This document shows, piece by piece, positions 1 through 64,000 of a stretch of 64,000 bases of DNA (position 1 is the first letter of the stretch; every line of letters starts with the position of its first letter). Made by a program: the position numbers and the translations under genes. Origin of the DNA: Anabaena sp. PCC 7108 (GTDB taxonomy: Bacteria; Cyanobacteriota; Cyanobacteriia; Cyanobacteriales; Nostocaceae); assembly GCF_000332135.1 (NCBI RefSeq), contig NZ_KB235896.1, positions 1-64,000 on the forward strand, given 5' to 3'. The notes under the pieces are model-generated. The model saw nothing but the letters and a program-made list of their open reading frames with translations, made no database searches and was not told where the DNA came from.

Positions 1-216
1 CTACGTGAGCTATTTCCATGATGATTGTGAATACTAATCATGGATTAGCTGCTTAAGAAGGAATGTGCAAGGCTGAAATTTTACAGTCAGGTTTTAAATG
101 CGATTTAGGGATGGGCAGCGTCATATGGTTTGACAAACGCGACAGATGGATTGGCTAACTAAATCATGTGACTTTGAGTAACCAAACCATGCGCCGCGCT
201 ACATTCGGAGTTGCTT

Positions 217-335
217 TATATAGCAATTACTATTGAAGTGAGGTACAAGCTGTAATAATTAAACGCAGATGGACGCAGATGGACGCAGATAAACGCAGAT
301 GATTTTGTACTTCACTAGACTAGGAAACGCTATAT
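217..335. repeat. MITE-like element, copy 1
   Basis: About 119 bp with imperfect terminal inverted repeats beginning TATAGC at both ends and an inner inverted pair (GAGGTACAA near the left, TTGTACTTC near the right). The centre holds 10-bp tandem units of the type ggacgcagat. A near-identical copy, shorter by one 10-bp unit, lies at 40068-40174, and a right-end fragment lies inverted at 11389-11423. It has no coding capacity, so it would depend on a transposase encoded elsewhere. Confidence 0.75.
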
Positions 336-523
336 TTTAGAGCATCGTGAATTAGCGAGGATATAATATTATTTCAGAGGGAACAGGAAGCAACTCTTAA
401 CAGGAAAAACTCATGTTTAAAAACATGAGATTGAAATAATGACACTGTTTTTTTCGTGTCACTCTCCTTGTAAAAACATCCTTTTTTTGACTGAGCTTTA
501 AACTCAGAACTAAAGTTTCTTAT

Positions 524-545
524 CTGTTCCCTGTTCCCTGTTCCC
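524..545. repeat. Heptamer tandem repeat (STRR type)
   Basis: Three consecutive CTGTTCC heptamers. Short tandem heptamers of this kind are typical of intergenic DNA in heterocystous cyanobacteria. It lies downstream of the minus-strand TldE gene. Confidence 0.8.
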
Positions 546-622
546 TTTTTTTGTAATTATGTATGGCTATTTTCACACAATTTATATTGTCTGGAATTAA
601 TCAGCATTTTTGGCAAATATTT

Positions 623-1972
623 TTACAAAGTATAAGTGAAGTTTTTTACCAACATCCCAGGAACTAATGTCCCTCCTAATTGCCGACTTTCATAGGTTCC
701 GACTTCAGGAATAAATTCTTGAAAGTTGGTTAAATCTACTAAATTTTCTGCACCCCAAAAGCGATAGAGACTTTCATCAAAACGCAGGTTGGCAATGGGG
801 GCGACAATTTCACCATTTTCTACCCAAAAACAGGCATAGCGAGTCATACCTGTAATTCTACCACTAGGGCGATCGCTCCAATTTAAATAATGTAAATTAG
901 CAACATATAACCCTGTATCTAAACTTTGTAAAATCTGCTCAAATGCCAAATTACCTGGGGTTATTTCTGGAGAACGTAAGGTTTCTGAAGCATTAGCACC
1001 ATTAGCAATTTTATTATATTCTTTGGCTGTACGAGAATTAACTAGAGTATTTCTCAAAACTCCTTTTTCTATTAGAGATAATTCCGGTGCGGCCATTTCT
1101 CCTAATTCATTAAATCTGGGAACTAAACCTAATTGAAAGTTTTCTTGCAAATTAAATTTTGGTGAAAGTTGTTTTTCTTGACGTGATAAAACAGCTAAAG
1201 CACTATTACCTTGTTGAATATCTGCTTCACTAATAGCACCCCAAGAAAGCATACCCAATAAATCAGCCACCGCAGCTGGAGCAAAATAGGTTTTATATTG
1301 TCCTTTTGGTAATTCTTTAACTGGACGAGACAGCATTGCTAATTGGTTTTTGCCATCATTTATTTTAGCTAGATAAGCAGATTCATCCCAATTGCTGCCG
1401 GCAAAAGTCCCTTTAACAGCTTGTCCTGATTCTATAAACAAAGAATAGTCTAAGGTGAAAGAATCAGTAGCAAACCAGTGTTTTTGTCCGCTAGAATCGC
1501 CATAAGCTCTGATGACAATTCCCCCAGCATACATTCCAGTAAAATCTAAATCAGCAACTGATTCTAAAATGTTATTAATAACATTTTCTGGTACTAATAA
1601 TTTGCCTATATTTACTTCTCTACTTGCATTATTTCCGGTAGGTAAAACTAAATAAGGATCAATAGGTAATATAGTCAAATCTTCCCGTAATTCCTCTAAA
1701 GCCGTGTATGCTAATTGCCAATCTATGTCCCAATTCCCAGTCAAGGGAAACTGACGAAAACTACTGCGTTCATTTGCTATTAATGTCAGTTGAATCGAAC
1801 CATCATTAACATAACCTGTTTGTCTAACTTTCGCACAATTAAAGCGGGTAAATTGACTACTTTCGCTGCTGAGTCTCACCGTAAAATGTTCATTTTCTGC
1901 TTTTTTAATTAGCAGAGTTTCCACAATTTGATTAAAAGTTTTTTCTAAGGTTGATAATTCTGTAATTTTCAT
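623..1972 (-). CDS. pmbA: TldE/PmbA-family metalloprotease subunit
   Basis: Predicted 449-aa soluble protein of the TldD/PmbA family. In enterobacteria TldD and TldE form a heteromeric protease that trims peptides such as microcin B17 precursor and the CcdA antitoxin. This copy has the family fold and the conserved C-terminal region (the stretch around SDRPSGRITGMTR), but no HExxxH metal site, which identifies it as the TldE-type non-catalytic partner. The catalytic partner TldD lies upstream on the same strand (2805-4241), separated by a Uma2 nuclease gene whose stop is only 3 bases from this start. Co-transcription of all three is likely. The native substrate cannot be read from the sequence. 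The family call is secure; the TldE role is inferred from the missing metal motif and the neighbour. Confidence 0.88.
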   Translation of the reverse strand: MKITELSTLEKTFNQIVETLLIKKAENEHFTVRLSSESSQFTRFNCAKVRQTGYVNDGSIQLTLIANERSSFRQFPLTGNWDIDWQLAYTALEELREDLTILPIDPYLVLPTGNNASREVNIGKLLVPENVINNILESVADLDFTGMYAGGIVIRAYGDSSGQKHWFATDSFTLDYSLFIESGQAVKGTFAGSNWDESAYLAKINDGKNQLAMLSRPVKELPKGQYKTYFAPAAVADLLGMLSWGAISEADIQQGNSALAVLSRQEKQLSPKFNLQENFQLGLVPRFNELGEMAAPELSLIEKGVLRNTLVNSRTAKEYNKIANGANASETLRSPEITPGNLAFEQILQSLDTGLYVANLHYLNWSDRPSGRITGMTRYACFWVENGEIVAPIANLRFDESLYRFWGAENLVDLTNFQEFIPEVGTYESRQLGGTLVPGMLVKNFTYTL

Positions 1973-1975
1973 TGT

Positions 1976-2719
1976 TTAAATTGTATCTGTGTCAATATTT
2001 AATTCTCGCAATTTTGCCGCTAAACGTTCTGCTTTTCTTGCTGCAAATTCTGCTCTTTCTGTTTCTTGTTCAGCTCTTCGTGTTTGTATTGCTGTTTTTC
2101 TAGTTTCCTCTGCTGCGCTTTCTTCTGGTGTGGGTACTAACTCTCCTCCTGGGGTAAAATACCTTAACAAACCCTCATAAACTCCTAAATATAAACCTAG
2201 CTGTTGACTCCATAAATGACCTTTTTCATTGGGTTCTAAAGGTTGATATTTTCCATTTGTTAAATAAAAACCTGCAAATTCTAAGGTATAAGGGTCAAAC
2301 CAAAAATAATCCGGTGTGCGGAAAGTATTTTGATAAAGTTCTTTTTTATATTCTCTATCAGTATTAGCTGTACTCGGTGAAAGAATTTCTAAAATAAAAT
2401 TAGGATATTTACCATCTTCTTCCCACACTACCCAACTTTTAGGGGTTTTGCGTTCTGTTCCCAAAACAACAAAAAAATCAGGACCGCGGAAAAATTCTGA
2501 TTTCTTTTGGTGAGGACTATAATAAATAGTCAGATTTCCCGCAGCATAGAAATCAGTTCTATCTTTCCACAACCATTCTAGACATTTGAAAAGTAAAATT
2601 ATTTGTCGTAGATGCAGTTCTGTTTCGACGGTCGGTTCATCACTATATAAATCACTAGGAGGAAATATTACATCTGGGGAGATGTCTGGTTGTGATTCTA
2701 ATTCTTGAGCAATGATCAT
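1976..2719 (-). CDS. Uma2-family endonuclease-like protein (DUF820)
   Basis: 247-aa protein with the Uma2/DUF820 restriction-endonuclease-like fold, massively expanded in cyanobacteria and of largely unknown function. The PD-(D/E)xK-type elements are visible: GPDFFVVLG, the NFILEILSPST strand with its Glu, the downstream Lys in REYKKELYQ, and DYFWFDPYTLEF. Beyond residue ~200 the protein carries an Ala/Glu/Arg-rich helix (ESAAEETRKTAIQTRRAEQ onward) that probably forms a coiled coil, a common Uma2 C-terminal extension. It sits between the genes for two subunits of a TldD/TldE protease and ends 3 bases before the TldE start, so it was probably inserted into, or recruited to, that operon. Confidence 0.85.
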   Translation of the reverse strand: MIIAQELESQPDISPDVIFPPSDLYSDEPTVETELHLRQIILLFKCLEWLWKDRTDFYAAGNLTIYYSPHQKKSEFFRGPDFFVVLGTERKTPKSWVVWEEDGKYPNFILEILSPSTANTDREYKKELYQNTFRTPDYFWFDPYTLEFAGFYLTNGKYQPLEPNEKGHLWSQQLGLYLGVYEGLLRYFTPGGELVPTPEESAAEETRKTAIQTRRAEQETERAEFAARKAERLAAKLRELNIDTDTI

Positions 2720-2804
2720 ATTGATATGGCATCAAGTAGTTATTTGTTGATTGTAGCATTAATAGGAGAAGTCAGGAGTTAGGAAGAAGGCAGGAAAAAT
2801 TTTA

Positions 2805-4241
2805 TTAACCACCACCAAAGACTTCAATATTAGCAAATCCACAAACTGGTGAACCATGACCTACAAAAATAGCTTGATTTGGTTCTCCTTTACCGCAATA
2901 TGGTGTACCATACATTTGCCAACTGGAATTATTACCAACTTGAATTAAACTGTGCCAAAATTCTGGTGTGGTAGCGCGATAGTTAGGGTTACGAAGGGTT
3001 TTGGTCAGTTTACCGTTTTCAATTAATTTGGCATATTCACAACCAAATTGAAATTTATAACGTTGATCATCTATTGACCAAGAACGGTTAGATTCCATGT
3101 AAATACCATGTTCTATTCCTGATATAATTTCCTCAAAAGTGGCATTTCCTGGTTCTAAATTTAAGTTAGCCATTCTGTCTATCGGGGGACGATTCCAGGA
3201 ACAAGCCCGCGCACAAGCAACACCGGTTAAATCTGCTCTAGCTTGACTTTCTAAGCTACCTAAACCTCGTTGTAAAATGCCTTTTTTAATAATATATTCT
3301 TTGGTGGCTACTGCACCAGTGTCATCAAAACCATAACTAGAAAATTCACCTGCTACTGTAGGATCAAAGGTGATATTCATGAGGGGTGAACCATATTCTA
3401 GTTTACCAAAATCATTTTTGCTAACAAAGCTACCTCCAGCATAGTTGCGTTCATCTCCTAAAATGCGGTCAATTTCTAAAGGATGTCCGATACTTTCATG
3501 AATTTGTAGCATCATTTGGTCTGGTGCTAAAACTAAAGTAGTGCGGGTATTTGGACATTCTTCTGCTGTTAATAATTCTAATACCTGTTCACCAACCTTT
3601 TGAACTTGATGCCATAAATTATCTTCTTGGAAAAGTTCCCAACTACCTTGATAATAGTTCGCTTCTTCACCGTTATTAGTGCGTCTTTGAACGATTTCTC
3701 CATCTTTAGCTATTGCACTAAAATGATTACCAAGGGAAAGAATATTTTGATATACTTCAGAACCATTACTACTCACAAACCAGGTTTCTTTTTGCTGTGT
3801 GCGAACTCTAGCTGTGGTTTGAATGATTTTATCGTTGATTTTCAGCTTTTGACAAATCCGAATTAGTAAATTGTTTATTTCTCCTGGATTAGTAGCATCT
3901 AATGGTTCTAAAAATGGTGATTTATATTCTCCTACAACTTTGGGACGTGTACTTTCACTAACCGGATATATCCACCATTTACTGGCTGCAATTGCTTGTT
4001 TATAGGCAATTTTTGCAGCGTTTTCTAAGCTGGAAATATCTAATGAGTTGGTGGCTGCATATCCTAAACAACCATCAACTATAACTTCTATCATTGCTCC
4101 TATATCTAATGTTTTACCATTACTTTGGGGTAAACCATCACGCACGGAATGATGGGTTGAAGTGGTTTTTACGGCTCTAATTCCTACCCAGTCTGCTGGA
4201 ATGTTTAAATCGGAAATGGCTGTTGTTAGTTGTTTCCACAT
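2805..4241 (-). CDS. tldD: TldD metalloprotease
   Basis: 478-aa catalytic subunit of the TldD/TldE protease. The zinc-binding helix HESIGHPLE (HExxxH) lies near residue 250, followed by the conserved GDERNYAGGSFV and FGCEYAKLIENGK segments, the latter carrying the Cys expected as a further metal ligand. Length matches the family (about 450-480 aa). The gene is oriented with the Uma2 and TldE genes downstream on the same strand. The closing FANIEVFGGG tail is typical for the family. In bacteria this complex acts on unfolded or modified small peptides. No RiPP precursor is apparent nearby, so the role here is probably general peptide clearance. Confidence 0.92.
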   Translation of the reverse strand: MWKQLTTAISDLNIPADWVGIRAVKTTSTHHSVRDGLPQSNGKTLDIGAMIEVIVDGCLGYAATNSLDISSLENAAKIAYKQAIAASKWWIYPVSESTRPKVVGEYKSPFLEPLDATNPGEINNLLIRICQKLKINDKIIQTTARVRTQQKETWFVSSNGSEVYQNILSLGNHFSAIAKDGEIVQRRTNNGEEANYYQGSWELFQEDNLWHQVQKVGEQVLELLTAEECPNTRTTLVLAPDQMMLQIHESIGHPLEIDRILGDERNYAGGSFVSKNDFGKLEYGSPLMNITFDPTVAGEFSSYGFDDTGAVATKEYIIKKGILQRGLGSLESQARADLTGVACARACSWNRPPIDRMANLNLEPGNATFEEIISGIEHGIYMESNRSWSIDDQRYKFQFGCEYAKLIENGKLTKTLRNPNYRATTPEFWHSLIQVGNNSSWQMYGTPYCGKGEPNQAIFVGHGSPVCGFANIEVFGGG

Positions 4242-4277
4242 AGCTTCAATTAAAAATTAAAACTTAAAAATTAAAAA

Positions 4278-4643
4278 TCACTTTTGATGATTTTTTTGTG
4301 TTTTGACAATGATAGCACCAATTATCTTTATGACTTCATTAAGTTCACCATAAATCGGTAGTAATTTTGCTTCGGGTATTATATCAGTAGCCATGAGCAA
4401 TTTTAACCAATATCTAGTTTCTCGTCCTTCTTTTAAAGCAATTTTTAATTTGTGAACAAAATCTGCTGTACTCTCTGCTGCTTGTGATTCATCAACGTTT
4501 GCACCAATGGATGTACCAGAACGAAGTAATTGTTTAGATATTGTTTTTGCAACTCCAGGGTGTTTATCTAATTCCTGACAAAGTTTGACTACACGAATAG
4601 CAAGCTCAAGTGTTCTATCAGTGATTGGTTGATAATTGCTCAT
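4278..4643 (-). CDS. Four helix bundle protein (S23/IVP family)
   Basis: 121-aa, all-helical protein of the family first found in 23S rRNA intervening sequences and now widespread as free-standing genes. Family features visible are the N-terminal ELAIRVVKLCQEL helix, the QLLRSGTSIGANVDESQAA signature around residues 43-62, and the KEGRETRYWLKLL helix. The function is unknown; homologues form pentameric bundles. It lies between TldD and cysS on the same strand, with AT-rich heptamer-like repeats in both flanks (around 4250-4280 and 4674-4708), which suggests an independently mobile small gene rather than an operon member. Confidence 0.88.
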   Translation of the reverse strand: MSNYQPITDRTLELAIRVVKLCQELDKHPGVAKTISKQLLRSGTSIGANVDESQAAESTADFVHKLKIALKEGRETRYWLKLLMATDIIPEAKLLPIYGELNEVIKIIGAIIVKTQKNHQK

Positions 4644-4673
4644 GGTAAATTAATAATCACCTCCTGTTTTTTT

Positions 4674-4708
4674 TCTTTTTAATTTTTAATTTTTAATTTT
4701 TAATTTTT
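4674..4708. repeat. Heptamer tandem repeat overlapping cysS stop
   Basis: Four or more AATTTTT heptamers. On the minus strand the cysS stop codon (4700-4702) lies inside the first unit, so the repeat supplies the end of that gene. Confidence 0.75.
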
Positions 4709-6166
4709 TCTTTGCCAGCGTGTTCCTTCTTTGCTGTCTATTAAGGTGATGCTTTTTATTAATAGTTCATCACGAATACGATCTGATTCGGCGAAGTTTT
4801 TGGCTTTTCTCGCTTCTTGTCTGCGTTGAATTAATTCTTCAATTTCTACATCGCTTATACTATCTGGTTTAGGAGTTTCTATTTCTGGTTTGGTTGTTAA
4901 ACCTAAAACATCTGCTAATGTAGTTAGAGTTTGCCATTTTTGAAGTAATTCATTGGCTGGGGTTTCTGTTTTTCCTTGATGTACAATAATATTTCTTTCC
5001 CGATTTAGTTCTTTGGCTAATTCAAAAATTATTACTAACCCACCAGGAAAATTAAAGTCATCATTAACGGCTTCTTTAAATCTCTCAATCTGGGAATTTT
5101 GGATTTTAGATTTTGGATTTTGGATTAAATTAGATTCGTCCCAGCCTAATTTTTTACGATGTTGATAACCAAAAAGTAATCCTTCTTTAATTGTATGCCA
5201 GCCGTTTGTTGCTGCTAAAATTGCTTCATCGGTAAAGTCTATGGGTTTACGATATTGTGCCATCATCACAAATAACCTTACGGCCATTGGGTCTACACCT
5301 CGATCTAGCAATTCCCGAATAGTGATAAAATTACCCAAGGATTTGGACATTTTTTCACCATCTACTTTGACCATACCGTTGTGTAACCAATAATTAGCTA
5401 AAGGCTTACCAGTGACTGCTTCAGATTGGGCAATTTCATTTTCATGATGTGGGAAAATTAAGTCAGCACCACCAGCATGAATGTCAATGGTATCACCCAA
5501 GCGATCGCGCACCATTGCTGAACATTCTATATGCCATCCGGGACGACCTTTTCCCCAAGGTGAGTCCCACGCAGGTTCGGATGGTTTTGCAGCTTTCCAC
5601 AAAGCAAAATCAAAGGGATCTTTCTTTTTTTGATATTCTGGATCTTCTACATTTACTCTTTCGCTTGCACCAGCTTGCATATCATCTAATTTTCGTCCTG
5701 AAAGTTTGCCATATCCATCAAACTTTCGCACCGCATAATAAACATCACCATCAGATGGATAAGCAAAACCTTTTTGTTCTAAATCATGAATTAATCTTTT
5801 AATACCGTTCATGGTATGGGTTGCACGGGGATATTCATCAGCTTCTTTAATTCCCAAACGTGCCATATCTTCAAAATATGCCTTAATAAAGCGTTCTGAT
5901 ACCGCTTCCATCGTCGAATTTTCTAACCGTGCGCGGTTAAGAATCTTATCATCAACATCCGTAAAATTTTGGATATAGCGCACATCATAACCGATAAACT
6001 CAAGATAGCGACGCACTACATCCCAAACAATACAAGCTCTAGCATGACCCAAATGGCAATAGTCGTAAACCGTCACACCGCAATAATACATCTTTACCTT
6101 CCCAGGATCGACGGTGGTAAATGGTTCTTGACGACGGGTGAGAGTATTGTAAATAGATAGGGTCAT
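4700..6166 (-). CDS. cysS: Cysteinyl-tRNA synthetase
   Basis: Class I aminoacyl-tRNA synthetase that charges tRNA-Cys. The HIGH-type motif appears as CHLGHA near residue 36, the zinc/cysteine-sensing site includes GWHIECSAM and HAGGADLIFPHHENE, and KMSKSLGNF lies near residue 270. The C-terminal helical anticodon-recognition region ends in SDRIRDELL and TRWQRKN. The start is placed at the ATG giving MTLSIYNTL; an in-frame ATG six codons upstream (6184) adds residues not typical of the family, and neither has a strong ribosome-binding site. Between the catalytic core and the anticodon domain it carries an unusual stretch, NLIQNPKSKIQNSQIERF, encoded by a heptamer repeat (about 5094-5130) that elsewhere is intergenic. 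The stop codon also falls in a heptamer repeat. Confidence 0.96.
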   Translation of the reverse strand: MTLSIYNTLTRRQEPFTTVDPGKVKMYYCGVTVYDYCHLGHARACIVWDVVRRYLEFIGYDVRYIQNFTDVDDKILNRARLENSTMEAVSERFIKAYFEDMARLGIKEADEYPRATHTMNGIKRLIHDLEQKGFAYPSDGDVYYAVRKFDGYGKLSGRKLDDMQAGASERVNVEDPEYQKKKDPFDFALWKAAKPSEPAWDSPWGKGRPGWHIECSAMVRDRLGDTIDIHAGGADLIFPHHENEIAQSEAVTGKPLANYWLHNGMVKVDGEKMSKSLGNFITIRELLDRGVDPMAVRLFVMMAQYRKPIDFTDEAILAATNGWHTIKEGLLFGYQHRKKLGWDESNLIQNPKSKIQNSQIERFKEAVNDDFNFPGGLVIIFELAKELNRERNIIVHQGKTETPANELLQKWQTLTTLADVLGLTTKPEIETPKPDSISDVEIEELIQRRQEARKAKNFAESDRIRDELLIKSITLIDSKEGTRWQRKN

Positions 6167-6341
6167 AATAGAGGAATAAGGCATCTAACGATCAGCAATG
6201 ATAACGTAAGTTGCGAGTAATCGGATAGGTAAGTGAAACTGAATTAAGAGCGATCGCTCTCATCATCTATGATATCTGATGTAGTTCTCCCAATAATTCC
6301 CAGTAATATCATGTAATGCAATCAGCAGAGGTTGGTAAATT

Positions 6342-6959
6342 ATGATTCAAGCTTTACCCAAAACTAAACCAGTAACTTTTACAGAGTTTGTGGAATGGAA
6401 ACCAGAAAATAAAAGATATGAATTACATAATGGAGTAATTATTGAAATGAATCAACCTTTAGGTTTTCATGAATGGATTATCATTTTTCTGAATGACATC
6501 ATCTTCTCAGAATATAAACGGTTAGGGTTGCCTTACGGTATATCTAAAACTGTTTTAGTTAAACCGACAAATAATGAATCTGCTTATTCACCAGATGTTT
6601 TAGTTTTAAATCGTGATAATTTAATCAATGAATTTTTATGGGAAAAACAAGCTACCGTTTCTCAAGCTGCATCAATACCTTTAATTATTGAAGTTGTGAG
6701 TACAAATTGGCGTGTTGATTATTTAACTAAAGTTAAAGATTATGAAGAAATTGGTATTGCTGAATATTGGATAGTTGATTATTTAGGTTTAGGTGGAACT
6801 CCCTATATAGGAAATCCCAAACAACCAACTATTTCTATCTATCATTTAATCAATGGAGAATATCGAGTTAGTCAATTTAGAGAAAATGAAACTGTAGCAT
6901 CACCAACTTTTCCACAACTTACCCTTACTGCTAACCAGATTTTTCAAGCTGGTATGTAA
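6342..6959 (+). CDS. Uma2-family endonuclease-like protein (DUF820)
   Basis: 205-aa Uma2/DUF820 protein, the second in this window. It shows the complete PD-(D/E)xK-like set: N-terminal TFTEFVEWKPENKRYELHNG, the Asp in YSPDVLVL, the Glu in LIIEVVST, the Lys in TKVKDYEEIG, and AEYWIVDYLG. It is not closely similar to the Uma2 protein at 1976-2719, which has a coiled-coil tail lacking here, so the two are not a recent tandem duplication. It stands alone, divergent from cysS. Function in cyanobacteria is unproven; many copies are thought to be mobile or nuclease-like genes. Confidence 0.9.
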   Translation: MIQALPKTKPVTFTEFVEWKPENKRYELHNGVIIEMNQPLGFHEWIIIFLNDIIFSEYKRLGLPYGISKTVLVKPTNNESAYSPDVLVLNRDNLINEFLWEKQATVSQAASIPLIIEVVSTNWRVDYLTKVKDYEEIGIAEYWIVDYLGLGGTPYIGNPKQPTISIYHLINGEYRVSQFRENETVASPTFPQLTLTANQIFQAGM

Positions 6960-7032
6960 ATATGTTACTGTAATGCCGAGTAGCTAAAATCAAGATAAAA
7001 TATAAAATACATCAATAGCCTACTTCATCACC

Positions 7033-8175
7033 ATGCAAACAACAGTTAGTTCTGAATCTCAAACAATGGAAGCTCCCAAACAAGGATTGCCAGTAACAAT
7101 TATTACAGGCTTCCTGGGAAGTGGTAAAACAACTTTACTCAATCATATTTTAACTAATCAGCAAGGAGTGAAAACCGCTGTTTTAGTCAACGAATTTGGC
7201 GAAATTGGTATTGATAACGAATTAGTTGTTGCTACCGATGAAAATATGGTGGAATTAAGTAATGGTTGTATTTGCTGCACCATTAATAATGACTTAGTAG
7301 ATGCGGTTTACAAAGTTTTAGAAAGAGAAGAAAAGCTAGATTATCTAGTTGTAGAAACCACAGGTTTAGCAGATCCTTTACCTGTAGCCATGACATTTTT
7401 GGGTTCAGAATTACGAGATTTAACCCGGTTAGATTCCATTATCACCGTAGTTGATGCCGCAAATTATAGCTTGGATTTATTTAATTCCCAAGCAGCTTTA
7501 AGTCAAATTACTTATGGTGATGTAATTATTCTTAATAAGACAGATTTGGTTGATGAAACTACTTTAACAGAATTAGAAAGAAAGATTAATGATGTTAAGG
7601 AAGGATCAAGAATTATTAGAACTACAAAATCACAAGTTCCACTTCCTTTAATTCTCAGTGTTGGTTTGTTTGAATCTGATAAATATTTTGATTCAGAAGA
7701 AGACGAAGAAGAACACGAACATCATGATCATCATGATCATTCTACCTGTGGTCACGACCATCATGAAGATCACGATGATCACGATCATTCTAACTGTGAA
7801 CATGACCATCATGATCATGATCATGAACATCATCACCATCATTCCGACCACTTAGAAAATGATGGTTTTGTATCCATATCTTTCCAAAGTGAAAAACCTT
7901 TTTCTATTAGAAAGTTTCAATATTTTCTAGATAACCAACTACCGACAAATGTCTTCCGCGCTAAGGGTATTATGTGGTTTGATGAAAGTCCCCAACGTCA
8001 CATTTTCCACCTCTGCGGTAAACGCTTTACCATTGATGATGATGAGTGGAAAGGTGAAAAGAAAAATCAGTTAGTGCTAATTGGTCAAAATCTAGATAGT
8101 GAAACTTTACTCAAGCAGATAGAAAACTGTATTTGTCTTCCTTCTACTAGTAGAGGTAAAGGTTTTGGGAAATAG
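7033..8175 (+). CDS. CobW/COG0523-family GTPase, His-rich metallochaperone
   Basis: 380-aa G3E-family P-loop GTPase. Walker A is GFLGSGKTTLLNHIL (near residue 27), the metal-binding CxCC motif is NGCICCT (near residue 81), and the NKxD guanine-specificity motif is LNKTDLVDE. A very His/Asp-rich segment (about residues 224-270; runs such as HEHHHHHSDH) links the GTPase to the C-terminal CobW domain. Members of this family deliver zinc or other metals to client enzymes, and His-rich versions are generally linked to zinc. No Zur-box palindrome was clear in the 73-bp upstream gap, so regulation by zinc is not demonstrated. A cobalamin role is less likely because no cob genes are nearby. Confidence 0.92.
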   Translation: MQTTVSSESQTMEAPKQGLPVTIITGFLGSGKTTLLNHILTNQQGVKTAVLVNEFGEIGIDNELVVATDENMVELSNGCICCTINNDLVDAVYKVLEREEKLDYLVVETTGLADPLPVAMTFLGSELRDLTRLDSIITVVDAANYSLDLFNSQAALSQITYGDVIILNKTDLVDETTLTELERKINDVKEGSRIIRTTKSQVPLPLILSVGLFESDKYFDSEEDEEEHEHHDHHDHSTCGHDHHEDHDDHDHSNCEHDHHDHDHEHHHHHSDHLENDGFVSISFQSEKPFSIRKFQYFLDNQLPTNVFRAKGIMWFDESPQRHIFHLCGKRFTIDDDEWKGEKKNQLVLIGQNLDSETLLKQIENCICLPSTSRGKGFGK

Positions 8176-8186
8176 TAAATAGACAG

Positions 8187-8263
8187 TAGGTTGGGGAGCC
8201 ATCGCCTTGGACGGGTTCCCCGGCTTGTGGCGAATGGCGTTTGACACAAGGAAACCCAACATC
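8187..8263. repeat. Palindromic intergenic repeat
   Basis: A structured element with outer arms GTTGGG / CCCAAC and inner arms GCCATCGCC / GGCGAATGGC (imperfect). It lies just after the CobW-type gene, between convergent genes, and could act as a terminator-like fold as well as being a dispersed repeat. Confidence 0.55.
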
Positions 8264-8321
8264 TAAAAATTTAAAATTTTATTTATGCGGTTGGTGTAAC
8301 CTCATATAGAATTGGTATTAC

Positions 8322-10088
8322 TCATTTAATTGCTGCACGTTGAGTTTGATAAATATGGATTTGGTCTACTAAACCCTGAATACCAGGAACATCAAAACCA
8401 TAACTCTGAAAACCCTTCCCAATAGAATTAGTTAAAACGTCTGCACCTTTACCTTGATAGTAAACAGGAACTGGTCGGTTTGCATGATTTCCCCAACCAT
8501 ATTTAAATTGAGAATTAGAACCCCAAAAATGACCTGCTTTCTCAGGGTCAGATTCAGCCGTTAAAGCTTCTGCACCTTTTAATTTTAAAAGTTGCTCGAA
8601 ATTGGGATTTAAAGTTAGGTAATGATCATGATCTGCGGTGACAATCAGCAGGTTATTTTCCCAACCACCGTTATTTTTAATCCAGTCAATTGTAGTTTGG
8701 ACAGCTTTATCAAAATCTAAAACTGTTCCAATCAAATTATCTAGGTTATCATCATGAGCAGACCAATCAATATCACCACCTTCTACCATTAACCAAAATC
8801 CATCTTTGTCTTTAGATAAAACTTCTAAAGCGGCTTTTGTTAAATCCTGGAGAGTGGGATTTTCATTAATTTCTCTAGCAATAAATGATTTATCTGTTTC
8901 TCCAGGAAGCAGCGGACGAACTGTATCGGGTTTTTGTCCTTGAGAACTAAACAGAGAAAAGATACTCAATCCTGTATTGCTGTAGTCTCCATTAGCGGTA
9001 CTCACAGGGAGATTTCCCTCTTGTCCCCTGGCTCCATATAATCCTAACAAGCGCTGTTTCTGATTTGGATCTAACTGACTCGCAGTCATGGCTAATTTAG
9101 CCGCAGCATCTTGACCCCTTTCTAAAAATGTATAATCGTAGCGGTTGCGATTGGGGTTTTTGCTCAATTCTGCGTAGGTTGATTTCGTAATATATTCAAA
9201 CTTTGTCGGTGGTTCTACTCCCGTTGGTAAAGATTCACTACCAGCACCTGTAAGGGGATGACCACCACCTAAAATCACAGTAGGTTGATAAATGCGGAGT
9301 TCCTGCTGTAAGATATTGTCCAAACTGGGAAAATCAGCATCATATTTATTGCGACGATTAACGTTAGCTGCTGCTGCACCAGGAGTAGCATGATCAATCG
9401 GTACAGAAGTGACAATCCCTGTAGATTTACCAGCATCAGCCGCAGTTTTGAGAATTGTTTCTAGTGGTTTTTCAAATATATCTACGGAAATAGCGTTGTT
9501 ATAGCTTTTAACTCCGGTATAAAGAGTAGTAGCTGTGTTGGCTGAATCAGGATAACTGTGCTTGATGTATTCAGGGTCATTTCCAGGTGTCCAAGGATTT
9601 ATCCCCCCACGCACAGGATCATAACCGACTAAGTTACCAACAGCATCAGCACTGAGATTTTCTGTACCACCAGATGGTTTATTTCCTGGGTTAAATTTGG
9701 GTTGGAATTTGAAACCTGGTAAAATCGGACTACCACCTGTAATAGAGATAGAGTTAGTTAATGCAGAGTTGCTGGTACTGAAAACGCCATTACCAGGAGC
9801 AATAGTTGTACCATAGGTTGTAGCTAGGGCGTAATTCTCCAGGCTTTGGAAGCTGAGTCCTTCTCCTTTCCCAGATTTGTAATTATATCCTTTAGCAACA
9901 GCCGCAGCGCGAGCCATTTCCCAACCCATACCATCCCCAATCATGAGAATTACGTTCTTGGTATTGGTTAAATTTATCGCTGGGGCGGAATTAGAAGCAA
10001 TAGCTCCGGCTACAATCATGATCAGGGTGAAGATTCCAGCCAATAAACTGACCGTTAATCGAAATTGTGGACTAGATTTAACTACCAT
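8322..10088 (-). CDS. Alkaline phosphatase (PhoA-type), exported
   Basis: 588-aa phosphomonoesterase of the PhoA superfamily. The metal site starts with VILMIGDGMGW, the nucleophilic Ser sits in the DSANTATTL motif, and further metal ligands appear in VPIDHATPGAAAA, EGGDIDWSAHDDN and TADHDHY. An N-terminal hydrophobic segment (LTVSLLAGIFTLIMIVAGAIA) acts as signal peptide or membrane anchor, so it works in the periplasm or at the cell surface releasing phosphate from organic esters. The start is set at 10088 because a strong Shine-Dalgarno (GAGGAGGC, 10098-10105) lies 9 nt upstream; the longer frame to 10151 places that site inside the coding region. No clear Pho box was found in the short divergent gap to psb28. 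Confidence 0.93.
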   Translation of the reverse strand: MVVKSSPQFRLTVSLLAGIFTLIMIVAGAIASNSAPAINLTNTKNVILMIGDGMGWEMARAAAVAKGYNYKSGKGEGLSFQSLENYALATTYGTTIAPGNGVFSTSNSALTNSISITGGSPILPGFKFQPKFNPGNKPSGGTENLSADAVGNLVGYDPVRGGINPWTPGNDPEYIKHSYPDSANTATTLYTGVKSYNNAISVDIFEKPLETILKTAADAGKSTGIVTSVPIDHATPGAAAANVNRRNKYDADFPSLDNILQQELRIYQPTVILGGGHPLTGAGSESLPTGVEPPTKFEYITKSTYAELSKNPNRNRYDYTFLERGQDAAAKLAMTASQLDPNQKQRLLGLYGARGQEGNLPVSTANGDYSNTGLSIFSLFSSQGQKPDTVRPLLPGETDKSFIAREINENPTLQDLTKAALEVLSKDKDGFWLMVEGGDIDWSAHDDNLDNLIGTVLDFDKAVQTTIDWIKNNGGWENNLLIVTADHDHYLTLNPNFEQLLKLKGAEALTAESDPEKAGHFWGSNSQFKYGWGNHANRPVPVYYQGKGADVLTNSIGKGFQSYGFDVPGIQGLVDQIHIYQTQRAAIK

Positions 10089-10097
10089 AGGTAAAAT

Positions 10098-10105
10098 GCC
10101 TCCTC
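10098..10105 (-). promoter_or_regulatory. Shine-Dalgarno site of alkaline phosphatase
   Basis: GAGGAGGC on the minus strand, 9 nt from the ATG at 10088. It decides that start over the upstream in-frame candidate at 10151. Confidence 0.8.
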
Positions 10106-10156
10106 TATGATGAGAGAATATTACATAATGATCACAAAACTTAAAATTCATTCATC

Positions 10157-10492
10157 ATGGCAAAAATTCAGTTTTCTAAAGGCGTTGACGAAGAAGTAAT
10201 TCCAGAGGTACGCTTGACGCGATCGCGCAGTGGTGATCAAGGTACAGCAACATTTATTTTTACCAATCCTCAGATTTTAGGTCAAGGTAATACTGAAGAA
10301 ATCACGGGGATGTACATGATTGACGAAGAAGGTGAAATAATCACCCGCGAAGTTAAGGGTAAATTTGTCAACGGTAGACCAGAAGCGTTAGAAGCCGTTT
10401 ACCTGATGAAAACCCCCGCAGAATGGGAGCGATTTATGCGCTTTATGGATCGTTATGCCCAAGAAAACGGTCTAGGATTGAGTAAATCCTAA
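10157..10492 (+). CDS. psb28: Photosystem II assembly protein Psb28
   Basis: 111-aa Psb28, a soluble cytoplasmic-side factor that binds photosystem II assembly intermediates near CP47 and cytochrome b559. Full-length match to the family: starts [13 protein letters not shown], has [15 protein letters not shown], the [14 protein letters not shown] strand pair, and the C-terminal [19 protein letters not shown] helix. It is transcribed divergently from the alkaline phosphatase, whose start is 69 bp away, so both promoters are confined to that gap. It confirms an oxygenic phototroph. Confidence 0.97.
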
Positions 10493-10494
10493 GT

Positions 10495-10547
10495 AGTCAT
10501 TAGCCATTAGTCATTGGTCATTGGTCATTAGTCCTTGGTCATTGGCT
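10495..10547. repeat. Heptamer tandem repeat (CATTGGT/CATTAGT)
   Basis: About seven degenerate heptamers of CATTAGT and CATTGGT type fill most of the gap between psb28 and moaB. This is a typical STRR of filamentous cyanobacteria. Confidence 0.8.
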
Positions 10548-10587
10548 AAAATTCAATTTAATTTAAATTAATTTAATTTAAATATCT

Positions 10588-11112
10588 ATGAATCTTCAAC
10601 CACACCCCGATTCAGCGAAAATAACGGTAACTTGTGCTGTTATTACTGTCAGCGATACCCGTACCACGGAAACGGATCAGAGTGGTCAACTAATTAAACA
10701 ATTACTTTTGACTGCTAATCATGCTGTCGGAGTCTACGCAATTATCAAAGATGAACCAGCACAGATTCAAGCACAGATAGAATTGCTGGGTAAAACTAGC
10801 AATGTAGATGCTTTGATTTTCAATGGTGGGACAGGAATTGCACCTAGAGATACCACCTACGACGCTATAGAAAAGCTGTTAGCAAAGACTTTACCGGGAT
10901 TTGGTGAGTTATTCCGCTTTTTAAGTTATCAACAAATTGGTTCCCGTGCGATCGCATCTCGTGCTGTAGCTGGTATTTATCAAAATAAACTGATCTTCTC
11001 TCTTCCTGGTTCCAGTACTGCAGTACTACTCGGAATGGAAAAACTGATCTTACCTGAACTTGTTCATTTAGTCACTCAATTAGATGATACCAGGAGGCAG
11101 AGAGTTGTTTAA
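10588..11112 (+). CDS. moaB: Molybdenum cofactor biosynthesis protein MoaB/Mog-type
   Basis: 174-aa protein of the MoaB/MogA fold, which adenylates molybdopterin before molybdate insertion. The family signature is clear: AVITVSDTRTTETDQSG at residues ~17-33, the substrate loop FNGGTGIAPRDTTYDAI near residue 93, and SRAVAGIYQNKLIFSLPGS near residue 130. Molybdenum cofactor is needed for nitrate reductase in these organisms. No other moa genes are adjacent. MoaB and Mog cannot be separated reliably by eye, but length and motif spelling fit MoaB-annotated cyanobacterial proteins. Confidence 0.93.
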   Translation: MNLQPHPDSAKITVTCAVITVSDTRTTETDQSGQLIKQLLLTANHAVGVYAIIKDEPAQIQAQIELLGKTSNVDALIFNGGTGIAPRDTTYDAIEKLLAKTLPGFGELFRFLSYQQIGSRAIASRAVAGIYQNKLIFSLPGSSTAVLLGMEKLILPELVHLVTQLDDTRRQRVV

Positions 11113-11122
11113 ATATTTTGAT

Positions 11123-11251
11123 ACAGGACTTACGCAACTGGCACATTGGTAGGGTGCTTCAGATATCAACAATCTGTTTATTTGCAGGATTTATGCAGTA
11201 GTAAAGCACCCTACAACTGATTTTTAGTGTGACACTTGCGTAAGTCCTATA
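11123..11251. repeat. Palindromic MITE-like element with ACTTACGCAA ends
   Basis: About 129 bp with matching termini: the left end reads AGGACTTACGCAA and the right end is its inverse (TTGCGTAAGTCCT). An inner inverted pair TAGGGTGCTTC / GTAAAGCACCCTA supports a long hairpin. No coding capacity. Confidence 0.7.
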
Positions 11252-11286
11252 GAAGTCATATTTGATTTTTGAAAAAAATTAGGTAT

Positions 11287-11352
11287 TGTAGGGTGCGTCA
11301 GATATTACAAATCTGTTTATTAATAGAATTTATGGAGTCTGACGCACCCTAC
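11287..11352. repeat. Palindromic element with TAGGGTGCGTCAGA ends
   Basis: A 66-bp foldback: left arm GTAGGGTGCGTCAGA, right arm TCTGACGCACCCTAC, a perfect 15-bp inverted repeat. It resembles the core of the preceding element (11123-11251), so the two are probably related. Confidence 0.75.
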
Positions 11353-11388
11353 GTATCTTTTCATAAATCAAATATTATTCCTATATGA

Positions 11389-11423
11389 TATATAGCGTTT
11401 CCCAGTCTAATGAAGTACACACC
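11389..11423. repeat. Fragment of the MITE-like family, inverted
   Basis: It matches the reverse complement of the right end of the element at 217-335 (TATAGCGTTTCC, AGTCTA, TGAAGTACA) with a few mismatches. The left half is missing, so it is a solo end or decayed copy. Confidence 0.6.
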
Positions 11424-11600
11424 AATTTATTCACTGTTCTCTGTTAAGAGTTCCCTAAAACGAAAAAACGAGGAAATCCGGGTTAACTATTTACCCTTAA
11501 TTCTTGGGCGATTAAGTAAAGTTTCCTGATAGGATTCAGTATTATTTATGACTAAAAAAATGTATAATCAGCAATCATATTTACAGATGGAATTTTTTTC

Positions 11601-12257
11601 ATGTTAACACTTTATTACTCACCAATTCATGTAAACCCACGGCGAGTTTGGATTACACTAATAGAAAAAGGATTAGAATTTGAACTCGTAGAAGTTAAAC
11701 TGATTAATGAAGAACAGTTTAAACCAGAATTTTTAGCGATTAACCCTTTCCATCATATTCCAGTTTTAGTAGATGAGGGTTTTAAGATGGTGGAATCCTT
11801 GGCAATTTTGGATTATTTAGAAGCTAAATATCCAACCCCGCCAATGTTACCAAAAGATGCTAAAGATTTAGCGATTGTGCGAATGGTGCAAAATATTAGT
11901 GTCAATGAAATATTACCAGCCAGCCAGCCGATGTTGTCAGTAATGTTCGATTTACCAGGAGGAAAAAATGCAGAAGCAATTGAACAAGCGAAGATAAAAA
12001 TTAGTACAGGATTGAAATTTTTTGAGAATCTGCTTGATGATCGTCCATACTTTGGCAGTGATAACTTAACTTTAGCCGATGTTGTAGCGGGAACTATCAT
12101 ACCTTGGCTGCTGAAAGCGGGTATATCCTTTGATGAATATCCCAAATTGAGTGCTTGGTGCGATCGCATAGTTGCACGTCCATCATGGCAAAGTACCCAA
12201 GCGACACCAGAGATGTTGCAAACTTATCACAACTTGTTAATCAAAAGAATGGGTTAA
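11601..12257 (+). CDS. Glutathione S-transferase family protein
   Basis: 218-aa cytosolic GST. The N-terminal thioredoxin-like domain shows LTLYYSPIHVNPRRVWITLIEKGLEFELVEV, the cis-Pro loop INPFHHIPVLVDEG (HIPVL) and the glutathione-contacting VESLAILDYLEAKYP. The helical C-terminal domain carries the conserved SDNLTLADVV N-capping box near residue 153. It presumably conjugates glutathione to electrophiles or acts as a glutathione-dependent peroxidase; the substrate cannot be predicted. The catalytic Ser/Tyr is probably Ser7 or a neighbour. It stands alone, preceded by repeat-rich DNA. Confidence 0.92.
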   Translation: MLTLYYSPIHVNPRRVWITLIEKGLEFELVEVKLINEEQFKPEFLAINPFHHIPVLVDEGFKMVESLAILDYLEAKYPTPPMLPKDAKDLAIVRMVQNISVNEILPASQPMLSVMFDLPGGKNAEAIEQAKIKISTGLKFFENLLDDRPYFGSDNLTLADVVAGTIIPWLLKAGISFDEYPKLSAWCDRIVARPSWQSTQATPEMLQTYHNLLIKRMG

Positions 12258-12340
12258 CGATAGTAAGTTTAGTAAAGCGAATAGCAGGTTGGGATTCCCG
12301 AATTATCAAAAAATTCGGGTATCTTGTTGTTGGGAAATAG

Positions 12341-13330
12341 TTATAATTTAACTTGCGCCAAATGACTGCGGGGATTGTAGGTACGGATAGCGCGGATTTT
12401 TTCATAATACTCCCTCTCCTGTGGGCTAAGGTCTTTTGGAGGAGCGATCGCTACTTTGACAAACTGATCACCACGTCCACCTTTAGCTAGAGGCCAACCC
12501 TTACCACGTAAGCGCAGAGATTGACCAGAACGCACACCTGCCGGCAACTTAACATTAACATTACCATCGGGTGTAGGTACATCAATAGCCGCACCTAATG
12601 TAGCTTCATCTGGTGTAATTAGCACTTCACAAACTAGATTATCACCCTCAATTTGGAAAAAAGAATGAGGTTGTAATTCCACCTTTAAATATAAATCTCC
12701 CCGTTGTTGAGTCATAGGGTTTAATTGACCTTTCCCCCGCACTCGGAGACGAGTACCAGATTTAGCACCAGCGGGAATACGGACATCAATAGTTTCGTTA
12801 CCCAAGTTAAAACGTTTTTGAACTCCAGCAAATGCTTCTGCAAAGGTTAACTTAATCACCGCTTCCGTATCTTGGGCAGCACCTACACCAGCATCGGGAA
12901 ACCCAAAATCATTAAAACCGCCCACACCACCACTAGGTCTACCGGTGGAAGTGCGATAAGAATAACTTTGTCGTCCACTGCGAGGGCCAGCAGCACCAAA
13001 TAATTCATTTAAAAAGTCATTAAAACTGCCATATTGACTGAAGTCAAAACCATTCATATCAACCCCAGCACCGCCACTGGGGAAACCTTCACCAGCCTGT
13101 TTCCAGTATTGCCCGAATTGGTCGTATTTTTTCCGCTTATCTGGGTCTGATAGAACTTCGTAAGCTTCGTTAACCTCTTTGAAGCTTGCCTCTGCTTGTT
13201 TATTTCCTGGGTTGACATCAGGGTGAAACTTGCGGGCAAGTTTACGGAAAGCTTGTTTAATTTCTTCTGGAGTGGCAGTCTTACTGATTCCTAAAATTGC
13301 GTAATAGTCCTTAAAGTCAGTTGCAGCCAT
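12341..13330 (-). CDS. DnaJ-type co-chaperone without zinc finger
   Basis: 329-aa type-II (class B, CbpA-like) J-domain protein. The J domain occupies residues 1-75 (DYYAILGISKTATPEEIKQAF) with the HPD tripeptide in ARKFHPDVNPG. A Gly/Phe-rich linker follows (GSFNDFLNELFGAAGPRS), then two DnaJ C-terminal beta-barrel domains (GNETIDVRIPAGAKSGTRLR and NVNVKLPAGVRSGQSLRLRG). The four CxxCxGxG zinc repeats of DnaJ proper are absent, so it is not the canonical dnaJ. It would recruit DnaK to clients in the cytoplasm. No dnaK or grpE lies in the window. Confidence 0.94.
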   Translation of the reverse strand: MAATDFKDYYAILGISKTATPEEIKQAFRKLARKFHPDVNPGNKQAEASFKEVNEAYEVLSDPDKRKKYDQFGQYWKQAGEGFPSGGAGVDMNGFDFSQYGSFNDFLNELFGAAGPRSGRQSYSYRTSTGRPSGGVGGFNDFGFPDAGVGAAQDTEAVIKLTFAEAFAGVQKRFNLGNETIDVRIPAGAKSGTRLRVRGKGQLNPMTQQRGDLYLKVELQPHSFFQIEGDNLVCEVLITPDEATLGAAIDVPTPDGNVNVKLPAGVRSGQSLRLRGKGWPLAKGGRGDQFVKVAIAPPKDLSPQEREYYEKIRAIRTYNPRSHLAQVKL

Positions 13331-13501
13331 CTACCAGCCTCCTATATAAATTTAGGTTATGTTTTTTTTCTAAGATAAGACATTTACTGTTGACCAGATA
13401 ATCTCTGGGAACAGGATTATGATATTAAATTAGCAAAGAATATCAAAAATCAAGTGAGGTTGTCGCTCATACTGCCAGGGCAATTCCCGTACTCCTTAGC
13501 T

Positions 13502-14020
13502 TTAAGTCCAAAAAATTAACTTGTCTACTCCTTCTTCTATGCTGGGGGGAGAATCCCGGAGTTGGCGATGCATTCGCAAAATAATTTCGTCGGGAACCTG
13601 GCGAATCCGCCTTTGATTGCGTGCTAAACATAGCCAAACTGGGGTTTTCACCCAAATTCCAGTAATGTGAGTAAAACCCAAATTACGGGCTTGGATAATG
13701 AGTTTACGGCGATCGCATCGTTTGGCGTTGGTAGCATCAAAAATTACCCCTCTATCTGCCCCTATAGCTTGTTGAAATTGCCGCTGTATTTCTCTCCAAA
13801 TCAACAGCCATGCCCCTTGAGTCGCTTCTGAACCAAAGAGTTGCCCCCTGATAGCATCTGTAGAAATTAGCTGCATCTGGGGGCTTTCTGTGAGTAATTG
13901 TTTTGCTAACGTTGACTTACCGCTACCAGGAAGACCAATCAGTAAGATGAGTTCTGAGTGCAAATTTGGGAGTGTTGAGTGAGTAGTTAGGAGTGAAGAA
14001 TAATTAGAAGTTTGATCCAT
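13502..14020 (-). CDS. Small P-loop kinase-like ATPase (AAA_33 type)
   Basis: 172-aa soluble protein with Walker A in LIGLPGSGKSTLAKQLL (around residue 29) and a polynucleotide-kinase/zeta-toxin-like layout: ISTDAIRGQLFG for the substrate Asp, VIFDATNAKRCDRRKLI near residue 93, and a lid with RNQRRIRQVPDEIILRMHRQL. Such proteins phosphorylate polynucleotide 5' ends or small molecules, and the substrate here is unknown. No antitoxin gene precedes it, which argues against a zeta toxin. The first ~20 residues are low-confidence and overlap an ACTCATAA-type heptamer repeat region, so the true start may be further in. Confidence 0.8.
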   Translation of the reverse strand: MDQTSNYSSLLTTHSTLPNLHSELILLIGLPGSGKSTLAKQLLTESPQMQLISTDAIRGQLFGSEATQGAWLLIWREIQRQFQQAIGADRGVIFDATNAKRCDRRKLIIQARNLGFTHITGIWVKTPVWLCLARNQRRIRQVPDEIILRMHRQLRDSPPSIEEGVDKLIFWT

Positions 14021-14077
14021 AACTCAATTACTCATAACTGATTACTCATAACTCATGACTCATAACTCAGCACTCAG
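14021..14077. repeat. Heptamer-like tandem repeat (ACTCATA)
   Basis: Degenerate ACTCATA and ACTCATG units fill the 62-bp gap between the small kinase and glgC. Confidence 0.7.
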
Positions 14078-14082
14078 TACTT

Positions 14083-15372
14083 TTAGATGATAGTTCCATC
14101 CTGAATTACGGCGTTTTTCAGTACAACGACAATCCCACTGCGAATGTAGAAGCCTTGACTTTCTCGTTCGGCTTCTTGCACATTGTCTTTATTGATAATT
14201 TTCACATCATGACCGATGCTGGCATTTTTATCAATAATGGCACGACGAATGATCGTGTCTGTACCAATGCCTACGGGGATATCACCTACTTCTAGGCTAC
14301 ATTGGCGTTCTACAGAGGGTTGGTAATAATCTGCACCCATGAGTAGGGATTCTTCAATCACACAGCCAGACTCAATGCGCGATCGCACTCCCAAAACTGA
14401 ATGCTGAATCCGGCAATTTTTCAAAATGCAACCGTCACCAATCATTGATTCTGTGATTTGGCAATTTAGCAGTTTCGATGGAGGTAAATACCGAGCGCGA
14501 GTATAAATTGGCGCTTTTTCGTCGTAGAAACTAAAGGGCGGTAGTGGTTGTCGAGTCAGGGCTAAATTGGCTTCATAAAAAGCTTCGATAGTCCCAATGT
14601 CTTCCCAATAGTCATCAAATAAGTAGGCTTGAACGTTGTGATCTTTAGCTGCATCAGGAATAATTTCTTTACCAAAATCAGTCCGTTCTAAAGACTCTTT
14701 CAGCAACTTGATCAAAACATCTTTTTTAAAGACATAAATCCCCATCGAGGCGATGTAGGGTTGTAATTCAGCCTGTTCTTTAGTTAACCCTAGAACAGTA
14801 GTATCAACCCGCATATTAGCTAAAGCGTCACCTTTGGGTTTTTCGCTAAAGTCAATCACCCTACCAGAGTCATCGATTTTCATCAAGCCAAAATCCGACG
14901 CACGGCGATTGTCTATGGGAATGACAGAAAGGGTAATATCAGCATTTGTATCTCTGTGGCGCTGGATAAACAGACGGTAATCCATGCGGTACAGATGATC
15001 ACCGGAAAGAATCAGAAATTCATCTACATCCCAATCTTGCAACATCCAGATATACTGACGTACAGCATCAGCCGTACCTTGGAACCAGTTGGGGTTTTCT
15101 GGGGTTTGTTGTGCGGCTAACACTTCCACAAAACCATCACTAAACCCACTAAAGTTGTAAGCACGGGCAATGTGACGATTCAGAGAAGCAGAGTTAAATT
15201 GAGTGAGAACGTAGATTTTAAAGATTTCTGAATTGATACAGTTGCTAACAGGGATATCTATTAAGCGGTACTTCCCAGCAACTGGTACTGCTGGTTTAGC
15301 ACGGAGTTTGGTTAGCGGATAAAGTCGAGTACCCGCACCCCCACCAAGAATGATTGCTAAGACTTTTTTCAC
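14083..15372 (-). CDS. glgC: Glucose-1-phosphate adenylyltransferase (ADP-glucose pyrophosphorylase)
   Basis: 429-aa enzyme making ADP-glucose from glucose-1-phosphate and ATP, the committed step of glycogen synthesis. The N-terminal nucleotidyltransferase domain has [31 protein letters not shown] and the substrate-binding FSEKPKG; the C-terminal left-handed beta-helix includes [12 protein letters not shown] and related hexapeptide turns and ends [14 protein letters not shown]. Cyanobacterial enzymes of this length are homotetramers activated by 3-phosphoglycerate and inhibited by phosphate; the Lys-containing activator sites fall in the conserved ends. It is divergent from a GH13 amylase, and a debranching enzyme lies further on at 35403. 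Confidence 0.97.
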
Positions 15373-15688
15373 AAAATTTCTCCGAACTGCCTTTCAACTC
15401 TCACCTACAGTTTAGGACTGTATGTGGCAGCTGATAAGGGGGGATCAAAGAATCTTGGGGAGGAATTTTTGAGAAGGGGGTTAAGTACGCAAAATAGAAC
15501 TGATGTATTAATGATGGGGGGAATGGAGAGAATTAAGTGCGATCGCACTTTAACCCAATCTTAAAGACTAGTTAACAGAAAAAAACCTCGAATCATAAAA
15601 ACTCTGCGTACCTCCGCGCTAACCTCTGCGTTAAAAAACTCTACACTTACTAAAATGGCACTAATACATCATACTCAGAACGCAACTT
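15373..15688. other. Divergent intergenic region glgC / GH13 amylase
   Basis: It holds a perfect 16-bp palindrome centred on HIP1 (AAGTGCGATCGCACTT, 15535-15550) and a repeat of the type ctctgcgtacctccgcgctaac (15600-15640). Both promoters must lie here. No consensus operator was recognised. Confidence 0.55.
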
Positions 15689-17134
15689 ATGCAAATTCAC
15701 ACCCCAGACTGGGTAAAACACGCAGTTTTCTACCAAATCTTCCCCGACAGATTCGCTAAAAGCCAACAACCACATAAACGATTATTAAATAATGCAAAAT
15801 GGGAAAATTGGGATGCAAAACCCACACTCCAAGGTTATAAAGGTGGAGATTTATGGGGAATTTTAGAACAATTAGACTATATTCAAAGTTTAGGAATTAA
15901 CGCCATTTACTTTACACCCATCTTTCAATCAGCTTGTAATCACCGCTATCACACCCATGATTACTATCAAGTTGATCCAATATTGGGAGGAAATGAAGCC
16001 TTTAAAGAATTGCTAGATGCAGCCCATCAACGCAATATTAAAATAGTTCTCGATGGCGTTTTTAATCATGCGAGTCGGGGTATATTCTTTTTTCACGACA
16101 TCTTAGAAAATGGACCACATTCACCTTGGGTAGATTGGTTTAAAATCGAAGGTTGGCCGCTTGCACCATATACAGGTGATGCACCTGCTAACTACGAAAG
16201 TTGGGCAGGAATTCGCTCTTTACCAGTATTTAACCATGATAACCCAGATGTGCGCGAATACATTATGGAAATTGCCGAATATTGGCTTAAATTCGGTATT
16301 GATGGTTGGCGATTAGATGTACCTTTTGAAATCAAAACTCCTGGGTTTTGGCAAGAATTTAGAGAAAGAGTAAAAGCCATAAATCCCGATGCTTATATTG
16401 TCGGAGAAGTATGGACAGATTCCCGTCAATGGTTAGATGGAAACCAATTTGATGGGGTAATGAATTATTTATTTACTGGTCCGACTATTGCCTTTACCGC
16501 AGGTGATCGTGTAGACTTAGAACAAGTAAAAGGACGGGATTATAAAACCCATCCACCATTATTTGCTGCTGACTACGCCGAAAAAATAGAAGATTTATTA
16601 AAACTTTATCCTTGGGAAATTCAGCTAACACAACTTAATTTATTAGCAAGTCATGATACAGCCAGATTAATTACCATTGCAGGTGGTGATATTGCAAGTA
16701 TGGAATTAGCAACTTTACTGTTATTGACTTTTCCTGGTGCGCCAAGTATATATTATGGTGATGAAGTTGGTTTACCTGGTGGATTAGATCCCGATTCTCG
16801 TCGTGGTTTTCCGTTAACAGAAAATTGGAATTTAGAAATTCTTGATCTTCACAAACAATTAATTTCTCTGCGTCATCAATATCCAGCTTTGCGAATTGGT
16901 AAATATCAAATTCTTTATGCACAAGGAGAATTATATATCTTTGCCAGAACTTTAGAAACTGAGGAATTAATTATTGCTGTGAATGCGGGTACAGAAACTG
17001 CAACAGCTAACGTAGATTGTAGCAGTTTACAAACTCAACCGCATCAAGTTTTATTTGGTAATGGAGAAATTGAGTGGAATAGTAAAAATCTTGGTTTAAC
17101 TATTCCTGCGCGTACTGGTTGCATTTTGGGTTAA
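15689..17134 (+). CDS. GH13 alpha-amylase family enzyme (neopullulanase/cyclomaltodextrinase-like)
   Basis: 481-aa (beta/alpha)8 glycosidase. Catalytic residues are visible: nucleophile Asp in GIDGWRLDVPFEI, acid/base Glu in AYIVGEVWTD, and the third Asp in LNLLASHDTAR; the conserved LDGVFNHASRG motif is also present. It begins DWVKHAVFYQIFPDRFA, typical of the cyclomaltodextrinase/neopullulanase subgroup but without the N-terminal carbohydrate-binding domain. No signal peptide, so it acts on internal maltodextrins or glycogen fragments. Its stop codon overlaps the stop of the convergent HNH gene: the bases TTAA at 17131-17134 serve both. Confidence 0.93.
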   Translation: MQIHTPDWVKHAVFYQIFPDRFAKSQQPHKRLLNNAKWENWDAKPTLQGYKGGDLWGILEQLDYIQSLGINAIYFTPIFQSACNHRYHTHDYYQVDPILGGNEAFKELLDAAHQRNIKIVLDGVFNHASRGIFFFHDILENGPHSPWVDWFKIEGWPLAPYTGDAPANYESWAGIRSLPVFNHDNPDVREYIMEIAEYWLKFGIDGWRLDVPFEIKTPGFWQEFRERVKAINPDAYIVGEVWTDSRQWLDGNQFDGVMNYLFTGPTIAFTAGDRVDLEQVKGRDYKTHPPLFAADYAEKIEDLLKLYPWEIQLTQLNLLASHDTARLITIAGGDIASMELATLLLLTFPGAPSIYYGDEVGLPGGLDPDSRRGFPLTENWNLEILDLHKQLISLRHQYPALRIGKYQILYAQGELYIFARTLETEELIIAVNAGTETATANVDCSSLQTQPHQVLFGNGEIEWNSKNLGLTIPARTGCILG

Positions 17135-17376
17135 ATGTCGAAATGTCGGTGGAAACGATTGTCTATTTTATCTGTTTTTTGCTGATTACAAGTTAAGCAG
17201 AGAGTTTGTAAATTACTAATATCGTTTTTACCACCACGAGATAAAGGGATAATATGATCAATGCTGAGATGAGTTTCTCCAGAGATTTTACCGCAGCTTT
17301 GACATTGATATTTATCCCTTTGGAAAACGTAGGTTCTGACTTCTGGGGGTATGGGGATTCGTGGAGTTTTATTCAT
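17131..17376 (-). CDS. HNH endonuclease
   Basis: About 81-aa HNH nuclease. It contains the treble-clef Cys pairs CQSCGK and CLTCNQ and the HNH core LSIDHIIPLSRGGKNDISNLQTLC. Such small enzymes nick or cleave double-stranded DNA; free-standing cyanobacterial copies are common and often orphan. The start is put at the ATG giving MNKTPRIP (17376). The longer frame to 17409 runs into the inverted-repeat arm at 17384-17420, whose translation is not family-like. Its stop codon overlaps that of the GH13 gene. Confidence 0.88.
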   Translation of the reverse strand: MNKTPRIPIPPEVRTYVFQRDKYQCQSCGKISGETHLSIDHIIPLSRGGKNDISNLQTLCLTCNQQKTDKIDNRFHRHFDI

Positions 17377-17383
17377 GTTTTTG

Positions 17384-17420
17384 TTTCGCGCAAAGTCGCA
17401 AAGGGGCAAAGTCGCAAAGG
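17384..17420. repeat. Left inverted-repeat arm beside KGK gene
   Basis: A 37-bp arm starting TTTCGCGCAAAGTCGCAAAG and made of CGCAAAG/GCAAAGT heptamers. It matches the reverse complement of 17883-17919 at 34 of 37 positions. Confidence 0.85.
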
Positions 17421-17426
17421 TAAGAG

Positions 17427-17873
17427 TTATGATGTAGCATCATTTATCATACGTCGTAAATCATCAAGTGGTGATTCTGGTTCTTCAATTTCTGTTATTT
17501 GTTCAAGTTCTCGTTCGTCAGGACAAAATTCTAGAGATACCTCAAGATTAATTCTGACTTTTCCTTTTTGCCATCCTCCAGAACGCAATTTGAGTATTTC
17601 ACATGGTATTCCTTCATCAAACCATTTTTCATAAAGGATTCTATCCAGACTGCCAGTTATCACTCCTTTCTTGCCTATATGTTGTCTATTTATTGCAGGG
17701 ATATTTAAATTTAAATTTTCACTTTTGAACAAGTTTGTTAAGTCCTCTCCTAATTTTTTTTTATTGAATAAGTTCTTGATTTTTTCCTTTAATTTCTGGA
17801 TCTTAAACATTGCAGCACCACAAGAGATTGCATCATCCTCACTACAACTAATAAACTTAAACTTATCTTCCAT
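17427..17873 (-). CDS. KGK domain protein
   Basis: 148-aa protein of the KGK family, named for its conserved tripeptide, which is seen here in RSGGWQKGKVRINLEVSLEF near residue 105 and followed by CPDERELE. The family is found almost only in cyanobacteria and has no known function. N-terminal residues (FISCSEDDAISCGAAMFKI) are also typical; a Lys-rich helix follows. No signal peptide or membrane segment. The gene is bracketed by 37-bp inverted repeats (17384-17420 and 17883-17919) that contain nothing else, so it looks like a cargo of a small non-autonomous element, or a gene flanked by two independent STRRs. Confidence 0.8.
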   Translation of the reverse strand: MEDKFKFISCSEDDAISCGAAMFKIQKLKEKIKNLFNKKKLGEDLTNLFKSENLNLNIPAINRQHIGKKGVITGSLDRILYEKWFDEGIPCEILKLRSGGWQKGKVRINLEVSLEFCPDERELEQITEIEEPESPLDDLRRMINDATS

Positions 17874-17882
17874 ATCTTTCTT

Positions 17883-17919
17883 CCTTTGCGTCTTTGCTTC
17901 TTTGCGACTTTGCGCGAAA
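17883..17919. repeat. Right inverted-repeat arm beside KGK gene
   Basis: The inverted partner of 17384-17420 with three mismatches; the outer 20 bases are identical. It begins 10 bp upstream of the KGK start. Confidence 0.85.
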
Positions 17920-17994
17920 CCATAAAATTAGGTGAACACTGAAAACCCTGAATTCACCTAAAATATTATACTTCTTCTTCACCAATTAATTTAG

Positions 17995-20505
17995 CTACAT
18001 CACCCTCATAGAACCACGAGTTACACCCAATTGATTTTGCAATTTCAACTCTCTCCAAATTTGAGAACCTGTGATTTCTCCTTGCAAAAGTTGTTGATAA
18101 TAATCTATTGTTTTGATCACTTGTTCTGGTGTTTCGTTGAGAAATTCAATTCTCAAATGTTGTAAACCCAAACTTATTAATCTTTGTACATATTCTGCAC
18201 CAGTTTGTGCAGTGCCGTTATATACTGTATTTCGACATCCTGAATCTGCTTTAAGGATGTGTTCACTACCTACTCTATCTTTAATTTTGACTTCTTGTTT
18301 TTCACAAGGTCTACCACAATTGGTGTAATCTGTTCCTGTAGAGAGGAAAGCGCAAAACACGCAATGTTCCATATGAAACATTGGTATATGTTGATGTATT
18401 GTCACTTCAAAATTTTGTGCTGGGAAATTTGTAATTAAATCTTCAAGTTGGTTAATATTTAGGTCGTAAGATGCTGTTAATCGTTCTAAATTAAAGCGTT
18501 GTTCAAAGTAATCTGCTGTTAAAGGATTAGCAATATTTAAGGAAAAGTCAGCCACACATCTTTCATCAGCAAAATATTCTAATTGGTCATAATTTCTGAT
18601 TAAATAACCATCAGCATTCGCAGCGCGAACTTGTTTTAAAATCCAGGTTTCTCCAGATTTAGTTATCCGAGGTGGTGCTACAAAGATGCTGACATCTTCT
18701 TTACATTCCCGCACTATTTTTACTGCTTCTTGATAATTGCGAGGATTTTCAAATTCACAATAAACTGTTTTGATATCTGCTGTTAATGCTGCTTTTAGTT
18801 GTTTGATATTTCTAACTAAAACAATCAGAGAAGGTAAAGCTGGAATAGGTGTAGATTTAGAAGTAATTAAATCTTGCCATTTTGCATGATGATTTAATTG
18901 CCAAAATTTGGGTTTCTTCCTTAATTCTTCTAATTGAGAGACTATTTCCCGACGCATTCGGTTTAATTCACTCACGGGTAACATGATATTACCGTTGAGA
19001 TGATTAATGAAATTGTCTAAATAGAAAGGAGTATTTCCTAAACGTCCAAATTGTTCTTTTATCCTTTCTGTAGTCAGAGGTTTGGTGTGTGCTTCTACAA
19101 CCAATATTTCTGATTCTACTTGAACTATATTACCAAATTCATCACGAGCGATAGCAATTAATTTATCGCCAATTTCCCCATATACCTCTATATTAATAGG
19201 TTTAGGAAAATGTGGATTTTCTCCAGCATAACTTTGACGGATTTGTTTATCTAGTTCTGGATCATTTGTCTTCCAAACTTTATCACCTATATTTATCCGT
19301 CGAAAGTTCAAATTATTTTTGCCAAAACTTAATATTGCGTCTTTACCTTTTTGGATAACTGCATATATTCTTCCCCCTTCTTCCTTGGTTTCTGGATGTC
19401 CACAATCAAAAACAATCCCGTCCCCTGGTTTAACTGGTGCTTCCAGTTTCACGGTAATTTGTTCATTGTAAATGCGGGTAACTTCTCCTAAATAAACACC
19501 GCGTTTTTTTCCAAATCTCGCGTGAACCAGTTCTTGATTATTAATTCCCTCAAACCAACCTGTGTAGAGTCCGCGAGAAAATGCCATTTCTAAATTATAT
19601 TGGTCTTTTCTCCCATCAAATACCTTTTGTAGAGATTTTGAATGCAAAGTCTCGATATTAATTGTTGCTATTCTATCTAATGCTTTTCGATAAACTTGGG
19701 TAACGTTAGCAACATATTCTGGTGCTTTCAAACGTCCTTCTATTTTTAAACAAGTAACTCCAGATTTTACTAATTCAGGTAATACTTCCAACCCGGCTAA
19801 ATCTTGAGGACTAAGTAAATATTTGCGATTATCTAAATTGACAATTTCTCCATCTGCAATTAAATCATAAGGCATTCGGCAAGCTTGAGCGCATTCTCCC
19901 CGATTTGCAGAACGTCCTCCTAATGCTTCACTCGTTAAACATTGTCCAGAATACGCGACGCACAAAGCACCGTGGACGAAAACTTCTAAAGGTAAAGAAG
20001 TATTCTTTTGGGTAATTTGTTGTTGAATTTTATTAATTTCTGTAATCGAACATTCCCGCGCTAAAACTACCAATTGACAACCGAGAGATTTTGCAAATTC
20101 TACCCCCGCAGCACTGGTAATAGTCATCTGTGTTGAAGCGTGAATAGGAAAGTCTGGGGAAAGATGACGAATCAGCCGACAAATTCCTACATCTTGAACG
20201 ATGACAGCATCAACACCCGCAGAAATGATGGTTTTGAGGTATTGCTGTGCTTCCGTCAGTTCCTGGGGGAAAATCAGGGTATTCAGGGTGACGTAACCTT
20301 TGACTCCGCGTAGGTGCAGAAATTCCATTAATTCAGGTAAATCTGCTTCTGTGAAATTCTCAGCCCGCATTCTGGCGTTAAACTTATCTAAACCAAAGTA
20401 AATTGCATCTGCACCATTTTCTACTGCGGCTTTCGCGCATTCCCAATTACCCGCAGGTGCTAAGAGTTCGGGGAGTTTGAGGATAGGTGTGGAGATGCTT
20501 GTCAT
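17995..20505 (-). CDS. U32 family peptidase / RlhA-like tRNA-rRNA hydroxylase
   Basis: 836-aa member of the U32 family. The N-terminal TIM barrel begins LLAPAGNWECAKAAVENGADAIYFG, and the U32 signature is at residues ~193-215 (LGGRSANRGECAQACRMPYDL), whose Cys residues with others probably bind an iron-sulfur cluster. A middle DUF3656-type region and a second barrel follow, ending with another Cys cluster (HMEHCVFCAFLSTG, CGRPCEKQ). Proven members hydroxylate RNA: RlhA acts on 23S rRNA C2501 and TrhP on tRNA uridine, both using prephenate-linked chemistry, so RNA hydroxylation is a better guess than proteolysis. The long two-barrel form fits cyanobacterial versions. It stands alone. Confidence 0.88.
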   Translation of the reverse strand: MTSISTPILKLPELLAPAGNWECAKAAVENGADAIYFGLDKFNARMRAENFTEADLPELMEFLHLRGVKGYVTLNTLIFPQELTEAQQYLKTIISAGVDAVIVQDVGICRLIRHLSPDFPIHASTQMTITSAAGVEFAKSLGCQLVVLARECSITEINKIQQQITQKNTSLPLEVFVHGALCVAYSGQCLTSEALGGRSANRGECAQACRMPYDLIADGEIVNLDNRKYLLSPQDLAGLEVLPELVKSGVTCLKIEGRLKAPEYVANVTQVYRKALDRIATINIETLHSKSLQKVFDGRKDQYNLEMAFSRGLYTGWFEGINNQELVHARFGKKRGVYLGEVTRIYNEQITVKLEAPVKPGDGIVFDCGHPETKEEGGRIYAVIQKGKDAILSFGKNNLNFRRINIGDKVWKTNDPELDKQIRQSYAGENPHFPKPINIEVYGEIGDKLIAIARDEFGNIVQVESEILVVEAHTKPLTTERIKEQFGRLGNTPFYLDNFINHLNGNIMLPVSELNRMRREIVSQLEELRKKPKFWQLNHHAKWQDLITSKSTPIPALPSLIVLVRNIKQLKAALTADIKTVYCEFENPRNYQEAVKIVRECKEDVSIFVAPPRITKSGETWILKQVRAANADGYLIRNYDQLEYFADERCVADFSLNIANPLTADYFEQRFNLERLTASYDLNINQLEDLITNFPAQNFEVTIHQHIPMFHMEHCVFCAFLSTGTDYTNCGRPCEKQEVKIKDRVGSEHILKADSGCRNTVYNGTAQTGAEYVQRLISLGLQHLRIEFLNETPEQVIKTIDYYQQLLQGEITGSQIWRELKLQNQLGVTRGSMRVM

Positions 20506-20593
20506 TTGCTTTAGTCTGAGTGATGTGAGTTTATAGATTGTATCTAAGTTTTTTTGAAGATGGGGGGGTTTGCTTATTGAAAATATTACAAAA

Positions 20594-21244
20594 TTATAAG
20601 TCGTATAAATTCTTAAACCAATTTATAAATCCTTGCACTTTGGGAGTTTGTGGATTTAAAATATTGTACTTGATAGCTTGATGTATTTGTCTCCCTGGTT
20701 CATCTTGCCATGCTAACCAAGTGTAAATTTCCGCTTTATCAATATAAGATTCTTTAAATGTTGCTCCTTTATTTTTTGCCTCTTTTGCTACCTCCTGTGC
20801 ATATACCCAAAGTTCTTCTCCTTGTTCTGGAATCATATAACCTAAAAAAGTTTCTAACATCCCTTCTATGATGTTATCTGGCATAAGCCAAACACCAAAT
20901 TTCTTATCATCTGGTGTGTTAATAATTAATCCTGTTTCTGGTATTTCTTCAGGAAGATTAGGAATATTTGACACACAAGCATTTCTGATACTTTGCCAAC
21001 GTAAAGACGCATCATCATCTGCATCTACCATTAAACCTAAATGTGTGCATCTTCCAGTTTGTAATTCTGTATATATAAGATCAGCAGTAATGTTTTCATA
21101 ACCTCCACATTCTTGAATTGATATAATTGATTCTTCTTTCTTTTCACCCCAAGTAATTCCATTTTTTTCAATTAATTCTGGTATAACTCGTAAATCATCT
21201 TGACCTTCAACTAACAACTTCTTGGGGTTATAATGTTTTGCCAT
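20594..21244 (-). CDS. DUF3226 protein (Toprim-like nuclease candidate)
   Basis: 216-aa protein of the DUF3226 family. The N-terminus reads KLLVEGQDDLRVIPELI, where the Glu fits the conserved Toprim Glu, and residues ~72-82 read LGLMVDADDDA, matching the Toprim DxD. The C-terminal half has a helical WLAWQDEPGRQIHQAIKY and PQVQGFINWF-like segment seen in family members. Start codon follows the stop of the upstream ATPase gene by two bases (stop TAG 21247-21249, ATG 21242-21244), so the two are translationally coupled. With an ABC-like ATPase partner this resembles two-gene anti-phage modules such as PARIS (AAA plus DUF4435), but identity with any described system is not shown. Confidence 0.8.
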   Translation of the reverse strand: MAKHYNPKKLLVEGQDDLRVIPELIEKNGITWGEKKEESIISIQECGGYENITADLIYTELQTGRCTHLGLMVDADDDASLRWQSIRNACVSNIPNLPEEIPETGLIINTPDDKKFGVWLMPDNIIEGMLETFLGYMIPEQGEELWVYAQEVAKEAKNKGATFKESYIDKAEIYTWLAWQDEPGRQIHQAIKYNILNPQTPKVQGFINWFKNLYDL

Positions 21245-21246
21245 TG

Positions 21247-22392
21247 CTAACGTACCTCAAGTTCTCTTTCAGCAGCAATGGCAATTTGCTTTTCAGTAAA
21301 AACTATACTTTTTTCTTTACCTTTTTCAATTCTATGAATTCTAATACCATCATCAGTTGCATCTTCTTGTTCTGCGATATCAGCTAAACTTTTCCAACAA
21401 TCACTATTATGTGTAGTTGCAAAAACTTGTACATTTAATTTTTTCGCTGTATCCCAAATCATTTTCCACATATCGGACATAGCAGTAAAATGAAGTCCTG
21501 TATCTATTTCATCTACAAATAAATAACCATCTTTAGCGCATACGGTAGACAATGTAAGTCCTAAAATCCTCCAAATTCCATCTCCCATACTACCAATTGG
21601 TACACGCTTACCATCAGAAAGAAGCACAAGAAAACCACCCCGCGAATCTAAGGAATATCTTAATTTTTGAGAACTAACTGGAGCAATACGTTGAATTTTA
21701 GAGTCTATTCTCTGAAGTGCCTCCTCTACAATTTTTTCTTTAGGGGTTAATACTAACTGATCAAATAGCTCAATCATTTCCTCAGTTTTTAAAGAAGATG
21801 ATTTAATAAATTGCGTTTTTGGTGTTCTACTTGCACTTAAACTTTTCCTATGACGGAACATCATAATAGAGTCTATAGGAAGTCCACCGTCAGGTGATAT
21901 ATATAATGGTAATTTCTCTGATGGTTGCTCATCTCGTATCCATGTAACAATAAAGCCAAGTTTCTTTAAATCATCAAAAAATTCATCATTTGAACTAACT
22001 TGTTTTTCGGAAATATTAGTTTCATCATAACCATAGCTGGTATTATTTGCACGAAGCATGGCTATCAATATATCAAATTTTTCCTGAGTATTGTCGTTAA
22101 TAACTGATATAGAAAGTTTGCTCCCAGGTTCTATCTCATGACCATAAAAAAGGTGACGAATATCAAGTTGACGCTCTCCTTTACCATCATCACTCCACAA
22201 ATACTCACCTCGGTTAATCATTATCTCACCAAGTGGTTCAAGATTAGTACCTGAACATAAAAGTTGAATAGCTTCCAGTATTGATGTTTTTCCGCTATTA
22301 TTGTCACCAACAAGCAGATTAATTCTACCAAGCTGCTGAAGTTCAAAAGATTTGAAACCTCGAAAATTCTCTATTTTTACGCTCTTCAACAT
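21247..22392 (-). CDS. AAA/ABC-type ATPase, partner of DUF3226 protein
   Basis: 381-aa SMC/ABC-like ATPase of the AAA15/AAA_21 kind. Walker A is VGDNNSGKTSILEA near residue 32, the signature region is SMGDGIWRILG, Walker B is GYLFVDEIDTGLHF, and the H-loop region is FATTHNSDCW. The middle is the family's variable insertion. The start is placed at the ATG at 22392 (MLKSVKIENFRGFKSF); a TTG seven codons upstream is also in frame. It is the first gene of the coupled pair with DUF3226. ATPases of this kind sense invader DNA or proteins and activate a Toprim nuclease partner in several defence systems. Confidence 0.85.
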   Translation of the reverse strand: MLKSVKIENFRGFKSFELQQLGRINLLVGDNNSGKTSILEAIQLLCSGTNLEPLGEIMINRGEYLWSDDGKGERQLDIRHLFYGHEIEPGSKLSISVINDNTQEKFDILIAMLRANNTSYGYDETNISEKQVSSNDEFFDDLKKLGFIVTWIRDEQPSEKLPLYISPDGGLPIDSIMMFRHRKSLSASRTPKTQFIKSSSLKTEEMIELFDQLVLTPKEKIVEEALQRIDSKIQRIAPVSSQKLRYSLDSRGGFLVLLSDGKRVPIGSMGDGIWRILGLTLSTVCAKDGYLFVDEIDTGLHFTAMSDMWKMIWDTAKKLNVQVFATTHNSDCWKSLADIAEQEDATDDGIRIHRIEKGKEKSIVFTEKQIAIAAERELEVR

Positions 22393-22599
22393 AACTTTCC
22401 TAACTAGAGACAACAGAGCAAGAACTGTTATTCATATCAGCACTGCTGACACCTCCTACTCTAGCAAAAATAGAAAATTATCAATAGTTGTATAAAAAAT
22501 TAGATAGTAAAATGTAAAAAAGTATAATAGATACCCTAAATAATCTACAATCAGGAACTAAACTGTTTTCTTGCCCTAACTCGGTAAAATAGTATATTT

Positions 22600-23652
22600 A
22601 TGCAAATTAATGTCAAAATATTTACTGTTAACAAGCGGTTTCCCTTAACAATTAGTCGAGGAACAACGGCACAGACGACAAATGTATGGGTGCAAATTTC
22701 CGAAGATGGAATTGCAGGTTGGGGAGAAGCATCACCCTTTGGTGTTGGTAATCATCGGCAATCTACTGATACTATCCAAGAAAGTTTGCTGCAAATTACA
22801 CCAATATTGCAAAAATTCCACCCTTGGCAAAGGCAGGAAATTGAAGAATTATTAACTCAAAAGCGAGTTCCATCGGCTGTGAGGGCGGCTTTAGATATGG
22901 CGCTGTATGATTGGATGGGTAAGAGTGTAAACTTACCTCTGTGGCAAATTTGGGGGTTAAATCGAGATGCTATAGTCCCCACTTCGGTGACAATTGGCAT
23001 TAATTCCCCAGCAGGTGCAGCGGCTAGAGCGCGAGACTGGTTACAATTTATGGATGTTGGTTTGTTCAAAGTCAAGTTAGGATCGACCGAAGGAATAAAT
23101 GCCGATAGACAAATGCTATTAGCTGTGCGTGAAGAAATTACCGGAAAAGAGTTATTTGTAGATGCTAACGGTGGTTGGAGTTTAGCAGATGCGATCGCCA
23201 TGTCTCTTTGGTTAGCTGATTTGGGTATAAAATATATAGAACAGCCATTACCACGTGGACAGGAAACACACTTAGCCACGCTCAAGGAGCATTCACCTTT
23301 ACCCATCTTTGTCGATGAAAGTTGCTTTACTAGCGCAGATATTCCCGAATTAGCCAATTATGTAGATGGAATTAATATCAAATTGATGAAATCTGGTGGA
23401 TTAAGTGAAGCCATGGGAATGGTACATACAGCAAAGGCGCATGATTTAAAAGTGATGTTTGGCTGTTATTCTGATAGTACTTTGGCAAATACAGCAGCAT
23501 CACAGCTTGCACCCCTAGCTGATTATTTAGATTTAGATAGTCACCTGAACTTAATTGATGACCCATTTACGGGTGCATTAGTCAAAGAAGGACGAATTTT
23601 GCCGAACGATTTACCTGGTTTGGGGGTACAATATAGTGCGTTTGCCGCTTAA
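22600..23652 (+). CDS. Enolase-superfamily epimerase/racemase (dipeptide epimerase or DgcA-like)
   Basis: 350-aa mandelate-racemase/muconate-lactonizing family enzyme. Catalytic features: the KxK motif in LFKVKLGS near residue 160, metal ligands in FVDANGGW, YIEQPLPRGQE and FVDESCF, and the second catalytic Lys in GINIKLMKSGGLSEA. This fits the L-Ala-D/L-Glu dipeptide epimerase subgroup, which recycles murein peptides. Its stop overlaps the start of a DUF1611 gene by 17 nt; the same pairing is known from D-glutamate catabolism, where DgcA (this fold) racemises N-acyl-glutamate and DgcN is DUF1611. Which substrate applies here cannot be decided by eye. Confidence 0.9.
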   Translation: MQINVKIFTVNKRFPLTISRGTTAQTTNVWVQISEDGIAGWGEASPFGVGNHRQSTDTIQESLLQITPILQKFHPWQRQEIEELLTQKRVPSAVRAALDMALYDWMGKSVNLPLWQIWGLNRDAIVPTSVTIGINSPAGAAARARDWLQFMDVGLFKVKLGSTEGINADRQMLLAVREEITGKELFVDANGGWSLADAIAMSLWLADLGIKYIEQPLPRGQETHLATLKEHSPLPIFVDESCFTSADIPELANYVDGINIKLMKSGGLSEAMGMVHTAKAHDLKVMFGCYSDSTLANTAASQLAPLADYLDLDSHLNLIDDPFTGALVKEGRILPNDLPGLGVQYSAFAA

Positions 23653-24682
23653 TCAAAGAACAGCAATTTTACTGCATGAAGGACTGAGTGGAACTAATGG
23701 TAAAACGGGGTTATCAATTTTACGCTACAGTGAAGCCCCAGTTGTGGCAGTCATAGATCGGGAATCTGTTGGTAAATCTTTACCAGAATTAACAGGTATC
23801 AAGCGTGATGTGCCGATTGTAGCATCTTTAACCGCAGCGTTGCAGTACAATCCAGAAGTGCTGGTAATTGGTATCGCTCCCAAAGGTGGTTTAGTCCCAG
23901 ATAATTACTGGCCTGACATTAAAGATGCTCTAAAAGCAGGAATGTCTTTGGTGAATGGTTTACACACACCTCTAGCTAATATCCCGGATTTAAATGCTCT
24001 ACTAAAACCAGGACAGATCATTTGGGATGTGCGAAAAGAACCAGCTAATTTAGATGTAGCTTCAGGGTTAGCACGGAGTCTTCCCTGTCGTCGGGTATTG
24101 ACGGTGGGTACGGATATGGCTATTGGCAAAATGTCCACTAGCTTAGAATTACATTGGGCTGCAAAATTGCGAGGTTGGCGTTCTAAGTTTTTGGCAACTG
24201 GTCAAACTGGGTTAATGTTAGAAGGTGATGGTGTCGCTTTGGATGCTGTCCGCGTGGACTTTGCTGCGGGTGCTGTAGAACAACTAGTGATGCGGTTTGG
24301 TAAACACTACGATATTCTGCAAATTGAAGGACAAGGTTCTCTATTACACCCTGGTTCAACAGCCACTTTACCGTTAATTCGAGGTTCTCAACCAACCCAT
24401 TTAATACTAGTTCATCAAGCCGGACAAACTCATAATCGCAATAATCCTCATGTGCCAATTCCACCTTTACCAGAAGTAATTCGGATGTATGAAATAGTGG
24501 CTAGTGCGGGGGGTGCTTTTGCTAAAGTTCCTGTGGTGGGAATAGCTTTGAATACTAGATATTTAGATGAATCTGGGTCTAAGGATGCGATCGCTCAAAC
24601 TATAGCTGAAACTGGTCTACCTTGCACAGACCCTGTGCGTTTTAATGCTGGAGTTTTATTAGATGCAGTGATGCGGAATTAA
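23636..24682 (+). CDS. DUF1611 protein (DgcN-like, P-loop)
   Basis: 348-aa protein of the DUF1611/COG3367 family. An N-terminal Rossmann-like domain (APVVAVIDRESVGKSL) is followed by a C-terminal P-loop domain whose nucleotide site reads VGTDMAIGKMSTSLEL near residue 155, with SKFLATGQTG downstream. In marine bacteria DgcN acts with the enolase-type DgcA in D-glutamate catabolism, reported as the N-acylating partner. The gene begins inside the end of the epimerase gene, so they are co-translated. The start (GTG in context tatagtgcgtttgcc) rests on this overlap and the family N-terminus RTAILLHEG. A role in murein amino-acid recycling is inferred. Confidence 0.88.
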   Translation: MRLPLNQRTAILLHEGLSGTNGKTGLSILRYSEAPVVAVIDRESVGKSLPELTGIKRDVPIVASLTAALQYNPEVLVIGIAPKGGLVPDNYWPDIKDALKAGMSLVNGLHTPLANIPDLNALLKPGQIIWDVRKEPANLDVASGLARSLPCRRVLTVGTDMAIGKMSTSLELHWAAKLRGWRSKFLATGQTGLMLEGDGVALDAVRVDFAAGAVEQLVMRFGKHYDILQIEGQGSLLHPGSTATLPLIRGSQPTHLILVHQAGQTHNRNNPHVPIPPLPEVIRMYEIVASAGGAFAKVPVVGIALNTRYLDESGSKDAIAQTIAETGLPCTDPVRFNAGVLLDAVMRN

Positions 24683-24803
24683 ACCCCTCATACAGACGTT
24701 GTAGACAACATCTCTAAAAAAAGAAAAAAAATTAACTTCTGATGCGAACCAAATATAAAATTCTCCGTCACTGGAGGTATGAAGAGATTTTAGAGGTTAA
24801 GTT

Positions 24804-25568
24804 ATGTTATTTTCACCACGCCAAGTTTTATGTTTGAGTAGTCTGAGTTTATCCTTATTTCTTGGCAATTCTGTAGCCTTTGCCCAAACTGACAGTGTTG
24901 TTGTACCAACAGTACCTTCAGGCTCATCAACACCAGTAGATACATCTACAGATACGCCGATTAATACTACCTCTGATAATGGGGCAAGATTTAGCTGCCA
25001 ATTTTATAATGGTAAATATACCGTTATGTATCAACCACAAAGTCAACCAGGGCAATTCTTTGCTTGGGCTGCACCAGCTTCTTTAGGTGGTGGTTGGACT
25101 CCCCAAAAGCGTTGTCAAGCGATCGCCTCTCGTTTAGAATTATATCGCCCCGATGGCTTACAAGAACTAGATATAGCCAGAGAAAATAACGAAAACATTA
25201 TCTGTGTCACCACTGAAGCTAACTCCGCTTGTCGAATTCTCCTCACAGTCCCCCGTGATAAAGACCCCTACGCTATTCGCAGTAGTGTTTTTAACAACTT
25301 ATCCAGTGCTGACAGCGGACAGCAAACCATAGCTGTGAATACTTATACCAATCGGAGTGGGGGAAGCACAAATGAATTATACAATTTAGGTCGCACACTC
25401 CTAGGTGGTAACAACCGGGTAAATTCATCCAGAGGTGGAATTAATTTGAAACCTTTCCTAGATCCCCAGGATGGTGGTACAGCCAAAAACCTCCGAAATG
25501 GTGTATCAATTGGTCGTCAGTCTCAACCACAGAACCGTACCATTCTCAATCCTCGTTTATTCCGCTAA
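24804..25568 (+). CDS. COP23 domain protein, exported
   Basis: 254-aa secreted or periplasmic protein with a signal peptide ending near AFAQ (residue ~28), a Ser/Thr/Pro-rich linker, and the COP23 domain (about residues 52-165: FSCQFYNGKYTVMYQP, QKRCQAIASRLELY, ENIICVTTEANSACRILLTV) with four conserved Cys likely forming disulfides. COP23 was described as a circadian-oscillating, membrane-associated protein in Cyanothece and is cyanobacteria-specific; function unknown. The Asn/Gly-rich C-terminal tail is not conserved. A hairpin terminator follows at 25608-25641. Confidence 0.9.
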   Translation: MLFSPRQVLCLSSLSLSLFLGNSVAFAQTDSVVVPTVPSGSSTPVDTSTDTPINTTSDNGARFSCQFYNGKYTVMYQPQSQPGQFFAWAAPASLGGGWTPQKRCQAIASRLELYRPDGLQELDIARENNENIICVTTEANSACRILLTVPRDKDPYAIRSSVFNNLSSADSGQQTIAVNTYTNRSGGSTNELYNLGRTLLGGNNRVNSSRGGINLKPFLDPQDGGTAKNLRNGVSIGRQSQPQNRTILNPRLFR

Positions 25569-25957
25569 GTTGTTTTCGGTTAACTCATCATTAATAAGTA
25601 CAATTTTAGCTTCTTTGTTTGTATGTATAAAGAAGCTTTCGCATTTTGTTAGTCTTAAACCCTAAATATTATAAATTTTCAGTAAAAAAATTATCCTCTT
25701 TCTCGACGATTACAGGTTTTCATCTTACAGTAAGTGATGAGAAGTTAACAAACATCAGGATTTGTCTAGAGCTAAGGGTAAGACCATTAGTTTCTAAGTG
25801 ACTGTCATCTAGACTAAATAGATCAACGTCAATAATTAAAAGTTTGTAGTCAGGGCTTCAGCCCTAAACCAACTTACTTAGCAGAATTTGACTGTTTCTT
25901 TGTGGCAATTTTGAGTTTAGATAAACACAGTGTAAACATTGTAACCAGGAACAAATT
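25569..25957. other. Intergenic region, no gene
   Basis: It carries the terminator-like hairpin of the COP23 gene and a short repeat with CAGGGCTTCAGCCCT (near 25853-25867), a perfect palindrome-like foldback common in cyanobacterial intergenic DNA. The promoter of the RTX gene should lie in the last 100 bases. Confidence 0.5.
25608..25641 (+). terminator. Hairpin terminator after COP23 gene
   Basis: A 9-bp perfect stem (AGCTTCTTT / AAAGAAGCT) followed by TTTC, 40 bp after the COP23 stop. Rho-independent style, with a weak T-tract. Confidence 0.55.
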
Positions 25958-27877
25958 ATGACAATATCATTTAGCGCACCCAACGACTTAACCACAGGAG
26001 ATCGCCCCTATTCATTAGCTGTGGGAGATTTTGACAAAGACGGTAATCTCGATGTAGCAGTAGCAAATGCTGATGATAAAACTGTCTCAATCTTATTGGG
26101 TGATGGTGCAGGTAGTTTCAGCTTATTCGGTAGCTATGATGTAGGGTCTACATTGAATCCGATTTCCATAGCTGTATTAGACTTGAACGGTGATGGCAAC
26201 CTAGACATAGCATCAGCAAACGTAGACTTATTAAATATTGCTGTTGCTAACAGTGATGTCTCCATCTTATTGGGTGATGGTACAGGGGCTTTCAGCACAG
26301 ATCCCATCAACTACCCCAATTATGATGTTTCAGGACCAAGTGGACTGAATGCGATCGCATTAGGCGACTACAACAATGATGGTATTCTCGATTTAGCAGC
26401 GGGTACAATTTTCAGCCCTAACGTCTCAATTTTCTTGGGCGATGGTGTATCCAACTTTTCAACTTCTTTCACATACAATGTTGGACAGGATACTCGTGCG
26501 ATCTCTCTCGCTGATTTCAACGATGATGGTATTTTAGACCTAGCACAGGTTAAGTCTAATCAAAGCAAAGTCTTTGTGGCATTAGGAAGTAACCCAGGTA
26601 GCTTTGGTGAACCAACTTCCTTTGGCACTGCTGAGGAATTCATGGTAGGCGCACAACCTCGGTCAGTAACCATAGCCGACATCAACGGTGACGGATTACT
26701 CGACTTATTAGTAGGAAATAGTGATGATGATAATGTTTCATTACTATTAGGCGACGGTACAGGGGATTTCGGCACTGCCACTAACTATACTGCGGGCGAT
26801 GGTTCTCGCGCTGTAGCCGTAGCAGACTTTAACGATGATGGCAAACTTGATCTCGTAACAGCTAACGAACTCGCAGACAATATTTCGGTACTGTTGAATA
26901 CAACTATCGGAGACACTTTTGTTGGGAATACTGGTGATAACTTCTATGTTGTTGATGATATAGGTGACATCATTGAGGAAAGTCCTAATGGTGGCACAGA
27001 TACAGTCAGATCCTCGGTTACATACACTTTAGGTGACAACGTAGAACGTCTGACTTTAGCTGGAACCAACAATATTAACGGTACAGGTAACGACCTAAAT
27101 AACAACATCACAGGTAATATTGGTAATAATATCCTTGATGGTCGTGGTGGTAACGATTCTCTTTATGGTGACGCAGGTGATGATACCTTAATTGGTGGTG
27201 ATGGCAATGATAACCTCTTTGGTGGTGAAGGTGCTGATGCTCTAATTGGTGGTAACGGCAATGACACTTACTTTATCGATGATATGGGTGACACCATTAC
27301 CGAAGATGTCAATGGTGGTATAGACACAGTTAACTCCTCAGTCACCTTCACTTTAAGCGACAACGTAGAACGTCTGACTTTAACTGGAACCGACAATATC
27401 AACGGTACGGGTAACGCCCTGAACAACAATCTCACAGGCAATTCTGGCAATAATATCCTGACGGGGAATGCTGGTAACGACTATCTTTACGGTAACGCAG
27501 GTGATGATATCCTCATTGGTGGTTTGGGTAATGACACACTCTTTAGTGGTGTCGGTAATGATATTTTCCGCTTCAATAGCGCAAATGAAGGACTTGATAG
27601 AATTCAAGACTTTGTAGTTGGTACTGACGTTATTCAGATATCTACTAGTGGTTTTGGTGTTGCTTTGACTGTAAATGCCTCTCTTGATGCTTCTGCTTTC
27701 CGTTCTGGTGCAGGAATAACCACAGCTAATAACAACGTACAAAGATTTATTTACAACACTAGCAATGGTGCTTTATTCTTTGATGCTGACGGTAATGGTG
27801 CTGGCAATAAGATTCAGATTGCTACACTTTCTGGACTACCTACTCTGAGTAACACTGACATTTTTGTGATTGCTTAA
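25958..27877 (+). CDS. FG-GAP/VCBS and RTX repeat exoprotein, type I secretion substrate
   Basis: 639-aa protein without N-terminal signal peptide. Residues 1-310 are about six FG-GAP/VCBS beta-propeller blades, each with a DxDxNxDLxxA calcium loop (for example DFDKDGNLDVAVANAD, DLNGDGNLDIASAN). Residues ~320-560 hold RTX nonapeptide repeats (GGNGNDTYF, GGDGNDNLF, GNAGNDYLYG) interspersed with two near-identical ~100-residue segments of the kind DNVERLTLTGTDNINGTGN. The end resembles a type I secretion signal region (NGALFFDADGNGAGNKIQIATL). Downstream lie a PpiC-like foldase, an HlyB-type exporter and an HlyD adaptor, so it is probably their substrate. Likely a calcium-binding surface or matrix protein. 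No catalytic domain seen. Confidence 0.9.
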   Translation: MTISFSAPNDLTTGDRPYSLAVGDFDKDGNLDVAVANADDKTVSILLGDGAGSFSLFGSYDVGSTLNPISIAVLDLNGDGNLDIASANVDLLNIAVANSDVSILLGDGTGAFSTDPINYPNYDVSGPSGLNAIALGDYNNDGILDLAAGTIFSPNVSIFLGDGVSNFSTSFTYNVGQDTRAISLADFNDDGILDLAQVKSNQSKVFVALGSNPGSFGEPTSFGTAEEFMVGAQPRSVTIADINGDGLLDLLVGNSDDDNVSLLLGDGTGDFGTATNYTAGDGSRAVAVADFNDDGKLDLVTANELADNISVLLNTTIGDTFVGNTGDNFYVVDDIGDIIEESPNGGTDTVRSSVTYTLGDNVERLTLAGTNNINGTGNDLNNNITGNIGNNILDGRGGNDSLYGDAGDDTLIGGDGNDNLFGGEGADALIGGNGNDTYFIDDMGDTITEDVNGGIDTVNSSVTFTLSDNVERLTLTGTDNINGTGNALNNNLTGNSGNNILTGNAGNDYLYGNAGDDILIGGLGNDTLFSGVGNDIFRFNSANEGLDRIQDFVVGTDVIQISTSGFGVALTVNASLDASAFRSGAGITTANNNVQRFIYNTSNGALFFDADGNGAGNKIQIATLSGLPTLSNTDIFVIA

Positions 27878-28400
27878 TCTAACAAGTCTAATTTAATACC
27901 AGTTTAATACCAGCCCTGACTCTAAAAGATGGGGTTGCTTATAACCAAGTCTGCTCAGGCTGTGAGGCTTTGAGCAGTCAGAAGATCCCTCTACTCCACT
28001 CTAAAGCTTCACCTCGGTTTGTGTACCCACAGACGTTTCTGGGGTGAAGCTTTTCATAACTTAATGAAGGTATTGTCAGGAGATAATTGATTTCGTGAAG
28101 TTACTGGCTAGATTTGAAAGTTTTGTTGACTTACTGCCAGTTTAAGCTTGCAATTTTAGAAAATTATGATAGTTTGGTACGGTATATCCAAAGACGGATG
28201 CCTTTGTTACTAAGGTTGACAAGAGCATATTCGGTTTCTGCCGTGATATCCAAGAAATGTCTAAGCTCATAGTGACAAGTCTAGGGAAATAAGTTACAGA
28301 TAAACATCTAACCTTAACCCATAGATAAACTGGCTGCAATCTGTTTCTATTATCTTTTTGACAACAATTAATAACGGTGGGAAATCTGCTTACAAGTGAT
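27878..28400. other. Intergenic region with long inverted repeat
   Basis: Between the RTX gene and the foldase gene. It contains a perfect 11-bp inverted repeat (28003-28053) and otherwise nothing recognised. A minus-strand frame at 28142-28507 is not supported. Confidence 0.5.
28003..28053. repeat. Inverted repeat, possible terminator
   Basis: AAAGCTTCACC paired with GGTGAAGCTTT over a 29-nt loop, ending in TTTT. It lies 126 bp after the RTX gene and could end its transcript. Confidence 0.6.
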
Positions 28401-29111
28401 ATGAATTCAGTTCTGCAATTTGGCGATAGCATACTCACAGCCTCGGAAGTTCTGCAATCATTGGCGAAATACCAGTTGATGCCGCTATTGATCAGAGAGG
28501 TGGTCATTGATAGCGCGATCGCACAGATTGAGTGTACGCCACAAGAAGAGCAACTTGCTTGTGAACAATTAGCCCAACAATATCAAGGGCGACAAGAACA
28601 GGAAATAAGTTCCGAACAGTTAAATACTCTCGCTATTCGCCAATTAAAAGTAGAGAAGTTCAAAGAAGCGACTTGGGGACTAGATTTAGACTCTTATTTT
28701 TACCAACGCAAAGCTCAGTTGGATCGAGTTATCTATTCCTTAATTACCACTTCTGATATCGGTATTGCCCAAGAAATCTACTTCCGCATTCAAGAAGGAG
28801 AACAGTCCTTTGCTCAACTAGCGCGGGAATACGCAGAAGGACCAGAAGCCCAGACAGATGGTTTAGTTGGTCCTGTAGAATTACAGTCTCTTCATCAATC
28901 TTTGGTCAAAATTTTATCTGTAAGCCAACCGCAGCAAGTTTTTCCGCCCACTCAAATAGGAGATCGGATAGTGATTGTGCGATTAGAAAGATTACTACCC
29001 GCTCAACTGGATAGGCAGACGCGCCAAAGATTACTAAACGAACGTTTTCAAGGTTGGCTACAAACACAACTAGCGGCACAAAACTGGCAAATTCAACAAT
29101 CAGAAGTGTAA
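28401..29111 (+). CDS. PpiC-type peptidyl-prolyl isomerase / foldase of the secretion locus
   Basis: 236-aa protein with an N-terminal helical chaperone-like region (VLQFGDSILTASEVLQSLAKYQLMPLLIREVVIDSAI) and a C-terminal parvulin-like rotamase region (FRIQEGEQSFAQLAREYAEGPEAQ onward). No signal peptide, so it is cytoplasmic and could hold RTX substrates unfolded before export. It sits 46 bp upstream of the exporter gene on the same strand. The start is placed at the ATG at 28401 (MNSVLQFGD), preferred over a GTG eight codons upstream (28377) because homologues begin close to the VLQ region. Confidence 0.82.
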   Translation: MNSVLQFGDSILTASEVLQSLAKYQLMPLLIREVVIDSAIAQIECTPQEEQLACEQLAQQYQGRQEQEISSEQLNTLAIRQLKVEKFKEATWGLDLDSYFYQRKAQLDRVIYSLITTSDIGIAQEIYFRIQEGEQSFAQLAREYAEGPEAQTDGLVGPVELQSLHQSLVKILSVSQPQQVFPPTQIGDRIVIVRLERLLPAQLDRQTRQRLLNERFQGWLQTQLAAQNWQIQQSEV

Positions 29112-29157
29112 ATTAGCTGGAATATTAACCATAGTAAATTAATTCATTTTCATAAAC

Positions 29158-32100
29158 ATGACTTATATTAAGAACTCTTTTGAAGAATTTCTCACCACTG
29201 TTGAAGGCTTTGAGCAATTATCAGCAGCGGCAAAAAACAATCTACTATCACAACAACAAGCTTTACGCTACCGGATAGGTCAAAAAATAATTAGTAAAGA
29301 AAAGCTACCTGACCGCATAGCAATTTTGTATGAAGGACGAGTGCGGCTGTTGGCATATGACCCTCAGACCCAATTGCCAATTACCTTAAAAATACTAGAA
29401 CCGGGAGCAATACTGGGCGAAATTAGTTTATTGCGGCAGATTGCTTGTGAAACAGCGATCGCATCCACCGAAGTCATCTGCTTAACTTTTAGTACAGCCG
29501 ATTATTTACGTCTTTTTTCCCAGAATCCAGCATTTGCCCAAGCGCGTCAAAACTCTAGTCACATCCTAGAAATATTCGACATTCTCAGCCCGGAGTTAGC
29601 CCAACAAGCTAATGCTGGTTTAAATCTCAAAAAAATCACTCAACAATCTTTATTAAGGGCGAAAATACATCATTTACCCCCAGGAAAAACCCCTTTTAGC
29701 CAACTAGACACTGACAGTATCTGGTTTGTTAGCGGTGGTGGTACAGTAGCTAATTTTCCGCCCAGTTCTCGGTTAGAATCCAGTAGCGCCAAAGATGTTT
29801 TGGAAGTAACTGGGAATATTCCAGCCCGGTTAGTTGGTATAAATCCCATAGATTTATTATTTCAGGATGATCATCAAGCAGAGCAGGAAATTCCATTATA
29901 TGAAAGAGCAATTACAGATGAGTTAGAAATTCCCTACGCCACAACAGAGGAAGTTTTACCATCACCCGCCGACACACCACAAGTTAAGCAAAAACATCAA
30001 AACTATCCATTTTTTCGCGGACAAGGCGAATTAAATTCTGCCTTGGCTTGCTTCCAAATGGTCGCCAAGCACTTAGAAATCCCCCTGCGGAAAGAGGTAG
30101 TGCGTCGCATCTTAAACGAACAAATTAAACGCCAAGCTGGTATATCCTTTCAACTTTGCGCTTATTTAGCCGAATTAATTGGACTTAAGTCCCAATTAGT
30201 AGATGTTCCCGCTGCTTCCATCACACGCATCCCTACACCAGCACTAATTCAATATAGTGATAGTTATGCTGTTATCTATGCAGTAGATGCCAACACAGTG
30301 GTTTTGGGTGTGCCATCTAAAGGTATTATCCGCTGCAAACCGGGCAAATTACTAGCAGAATTAGAAACTGATGAAAGTAATTTGCAGCCGCAACTCAGGG
30401 TATTATTACTCAGTGCTACCCAAGAAACACCCCAAGAACGCTTTGGGTTACGCTGGTTTCTACCCTACTTATCAAAATACCGACGAGTACTCATAGAAGT
30501 CTTTATCGCTTCATTTTTCGTACAACTGGCAGCTTTAGCAAATCCCCTAGTTATTCAGTTAATTATTGATAAAGTCATCGTCCAAAATAGTATTAGTACC
30601 CTGAATATTTTAGGGGTTTTACTACTGGCAGTCGGTGTATTTGAAGCCATACTTACTACACTGAGGACTTACCTATTTGTAGATACCACCAACCGGATTG
30701 ATATGAGTTTGGGGTCACAAATTATTGACCACTTACTCCGGTTGCCACTACGCTATTTTGAACGCCGACCAGTTGGTGAACTATCTACTCGCATCAATGA
30801 ATTAGAAAATATCCGCCAGTTTCTCACAGGTACGGCGCTAACAGTAGGGTTAGATGCATTGTTCTCGATAGTTTATATCGTCGTCATGCTGTTTTACAGT
30901 TGGAAACTGACAGTGGTTGGCTTAGGAACAATTCCCCTGTTTGTAGTAATTACATTAATTGCTGCCCCCACAGTGAGCCGACAGTTACGTGCCAAAGCGG
31001 AACGGAATGCGGAGACTCAATCTTATTTAGTTGAGGTGATGTCGGGTATTCAAACGGTGAAAGCCCAAAATATCGAATTGCGATCGCGCTTTTCCTGGCA
31101 AGAACGTTATGCTCGGTTTGTAGCCGCAGGCTTTAAAACTGTGATCACTTCCACACTGGCGAATTCCACTAGTCAATTTCTCAACAAACTCAGCGGACTA
31201 CTAGTGTTGTGGGTGGGAGCTTATTTAGTATTGCAGGGAGAGCTAACTTTAGGGGAATTAATCGCCTTTAGAATTATCTCCAGTTACGTTACTAGTCCAA
31301 TATTACGTTTGGCGCAAATCTGGCAAAACTTCCAAGAAACTGGTTTATCTTTAGAACGTCTCAGCGATATTGTTGATACACCACAAGAAGCAGAAATAGA
31401 TCGGAACAATATTCCTTTACCTGCAATCTCTGGTGCAGTCAAATATGAAAATGTTTCCTTCCGATTTGCCCCTAGTGGACCACTCCAACTGAACAATGTT
31501 AGCCTCGATTTCTCGGCTGGTAAATTTGTCGGTATTGTCGGACAAAGTGGTTCAGGTAAAAGCACAATGATGAAATTACTGCTCAGACTTTACAACGTCG
31601 AGTCTGGCAGAATTTTAATCGATGGTTACGACATTGGCAAAGTAGAACTTTATTCCCTCCGCCGACAAATTGGTGTTGTTCCTCAAGATCCATTGTTATT
31701 TGATGGTACAGTTCAGGAAAACATTGCCCTCACAAATCCTGAAGCGACAACAGAAGACATTATCGAAGCAGCCAGGATTGCCGTTGCCCATGAATTTATC
31801 ATGAACCTGCCCAACGGTTATAACACGCGAGTAGGTGAGAGAGGTTCAGCCCTTTCTGGTGGACAAAGACAGAGAATTGCCATCGCCCGTTCGATTTTAC
31901 AAAAACCTAAATTATTAGTTTTGGATGAAGCCACTAGCGCTTTAGATTATCCTACCGAAAGACAAATAGGACTAAATTTAGCTAGAGCATTTCAAGGAAC
32001 TACCGTCTTCTTTATCACTCACCGTCTGAATACTGTTAGTAATGCAGATACGATTATTGTCATGGATAGCGGTAGAGTGATAGAGCAAGGTAGCCATCAA

Positions 32101-32163
32101 GAATTAATGACTGCTAAAGGGCATTATTTCTACCTTTATCAACAGCAAGAAGTCAATTTGTAA
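29158..32163 (+). CDS. HlyB/SunT-type ABC exporter with cNMP-binding and degenerate C39 domains
   Basis: 1001-aa type I secretion exporter. Residues ~10-135 form a cyclic-nucleotide-binding-type domain (PGAILGEISLLRQIACETAIAS). Residues ~280-415 are a C39-like domain in which the catalytic Cys motif is altered (FFRGQGELNSALACFQM) and the His site reads YAVIYAVDA, so proteolysis is unlikely and it probably binds the substrate. Six membrane segments follow (~430-720), then the ATPase: Walker A VGQSGSGKSTMMKLL, signature ALSGGQRQRIAIARSI, Walker B LLVLDEATSALD. Heterocyst regulator HetC has a related layout, but neighbours (PpiC, HlyD, RTX protein) point to T1SS. A GGGTGG hairpin lies just after the stop. 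Confidence 0.92.
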   Translation: MTYIKNSFEEFLTTVEGFEQLSAAAKNNLLSQQQALRYRIGQKIISKEKLPDRIAILYEGRVRLLAYDPQTQLPITLKILEPGAILGEISLLRQIACETAIASTEVICLTFSTADYLRLFSQNPAFAQARQNSSHILEIFDILSPELAQQANAGLNLKKITQQSLLRAKIHHLPPGKTPFSQLDTDSIWFVSGGGTVANFPPSSRLESSSAKDVLEVTGNIPARLVGINPIDLLFQDDHQAEQEIPLYERAITDELEIPYATTEEVLPSPADTPQVKQKHQNYPFFRGQGELNSALACFQMVAKHLEIPLRKEVVRRILNEQIKRQAGISFQLCAYLAELIGLKSQLVDVPAASITRIPTPALIQYSDSYAVIYAVDANTVVLGVPSKGIIRCKPGKLLAELETDESNLQPQLRVLLLSATQETPQERFGLRWFLPYLSKYRRVLIEVFIASFFVQLAALANPLVIQLIIDKVIVQNSISTLNILGVLLLAVGVFEAILTTLRTYLFVDTTNRIDMSLGSQIIDHLLRLPLRYFERRPVGELSTRINELENIRQFLTGTALTVGLDALFSIVYIVVMLFYSWKLTVVGLGTIPLFVVITLIAAPTVSRQLRAKAERNAETQSYLVEVMSGIQTVKAQNIELRSRFSWQERYARFVAAGFKTVITSTLANSTSQFLNKLSGLLVLWVGAYLVLQGELTLGELIAFRIISSYVTSPILRLAQIWQNFQETGLSLERLSDIVDTPQEAEIDRNNIPLPAISGAVKYENVSFRFAPSGPLQLNNVSLDFSAGKFVGIVGQSGSGKSTMMKLLLRLYNVESGRILIDGYDIGKVELYSLRRQIGVVPQDPLLFDGTVQENIALTNPEATTEDIIEAARIAVAHEFIMNLPNGYNTRVGERGSALSGGQRQRIAIARSILQKPKLLVLDEATSALDYPTERQIGLNLARAFQGTTVFFITHRLNTVSNADTIIVMDSGRVIEQGSHQELMTAKGHYFYLYQQQEVNL

Positions 32164-32168
32164 TTTTT

Positions 32169-32192
32169 AGGGGTGGGATTTCTCCACCCTTG
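32169..32192 (+). terminator. Hairpin after exporter gene
   Basis: GGGTGG-GATTTCT-CCACCC, starting 6 bp after the exporter stop, without a T-run. Possibly an attenuator or mRNA stabiliser between the exporter and HlyD genes. Confidence 0.45.
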
Positions 32193-32349
32193 AAGCCAGT
32201 TATTTAAACTATTGACTTAAATTTTCCTATTGCTGAATGAATGTATGAATTTTTTTTTTCTCGCAGAGGCTCGGAGAGTAAGAGTTTGAGAGATGGAATT
32301 TTTGACTTTCATACCTCGATATGGCTAACGCCAAGTTTTCAATCCCAAA

Positions 32350-32371
32350 TCTAAAATCTAAAATCTAAAAT
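32350..32371. repeat. Heptamer tandem repeat (TCTAAAA x3)
   Basis: Three TCTAAAA units lie immediately before the HlyD start, in its leader region; they replace any clear ribosome-binding site. Confidence 0.75.
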
Positions 32372-32375
32372 TGTT

Positions 32376-33977
<1,602 letters not shown>

Positions 33978-34010
33978 TATTTTGATCAAGCACCCCACTG
34001 TAAATTCTAA

Positions 34011-34547
34011 TTAATTGAACTGTTCTAACAATGTCTCCGCAGAAGCATTGTGATCTAAGAAGGAAAATAAATGTCTATAGATTAATTTTCCTTCTTGGTC
34101 TAATACAAACTGCGCTGGCAAAGGCGCTCCTAGGGCTTGTCCTACTTGATATGTACGAAATACATAACAACTGGGGTCGCTTAATAAGGGCATTTTTAAG
34201 TCTAAATCTTTGACAACTATTTGACTTTGCTTTTTGTCAGTACTAGTAACTAACAAAACTTCTATGCCACGTTTTTTAAATTGTTCATATTTTGCATTCA
34301 GATCCTTGATGTGTGGATAGCAAAATGGACAATATTGTTTTTCTGTGAAAATCCGTGTAAAGGCAATGACAACAGGTTGTTTACCTTTAAAATCTGATAA
34401 CTTTAATGTGCGATTATTTGTAATATCTGTCAATTTAAAATCTGGCGTTCCTACTCCCAGTCTGATTTCATCTAATGCTGGTTTGGGTAAAAAATTACGA
34501 AAGAACCGCTCATTAAATAAACCGGTAAAATCTGTTGAGGTAAGCAT
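34011..34547 (-). CDS. Peroxiredoxin-like (AhpC/TSA) protein with CPFC motif
   Basis: 178-aa thioredoxin-fold protein. The peroxidatic region reads TRIFTEKQYCPFCYPHIKDLN (Cys pair spaced CxxC near residue 73), and the fold is completed by FVLDQEGKLIYRHLFS. The CxxC spacing resembles thiol-disulfide or BCP/AhpC-like redoxins rather than the classic PxxxTxxC peroxiredoxin, since the canonical Thr/Pro pattern is altered. It may reduce peroxides or disulfides using thioredoxin. It lies downstream of, and on the same strand as, the 2-Cys peroxiredoxin gene (34653-35264), separated by a hairpin (34588-34630), so they are probably separate transcripts. Confidence 0.85.
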   Translation of the reverse strand: MLTSTDFTGLFNERFFRNFLPKPALDEIRLGVGTPDFKLTDITNNRTLKLSDFKGKQPVVIAFTRIFTEKQYCPFCYPHIKDLNAKYEQFKKRGIEVLLVTSTDKKQSQIVVKDLDLKMPLLSDPSCYVFRTYQVGQALGAPLPAQFVLDQEGKLIYRHLFSFLDHNASAETLLEQFN

Positions 34548-34587
34548 AAAGAATAAAATACTAAAAATATCGGGTAATTAATCAAAA

Positions 34588-34630
34588 GAGGCAGGATAAA
34601 ATTAAATCAAAATTTTCAACCTCCTGCCTC
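34588..34630. terminator. Hairpin between peroxiredoxin genes
   Basis: Inverted repeat GAGGCAGGA / TCCTGCCTC with a 25-nt loop, 22 bp after the 2-Cys peroxiredoxin stop on the minus strand. Probable terminator for that gene. Confidence 0.6.
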
Positions 34631-34652
34631 CAGGATAGCTGCTCGCTATTTA

Positions 34653-35264
34653 TTAAACAGCAGAGAAGTAGATTTTGGACTTGACTGGATCAGGATTCAT
34701 GGTTTTGTCACCTGGTTGCCAACCTGCGGGGCAAACTTCATCGGGGTGAGACTGAACATACTGAAGTGCTTGTAGTGTCCGCAGAGTTTCATCAACACTG
34801 CGACCAAAGGCTAGGTTGTTGATGGTAGCGTGTTGGAGGACACCGTCTTTATCAATGATAAACAGACCACGTAAAGCAATACCAGCTGCGGGGTCAAGAA
34901 CGTTGTAATCGCTACTAATTTCTTTCTTGATGTCAGAAACTAGGGGATAATTTAAGTCACCGACACCACCGGATTTGCGATCTGTTTGAATCCAAGCTAG
35001 GTGAGAAAACTCGCTATCAACAGAAACACCGAGTACTTCCGTGTTAAGCTTTTTAAATTCTTCGTAGCGATCGCTAAATGCTGTGATCTCAGTGGGACAA
35101 ACAAAGGTAAAGTCTAAGGGGTAAAAAAACAGGACGACATACTTACCGCGATAGTCGGAAAGTTTAATGTTCTTAAATTCTTGATCTACCACAGCTGTGG
35201 CTGTAAAGTCTGGAGCCTGTTGGCCAACCCGGAGGCATCCTTCTGTTCCGTAAGTAAGGGTCAT
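34653..35264 (-). CDS. Typical 2-Cys peroxiredoxin
   Basis: 203-aa thiol peroxidase. The peroxidatic Cys lies in [20 protein letters not shown] (near residue 56) and the resolving Cys in [14 protein letters not shown] near residue 178. The GGVG loop ([11 protein letters not shown]) and a C-terminal YF pair (KIYFSAV) correspond to the GGLG/YF elements that make eukaryote-type enzymes prone to overoxidation. It is cytoplasmic, reduced by thioredoxin, and important for hydrogen peroxide detoxification during photosynthesis. The start is supported by AGGAGAACTAG-like sequence upstream (minus strand). A debranching-enzyme gene starts divergently at 35403. Confidence 0.95.
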
Positions 35265-35402
35265 TAATCTAGTTCTCCTTCAACTTATATCCATTTTTTA
35301 GCGTTGGCATTCGGGTTAGTAAAAACTCACCCAGCCACGCTGTCACAGTTTAATTACGATCTGTTACGACTATATCATAGTCATAACGATTTTGAGTAGC
35401 TA

Positions 35403-37478
35403 ATGACTGACTTAGACACAAGAGAATGGTTACTTACTAATGGCTTGGGTGCTTTTGCCAGTGGTACAGTTTCTGATGTGCGGACACGTACTTATCATGG
35501 TTGGTTATTCGCGGCGACAAATCCCCCTGTCGGGCGAAAATTACTGCTTTCTCACTTAGAAGCAAGTCTGGAAATATCAGGAAAAGTCATAGCACTGGGG
35601 ACGAATTTTTGGGGTGGTGGTCAAATTGAACCGACAGGCTATAAACTGCTGCACAATTTTGATATTAACCCAGTTCCTAAATGGATGTGGGGTAAGGAGA
35701 ATTGGCAGTTAAGTAGACAGTTGGTGATGCCTCATGGGTGGGGAAATGAGGAGAATAAATTACCAATGCCCAATTCCCAAAGGACTTTAATCCAGTATCG
35801 GTATGAGGGTAAGGATGTAGGGATTTTAAGGTTAAGACTGCTGATAGGCGATCGCGATTTTCATCATCAGCAAACCGAGAGCGAGAAATTACAATTTTCC
35901 CAATTAGTCAGTCAACGCCTACTTTGTCTACAAGCGAATATTGATGGGGAATTTGGTACACCTTGGCATCTGCGCTGGACAAAAGGAGAATATCAAGCCA
36001 ATGAAGTTTGGTACTGGAATTATAGTTTACCAGAAGAAACAAAACGCGGCTTACATGATCTAGAACACCTCTATAGTCCCGGTTATTTAACAGTTAATCT
36101 CCAACCAGGAGATACAGTCACCCTAGAAGCAAACGTAGGTTTACCCAGCCTCCAGCAACCTATTCTCTCACCAGATAGCTTTGTAGAAGCCGTAGAAGCC
36201 GAACAAGAGAGACTTTCGCAAATTTTCGGCTGGAGGCTAGAAGAAGCAGGGAGCAGGGGAAGCAGGGGAGCAGGGTGCAGGGTGCAGGGGGAAAAAAACC
36301 AATTACCAATTACCAATCACCAGTCCCGAATTTGGGAACAACTGCTTAAAGCTAGTGATCAATTTATTGTCTATCGCGCTTCTATTGCTGGACCGACAGT
36401 AATTGCTGGATATCACTGGTTTAATGATTGGGGAAGAGATACCTTGATTGCTTTACCGGGATTGACACTGGTGACACAGCGCTTTGATTTAGCCAAAGGG
36501 ATATTAAAAACTTTTGGACGTTACTGTCGTCATGGACTGATTCCCAATGCTTTTCCTAATTTCGACAGCGAACCACTTTATAACAGTATTGATGCTGCAT
36601 TGTGGTGGATTGAAACCTTAGGACTGTATTTAGAAGCTACTGAAGATTGGCAGTTTTTAGTAGAGGAGTTCCCAGTTGTGCAGCAAATTCACAAAGCCTT
36701 TGTTGGTGGTACTCACTACAATATCCAAGTAGATGCTACTGATGGGCTAATTTGTTGGGATGCTAATGGTGTGGCTCTTACCTGGATGGATGTGGTAATT
36801 GGGGGATTACCTATTACTCCCCGTCGTGGTAAGCCAGTAGAAATCAATGCTTTATGGTATTCTGCTTTATGTTGGTTGAGTCAATGGGCAGAACGCTTGA
36901 GCCAAATAGATTTAGGCAATTCTGTACGTTTAAATAATCAAGCCCAACGCTATAGACAGCAAGCAGAACAGGTAAAAGCTTCGTTACAAAAATTTTGGAA
37001 TCCGCAGTTAGGCTATTTTTATGACTTCATTGATTTAGAAGATGGACGGAATTCGCAAATTCGCCCTAATGCAGTTTTGGCATTATCTTTGCACAATTGC
37101 TGTTTTTCTCAACAGCAAGGCCGTCAAGTATTGGATTTGGCTACTTCCTGTTTGCTAACTCCCTATGGTTTGCGTAGTCTTGATCCTGGTGATCCAGAAT
37201 ATATAGGTATATATAACGGAAATTCAGAACAGCGCGATCGCTCTTATCATCAAGGTACTGTTTGGACTTGGTTAATTGGTGCTTATATCCGGGCTTGGGA
37301 ACGTTTTTATCCAGATGAAAAATTACCTTTTAACTGGGAACCGCTAATAAATCATTTTCTCTCTAGTGCTTGTATTAATTCGATTTCGGAAATTTTTGAT
37401 GGTGATACACCGCATATATCTAAGGGTGCGATCGCTCAAGCTTGGTCTGTGGCTGAGGTGATTCGGCATTTTAGGTAA
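35403..37478 (+). CDS. Glycogen debranching enzyme (amylo-alpha-1,6-glucosidase type, GH133-like)
   Basis: 691-aa protein. The N-terminal beta-sandwich begins TREWLLTNGLGAFASGTVSDVRTRTYHGWL, diagnostic of the archaeal/bacterial glycogen debranching family, and the C-terminal (alpha/alpha)6 barrel shows GYHWFNDWGRDTLIALPGL, ATDGLICWDANGVALTWMD and SYHQGTVWTWLIGAY with acidic catalytic residues. It removes alpha-1,6 branches of glycogen. Residues ~281-307 (AGSRGSRGAGCRVQG then NQLPITNHQ) are encoded by two STRR-type repeats (36243-36322) that read through in frame between the two domains and are unlikely to belong to the family. Confidence 0.93.
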   Translation: MTDLDTREWLLTNGLGAFASGTVSDVRTRTYHGWLFAATNPPVGRKLLLSHLEASLEISGKVIALGTNFWGGGQIEPTGYKLLHNFDINPVPKWMWGKENWQLSRQLVMPHGWGNEENKLPMPNSQRTLIQYRYEGKDVGILRLRLLIGDRDFHHQQTESEKLQFSQLVSQRLLCLQANIDGEFGTPWHLRWTKGEYQANEVWYWNYSLPEETKRGLHDLEHLYSPGYLTVNLQPGDTVTLEANVGLPSLQQPILSPDSFVEAVEAEQERLSQIFGWRLEEAGSRGSRGAGCRVQGEKNQLPITNHQSRIWEQLLKASDQFIVYRASIAGPTVIAGYHWFNDWGRDTLIALPGLTLVTQRFDLAKGILKTFGRYCRHGLIPNAFPNFDSEPLYNSIDAALWWIETLGLYLEATEDWQFLVEEFPVVQQIHKAFVGGTHYNIQVDATDGLICWDANGVALTWMDVVIGGLPITPRRGKPVEINALWYSALCWLSQWAERLSQIDLGNSVRLNNQAQRYRQQAEQVKASLQKFWNPQLGYFYDFIDLEDGRNSQIRPNAVLALSLHNCCFSQQQGRQVLDLATSCLLTPYGLRSLDPGDPEYIGIYNGNSEQRDRSYHQGTVWTWLIGAYIRAWERFYPDEKLPFNWEPLINHFLSSACINSISEIFDGDTPHISKGAIAQAWSVAEVIRHFR
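36243..36322. repeat. Two STRR repeats inside the debranching-enzyme gene
   Basis: A gcagggg/gcagggt repeat followed by an accaatt heptamer repeat, about 80 bp, in frame within the linker between the beta-sandwich and the catalytic barrel. Confidence 0.8.
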
Positions 37479-37551
37479 TTGGATTTGATGAGATATCTGC
37501 TGGCAGAAGCGCCTTGCGATCGCACTTCTGCCTTCTTCTAGCTGGCTCTAT

Positions 37552-38460
37552 CTAAACCTTGAACTTACCTTCAGCAAAATCAAGTTTATACTGCTCCAAA
37601 CGGCTTTCTAATCGGGTCAACATTTCCTCAATCCGAGCATCGCTGCTCAGAATGGGCTTTGCTGTTTTTACCAACTTAGATAGTTCCTGTGCAGTGGTTT
37701 GTTGTCGTAACCACTGCCGTATTTGCCGCGCTGGAGTCAAGAGATTATCCCACTGATTAGAAGTATTGTCATTACTATTTGTTAAAGAACGAGGTTGATG
37801 CAAGCGTCTCAGTGAATGAGGCTGATACTCAAGCTGCATAGAAGCACACCAATCTTGCCATTTGACAGGTAGAATCGAAGAATTAGTCTTTACGGGAATC
37901 CACGGTGTTCTGAGGGCATCTGCAACGATTGCACCATGCATTGCTTCACAAATAAGTACTTCTGTTTGCCGAATTTTTGTCAAAATATCTTCTATTTCCC
38001 AGGACGGACTGATATAGCCAAACCCCAGTTGATCACAGACCCTTTGCCAGGCATCTCCGGCCAAATCATAGTGAGGCATATAGGAGAACTTATATTTTTT
38101 AGTAACTGAACTTTGATTAATTAACTTACGTATTAGAAGTGCGCCATCGGTAATTGCTAAATCGCTGCTGACACCAAGACTTTGTGCGGAGATTGGTCCT
38201 CGTAAGCAGTAGATGTGGTAGGAATCATCCAGAACTGGCATACCTTTTTCATAACCTGCACCAGTACTAAATATCACTCGATGTTTTGCATTAGGGGTAC
38301 GTCTTGGGAGTGCATCGTTAATTAGAGTACCAATACCAACAAAAGCAGAACTTGGATCTTCATCCAAAATCCCTGGAAGCAGCTGCTCCCACAACCAAGG
38401 ATTAAGCGCATCTCCAAAATTTTGCTTGCCCTTCGGATATTTCCAATAGTAAAGTTTCAT
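37552..38460 (-). CDS. Polysaccharide pyruvyl transferase family protein
   Basis: 302-aa protein of the pyruvyl transferase/ExoV-like family, which adds ketal-linked pyruvate to exopolysaccharide sugars. Family motifs: KLYYWKYPKGKQNFGDALNPWL at the start, FVGIGTLINDALPR, YCLRGPISAQSLGV with the RGP element near residue 98, AITDGALL, and VLICEAMHGAIVADALRTPWI near residue 178. No membrane segment. The acceptor polysaccharide is unknown and no other cell-wall genes are adjacent. A Ser/Thr/Asn-rich linker (SLTNSNDNTS) and a helical C-terminus are species-specific. Confidence 0.88.
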   Translation of the reverse strand: MKLYYWKYPKGKQNFGDALNPWLWEQLLPGILDEDPSSAFVGIGTLINDALPRRTPNAKHRVIFSTGAGYEKGMPVLDDSYHIYCLRGPISAQSLGVSSDLAITDGALLIRKLINQSSVTKKYKFSYMPHYDLAGDAWQRVCDQLGFGYISPSWEIEDILTKIRQTEVLICEAMHGAIVADALRTPWIPVKTNSSILPVKWQDWCASMQLEYQPHSLRRLHQPRSLTNSNDNTSNQWDNLLTPARQIRQWLRQQTTAQELSKLVKTAKPILSSDARIEEMLTRLESRLEQYKLDFAEGKFKV

Positions 38461-38899
38461 CGTTAACAGGATAGAATATTTTTCCTGTCTTATAGTATCA
38501 TAAAATACAGCACATATTTAGATATAGCATGGTGTGTTACATTTCATTAACGCATCCTACAAGCTGCTTGTTCAATAGTCATAGTTTTACTTCTAGGATT
38601 ATGATGTAATTATGTTATGGATTATCACTTTTGATCTGAATCAGGATGTTCAGGATTTGAAGATTTACAGGATGTTTTTTTTATATTTATCTACATTTTC
38701 AGAAGTTGCATTTTGTCTGAATCAGGATGTTCAGGATTTGAGAATGTACAGGATGGTTTTTTAATATTTATCTATATTTTCAGAAGTTGCGCTAATTTCA
38801 ATATCCCAGAATATCAAAATCAAATATAATCCTATTAATTTTTTAGTCTTGATTATCCTGATGATGATTAAAAAATATAAAATATAGATGAATTTATAT
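38461..38899. other. Repeat-rich gap before DUF29 gene
   Basis: It holds a copy of the GGTGCGTTA hairpin repeat (38530-38562) and compound repeat R1 (38635-38860). No gene supported. Confidence 0.6.
38635..38860. repeat. Compound direct repeat R1
   Basis: First of three related ~220-bp units (R2 39393-39610, R3 39731-39965). It has two tandem ~80-bp subunits starting (g)tctgaatcaggatg, then a shared tail (TCCCAGAATATCAA, AATATAATCCT) and a decayed closing end. R1 and R2 are direct copies that bracket the DUF29 gene. Confidence 0.75.
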
Positions 38900-39343
38900 C
38901 TAGTTTTCATCCTCCCAAATTGTGTAATTTTCTGCAAATACATCCTCCCATGTTAAAGCAGTAATTTCTGGTTTTTTACCCATTTCATCCCTAGCATCTT
39001 GTTTAGCAGATGTAAAACATTTATCCCAAATAAATTCTAAAAACTCTCGATTAAGACTAGGCATTTCTTCTTGACTATCACTAATTTCTCTCCTCGCTGA
39101 ACGAATGGAAATTACCCAACTAGCACTACGTTTTTCCGGTTGACATTTCCATTTAATTATATGTAACATCAATCGAGTTAATTGACTAATAACTGCTCTT
39201 TTTTCTGATCTTCCCATTGACTCTGCTAAACTTTCTAAAATCTGATCAACTTCTGCCATTTTTCCCTCCTTTAGCAATTCTTTGGCTTTCTTTACTGCTA
39301 AGTATGGTGATTGAAATACCAGTTCATTCGCTGTTAATGTCAT
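38900..39343 (-). CDS. DUF29 family protein
   Basis: 147-aa protein of the DUF29 family, abundant in cyanobacteria and of unknown function. Family features: ESLAESMGRSEKRAVISQLTRLMLHIIKW (residues ~37-65), QPEKRSASWVISIRSARREI, and an acidic C-terminus ending ITALTWEDVFAENY. It is intracellular and mainly helical. The N-terminal ~35 residues differ from the usual DUF29 start (normally a Tyr/Trp-rich segment), so this may be a divergent or recombined copy. A Shine-Dalgarno-like AAGAGA is upstream. The gene lies between compound repeats R1 and R2. Confidence 0.8.
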   Translation of the reverse strand: MTLTANELVFQSPYLAVKKAKELLKEGKMAEVDQILESLAESMGRSEKRAVISQLTRLMLHIIKWKCQPEKRSASWVISIRSARREISDSQEEMPSLNREFLEFIWDKCFTSAKQDARDEMGKKPEITALTWEDVFAENYTIWEDEN

Positions 39344-39392
39344 AATTTCTCTTGGATGGTATTATAATCAATAATAGCATAAAATTAAAAAT

Positions 39393-39610
39393 GTCTGAAT
39401 CTTGATGTACAGGATGGTTTTTTAATATTCATCTACATTTTCAGAAGTTGCATTTTGTCTGAATCAGGATGTCCAGGATTTGAGGATGTACAGGATGGTT
39501 TTTCCATATTCATCTACATTTTCAGAAATTGCGCTAATTCAAATATCCCAGAATATCAATATCAAATATAATCCTGTTAATCCTTTAATCCTGGTTATCC
39601 TGATTCAGAC
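39393..39610. repeat. Compound direct repeat R2
   Basis: Begins GTCTGAAT, contains a shortened first subunit and a complete second (from 39457), and closes with ATCCTGATTCAGAC (39597-39610), the exact inverse of the GTCTGAATCAGGAT start. Followed by a GGTGCATTA hairpin (39632-39661). Confidence 0.8.
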
Positions 39611-39730
39611 AGTTAAATTTTAATAAAAAACGGTGCATTACATTTCATTAACGCACCTTACGAGATGAGCTATCTATTTCATTTAATAAGTATTAAGTTT
39701 AGGATATTGAGAAAATAAACATCCCTTTTT

Positions 39731-39965
39731 GTCTGAATCAGGATGCACAGGATTTGAGGATTTACAGGATGACTTTTTCATATTCATCTACATTTTCAGA
39801 AGTTGCATTTTGTCTGAATCAGGATGTCCAGGATTTGAGGATGTACAGGATGGTTTTTCCATATTCATCTATATTTTCAGAAGTTGCGCTAATTCAAATA
39901 TCCCAGAATATCAATATCAAATATAATCCTGTTAATCCTTTAATCCTGGTTATCCTGATTCAGAC
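39731..39965. repeat. Compound direct repeat R3
   Basis: The most complete copy: two full subunits starting GTCTGAATCAGGATG (39731 and 39812) and the perfect 14-bp terminal inverted repeat at 39952-39965. About 235 bp, no coding capacity. Confidence 0.82.
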
Positions 39966-39986
39966 AGTTAAATTTTAATAAAAAAT

Positions 39987-40016
39987 GGTGCGTTACATTT
40001 CATTAACGCACCCTAC
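39987..40016. repeat. GGTGCGTTA hairpin repeat
   Basis: GGTGCGTTA-CATTTCAT-TAACGCACC, a perfect 9-bp stem, followed by CTAC. Other copies with small changes are at 38530-38562 and 39632-39661, and one interrupted copy begins near 40052. Confidence 0.85.
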
Positions 40017-40067
40017 AGTCTGATTCAGACAATTAAATATTAATAGCAAACAGTGCATTAAATTTCA

Positions 40068-40174
40068 TTATAGCAATTACCATTCAAATGAGGTACAAGC
40101 TGTAATAATTAAACGCAGATGGACACAGATAAACGCAAATGATTTTGTACTTCACCAGACTAGAAAATACTATA
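40068..40174. repeat. MITE-like element, copy 2, nested in a hairpin repeat
   Basis: Near-identical to 217-335 with one fewer 10-bp central unit. It interrupts a GGTGCATTA-type hairpin repeat: aatttcatta lies to the left and atgcaccctacgagatgagc to the right, matching the uninterrupted order at 39650-39670. TA is present at both junctions. Confidence 0.82.
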
Positions 40175-40227
40175 ATGCACCCTACGAGATGAGCAATCGC
40201 ACTGAAAAAATATTTTAAAAACTCTAT

Positions 40228-40509
40228 CTACTCTAAAGTTTGAAAAGCTTTCAGCATAGCAGTCTGACCACCCCAAGCTCGTCTAATATTATTGGGATCA
40301 ATAATCCGACAATTACCAAATACTTGGTTCTTTTGCAACCGCCATCCATTAACACTAGCTATGTCAATCCAAAAGACATGACCACCCATAGTTGGTGTTA
40401 AAATATTTGGCATTGATCCCACTTTCTCTAAGAGTCTACCAAGTAATTGGGGATCTTCTGCAATACGAGTAAGTACCCTAATTGCTAAAACTTATGGAAT
40501 ATTACTCAT
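40228..40509 (-). pseudogene. Small gene interrupted by an early stop codon
   Basis: An ATG at 40509 (MSNIP) is followed at codon 6 by TAA (40492-40494), after which the frame continues without stops for ~87 codons: VLAIRVLTRIAEDPQLLGRL, then a tail with GGHVFWIDIASVNGWRL and RRAWGGQTAML. The reading after the stop looks protein-like and starts with a plausible helix. A single C-to-T change (CAA to TAA) would explain it. The family was not recognised. A shorter product from the ATG at MPNILTP (40413) remains possible. Confidence 0.6.
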
Positions 40510-40673
40510 AGTCATTCTTCTTCTGAAATATAACTATTGATTGCATAGAAATTTTAGTTATGTTATAATAATTGACTCAAATATGCAAGCATTATACTGA
40601 TCTCTTGCTATATCATTTATAAAAGTTCCTGTAGAGACGCACCCCAAAAACGCCTCTACAAAAAATCCCTAAA

Positions 40674-41978
<1,305 letters not shown>

Positions 41979-42124
41979 TCAGGTGGTTAGAAACCCTATT
42001 TACACAGACAAAACCCAGATCCGTGGGTTACAATTGAGTCCAGGCAGGTGGACTTTGTTTGTGTAGCCGCGACTTCTAGTCACCAGGGCTTTTATCCATC
42101 CTAATTATGCCTAATTTCGAGTTT

Positions 42125-42697
42125 TTATGGTTTTGTAATGCGATTCAGTAACCACAGAGATGATAATACTCCGGCAAAGTGGGCTGAGATAGTGTTGATG
42201 TTCGCCTGGACTACAAACATATCTAAACCGCTAATAAATGGTTGATTGCCTTGAGTACCGAATAAAAACTGGGTTTGGGTAATTGCTCTGGCTGCTAAAC
42301 TACCAACTATGGCCTGCGCCCCCAATAGTGTGAGGAGAATTCCTCCTAAATTTACCCATATTCCTAAGCGTAAGACTTGCACAGTCTCGCTTTTGCGAGG
42401 GCGGTTATTGGGATTGCTAGATTGGAGGTCTTTGGCAATTCTGGTGTACCGGAAAGCTAAAAAAATGCCCACACCTAAGGTAATTAGTCCGCAAATTGCT
42501 AAGAAAAGGCCAAATCCCGTTCCCGGATTGTTCGCTGGGCTTCCTGGTCTTTGACTAGAAATAGCATATAGCAGTAAAATTACCCCAGAAACCACAGCTA
42601 ATACTAACTGAATCCAGAAACTAATCCAACCTGCCAAGCGAAACGTTTGGGCAATGATCCTGAGATTAGAGGATGAAGCTTCAGGGTTTTGTGACAT
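42125..42697 (-). CDS. DUF3611 membrane protein
   Basis: 190-aa protein of the cyanobacterial/plastid DUF3611 family, function unknown. Four hydrophobic segments are visible: GWISFWIQLVLAVVSGVILLL, GFGLFLAICGLITLGVGIFLAF, a third around LGIWVNLGGILLTLLGAQ, and a C-terminal one near TISAHFAGVLSSLWLL. A polar loop SNPNNRPRKSE separates the second and third. Divergent from the complex-C assembly gene at 42843. Confidence 0.88.
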   Translation of the reverse strand: MSQNPEASSSNLRIIAQTFRLAGWISFWIQLVLAVVSGVILLLYAISSQRPGSPANNPGTGFGLFLAICGLITLGVGIFLAFRYTRIAKDLQSSNPNNRPRKSETVQVLRLGIWVNLGGILLTLLGAQAIVGSLAARAITQTQFLFGTQGNQPFISGLDMFVVQANINTISAHFAGVLSSLWLLNRITKP

Positions 42698-42842
42698 AAG
42701 GAACTGGGGATAAATTAAAAATTAAAAATTAAAACTTAAAAATTCCCGAAAATTTCTATTGGCGGGTTTTTTTCTGTTGTCCGTAAATTCCAGAATAATT
42801 GATAATAGATAAGTCTGAACAGTCAAAAATTAAGAATTGTTT

Positions 42843-43373
42843 ATGGATACTGCTATTGTGCAATCTACGTTACTGCTAACTTTGTTATTATCGATTGGAT
42901 TATTTTTCTTTATTCGTGCTGCCACCAAGGACAGGATCGAAAGAGCGCAATTACTATCTGAGCAAGATGAAACGACTCTGATGAACCAATTAAAGGAGTA
43001 TTTTCTGTCCCGTTCTTACCAAGTCATCGCCGTAGATAGAGAGAAGAACCAAGTGACCTTTGAAGGTTTTGTGAGACCTAGCTGGTTTTTAGCTGTATTT
43101 TTGACGTTACTAGCAGCTGTGGGTCTTGTTTGTTTATCACTGGTTTTGTCGTTTCTTTTTTCTAGTCAAAGTAAATTTTTGTTGTTACTAGTCCTACTTT
43201 CACCTTTGAGCGGGTTATTTTACTGGCAAAAAGCTGGAAGACTTGAGAAGGTGTCACTCAAAATGGAAACAATCCAGGGCGAACAACACTCCTCAAGTAA
43301 AATAACTGTTGTTGCCCATCGAGATGAACTTGCTGAGTTACAAAGGGCTTTACAGTTAAAAACTGATGACTGA
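42843..43373 (+). CDS. Cofactor assembly of complex C subunit B (CCB2/CCB4-type)
   Basis: 176-aa membrane protein related to chloroplast CCB2/CCB4, which help attach heme c-prime covalently to cytochrome b6. N-terminal membrane segment (VQSTLLLTLLLSIGLFFFI), a soluble YFLSRSYQVIAVDREKNQVTFEGFVRPSW region, two further hydrophobic segments (residues ~80-120) and a hydrophilic C-terminus. The start is placed at ATG 42843 (MDTAIVQ); an in-frame TTG two codons earlier is less likely. It supports an oxygenic electron-transport chain. Confidence 0.85.
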   Translation: MDTAIVQSTLLLTLLLSIGLFFFIRAATKDRIERAQLLSEQDETTLMNQLKEYFLSRSYQVIAVDREKNQVTFEGFVRPSWFLAVFLTLLAAVGLVCLSLVLSFLFSSQSKFLLLLVLLSPLSGLFYWQKAGRLEKVSLKMETIQGEQHSSSKITVVAHRDELAELQRALQLKTDD

Positions 43374-43816
43374 AGGTTGATTTTTCAGATCATCACTTCA
43401 TGATCAGAGAGACTTCTGACTGACTTTTGAGGACATGAAATAGTAGGGAGGAGGCAAAACAAATCGAGGATTGCCAGTTTGCCTGACGAGTAGTTTCGCA
43501 AGGAAAATTGAGATTCGTTGACAGAGTATCTTGGCAATTTCAGCTATGAGACTGTAAATCTACACTTGGCTTTCTAATGCTTTTGCCTCTGTTGCTACTC
43601 CCCGCTGCATCATCATATTAGATATTTACTTCTCCGACTAAGCAAGCTTAAAAGGATTTGTTCATCTAATGTGGAGAAGCTTGACTGGTGGTTTTTCAGC
43701 TACAAACTTAGAGAGAAATGGAATTTTTGCATAAACTGAACTATTTGGCCAGTTAATTATTGTCAGAGTCAGAAGTTAGAAGTCAGAAGTCAATGCCGAA
43801 GATCAGCATTTACCAG
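43374..43816. other. Intergenic region, nothing recognised
   Basis: The 443-bp gap between convergent genes shows no ORF, strong hairpin or repeat that could be supported, apart from short AGAAGTCAGAAGTC heptamer-like units near 43773-43792. Confidence 0.5.
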
Positions 43817-44134
43817 TTATCGACTAGCTACAGCCAGCAATTCTTGTGCAGTTGGAGGTTCTAGAACTCGCAAACTGGGAAACAAGAAATGATTCTCTTC
43901 TACGTATTGAGCGCCAAACAGTCCTTTTTCCGCCCAGAAATAACGGTCTGTTGTGTGTTCATTCCGTTTTACAAGTAGCAAGGCAGGTGGCAAAATACCC
44001 TCAGCTTGAATGAACTTTCTTGCTGCTGTCACAGGTTTATCTTCGCCGCTTTCGATGCTATATTGAGGCACATGTTCCAGAATTCGCCGTCCTTCCTGGC
44101 GACGACGACTTTTCCTTTTACGTCTCCTTGCCAA
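43817..44134 (-). CDS. DUF3155 protein
   Basis: Predicted 105-aa basic protein of the cyanobacterial DUF3155 family. It starts with an extremely Arg/Lys-rich stretch (ARRRKRKSRRRQEGRR) followed by PVTAARKFIQAEGILPPALLLVKRN and RYFWAEKGLFGAQYVEENHFLFPSL. Function unknown; the basic N-terminus suggests nucleic-acid binding. The start is assigned to TTG 44134, because GAGGAGG (44143-44149) lies 8 nt upstream and homologues begin with the Ala-Arg-Arg-Arg run; a TTG at 44155 would put that site inside the gene. Confidence 0.86.
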   Translation of the reverse strand: MARRRKRKSRRRQEGRRILEHVPQYSIESGEDKPVTAARKFIQAEGILPPALLLVKRNEHTTDRYFWAEKGLFGAQYVEENHFLFPSLRVLEPPTAQELLAVASR

Positions 44135-44142
44135 CCTATTGT

Positions 44143-44149
44143 CCTCCTC
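44143..44149 (-). promoter_or_regulatory. Shine-Dalgarno site of DUF3155 gene
   Basis: GAGGAGG 8 nt upstream of TTG 44134; it decides the non-ATG start. Confidence 0.75.
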
Positions 44150-44155
44150 TTTCAA

Positions 44156-44734
44156 GCTATAAGATTGTAGTGATAGCTACAAAACCCGTCGTAATTATAT
44201 AAGTTATAGTTTAAAAAATCAATGGGTTTTAATGTTTTGATACAAGGAATTTAATATGGTTGAATTTAAGGTCATTCGCAGTAGCTATTATAGCAACCTT
44301 CAAACTGCTGAGGACATTAATTGCTAGTGCAGCTTGGCATAAGCCAGGGATAAAAATTAGACCCAAATAGACTTTAAACCCTGTCATCTCCTATACAAAT
44401 GTGCAAATATCAACTAGTACAGCCTAGGGAAAATAAATATCTAGTAAAGCTTCACAAAATTTGTAATTAATATTCTGTAAGTGTTTTAGACTTTGTCAAT
44501 GGGTGGCTGATTTACGCCAACCTGTACTAGTTTAAATGGCTTATTTCTTTGAGAAAACGAGTTTTCTTGCCTGTTGCTGCCAGTATTGCTGATGAATTAC
44601 ATTGGCAATATCATTCTTGAGAATAAAGCATGAGGAAGAAGATTTAGTTAAGCTGTATTAAATGGGGTCAGAAAAAAGAGGCTATGTTTTTTAATTTTCC
44701 CTGCAAGTCTGTAATCCTGAGCAAGAGCTAAAAA
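44156..44734. other. Gene-free region with terminal inverted repeat element
   Basis: Divergent gap between DUF3155 and the sensor kinase. It contains an element with perfect 11-bp ends (44412-44532). No gene or RNA recognised; the kinase promoter should be close to 44700. Confidence 0.5.
44412..44532. repeat. Possible MITE with AACTAGTACAG ends
   Basis: AACTAGTACAG (44412-44422) and its inverse CTGTACTAGTT (44522-44532) delimit 121 bp of AT-rich non-coding DNA. A related CTAGTGCAGC stretch lies at 44325-44334. Confidence 0.6.
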
Positions 44735-46090
44735 ATGTTAATGTCTGCCAGTTCGGATTTTATTGCTCTGTGTCGAGAGCAAATATCGTTGCTAACTCAA
44801 GGGCTGGGAGCTTCCTTGAGTGTTGTTTATTTAACACAAGAATTGGTAGAAACCTCCACAGGTGAGGCGCAATTGATTCCTGTGGTTGTTTATCCAGAAA
44901 CGGGAGTATTAAGACATGGGGATGAATATGTGGAGGGAATGGCACACAGCCAAATAAAAACTGGCAATGTTTTAGCATTACCAAATCATCGCCAAAAGTT
45001 ACTGACAGCAGGAGGATTATCTTCTAATTCATCACAGGAGTCTGGGAACAGGAATACAGATAAAAGTAATTTCCAAGAGGACTATCTACTCAATGGGAAT
45101 CAAATTGTTTTACCTCTGATTTATGAGGGTGTGATGATGGGATTATTGGTAACGGGTAGGGAAGACAGAGCTTGGAATGAAAGGGAAGAAAGTGAAATCC
45201 AACGGATAGCTCAGACTATGGCGATCGCTTGTATTTTAGATCAACGTCGAGCTTGGTTACAGCACCAGCTACATCAACAGCAAATTCTGCAAGAACAGCA
45301 ACGGGATTTATTAGATAACCTTTTGCACCAGTTTCGTAACCCTTTAACGGCTATCAGAACTTTTGGTAAACTACTATTTAAGCGACTGCGATCGGCAGAT
45401 CCTAACCGAGATGTAGCGACTAGTATAGTCCGCGAGAGCGATCGCCTCCAAGAACTATTGCAACAGTTTGATCAAGTCATTGACTTAACAGAAGCAGATT
45501 TAACAGCAATTTCTTTGCCAGAATCTGATTTTGTTGTTGAGGCATCTGTGCAACAAGCTCCCCAGCCAGTATTATTATTGCCTGGTACGGGAGAAAAGAT
45601 GACTGATTGCTCATTAGCCGATTTATTAGCACCATTAATAGTCTCGGCTCAAGCCATAGCCCAAGAGCGAAATCTGCAATTGCTCAAGAATATCCCTAGC
45701 AACTTACCATTGGTACAAGCTAATATTAAAGCATTAAGAGAAGTGTTAAGTAATATTATTGATAATGCTTTAAAATATACCCCATCTGGCGGAAAAATTT
45801 GGATTCAAGCCGGCAAAAAAAGAACTAATTTTCAAGGTATAGCTATTAGTGATAACGGGCCTGGTATTCCCCCTGAAGATTTACAGCATTTGGGGGAAAG
45901 GCATTATCGAGGTGTACAGGCACAAACAGAAATTCCTGGGACAGGTTTAGGGATAGCAATAGCTAAACAATTAATAGAGCAAATGCAGGGTGAAATTGAG
46001 GTTTTCAGCCCTGCACTAACATCAGATTTTACTTCTTCATCAACTCCAGGAACCACAGTTATGATTTGGTTACTTGAAGTTATTCATTAG
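44735..46090 (+). CDS. GAF-domain sensor histidine kinase
   Basis: 451-aa soluble histidine kinase. Residues ~5-180 form a GAF-like sensor (VYPETGVLRHGDEYVEG, LVTGREDRAWNEREESEIQRIAQTMA), with no membrane segment or chromophore Cys recognised. The phosphorylated His lies in NLLHQFRNPLTAIRTFGKLL near residue 200, and the ATPase has N box NIIDNALKYTPSGG, G1 DNGPGIP and G2 GTGLGIAIAK. The long spacer between the two halves (residues ~245-300) is variable. No response regulator is adjacent, so its partner is unknown. Confidence 0.93.
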   Translation: MLMSASSDFIALCREQISLLTQGLGASLSVVYLTQELVETSTGEAQLIPVVVYPETGVLRHGDEYVEGMAHSQIKTGNVLALPNHRQKLLTAGGLSSNSSQESGNRNTDKSNFQEDYLLNGNQIVLPLIYEGVMMGLLVTGREDRAWNEREESEIQRIAQTMAIACILDQRRAWLQHQLHQQQILQEQQRDLLDNLLHQFRNPLTAIRTFGKLLFKRLRSADPNRDVATSIVRESDRLQELLQQFDQVIDLTEADLTAISLPESDFVVEASVQQAPQPVLLLPGTGEKMTDCSLADLLAPLIVSAQAIAQERNLQLLKNIPSNLPLVQANIKALREVLSNIIDNALKYTPSGGKIWIQAGKKRTNFQGIAISDNGPGIPPEDLQHLGERHYRGVQAQTEIPGTGLGIAIAKQLIEQMQGEIEVFSPALTSDFTSSSTPGTTVMIWLLEVIH

Positions 46091-46305
46091 ACATCTACCA
46101 ATAAGAATAGAAACCTAGAATAAGTAGATTTTATCTGGGGTTAATTATTCTTGTTTGGGGATTTCTTAGTTTTCTGTTGATTAGTTATTAGTCATGAATT
46201 ATGGAACATCAGCTAATAACCAATCATATCGTGTTCGGTTAAAGACTTATAATTAGGACTGACGCGGAGGGTTTTTTGATAAGTAATTAAGCGAACATAA
46301 TATCA

Positions 46306-47538
46306 CTATGGAAGAGAAATTACTAAGCTTTGATCGACTCTCATATCTAGATCTGTATTAGGTTCAATGGCGATTAAATCGATACTACTCTTACCAAAGA
46401 ACAGACCAATTAACGCCCCAATACCAGCACCACCTAAAACTTCTTCTGTGGCAATAGCGCGATCGCCTGTAACCGCAGATACCCCTGCTGCTGCTGCTGC
46501 TCCCAAAACGGTATTTTTGAGAATTGAACTAAGACTGCTGCCTTTTTTGACAGTTTCAGTTTTGGTAATCACATCAGAAGAAGCACTAATGTTATATTCT
46601 TTACCTGTGGTCAAAATTAATTTTTCAGCCACAAATTGAGAACCACCTGTAGCAGGTTTGAGTTTACCAATAACTTGACTACCAGCGGGTATCACCACTG
46701 TTCCATCTTGGGTAATTACATTTTGTGATGTTGTCAGAGTTAAAGGTGCGGTTTCGTCTTTAGTGACGAGAATCTTTTCTGCCTGTTCATACTTCACAGG
46801 GATAGTAGTTCCTTGAGGAATAGTGACAGATGTAACTGGGGTAGATATAGAAACTATATAAGGTGAGTTAATAGCTGTGGCTTGATTGGAACTAACCAAG
46901 GCTTGGTAAATAAACGCTGCTACCTGCGCTCTAGAAGCTGTAATAGTGGGATTGAGGAATTTAACATTAGGATAATTGACAACAATTCGTCTTTCAGTTG
47001 CTGCTGCTATGGGACTACGAGCGTAACCAGAGATACTGGAGGCATCGTTGAAGTATTGCAGAGTTGTCTCCACATTACCAGTAGTAGGATATTCCAAACC
47101 ATTGGCCAGGGAAACTAAAACTTGTTCACGAGGAATAGCTTGGTTGGGTCTGAATTCATTGCCAGGATATCCAGATAAGAAACCGATGGTGTAAGCTTGC
47201 CGAATAGCATTGTATGCCCAGTAGTTGCTGGGTACGTCATTAAAATTAATTGCTGTCCGTTGTGCTGGCTTGCTGAACGCTTTGTTGATCATCGCGGCAA
47301 ATTGGGCGCGTGTGACCGCTTCTTCTGGACGAAATGTGCCATCAGGAAAGCCGGCAATTACACCTCGCTGGGATAATTGCTGAATAAACTGTGATGCCCA
47401 GTAGTTAGACGAAACATCAGAAAAAGCAGTTTGAGCGTATGTGGGCGTAACTGTAAATAAGGGTGCTACAGTACCTGCTGTCACACTCAAAGCCATGATG
47501 AGGGCTGTTTTTGATTGCCATTGATTTAAAGTAAACAT
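46306..47538 (-). CDS. SLH-domain cell-surface protein
   Basis: 410-aa exported protein. A signal peptide ends near TYAQT (residue ~37). Three SLH motifs follow (residues ~38-215), each beginning FSDV/FNDV-type and including GFPDGTFRPEEAVTRAQFAAM and GYPGNEFRPNQAIPREQVL, which bind peptidoglycan-linked polymer. The C-terminal half (residues ~230-410: ITQDGTVVIPAGSQVIGKLKP and a Gly/Ala-rich hydrophobic segment) matches the whole of the neighbouring protein at 47888-48577. A strong GAGGAG site precedes the ATG. Its function is unknown; attachment of a beta-rich module to the cell wall is suggested. Confidence 0.9.
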   Translation of the reverse strand: MFTLNQWQSKTALIMALSVTAGTVAPLFTVTPTYAQTAFSDVSSNYWASQFIQQLSQRGVIAGFPDGTFRPEEAVTRAQFAAMINKAFSKPAQRTAINFNDVPSNYWAYNAIRQAYTIGFLSGYPGNEFRPNQAIPREQVLVSLANGLEYPTTGNVETTLQYFNDASSISGYARSPIAAATERRIVVNYPNVKFLNPTITASRAQVAAFIYQALVSSNQATAINSPYIVSISTPVTSVTIPQGTTIPVKYEQAEKILVTKDETAPLTLTTSQNVITQDGTVVIPAGSQVIGKLKPATGGSQFVAEKLILTTGKEYNISASSDVITKTETVKKGSSLSSILKNTVLGAAAAAGVSAVTGDRAIATEEVLGGAGIGALIGLFFGKSSIDLIAIEPNTDLDMRVDQSLVISLP

Positions 47539-47887
47539 TGATATTACTCCTCTAAAATTATTTGTTCTTTCTGTTAACTACATCTGTTAACTACCTAGAC
47601 CATTTTGACAATAAACGGTTCCCAGCAGCTTCTATATTTGGTAACTACTTTTACTAATATTTCGTGTACCATTGGTAATATTATCATGTCCTGTTGAATA
47701 CTTATCATTAGAACTGACGCAGAAACTTGGCAGGAAAAACAGAAATTATGGCATGAGTTTTGGGCTATTGGTCTTTGGCAATCAGCCGATTAGATATAAC
47801 TAAGGACATAAAATCAAGCGATCGCCTACAATCTTTACAGTGGCGATCGCTATTTAAGCGCTATTAAAGTCACGACTCAAGTTAAGT
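47539..47887. other. Gap with HIP1 hairpin
   Basis: Between the two paralogous genes. It holds tandem CTGTTAACTAC units (47570-47594) and a perfect 10-bp stem built from two HIP1 sites (47817-47851). No gene. Confidence 0.5.
47817..47851. terminator. Hairpin formed by two HIP1 octamers
   Basis: AGCGATCGCC and GGCGATCGCT pair across a 15-nt loop, 37 bp after the stop of the gene at 47888 (minus strand). Possible terminator, without a T-run. Confidence 0.5.
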
Positions 47888-48577
47888 CTAGTTGCGAGGG
47901 ATGACCAAATTTGACTGAAGTGTGATTGATAAATCATCTTCTGGGCGGAGAACGAAGACATCAACAGATTTTTTCCGCAACAGCACACTTGCTAAAGCAC
48001 CAGCAGCACCACCAGCAATGGGTTCTAAAACTTCAATTTTTTTGTTCCCTGTCAGCAATGATATTACGGTAGCAGCACCTGCACCAATAGCTGCATCAGT
48101 TAATATTTGCCCAGTATCGCTGCCTTTGGAAATTTTTTCAGTTTGGGTGATTGTTTGAGAATTGGCATTAATCGCTAATCGCTGTCCTGATGAGAATACC
48201 AATTCTTTGGCTACAAAGCGTACACCTTTATTATTATTGCTGCTGCTCGGATAATTATTGTACAGGTTCACAGGTTCTAGCTGCCCAACAACTTCAGTAT
48301 TAGCGGGAATTAAAATATTTCTATTACTGTCGATGATGTTGCTGCGTATCTTCAATGTTAGGGGTGAAGTTTCACCAGGAGTGACAATTACTTTCTCTTT
48401 TTCATAAGTAACAGGAAAGGTGACTCTTGCCGGAATATTAGTTATTCTGGATTGATTCAGATTGTATCCTTGTGCTTGAACAGGAGCAAAGGTAAATAAA
48501 GGCGTAGCAGCACCAGTAGTAATTGCTATTGCCATGAGTGCAGCGGTGCTAGATTTCCAAGGAAGAAGACGACTCAT
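47888..48577 (-). CDS. Exported paralogue of the SLH protein C-terminal domain
   Basis: 229-aa protein with a signal peptide (ALMAIAITTGAATPLFTFAPVQAQ) and then the same domain found in the C-terminal half of the SLH protein next door: VTFPVTYEKEKVIVTPGETSPLTL, RNILIPANTEVVGQLEP, VRFVAKELVFSSGQR, a Gly/Ala-rich segment (GAGAATVISLLTG) and DDLSITLQSNLVI. The SLH repeats are absent, so it would not be anchored the same way. Local duplication with gain or loss of the SLH part is the simplest explanation. Confidence 0.82.
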   Translation of the reverse strand: MSRLLPWKSSTAALMAIAITTGAATPLFTFAPVQAQGYNLNQSRITNIPARVTFPVTYEKEKVIVTPGETSPLTLKIRSNIIDSNRNILIPANTEVVGQLEPVNLYNNYPSSSNNNKGVRFVAKELVFSSGQRLAINANSQTITQTEKISKGSDTGQILTDAAIGAGAATVISLLTGNKKIEVLEPIAGGAAGALASVLLRKKSVDVFVLRPEDDLSITLQSNLVIPRN

Positions 48578-49263
48578 AGGATAGGTTCCAATAATATCTG
48601 TTATCTGTTGTGACGTGGATTTACTGGGATAGTTTCTGATATTTTTTCAACTTCAGATCCAACATTTTTCCCAAATCCAAAAGTCTAAATATAGCGGTTG
48701 ATGTGCAATTGTTACAGCAGTTTTTGCACTTACTAATATGGCTGATTAGATTCTTGTGTGACGTGTGTTTGCAGAGATTGTTCCTGAAGTTTTTTGAGCG
48801 CCTATTTCTGCACATCCTACAGAAGTGAACAGGAAGCATCCCAATTTTGCAAAAATATACGCAACTAACCCAAAAAACCTGTTAAACCTCTTACCTATGC
48901 CTATGGCTCCTGCGTCGCCACGCAAGCTATCGGCACGCTACGCGAACGCGCTCTTCGCGTCTTTGCGGTTCGTTTATTTCATGCTTTGTATTCAGTTGGA
49001 AGCTCAGATAAAAAATAAACTTACACATTTGGGATGCTCCCAGTGAACAGGGAATAGGGTTGACACTCTCTGTTTATATGGTTTAGTTCGGAAATTTTGT
49101 ACCTCATTTATCGGAAATCCTAAAAAATTAGTCTATGAATTGTAAATTTTTGTAAAATAGATGTCTTCAAGACTAGAAACCTGTTGTTTGAATCGCTAAA
49201 CTAACAAAGAAGTGCATCTGTACTGTTAATTATTAAAATTGTAAATGTGGCGCTATAGCCTGA
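48578..49263. other. Gene-free region with a dispersed repeat
   Basis: The 686-bp divergent gap contains a GC-rich repeat (48898-48967) with CGCTACGCGAACGCG and CTCTTCGCGTCTTTGCGG, a type common between cyanobacterial genes. The small frames here are not supported. Promoters for sbcC and the 47888 gene lie at the ends. Confidence 0.5.
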
Positions 49264-52200
49264 ATGATCCCAGTACAACTTATTCTCAAAAACTTTCTTA
49301 GTTACCGTGATGCAACTTTAGATTTTGGCGGTTTGCACACGGCTTGTATTTGCGGTTCCAATGGTGCGGGTAAATCTTCTCTTCTTGAAGCTATTACTTG
49401 GGCAATTTGGGGTGAAAGCCGTGCCACAGTGGAAGATGATGTAATTTATTCTGGTGCAAAAGAAGTCAGAGTTGATTTTACTTTCCATAATAACCAACAA
49501 CAATATCGGGTAATTCGTACCCGTCTGCGGGGTGGAACTAGCGTCCTGGAATTTCAAATTGAAACGCCTACAGGCTTTCGTCCTCTAACTGGGAAAGGAA
49601 TCAGAGCAACTCAGGATGTAATCATACAACATATCAAACTTGATTATGATACTTTTATTAATTCTGCTTACTTACGTCAAGGACGAGCCGATGAATTTAT
49701 GCTCAAACGTCCCAACGAGCGCAAGGAAATTTTAGCAGAGTTATTAAAACTCAATCAATATGATGAATTAGAAGAACGAGCAAAGGACAGTTTTAAAAAG
49801 TACAAATTCCGAATCGAGGATTTAGAGCGTTCTTTGGAGGGAATTAAAACGCAACTCCAACAACGGGAGATGACAAAGACGCAAACAGCAGAGTTAGAAG
49901 TTCAACTGAATAACCTGCAACAGATACAAGCTTTGGACAATATTCAATTACAAAGTTTGCAAGTTGTCCAACACCAACACCAAAACTGGGAACAACAACT
50001 GAGTTTTGTGCGACAACAATATCAGAATCTTAGCCAAGATTGCGATCGCTTGCATCAAGACCACTTAGCTGCAAAATCCCAAATTGCAGATTTACAAGCA
50101 ATTCTCAATCAAACAGCCGAAATTCAAGCTGGATACAGCCAATATCAAAGTCTGCGCTCTCAAGAAGAAGCTTTTGCTGCCAAATTTGAACAACATACCC
50201 GCGCTACAGGTTTACAACAACAACAGCAAAAACAGCTGAATAAACAAATTCAAGAAATCGAACGTCAACTGCAACAAGCCGAAGCTCAATTAGAAGCTTT
50301 AGAACAACAAGAGCGAGAAATTCAGCAAACTCTCACTAAATCCACGGAAGTAGAAGCAGCTTTAGCGCAATTAGCTACCGCACGCAATCATTTGACTAAT
50401 TTGGATCAATTGCAAATGCAAGTGAATCCTTTATTACAACAACGAGCCACTTTACAAAGTCAATTAGATCGCACTCATGCTGGATTATTAGCACGACTAG
50501 AACAACTGCAAAATACAGAAAACCAACTCCAAAACCAACATCGTCGTCAACCCCAGCTACAACAAGCTGTAATGGATGTGGGTGTCCAAATTGAAGCATT
50601 GGAGAAAAAACGGGTTTATTTACAGAGAGTGCAAGAAAAAGGACAGGAACGCAGACACTTTATCGAACGTTTGCAAGCTCACCAACGGGACTACGAAAAA
50701 TTACTTTCAGAACTAGAGCAAAAATTACAAATGCTCCAAAATCCCAATGCACTGTGTCCATTGTGCGAACGTCCTTTAGATGAACATCACTGGAATCGAG
50801 TCATCGAAAAAACGCAACTTGAATACGACGATACCCAAGGACAATTTTGGGTAGTGCGAGAACAAATGGCGGTTTCCGATAAAGAAATTCAGGTGCTAAG
50901 ACAAGAATATCGGGATATATCTCAGCAGTTATCAGCTTATGATGCTTTAAGAGAACAACGGGGACAGTTAGCTGCACAATTGGCTGCGACAACAGATATC
51001 CAAACACAGTTACAAAAAATTGCTTTGGAAAAAGCACATTTAGAGCTTTCTCTGCAAGGTAATTATGCGCCTGAAAAACAAGCTGAACTTCAACAGTTAG
51101 ACCAATATCTACAACAACTTAATTATAGTGAACAAGATCATGCTTTAGCTCGGAGTGAAGTTGAGCGTTGGCGGTGGGCTGAAATTAAACAAGGACAAAT
51201 TAAAGAAGCAATTAAACGTCAAACTAAATTAGCTGCTAGGAAACCCGAACTGCAAGCTAATATTGGCCAACTGAAAACTAGAATTCAAGAAGAACAAATA
51301 AATTCTGATATTGCTAAACAGATAGAAGCTTTAACTGAGAAAATTGCCGAACTTAACTATAGTTCCGAGGAACATAATCACCTGCGTCAATCTGTACGTG
51401 AGCTTCAATCTTGGCATTTGCGTTATCAACAATTATTATCTGCTCAGGAGCAGTATCCGCAATTGCAAACGAAATTGCAAGATTTAGCAACTTCTGAAAA
51501 TAGCAGATTAGCAGAACGGCAAAATTTTGCCAGCCAAATTGACGCTATTGTTGAACAATTAAAAGCAACAGCTAATCCCGTTGCCCAAATTCAGGCTTTA
51601 GAACAGCAATTAGCAATTCGTAGGCGCGAACTTGATGAAAAAATCGCTAAGTTGGGGCGTTTAGAACAAATGGCACACCAATTGGATATGCTGCAAAGTC
51701 AGTATGAGCAAGAGCAGGAACAACTGCAAGCTTCTAAGCAGCAACAGCGTGTTTATCAGGAATTAGCGCAAGCTTTTGGTAAAAATGGTATCCAAGCTTT
51801 GATGATTGAAAATGTGTTACCGCAACTAGAAGCTGAGACAAATCAACTACTTTCACGATTGAGTGCAAATCAGTTACACGTCCAATTTGTCACCCAGAAG
51901 GCGGGAAGGAGTGGAAAGTCTAGTAAGAAAAATGCCAAGTTAATAGATACATTAGATATTTTAATTGCTGACGCTAGGGGGACGCGAGCTTATGAAACTT
52001 ATTCTGGTGGGGAAGCGTTTAGAATTAACTTTGCGATTCGGTTAGCATTAGCAAAATTATTAGCGCAGCGTGCAGGTGCAGCGTTACAGTTGTTGATTAT
52101 TGATGAAGGGTTTGGAACTCAGGATGGGGAAGGTTGCGATCGCTTGATTGCGGCGATTAATGCGATCGCTACTGATTTCGCCTGTATCCTCACTGTCACC

Positions 52201-52287
52201 CATATGCCCCACCTCAAAGAAGCTTTTCAAGCCCGGATTGAAGTTAATAAGACTCAGCAAGGTTCACAGCTATCTTTGTTAATTTAA
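49264..52287 (+). CDS. sbcC: Exonuclease SbcC (Rad50-like)
   Basis: 1007-aa SMC-like ATPase, partner of the SbcD nuclease, which opens DNA hairpins and removes protein-blocked ends. Walker A is CGSNGAGKSSLLEAI near residue 38, followed by a ~700-residue antiparallel coiled coil, very rich in Gln, interrupted near residue 500 by the zinc hook CPLCERPL. The signature is TYSGGEAFRINFAIRLAL, and Walker B is LLIIDEGFGTQDGEG. Full length. SbcD is not adjacent; SbcC may act with a partner encoded elsewhere. HIP1-type inverted repeats around it could be natural hairpin substrates, though that is speculation. Confidence 0.95.
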   Translation: MIPVQLILKNFLSYRDATLDFGGLHTACICGSNGAGKSSLLEAITWAIWGESRATVEDDVIYSGAKEVRVDFTFHNNQQQYRVIRTRLRGGTSVLEFQIETPTGFRPLTGKGIRATQDVIIQHIKLDYDTFINSAYLRQGRADEFMLKRPNERKEILAELLKLNQYDELEERAKDSFKKYKFRIEDLERSLEGIKTQLQQREMTKTQTAELEVQLNNLQQIQALDNIQLQSLQVVQHQHQNWEQQLSFVRQQYQNLSQDCDRLHQDHLAAKSQIADLQAILNQTAEIQAGYSQYQSLRSQEEAFAAKFEQHTRATGLQQQQQKQLNKQIQEIERQLQQAEAQLEALEQQEREIQQTLTKSTEVEAALAQLATARNHLTNLDQLQMQVNPLLQQRATLQSQLDRTHAGLLARLEQLQNTENQLQNQHRRQPQLQQAVMDVGVQIEALEKKRVYLQRVQEKGQERRHFIERLQAHQRDYEKLLSELEQKLQMLQNPNALCPLCERPLDEHHWNRVIEKTQLEYDDTQGQFWVVREQMAVSDKEIQVLRQEYRDISQQLSAYDALREQRGQLAAQLAATTDIQTQLQKIALEKAHLELSLQGNYAPEKQAELQQLDQYLQQLNYSEQDHALARSEVERWRWAEIKQGQIKEAIKRQTKLAARKPELQANIGQLKTRIQEEQINSDIAKQIEALTEKIAELNYSSEEHNHLRQSVRELQSWHLRYQQLLSAQEQYPQLQTKLQDLATSENSRLAERQNFASQIDAIVEQLKATANPVAQIQALEQQLAIRRRELDEKIAKLGRLEQMAHQLDMLQSQYEQEQEQLQASKQQQRVYQELAQAFGKNGIQALMIENVLPQLEAETNQLLSRLSANQLHVQFVTQKAGRSGKSSKKNAKLIDTLDILIADARGTRAYETYSGGEAFRINFAIRLALAKLLAQRAGAALQLLIIDEGFGTQDGEGCDRLIAAINAIATDFACILTVTHMPHLKEAFQARIEVNKTQQGSQLSLLI

Positions 52288-52964
52288 TCGCTGTTGTTGA
52301 TGCAAATACTTGACATTATGTAAATTTATTCGTAATAATACGGGTGCTGGAGCTAAACTCCAAGAATAAGCATTCAATATTGCAGATTACGCTGCAATCA
52401 CACCATACAGAGTGTATATTACTACTCATCTGTGACGTTTTCTCCTATTTATAATTGTGTTCCCTAAAAAACAATTGTTTGCAAAACTTATTGTATGTGC
52501 AATCTAGCTTATCAATAAACCACCTGAACTATCTAAACAGGATTGAGTAACTTAGGTGCGTATTATACAAAAAGTTTGAATTCCAAAGAACATATTAATT
52601 TAATTACAGAGTGAGTAATTGAAACCACATCTCTTAGTAGATAAAAGCTGGAATTAAAACACATACTACTAGGGGAAATTTCCCCACAACATAAACAGAA
52701 AGCTAATTTTTTCGGCTTTTTGCACATTGGATTGTGTAGTTATACAGCTAACTTTTGCTGCTTATTTGAACTTTTAGGATGCTTAATTATGTGACAGTAT
52801 GAAAATTATTTTGGTGTCTAGGTTTTATCAATATCTACGGCTCCCGTAAGCGATAGAGTTAGTGTCCTAACAACCTTAGCGATTGTAATAAATCATAGTT
52901 ATTCATGCACAATTAAACATAAATAATCAGAAAACATCAGCATTCTACTAGAGCAAAGACTAAT
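52288..52964. other. Gene-free region upstream of the GGDEF-EAL gene
   Basis: A 677-bp AT-rich stretch with a perfect 14-bp palindrome GGGGAAATTTCCCC (52672-52685). No ORF, tRNA or known riboswitch was recognised. Confidence 0.5.
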
Positions 52965-54866
52965 ATGATGATTGTAATATTCGGGGTGTTCATCTGCTTG
53001 GGAATTCAATTAATAGTTTTAGGTATATTAAATTTTGTATTGTCTAACTTCTATAATCAAATATTAGGAAACTACCATATCTCTGATAAACATGAAGATT
53101 TATACTTAGAAAAAATGCAATTAGAAATTGCTGAACGCCAGCGCATTCAAATAGAATTAGAAAAAATTTTGGCTTTACAACAAGTAACACTAGAATCAAC
53201 TACAGACGGTATTTTAATAGTAGATAATTTAGGCAAAATTTTAGCGTACAATCAAAATTTTCTAGAAATGTGGCATTTTTCTAAATTCTTAATTGAGTCA
53301 GAAAATTACAGCCAAATACTCAGATTAGCCATCAAGCAACTAGAAAATCCCAAACATTATTTGCATATATTAAAAGAATTCAGTCAAAATCCAGATACAA
53401 AAATGACTGAGACAATTTTTTTTAAAGATGGCACAGTATTAGAAGCTTATTCACAATTGACTTATATTAGTGAGAAAAAAATTGGCAGAGTTTGGAGTTT
53501 TCGTAACATCACCGCTGAAAAATTAGCATCAGACATCGTTAATTATCAAAGGTTATATGATTCTTTGACTAATTTGCCAAACCGGAAATTATTCAAAAAG
53601 ATTCTCATCGCAACTTTAGCAAAAGTCCATAAAAATAGTAAATTAGCTGTGTGCTTTTTGGACTTAGATCGCTTTAAAAAAATCAATGAAACTTTAGGTT
53701 ATGCTCTTGGTGATAAGCTCTTACAAATGGTTGCCCAACGCTTAAACGAATGTTTACGTGAGGGTGATATTGTTGCCCGTTGGGGAGGTGATGAGTTTAC
53801 TATTCTGTTACCAGAAATTAGTGATATTAAGGATGTAAATTTAATTCAAGAGCAGATATTTTCAGCTTTTAAACAAGGATTTAAGATAGAAAATCACCAC
53901 TTCAATATTACCCCCAGTATTGGGATTGCTATTTATCCTTTGCATGGAGAAGATGCAGAAACATTGATAAAAAATGCTGATGCAGCCTTATATTGTGTAC
54001 AATCACAGGGACGCAATAACTACGGACTATATCAAACAAGTATTAATTCACAAGCTTCGGAATTGTTCATGTTAGAAAATAGCTTATACAATGCCTTAGA
54101 GCGACAAGAACTTCAAGTTTATTACCAACCACAGATAAATAGTTCTACTGGTGAAATTACAAAAATGGAAGCTCTGCTGCGTTGGCAACATCCAGAAATA
54201 GGTTTAATTTCACCAGCAAATTTTATCCCTATTGCTGAAGAAACGGGATTGATTTTACCCATTTCTGAATGGGTTTTAAAAACAGCGTGCTTACAAACCA
54301 AAGTATGGCAAAGTGATTTGAATTTGCCATCTCTATCAATCGCTGTCAATTTATCAACCAGACAGTTCCAGCAGCCAAACTTAGTTGCCATGATTCAACA
54401 GATATTATCAGAAACCAAGTTAAAAACTAAATATTTGGAGCTAGAACTTACTGAAACTGCGGCTATGCAAGATGTAGAATTGACTAAACAGATTTTAAGT
54501 GAATTAGGTGATATAGGAATTACTATTTCGATAGATGACTTTGGCACAGGATATTCTTCATTAAGTTATTTGCAAGACTTTCCTATTCATTCATTAAAAA
54601 TTGATCGATCCTTTGTCTGTAATCTAACAAATAGCAATAGCGATTCAGCAATTATAACAGCAATAATTGCATTAGCTAATGAACTAAATTTAGCAGTTGT
54701 TGCAGAAGGAGTAGAAACTGAAGAACAATTTGAGTTATTACGACTTCTAAACTGTGAAGTTATGCAAGGGTATCTTTTTAGTTATCCTTTATCAGCAGAG
54801 GATGCCACGAGTATGCTGAAAGAATATCAACCTAAAAAAGTTAGAAACTCCTTTTTAGTTGGATAA
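52965..54866 (+). CDS. PAS-GGDEF-EAL cyclic di-GMP signalling protein
   Basis: 633-aa protein with one N-terminal membrane segment (IVIFGVFICLGIQLIVLGIL), a short coiled coil, a PAS domain (residues ~80-185, TDGILIVDNLGKILAYNQNF), a GGDEF domain and an EAL domain. The GGDEF site is intact (ARWGGDEFTILL) and an RxxD inhibition site (REGD) lies exactly five residues before it. EAL motifs are also intact: KMEALLRWQHP, ELTETAAM, IDDFGTGYSSLSYL and VVAEGVET. So both c-di-GMP synthesis and breakdown are possible, and the balance is unknown. Typical regulator of surface attachment or phototaxis. Confidence 0.94.
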   Translation: MMIVIFGVFICLGIQLIVLGILNFVLSNFYNQILGNYHISDKHEDLYLEKMQLEIAERQRIQIELEKILALQQVTLESTTDGILIVDNLGKILAYNQNFLEMWHFSKFLIESENYSQILRLAIKQLENPKHYLHILKEFSQNPDTKMTETIFFKDGTVLEAYSQLTYISEKKIGRVWSFRNITAEKLASDIVNYQRLYDSLTNLPNRKLFKKILIATLAKVHKNSKLAVCFLDLDRFKKINETLGYALGDKLLQMVAQRLNECLREGDIVARWGGDEFTILLPEISDIKDVNLIQEQIFSAFKQGFKIENHHFNITPSIGIAIYPLHGEDAETLIKNADAALYCVQSQGRNNYGLYQTSINSQASELFMLENSLYNALERQELQVYYQPQINSSTGEITKMEALLRWQHPEIGLISPANFIPIAEETGLILPISEWVLKTACLQTKVWQSDLNLPSLSIAVNLSTRQFQQPNLVAMIQQILSETKLKTKYLELELTETAAMQDVELTKQILSELGDIGITISIDDFGTGYSSLSYLQDFPIHSLKIDRSFVCNLTNSNSDSAIITAIIALANELNLAVVAEGVETEEQFELLRLLNCEVMQGYLFSYPLSAEDATSMLKEYQPKKVRNSFLVG

Positions 54867-54928
54867 AATCAGATTCTGATTTATTGTTTTTCTTGAGGTT
54901 TCTCTGTTAGTTATTTTGTCTCTGGTTT

Positions 54929-55393
54929 TTATTCAGATCGTTTGGTGTTGGCTGCTTTTACCCAACCTTCTTGGCCACTACCTTCAACGCGAATTTTTTG
55001 CCAAACTTTATCCGAACTTTCTTCTAAAACGATGATTTTTTGATTAAACCCAGCACTACCATCACGTCCAGCATCTTGTTTTGGTTCAGTTCGCAAACGT
55101 AAACCTTGAGGCCAAGTGACAATCCCTCGGTAAGCCCCTGGTGGTAATGAATCAGGTGATTCTGAGGGAGTAGGAGAAGCTTCTGTCTTAGGTGTCGGTT
55201 TGGGAGTAGATGTGGTTTTTACCGGAGTTACTTTTGGTTTGTCCGGTTTGGGATTATCATTAGCAAATTTAGGTTTCTCTGGGTGTACAGAGGTGCGATT
55301 GACAAAATAGAGGGCTACTGTCATGCCGCTACCTAATAAGACTGCGATCGCTAATACAAAACCAAGTATAAGTTTAAGTAAGCCAGAAAGCAT
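54929..55393 (-). CDS. Membrane-anchored SH3-domain protein
   Basis: 154-aa protein with one N-terminal membrane segment (LILGFVLAIAVLLGSGMTVALYF), a ~55-residue Lys/Pro/Thr-rich linker, and a C-terminal bacterial SH3 domain (GLRLRTEPKQDAGRDGSAG, VWQKIRVEGSGQEGWVKA). Probably faces the periplasm and binds peptidoglycan or a protein partner. Heptamer repeats (55407-55482) lie just upstream. Confidence 0.82.
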   Translation of the reverse strand: MLSGLLKLILGFVLAIAVLLGSGMTVALYFVNRTSVHPEKPKFANDNPKPDKPKVTPVKTTSTPKPTPKTEASPTPSESPDSLPPGAYRGIVTWPQGLRLRTEPKQDAGRDGSAGFNQKIIVLEESSDKVWQKIRVEGSGQEGWVKAANTKRSE

Positions 55394-55406
55394 ATTTATA
55401 TCCTTT

Positions 55407-55482
55407 AGTTATTGGTAATTGGTAATTGATGATTGGTAAATTTTTAACTGTCACCTGTCACCTGTCAACTGTCACCTGTCCC
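55407..55482. repeat. Two STRR heptamer arrays
   Basis: TTGGTAA-type units (55407-55440) followed by CTGTCAC units (55447-55480) fill the gap between the SH3-domain gene and ycf46. Confidence 0.8.
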
Positions 55483-55565
55483 CAGTTCCTGTTTTCATCA
55501 ATAGTCCATAGTAATTGATCATGAAACTATGAACTATTGATTAAGTAATTTTGACTAAAATATTA

Positions 55566-57077
55566 TTACATTTGGCGTTCAATGCGTTCACTTAAAGGAT
55601 TATGCTTTGAAGCCAGACGCGCCCTTCCCGCAGCAGCCCATTCTTGTAGTTTTTGAATCTGTTCCACCGCAGTTCGTGCTAAAGGGATGATTTGACTAGC
55701 CGCTTCTAAAATATCATCAGTTGTAAAATCACGGTTTTGGCTAAAACCAATGTGCATGGCTTCAATTAACGTTTGTTCAATCTCTGCACCGGAAAAATCA
55801 GGGGTTTCATAGGCTAATCTCTCGATTTCATAGCTTTTCAAATTGTGGGGACGCAATCTGGATAAATGGACGTTAAAAATGGCTTTTCTCTCTTCTTGGC
55901 TAGGTAAACCGACAAAGAAAATTTCATCAAATCGCCCTTTCCTCAACATTTCTGGGGGTAAAGCTTGAATATCGTTAGCGGTAGAAACAACAAACACCGG
56001 AGAAGTTTTTTCGGCTAACCAAGTGATAAACGTCCCAAAGACTCGGCTAGTTGTTCCTGCGTCACCTTTACTACCCAACCCCGAAAAAGCTTTATCAATT
56101 TCATCAATCCACAATACACAGGGTGCGAGGGCTTCAGCGACTTGAATCATTTGGCGAGTGCGGGATTCTGATTCACCGACTAAACCGCCAAATAACCGCC
56201 CTACATCTAAGCGTAACAGGGGTAAATGCCAATTATGTGCGATCGCTTTTGCAGTTAAAGATTTACCAGTTCCTTGAATCCCCACCAACATTAAACCACG
56301 GGGGTGCGGTAATCCGTACTGTCGCGCTCGTTCTGTAAATGAACCACCCCGACGGATTAACCAATCTTTAAGGTTATCAAGTCCCCCTATATCAGAAATC
56401 TGCTCAGTAGCCGGGTAAAAGTCCAGGATTTGGGTTTGGCGGATAGTTTGGCGTTTTTCCTCCAAAACTAAATCAACGTCTTCTGGTTGTAATTGTCCGT
56501 GGGATGCTAAAGCCCTCGCTAAAACTCGGCGTATCCTTTCCATAGATAAACCTTGACAAGAACGCACCAAGTCATCAAGAAATTTACCAGAAGGTAAGTT
56601 ACCCGTTGCTTGTAATAACCGTTCTACTTCGGTTTTAATTTCCGCTGCGGCTGGTAAAGGAAATTCAACCACCGTCAACACTTCCATTAAATCGTCAGGA
56701 ATAGCGATACGTGGTGATAATAAAACAATATTTTTCGGTTGGGATTTGAGGAGTCGGGCTAAGTTACGGAGTTTGCGAGAAATGGCGACATCATCTAAAA
56801 AGCGGTGATAATCCCGAAGAATTAAGACTGCTGGGGCTGAAGCTGGTAATTTTTCGATAAATTCTAATGCTTGTAACGGGTTGCGCTTCCCAAACCCCAC
56901 ATCATTGGGGTTTCCTTGATAACCATCGACAAAATCCCAGGTATAAACGGGGCGATTTCCTTGGTTTGTGGCTTCTTCACGGATAGCGGCTTCTACCCGT
57001 TCTTCTTCGTAGGTGGGAATATAAATCAGCGGGTAGCGGGCGCGGAGGAGGAGTTTAAATTCGTCTCGGAAGTTCAT
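55566..57077 (-). CDS. ycf46: Ycf46-type AAA+ ATPase
   Basis: 503-aa protein of the Ycf46 family, found in cyanobacteria and some plastid genomes. The N-terminal half (RYPLIYIPTYEEERVEAAI, LILRDYHRFLDDVAISRKLRNLARLL) is a degenerate AAA-like module; the C-terminal half is an active AAA domain with Walker A MLVGIQGTGKSLTAKAI near residue 268, Walker B CVLWIDEIDKAF, and ELRKGRFDEIFFV-type sensor. In Synechocystis it has been linked to inorganic-carbon related regulation. Gene orientation is opposite to the sbcC and GGDEF genes. Confidence 0.92.
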   Translation of the reverse strand: MNFRDEFKLLLRARYPLIYIPTYEEERVEAAIREEATNQGNRPVYTWDFVDGYQGNPNDVGFGKRNPLQALEFIEKLPASAPAVLILRDYHRFLDDVAISRKLRNLARLLKSQPKNIVLLSPRIAIPDDLMEVLTVVEFPLPAAAEIKTEVERLLQATGNLPSGKFLDDLVRSCQGLSMERIRRVLARALASHGQLQPEDVDLVLEEKRQTIRQTQILDFYPATEQISDIGGLDNLKDWLIRRGGSFTERARQYGLPHPRGLMLVGIQGTGKSLTAKAIAHNWHLPLLRLDVGRLFGGLVGESESRTRQMIQVAEALAPCVLWIDEIDKAFSGLGSKGDAGTTSRVFGTFITWLAEKTSPVFVVSTANDIQALPPEMLRKGRFDEIFFVGLPSQEERKAIFNVHLSRLRPHNLKSYEIERLAYETPDFSGAEIEQTLIEAMHIGFSQNRDFTTDDILEAASQIIPLARTAVEQIQKLQEWAAAGRARLASKHNPLSERIERQM

Positions 57078-57333
57078 AAGGTAGTTGTTGGTGGTGATTT
57101 GTTATTCTCCTATTGTTAAGGCTTGTATCGTGTCTAACAACTGGGAAATACTCTGAATATGGATTTAATGAACCGCGAAGGCGCGAAGAGCGCGAAGGAA
57201 GAAGGGAAGAAGAGAAGATCCGTTAAAACGGACTAAATAATTCAATATTTGCTTAGTCGTCTTGAGACGACTTTTACTATTAGCCTGAGATTGAAATCTC
57301 AGGCGGATGTTAGGAATAATGCAAGATATTCAG
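57078..57333. other. Short repeat-rich gap
   Basis: It contains GCGAAGG heptamer-like units (57172-57200) and two adjacent perfect hairpins (57255-57272 AGTCGTCT/AGACGACT, 57284-57303 CCTGAGATT/AATCTCAGG). Confidence 0.6.
57255..57303. repeat. Twin-hairpin repeat
   Basis: AGTCGTCT-TG-AGACGACT followed after 11 nt by CCTGAGATT-GA-AATCTCAGG. It lies just beyond the minus-strand OLD-like gene and may also terminate its transcript. Confidence 0.7.
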
Positions 57334-59328
57334 TTAATTAACTTTCTTCAAGCATTCTTTTAACTCTTCTACCAATTCAGATAAGAACTCTGGCTGATAT
57401 TTAATTATCCATTCTGTGAGTTTTTTTGAGTGAGTGGTTTTCTTAAACTCTAATAGAGTTTCACAGAAGTTTTGGAACAAATTTTCAAGAATATTCGCCC
57501 CATGAACTTTAGACAACCAATTCTCATCTGCAACATCTTTTTCTTTGACACCTGGAAGCAAATAACTTTTTTCGGTTTTAATCTTCTCTAAATATTCCTG
57601 AACTTGATTTATAGTTATAGGTGTTTCTAGCCATACAGCTTCTTCATTAATTATTGCTGTTATTGCTTCTGGGTTAAGAAGGATATAATTTTCATACATA
57701 GGTAGTTTTAAAAACTTAAATCCTATCCTCTGTAAATCTTCAATCTGCTTGTCCGTTTTCTTTTCTCTATCAAATATAAATATAGATTTCTCTGGTATTA
57801 GGCTTATTCCTGATTTGAGTTTGTCATAAATATTAGCTACAAGAGAGGAGTGCTTACCATCAAGTAGCGCATCTGTACTTTTTACAGATAGAATTTTCAT
57901 GCCTTTCAATGGCATTTCTACTAGAAATTTATCTATAATTAGAGGAAAACATTTTTCCTCAGTCGGACCTTCAACCCAAAGAACACTATCAGCACCAAAA
58001 ACATCTGATAATCTAACTCCTAGTTCATCTAAAATTTCCTTTTGTAGATTTATATCTTTTGCATCTATGACTGATGTAGTTGTTTCACAATTTTCATATT
58101 TCAGCTTGATAATATTAGAAGGATCTGCTGTTGTGATAATATCTGGTGAATGAGTAGAAATAAAATATTGATGCTGGGGAAATTGTTTAATAGTCTTTAT
58201 CAGCTTTTTCGCTGCACCTGGATGTAAAAATGATTGTGGTTCATCAATAATTAATGTTCTAGGTTCTTCAGAATAAACTAGGATATATACAATTGCTAAT
58301 ACTTGACCAACTCCACTTCCACATGATGATAGAGGAAGTGATAAATCATCTTTGTTAAGTTGAGGATCTATTATCCAAACCTTAATTTCAACCTCTGAAT
58401 TATCTCTTGGTACTACAGAAATCCATTTTATTTCCTCCAGAATTTCTGAAACTAGTTTATTGAATTTGGCAAATGTCCCTGGATTTTTACCTTGCAATAT
58501 ACATATTGATTCAGCAAGATTAGAAGCATCTGATTTGAGTTGTTCATTATTTTCAAATTTGCAACTACCAATATTTTGACGTTCAGCTTTAAATCTGTAA
58601 ATACGACTTACAAAAATGTCAAATAGTTTGTAACCTATTGTCTCTTCGTTTTTGGGCTGATACTTCATAAAAGTTTTTTCTTGTTCATATTTTTCTTCTA
58701 TGTCGTTATAAATATCCACAACATGACATTCTTCAATATCCATGTTGTCATCTCCATATATAAATTTGTAAAAATGGTGGCTTATTTTATTAGAATATGC
58801 CCCCAAAATCATTAGTTCGTCTGTTAACTCATTATCAATTAGTCCATTGGGAAGTATAGTTACTGTTAGTTCTGTATCATCTGGATTGTCTATAAAATTC
58901 TTAAGTTTTTGAAATGCTTTTTTCACCAATTGATTAATTTTATTTTCACTATCATAATTGTAACCTTCTGCATCTCTTCCCATATCATATAGAGAAATTT
59001 CAACTATATCATCATCTACATCACCCTCTGGTAGAGGAAATAGAAAATTGGGAGAGTAATTTTTTATAAAATTTCGCAATTTATCTTTCTCAATTTGCAA
59101 AGTAATTTCTATTTTTGATTCTTCTTCTATCCTCGAACTCTTATTTGGTAATGTCTTTAAACTTTTATGTGTATGATCTTCTTTAAAATCCAGTGTCATT
59201 ACCTCAAGTAAAGATGTTTTACCTGCATTATTTTTTCCAACAATAATATTGACACCTGGCGCAAATTCCATTACCCCAGAGTCGAAATAAGACTTATAAT
59301 TATATACTCGCAGCTTCTTGATATACAT
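57334..59328 (-). CDS. OLD-family ATPase-Toprim nuclease
   Basis: 664-aa overcoming-lysogenization-defect type protein: an SMC/ABC-like ATPase fused to a Toprim nuclease. Walker A is VGKNNAGKTSLLEV near residue 32, the signature region is LSSCGSGVGQVLAI, Walker B is TLIIDEPQSFLHPG, and the H-loop is STHSPD. The Toprim half starts VLWVEGPTEEKCFPLI near residue 455 and has the Asp in IFIFDREKKTD. No UvrD helicase gene follows, so it is a class 1-like stand-alone OLD (not Gabija). Such proteins cleave DNA and are linked to phage defence. It neighbours a MazEF-like pair. Confidence 0.86.
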   Translation of the reverse strand: MYIKKLRVYNYKSYFDSGVMEFAPGVNIIVGKNNAGKTSLLEVMTLDFKEDHTHKSLKTLPNKSSRIEEESKIEITLQIEKDKLRNFIKNYSPNFLFPLPEGDVDDDIVEISLYDMGRDAEGYNYDSENKINQLVKKAFQKLKNFIDNPDDTELTVTILPNGLIDNELTDELMILGAYSNKISHHFYKFIYGDDNMDIEECHVVDIYNDIEEKYEQEKTFMKYQPKNEETIGYKLFDIFVSRIYRFKAERQNIGSCKFENNEQLKSDASNLAESICILQGKNPGTFAKFNKLVSEILEEIKWISVVPRDNSEVEIKVWIIDPQLNKDDLSLPLSSCGSGVGQVLAIVYILVYSEEPRTLIIDEPQSFLHPGAAKKLIKTIKQFPQHQYFISTHSPDIITTADPSNIIKLKYENCETTTSVIDAKDINLQKEILDELGVRLSDVFGADSVLWVEGPTEEKCFPLIIDKFLVEMPLKGMKILSVKSTDALLDGKHSSLVANIYDKLKSGISLIPEKSIFIFDREKKTDKQIEDLQRIGFKFLKLPMYENYILLNPEAITAIINEEAVWLETPITINQVQEYLEKIKTEKSYLLPGVKEKDVADENWLSKVHGANILENLFQNFCETLLEFKKTTHSKKLTEWIIKYQPEFLSELVEELKECLKKVN

Positions 59329-59476
59329 CTTGTGTCATTTATATACTCAGCTAATTCTATTATTGGCGATTTCACTTAATTTGCCAAGTAAAATTAAATA
59401 AACTAAGTATAGCAGTGTGTTAGACACTTGACAGATATTAATGATGCTAAAATACAAAAAACAAGGAGATAACATA

Positions 59477-59716
59477 ATGACATCAGGACATTTAGCAATT
59501 GTCAAAGACGGGAAGATAGAATTACTCGATCCCGTATTTATCCCCGAAGGAACAAAAGTATTTATTATTCCTATTGTTTTAGAACCTGATACAGAAGAAA
59601 GAGAAGATTGGGAAAATTTTTCTTTAAATAACTTAAATCAATGTTATGCAGAAAATGAACCGGAATATACTCTAGAATCAATACAAGAATATAATCCTAG
59701 TTATGAAAGAAGGTAA
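59477..59716 (+). CDS. Antitoxin of a MazEF/PemIK-like module
   Basis: 79-aa protein starting MTSGHLAIVKDGKIELLDP, with an acidic C-terminal half (EPDTEEREDWENFSLNNL) typical of an antitoxin that wraps a MazF toxin. The N-terminal EGTKVFIIPIVL is a beta-rich segment; the exact DNA-binding class was not identified. The start is set at ATG 59477, since AAGGAGA (59463-59469) lies 7 nt upstream; the frame extending to 59441 is not needed. Its end overlaps the toxin gene by 14 nt. Confidence 0.82.
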   Translation: MTSGHLAIVKDGKIELLDPVFIPEGTKVFIIPIVLEPDTEEREDWENFSLNNLNQCYAENEPEYTLESIQEYNPSYERR

Positions 59717-60047
59717 TATTATATTAACTCCTATTCCGCAAGCAAATGGAGAAATAAAAAACCGTCCTGCGCTGATTTTGAGAGAAATGCCAAAATATCA
59801 AGACTTTTTGGTCTGTGGAATCAGTACCCAATTAAAACAATATATTTCTAATTTTGATGAAATAGTTTCACCTAATGATGATGATTTTCAATCCAGTGGG
59901 TTAGTTAGTCAATCTGTGATTAGATTAAGTTTTTTAACTGTCATAACTCGTAACAGTATAATTGGCTCAATTGGCGCAATTTCAACAGAAAGGCATCAAA
60001 GATTATTAAATAATCTAAGTCAATATTTAGTTCAATCAAAGGAATAA
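59703..60047 (+). CDS. MazF/PemK-family mRNA interferase toxin
   Basis: 114-aa ribonuclease toxin. Family features are the N-terminal EGNIILTPIPQANGEIKNRPALIL strand set (an RPALIL turn), a beta-strand around DFLVCGISTQL, and the C-terminal SQSVIRLSFLTVITRNSII in which the Arg and Ser/Thr are expected active-site residues, then GSIGAISTERHQRLLNNL. It begins within the antitoxin gene, giving translational coupling. It would cut mRNA when released from the antitoxin. Confidence 0.86.
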   Translation: MKEGNIILTPIPQANGEIKNRPALILREMPKYQDFLVCGISTQLKQYISNFDEIVSPNDDDFQSSGLVSQSVIRLSFLTVITRNSIIGSIGAISTERHQRLLNNLSQYLVQSKE

Positions 60048-60114
60048 CTAATAAAAAACGAATACATAGGGAAGAAATGAGGAATAATCCAGCATTTCAA
60101 ACCCTTGCAAAATA

Positions 60115-60618
60115 CTATTCAGGAAGTTGCTTTTTCAAGCTTTGTAAAGAAGCCCAACGACTATCAATAATCTCCTCAGAACTAGCTACAGTATCCAAAA
60201 TACCTGGACATTTGCGATCGCACAACTGCCGCTGAGGAATAGCTAAACACATTTGCTCATACAGCCATTCTGTGGGATAAAAATGACCATCAGATGATAA
60301 TGTTTCCACTAAATCTTCTACAGCCACTTCCATTTCTAAAGGCAAGTGTTCTGCTTGATTAGGATTTTCATCTAACCAAATTATTTCTTTAGTATTAACA
60401 GCCAAACGTTGATTATATTGCTGTAAGCAGCGATTACAGGTACAAGTAATAATTGCTTCTGCCTGACTGGAAACTTCTAAGTAAGTACCCTGATGTTGGA
60501 CAAGGATAGTTCCACGCACCGGGGTTAAAGTTTCCAAACCAGGCAGAGACTCATTAACTTGAATTTCCTCTGTTCGCTCCGGGGCTTTGGTTAGCTGCGG
60601 AATAAAAATAGCGTCCAT
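60115..60618 (-). CDS. YceD family (DUF177) protein
   Basis: 167-aa DUF177 protein, related to YceD, which in bacteria and plastids is involved in 23S rRNA or ribosome-associated processing. It carries the Cys pairs TCTCNRCLQQYN and CDRKCPG, and an acidic LDENPNQAEHLPLEMEVAVEDLVE segment. YceD is often followed by rpmF, but no L32 gene is here. It is the last gene of the strand-wise cluster beginning at rpmH. Confidence 0.85.
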   Translation of the reverse strand: MDAIFIPQLTKAPERTEEIQVNESLPGLETLTPVRGTILVQHQGTYLEVSSQAEAIITCTCNRCLQQYNQRLAVNTKEIIWLDENPNQAEHLPLEMEVAVEDLVETLSSDGHFYPTEWLYEQMCLAIPQRQLCDRKCPGILDTVASSEEIIDSRWASLQSLKKQLPE

Positions 60619-60697
60619 AGGACTTGTGAGACATCCTCACGAAAAAGTAGGGTTGATGATCAGCAATTGTGCTGATACTACATCTTTAATTTTAGCT

Positions 60698-61231
60698 CTA
60701 ATAGCCCGGATCTGTCGGTGATTCCGTCGCCGGACGAACTACCAAAAACCGATGAGGTTCTTTACCCCGACTAAAGGTTTCTAAATCAGGAAAATCCTGG
60801 AAAAATGTGTGAATTTGTCGCCGTTCAGCCGAACTAAGCGATTTAATTTCCACCTCTTTACCAGTCAAGCGCACTTCTTGGGCTGCCGCTTCTGCTAAGG
60901 TGCGAATTTCCGCTTCTCGTCTGACACGATAGCCATTCAACTCAATGGTATAAGATGCCTGCTGCTCCTCTGGTTGGTTCAAGTTGAGAACCGAATTTGC
61001 TAAATACTGAATCGCATCTAGCACAGAACCATCAGCACCAATTAAAATTCTGATTTGTTCTGACATCAAACTGGTTTGATCAATTGTCAACCAATAGCTA
61101 TCCGTTTGCGGAGACTCTGCGTCTAACAACGGAGCAGGTTCCAAATTACACTTGACTTCAGTAGATATATTAGTGAAATGCAGCAGTGTTTTTAACCACT
61201 GCTCACCCCGCTGCATGGGAATATTAGTCAT
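60698..61231 (-). CDS. khpB: KhpB/Jag RNA-binding protein
   Basis: 177-aa protein with a KH domain (IGADGSVLDAIQYLANSVL, residues ~82-102) and an R3H domain near the C-terminus (RRQIHTFFQDFPDLETFSRG). It binds RNA with partner KhpA in other bacteria and is usually encoded after yidC, as here (YidC stop 3 bases downstream of this start). The N-terminal region (QWLKTLLHF) is the typical Jag N-domain remnant. Predicted role in RNA metabolism and cell-envelope homeostasis. Confidence 0.9.
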   Translation of the reverse strand: MTNIPMQRGEQWLKTLLHFTNISTEVKCNLEPAPLLDAESPQTDSYWLTIDQTSLMSEQIRILIGADGSVLDAIQYLANSVLNLNQPEEQQASYTIELNGYRVRREAEIRTLAEAAAQEVRLTGKEVEIKSLSSAERRQIHTFFQDFPDLETFSRGKEPHRFLVVRPATESPTDPGY

Positions 61232-61233
61232 GA

Positions 61234-62385
61234 TCAGCCTGTAGCTTTTTTCTTAGAACTTTTTGGTTCAAACGGCAACTTCTTCGGTTCGGCGCTGGCT
61301 GCTTGTTTTTCTTTCTCTTGTGTTTCCAGCAGCTTTTGTAATTCTTCTGGTAGTGGTTCGCGGGAAAGAACGTAAGTTTGTAAGGTTTGGAAAACGTTCC
61401 CAATTACCATATACATCAGCACACCAGCAGGGAGGGGGAAGAATAAAAACATCCCAGAAAAAATAACTGGTGTGATTTTATTTACTGTATCCTGTTGTGG
61501 GTTGCCACCGCTGGAATTCTGCCCGGAAAGCAATTGGCTAACATAAAGACTGATCCCAAAAAAGACGATCATCGCCACAATATCCCAGTGGATTGTGCCA
61601 TCTGGATCTTGTGCGCCAACTCTACCTAAAGCATCGATGAAGAGAAATCCTTTATCAGCTGCCAGTCCAGGGATAGAGCCTTGAATTGTCACATCTCCCG
61701 GCTGTAAGGCTTCTATATTACCTTCTGCATCAATTTTAACTCGATCTTCCCCTTTCATGATTTTCCATTCAGGGGTCAACTTAGTTTCTGGATGTTCTGC
61801 TAAGAGCAAATCAAATGGTTTGCCCTCCATTGTCTGATATTGGATTTTAGTCTTTTCTCCCACTGCCAACTTATTGCCACCAGGTAAAATCGCCGTGATT
61901 TTTGTGTGATCTCCATCCGCAATGTAGATGTTTTGTGGGGCAGTGGCAAAGGCTTGGGGTTGAATGCGTTCGATTTGTTCGGCAGGAAAGACTTCTAGGT
62001 TAACTGAGTAGTTAACACCAGCAAAAGGCGAACCCCGTAAAGTCGCAAATAGTGCTAGTAGTACTGGCATCTGTAGCAGCAGAGGCAAACATCCTGCTAA
62101 TGGGTTGCCAAATTCTTTTTGGACATTAACCATTTCCTCTTGCTGCTTTTGCGGATCATCTTTATAGCGCTCTTTGACTTCTGCTATCCGCTTTTGCATC
62201 AATGGTTGCACAATCCGCATCCGCCGCATATTGCGAATGGAGCCAGCACTCAGGGGATAGAGCGCAAAGCGGATTATCAATGTTAAGGCAACGATCGCTA
62301 ATCCATAGCTGGGAAAAAAACCATAGAAAAAGTCTATGATTGGTAGCATCACGTTGTTCGAGAGAAACCCGATACCAAAATCCAT
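61234..62385 (-). CDS. yidC: Membrane protein insertase YidC/Oxa1
   Basis: 383-aa thylakoid/cytoplasmic membrane insertase. The core Oxa1 fold includes [20 protein letters not shown] with the functional Arg of the groove, [20 protein letters not shown]-like cytoplasmic coiled segment, [21 protein letters not shown], and C-terminal membrane segments. A ~190-residue beta-rich insert (residues ~135-280) sits between them, as in other cyanobacterial YidC proteins. The Lys-rich C-terminus ([12 protein letters not shown]) resembles tails that contact ribosomes. Part of the rpmH-rnpA-yidC cluster. Confidence 0.95.
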
Positions 62386-62595
62386 TATTCTGAATTCAAC
62401 CTGAGGTACTGTAAACTGAACTAAATCTAACTTTATCTAAATCGTGATTTAGGCGCGACTATCACAAGCTACGGATAGCCGCACATGATTTGAAAAAAAA
62501 ATGCTAAATGAATGCTGAGTAAGTAGTCAAAGAGTAAAAAAGCCGCAAATGAGAAAGCTTTTAAACCAGAACTCATCACTAGAAACTCAGGACTT

Positions 62596-62985
62596 TTAAG
62601 ACTTGACACTGCTAGGTTCGGGGTTTTTAGCAGCGATTCTTTCGTTAATGTAGTCATAGACTTCCATAAACTTGGGAACAGCCCGCATTTCCAACCGAGT
62701 TCCATTTCTGAGGGTAAGTACCATATCTCCCCACAGACCAATGCCACGAGGGACTTTCACCACTTTGACAATTTCTGAATAAATTACATCAGTGCGATCG
62801 CCTCCCATCCAACCACCAATCACAGAAATTCGCCGATCAGTGATGCGGAACCGCAGCCACAATGCTCTCACTATAGACCCAATTGCCAATGGTATACCAA
62901 TGATGGTTAGCCCTATGAGCAGGTTGAGAACCAAATCTCCTATATGGGGACCACCCTCATAATAAATTTCTTCACGAATGCCCAT
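62596..62985 (-). CDS. PH-domain protein in the rnpA-yidC operon
   Basis: 129-aa protein with a membrane segment (LVLNLLIGLTIIGIPLAIGSIV) followed by a bacterial PH-like domain (FRITDRRISVIGGWMGGDRTDVIYSEIVKVV). It overlaps the upstream rnpA gene by 14 nt and lies ahead of yidC on the same strand, a position kept in many cyanobacteria. The function is unknown; membrane-protein biogenesis or lipid sensing is inferred from context. Confidence 0.86.
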   Translation of the reverse strand: MGIREEIYYEGGPHIGDLVLNLLIGLTIIGIPLAIGSIVRALWLRFRITDRRISVIGGWMGGDRTDVIYSEIVKVVKVPRGIGLWGDMVLTLRNGTRLEMRAVPKFMEVYDYINERIAAKNPEPSSVKS

Positions 62986-63394
62986 GAAAGACCTCAGCTT
63001 TTGCCAACAACTGCTCTAATTCTTGCAGAAATTGTTGGCTTACGCACTCCGATTCTGCTGTTGTTGGCTTAACAATTAACACTAACCGCCATCCTGGAGA
63101 TAATTTAGGCAACAATTTATACAAATCTGCTGTAATTTGCCGTTTAATTCGGTTGCGAATTACGGCTCGTTTACTAACTTTGGTGCTAATGGAAATTCCA
63201 ATTTGCGTGTTGGCTAAACTTTCATAATTAATTTCTGAGGAAGTATTGGGGGCAGTATTCAAAGAAGGTTCTTTTAAACGCGACGGACTTAAAGCTCTCA
63301 AAATAAAATGAGAACTATGTCGCCGAATTCCTTCTCGGAAAACTGCCTGAAAATCCTTGCGGGATTTTAATCTATGTGCTTTTGGTAAAGCCAC
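62972..63394 (-). CDS. rnpA: Ribonuclease P protein component
   Basis: 140-aa RnpA. It has the N-terminal AHRLKSRKDFQAVFREG, the central FILRALSP strand and the RNR motif AVIRNRIKRQITADLY near residue 82. A ~25-residue insertion (SRLKEPSLNTAPNTSSEINY) between two strands is longer than in E. coli. Binds the RNase P RNA to mature tRNA 5' ends. Follows rpmH, overlaps the PH gene by 14 nt. Confidence 0.94.
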   Translation of the reverse strand: MALPKAHRLKSRKDFQAVFREGIRRHSSHFILRALSPSRLKEPSLNTAPNTSSEINYESLANTQIGISISTKVSKRAVIRNRIKRQITADLYKLLPKLSPGWRLVLIVKPTTAESECVSQQFLQELEQLLAKAEVFHGHS

Positions 63395-63419
63395 AGCCGC
63401 ACTATTTGCTAGATTTACC

Positions 63420-63554
63420 CTAAACGCTCAGACGATGACGACCCTTTCTTCTCCTGGCGCTGATCACGTTTCTGCCGTCTGGTGTCCGCATTCTGGCGCG
63501 AAATCCAGAGGTTCTCTTTCTCTTACGACAAGTGCCGCCCAGTGTTCTTTGCAT
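63420..63554 (-). CDS. rpmH: Ribosomal protein L34
   Basis: 44-aa L34, read directly from the minus strand: [20 protein letters not shown] then [19 protein letters not shown] with HRLSV at the end. The typical rpmH signature RTxxGRxxIxxRRRKGRxxL is complete. The Shine-Dalgarno GAGGAGA lies about 5 nt upstream of the ATG (GAGGAGAACGGT). The [10 protein letters not shown] wording is typical of cyanobacteria. First gene of the rpmH-rnpA-PH-yidC-khpB-DUF177 cluster. Confidence 0.96.
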
Positions 63555-63701
63555 ACCGTTCTCCTCTTAGACGATTTTTATAAAAAGTCACAATCTCCTA
63601 TCTTACCACTTTACAGGCGATAGAAACACATTTCTGGATAGAGTTTTGACATCCTTACCGACCTGAAGGTGCGGTGATTATTGTATTTCCCTGTTCCCTT
63701 G

Positions 63702-64000
63702 TTAAGATATACTGATAATCCATGAACCCAGATAACGCAGTAATGGCACATCACCTGGGGAAAGAATTTGACAGTTGAAATAGTAAACTCCTCCAAACGC
63801 TGGATTTTGAACATCAGATAAGACTAACTCAACAGCACTACCTGCGGGGACTGGTTCTTGGGGAAATATCTCCAGCACACGGCCTTCCTTATCCCATTTC
63901 ACTTCAGACAAGGGAAGGCTTTTACCTCTGACTCTGACTTCAACCTTTTTAGGATCAAAAGTTCCTTTGTAATAATTAGGATAGGTAATTGCAAATTGAG
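63702..64000 (-). CDS. DUF2808 protein, partial at right edge
   Basis: C-terminal part only. The frame is open to the window end and reads FAITYPNYYKGTFDPKKVEV, then the segment ending SEVKWDKEGRVLEIF and GGVYYFNCQILSPGDVPLLRYLG. This matches the cyanobacterial DUF2808 family of exported proteins of unknown function; the N-terminus and signal peptide lie beyond position 64000. The TTG at 63911 is an internal codon, not the start. Confidence 0.85.
   Translation of the reverse strand, partial: QFAITYPNYYKGTFDPKKVEVRVRGKSLPLSEVKWDKEGRVLEIFPQEPVPAGSAVELVLSDVQNPAFGGVYYFNCQILSPGDVPLLRYLGSWIISIS

Follow-up and report, generated by a model that had tools for sequence, protein, structure and literature searches.

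An exchangeable cassette in the ATPase of a two-gene ATPase-DUF3226 unit of cyanobacteria, a putative defence system of the PARIS/AbiL type

Alignments of related units indicate that the central part of the AAA_15-type ABC ATPase encoded beside a DUF3226 protein in Anabaena sp. PCC 7108 is an exchangeable cassette, which is new here. Residues 41-262, between the blocks carrying Walker A and the ABC signature, are exchanged as one piece, and the C-terminal tail of the ATPase moves together with the DUF3226 gene as a second module. No description of an exchangeable ATPase cassette in such systems was found in the open-access literature within the terms searched, and the property was not seen in the preliminary description, made from the sequence alone.

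The gene pair lies in the window, as the whole analysed stretch of 64,000 nucleotides is called here. Both open reading frames were confirmed on its minus strand, the ATPase gene being followed downstream by the DUF3226 gene after an intergenic gap of 2 bp (TG). A TTG at 22413 is also open as an alternative start of the ATPase (21247-22413, 388 aa). The Walker A (GDNNSGKTS), signature (PIGSMGDG), Walker B (LFVDEID) and H-loop (TTH) motifs were verified by translation; their key residues are conserved in 101-105 of 106 ATPases, position 271 of the signature being less conserved (D in only 79 of the 106). Conservation in the effector was scored over 102 distinct DUF3226 proteins of at least 190 aa, and its K170 we take to be a candidate catalytic lysine, by analogy with OLD-family nucleases. 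The pair, its 2-bp spacing, the Walker motifs and the VEGQDD and DADDD segments are as the preliminary description had them.

Coordinates of the ATPase-DUF3226 unit in the window (nt, nucleotide)
Feature	Position	Strand	Remarks
DUF3226 gene	20594..21244	-	216 aa, ATG start; predicted stand-alone Toprim nuclease (effector)
AAA_15 ABC ATPase gene	21247..22392	-	381 aa from ATG at 22392
Toprim Glu (E13), in VEGQDD	21206..21208	-	E in 101/102 distinct DUF3226 proteins, 1 gap
Toprim DxD (D74-A75-D76), in DADDD	21017..21025	-	both D in 102/102 proteins
Invariant Lys (K170) of DUF3226	20735..20737	-	K in 102/102 proteins
Conserved block 1, ATPase residues 1-40	22273..22392	-	93% mean nt identity, cassette-swap pairs
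Walker A, inside block 1	22282-22308	-	motif position
Exchangeable cassette, ATPase residues 41-262 (predicted recognition module)	21607..22272	-	51% mean nt identity, 26 pairs
Conserved block 2, residues 263-348 (ABC signature, Walker B, H-loop)	21349..21606	-	94% mean nt identity, same pairs
ATPase C-terminal tail, residues 349-381 (predicted docking element)	21250..21348	-	exchanged together with DUF3226

The co-directional gene downstream encodes a U32 peptidase (17995-20505, 88 bp from DUF3226), and a divergent gene upstream encodes a mandelate-racemase-type (MR_MLE-family) protein; the gene of a DUF1611 protein is also nearby. Among these neighbours no additional partner in function stands out, although the U32 gene has the same orientation as the pair, and no recognised defence gene directly adjoins the unit in the window. 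The closest named match to the flanks is Trichormus sp. NMC-1 (87-95% nucleotide identity over several kb). A small HNH endonuclease gene (92 aa, 17131-17409, minus strand; PADLOC type II restriction match, 1e-9) lies about 3 kb from the unit. Elsewhere in the window, a second OLD-family gene (57334-59328, minus strand) encodes a single-chain ATPase of 664 aa that weakly matches an OLD-like Toprim and has AriA, HEC-01A, Old and GajA as its best PADLOC matches; it is adjoined by an AAA+ ATPase gene (55566-57077, minus strand) with IetA matches in PADLOC (4.7e-23).

Pfam assigns the effector to DUF3226 (1.8e-70) and the ATPase to AAA_15 (3.9e-28). In PADLOC, the ATPase matches PDC-M38A (9.2e-96, positions 1-383 of the 383 of the model) and the product of the adjacent DUF3226 gene matches PDC-M38B (2.3e-75, 11-219 of 220); the ATPase also matches AbiLi (6.5e-55, 1-340 of 340). 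The window pair is very probably the phage-defence candidate already listed as PDC-M38 in PADLOC-DB 2.0.0 of 2023. It had been proposed as an under-described defence system, and under-described is fair, since no paper naming DUF3226, PF11536 or PDC-M38 was found in the open-access literature searched; but the suggested PADLOC comparison, in which both proteins match defence-candidate models, means that it is not unlisted, and its defence role is putative.

The predicted model of the DUF3226 protein supports a Toprim fold with the Glu and DxD that mark the OLD superfamily, and that of the ATPase supports a Rad50/SMC/PtuA/AriA-like ABC head, for which Rad50/SMC-like proteins are the best structural match. 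Model confidence was moderate, with low-confidence stretches in the ATPase at residues 117-139 and 181-202, and the fold comparisons are re-alignments of Foldseek's top 1000. The top fold match, 2p62 (PH0156), came without matching sequence, and comparison of DUF3226 with solved structures by sequence, as a single protein or as a profile, gave no convincing match (best E values 1.4 and 0.58). A sub-threshold OLD-like_TOPRIM match was obtained on the window protein (9e-4) and also in 17 of 24 aligned proteins. DUF4435 (PF14491) was absent from the window effector at E≤1 and from all 24 aligned proteins at E≤0.1. Similarly, RloB/AbiLii gave no match to the window protein in PADLOC or Pfam at E≤1, nor to any of the 24 in Pfam at E≤0.1. 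The Toprim assignment and the ATPase-plus-Toprim logic of PARIS and OLD that had been suggested for the pair largely hold.

In alignments of close units the ATPase was far more variable than DUF3226, chiefly in the middle of the protein. Fifty-eight distinct units were compared (DUF3226 score at least 200, ATPase score at least 300, length at least 190, identical ones collapsed). They give 42 pairs with DUF3226 at least 93% identical in nucleotides, overlapping pairs that are not independent events; the middle falls below 70% in 29 of them and does not in 13 (26 of the 42 fall below when the middle is redefined as residues 49-250). Mean nucleotide identity over 26 cassette-swap pairs is 93% in block 1, 51% in the cassette, 94% in block 2 and 97% in both the tail and DUF3226, and the average edges of the cassette are sharp, at residue 41 and about residue 262. 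Cassette-swap units have near-identical flanks and DUF3226 genes (93-97%), and the cassette holds many indels. Exchange was also seen in reverse: 12 of the 20 pairs with cassettes at least 93% identical have DUF3226 genes below 90%, down to 70%, and in such effector-swap pairs the means are 77% for the tail, 80% for DUF3226 and 95% for the ATPase core. Near-identical cassettes were found with DUF3226 genes only 70-89% identical, and cassettes stay 95-99% identical between units whose DUF3226 genes share only 70-78%. Since the swap goes in both directions and the tail tracks DUF3226, the cassette is one exchangeable module and the tail with DUF3226 another.

In one genus (g112) nine units were found, seven of them with both flanks in common (segments of about 93-98% nucleotide identity, with indels). 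L107, L108, L110 and L111 have one cassette and L106, L109 and L112 the other, with about 38% nucleotide identity between the two. L113 has only the 3' flank in common and L114 is unplaceable. Two tail/DUF3226 types and two cassettes are present in these units, and all four combinations are seen (L111, L113, L107, L114). In the Dolichospermum/Anabaena group, near-identical DUF3226 sets of five and four units have four cassette types each, one cassette type is found with six DUF3226 groups (93% nucleotide cut), and one two-unit set has a single cassette. In a second clade, distant in DUF3226 (44 units, DUF3226 score 100-160), the dip is present in 8 of 14 close pairs (L072/L082, L064/L084 and L071/L074 among them; one of the eight involves a partial ATPase, L077) and absent in six, and no effector-swap pairs were found among its 44 units. 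By these alignments, several cyanobacterial lineages show the same cassette pattern. The control gene alaS, near the unit, stayed at or above 74% in every 300-nt window over 66 pairs. The DUF3226 and cassette topologies reject each other in the AU test (p-AU 6e-99 and 2e-5), on fast-search trees with suspiciously large log-likelihood gaps and an IQ-TREE warning that 5000 replicates were too few; owing to these caveats, the argument rests instead on the pairwise and four-combination evidence.

Between cassette types, silent divergence is 0.8-2.7 in the cassette; for block 2 plus tail it is 0.12-0.35 and for DUF3226 0.08-0.13. In block 1 it is 0.09-0.96, so that this edge is less clean in some pairs. 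Among three close alleles of one cassette type, the cassette has a dN/dS of 1.06-1.43, block 2 plus tail one of 0.08-0.42 and DUF3226 one of 0.16-0.19. In other comparisons the cassette ratio is 0.07-0.73, apart from a single value of 1.61 that rests on very few changes.

Loci were collected by DUF3226 alone, and those fetched are the stronger matches, a weaker clade with many frames of 230-285 aa being left out. Of the 150 DUF3226 frames in the fetched loci, 143 are preceded on their own strand by an ATPase frame no more than 700 nt away, so the pairing is not a matter of chance. This is a count of frames and not of genomes, as loci overlap, some genomes occur twice and some frames are fragments. 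The seven others are accounted for by L050, which starts 771 nt from a contig end, L057, which is broken into two frames, and L065 (the same as L140) and L081 (the same as L119), with no ATPase match to the profile used. The family of the PDC-M38 type is common in the order, DUF3226 (PF11536) being matched in 188 of 388 sampled genomes (E≤1e-10), and in 49 of 100 relatives (E≤1e-3). Among five genomes of the genus searched, a close copy is present only in that of the window. Two frames of about 755 aa (G063:C38 and G051:C454) with weak DUF3226-like matches (5e-4, 8e-4) are perhaps single-chain relatives, and in L054 a second AAA_15 ATPase (6590-8197, 535 aa, best PADLOC match AriA) lies upstream of the pair.

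Plasmid records matched by protein, eight with one query and nine with another, and three were inspected. The gene table of a mobilisable Citrobacter plasmid of 6.4 kb lists three replication/mobilisation genes, one small gene and the pair; a small Acinetobacter plasmid bears the pair as well; and on a large Plesiomonas plasmid (L061) it comes after genes of the tail tape measure, tail protein X and VgrG types. Two ORFs of no assigned function lie between these tail genes and the pair in L061, possibly a prophage cargo site. The recurrent pairing and the Citrobacter plasmid, with its few other genes, agree with the two-component unit that the preliminary description had proposed. Loss was also seen: in Trichormus NMC-1 (L059, about 9745-10163) a decayed remnant occupies the same site, consisting of about the first 28 ATPase codons and DUF3226 residues 167-216, and the intervening sequence is unalignable to the window. 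Many copies are on long contigs, at sites common to several genomes. In 12 of 13 loci of the Dolichospermum/Anabaena/Aphanizomenon/Sphaerospermopsis group (a set that also includes one uncultured and one Richelia genome) the pair lies at a variable distance 3' of alaS, the exception being L033.

The unit is probably a PARIS/AbiL-like abortive-infection system of the OLD/PARIS/AbiL superfamily, with the cassette as the recognition module setting what is sensed. The PADLOC matches, the predicted Toprim fold with its invariant residues, the conserved ATPase motifs, the recurrent pairing, the patchy distribution, plasmid carriage, decayed remnant and cassette exchange all point this way, as does analogy. 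In PARIS, the sensor ATPase AriA holds the Toprim tRNase AriB until a phage protein binds AriA, according to the accessible text of PMC12409363, and AAA proteins neutralise TOPRIM_OLD toxins in E. coli, the pairs behaving as toxin-antitoxin, in the excerpts of PMC10440598. By the proposed mechanism, the ABC ATPase would bind and restrain the separate Toprim nuclease DUF3226, docked via the ATPase tail. A trigger, probably a phage protein, would meet the recognition module between the Walker A helix and the ABC signature; the ATPase would then change state and free or activate the nuclease, which may cut cellular nucleic acid (tRNA or DNA), so that the infected cell stops. Different strains have different cassettes, the predicted recognition modules, on the same chassis and swap them by recombination. 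A cassette that reads the trigger and a tail that docks the nuclease would explain why the ATP site is fixed and the block between its halves exchanged, and why the tail moves with the nuclease.

Nearness to other defence genes, which the preliminary description had suggested as a check, was not found. Defence genes were not enriched beside the unit at E≤1e-15 in 14 loci (104 neighbour proteins against 139 controls encoded some 0.7 Mb from the unit on the same genomes; a single 5.7-kb ORF was omitted from the controls), in a coarse test that covers the 25 commonest families only. Defence-island context was thus rejected as support and the argument dropped. Single defence-like neighbours (PIN and HNH proteins, a PD-T4-6-type kinase, mad3/mad8 matches) carry little weight, as they were hand-picked without control. 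Two DUF3226 queries found no match in a phage collection, 25 matches to two short peptide patterns in IMG/VR included no relative, and the Citrobacter and Plesiomonas pairs had no match in E. coli at the DNA level.

The same machine could hold a cassette that diversifies to escape phage-encoded inhibitors, or that senses plasmids or rival strains, in place of different phage triggers. This is unlikely but carries some weight: two cassettes alternate at one chromosomal site between common flanks in g112 and dN/dS is raised in one allele group, both of which fit any antagonist touching the surface, and no phage-linked context was found in cyanobacteria by the phage collection, the neighbour test or the IMG/VR patterns. 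Trigger sensing is nevertheless the simpler reading, because it is the ATPase that encounters the trigger in PARIS, going by the available text of PMC12409363. We infer that what the cassette recognises is a phage trigger.

A toxin-antitoxin or plasmid-maintenance pair, whose ATPase neutralises a Toprim toxin without phage sensing, would account for small plasmids that bear the pair with few other listed genes, and AAA:TOPRIM_OLD pairs score so in the E. coli assays excerpted from PMC10440598. It is quite unlikely, however, given the many copies on long contigs at shared sites and the absence of toxicity when ariA or ariB of PARIS is deleted singly (PMC9122126, in the part available); moreover, addiction gives no reason for swapping a block inside the ATPase with tail and effector fixed. 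A host function of the pair, in repair or the cell cycle, is improbable. The archaeal OLD protein Cran1, reported in the accessible part of PMC12796447 as a cell-cycle and not an antiviral protein, is a precedent for it, and the Rad50/SMC-like head and the copies stably near alaS would fit; yet the pair is missing from about half of near-complete relatives, and the unit decays, travels on plasmids and recombines a hypervariable block. That the variable block is a weakly constrained linker or insertion and not a functional module would suit the low-confidence model stretches and the many indels but is scarcely credible, since cassettes stay near-identical between units with diverged DUF3226, drift alone is insufficient for the silent divergence and the average edges are sharp.

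Within the preferred reading of a trigger-sensing abortive-infection unit, it is possible, and proposed here tentatively, that PDC-M38 acts as a combinatorial immune receptor. Its ATP-binding chassis would be fixed, and cassettes (41-262) and tail-Toprim modules would be exchangeable; homologous recombination at fixed sites on the chromosome would reshuffle them in cyanobacterial populations, with diversifying or balancing selection at work. If so, the specificity and output of a two-gene defence system would be inherited as separable parts. Trigger choice is understood in few ATPase-Toprim systems. Natural near-isogenic alleles, differing mainly in one bounded ATPase block, offer a direct route to the sensor part of such a system, and the co-inheritance of tail and nuclease points to the docking element too.

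Among known systems, both proteins match the models of PDC-M38 best, at near full length; this is a bioinformatic candidate only, whose PADLOC listing consists of models, without word of a cassette. AbiL of Lactococcus (AbiLi and AbiLii), a two-gene ATPase plus OLD-type Toprim system in the excerpts of PMC10440598, shares the AbiLi-type ATPase, matched over its full length, but the partner in the window is DUF3226, without an RloB/AbiLii match. As in PARIS (AriA and AriB), ABC ATPase and Toprim are split over two genes, the folds being those of the models; unlike in PARIS, the effector lacks DUF4435, which is the PARIS detection rule in the discovery paper (PMC9122126, as far as available), and cassette exchange is unmentioned in the accessible portions of PMC12409363 and PMC9122126. 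OLD class 1 and GajA have the same type of ABC head and an OLD-type Toprim, but in a single chain and not in two ORFs (classes as in the available part of the review PMC10568477). Gabija differs further, as a UvrD-like helicase, GajB, stands beside GajA, where the window has a U32 peptidase and an MR_MLE protein instead. In HsdS of Type I restriction systems a recognition block is exchanged between conserved parts; the proteins and chemistry differ, and it is the evolutionary logic alone that HsdS and the window unit have in common.
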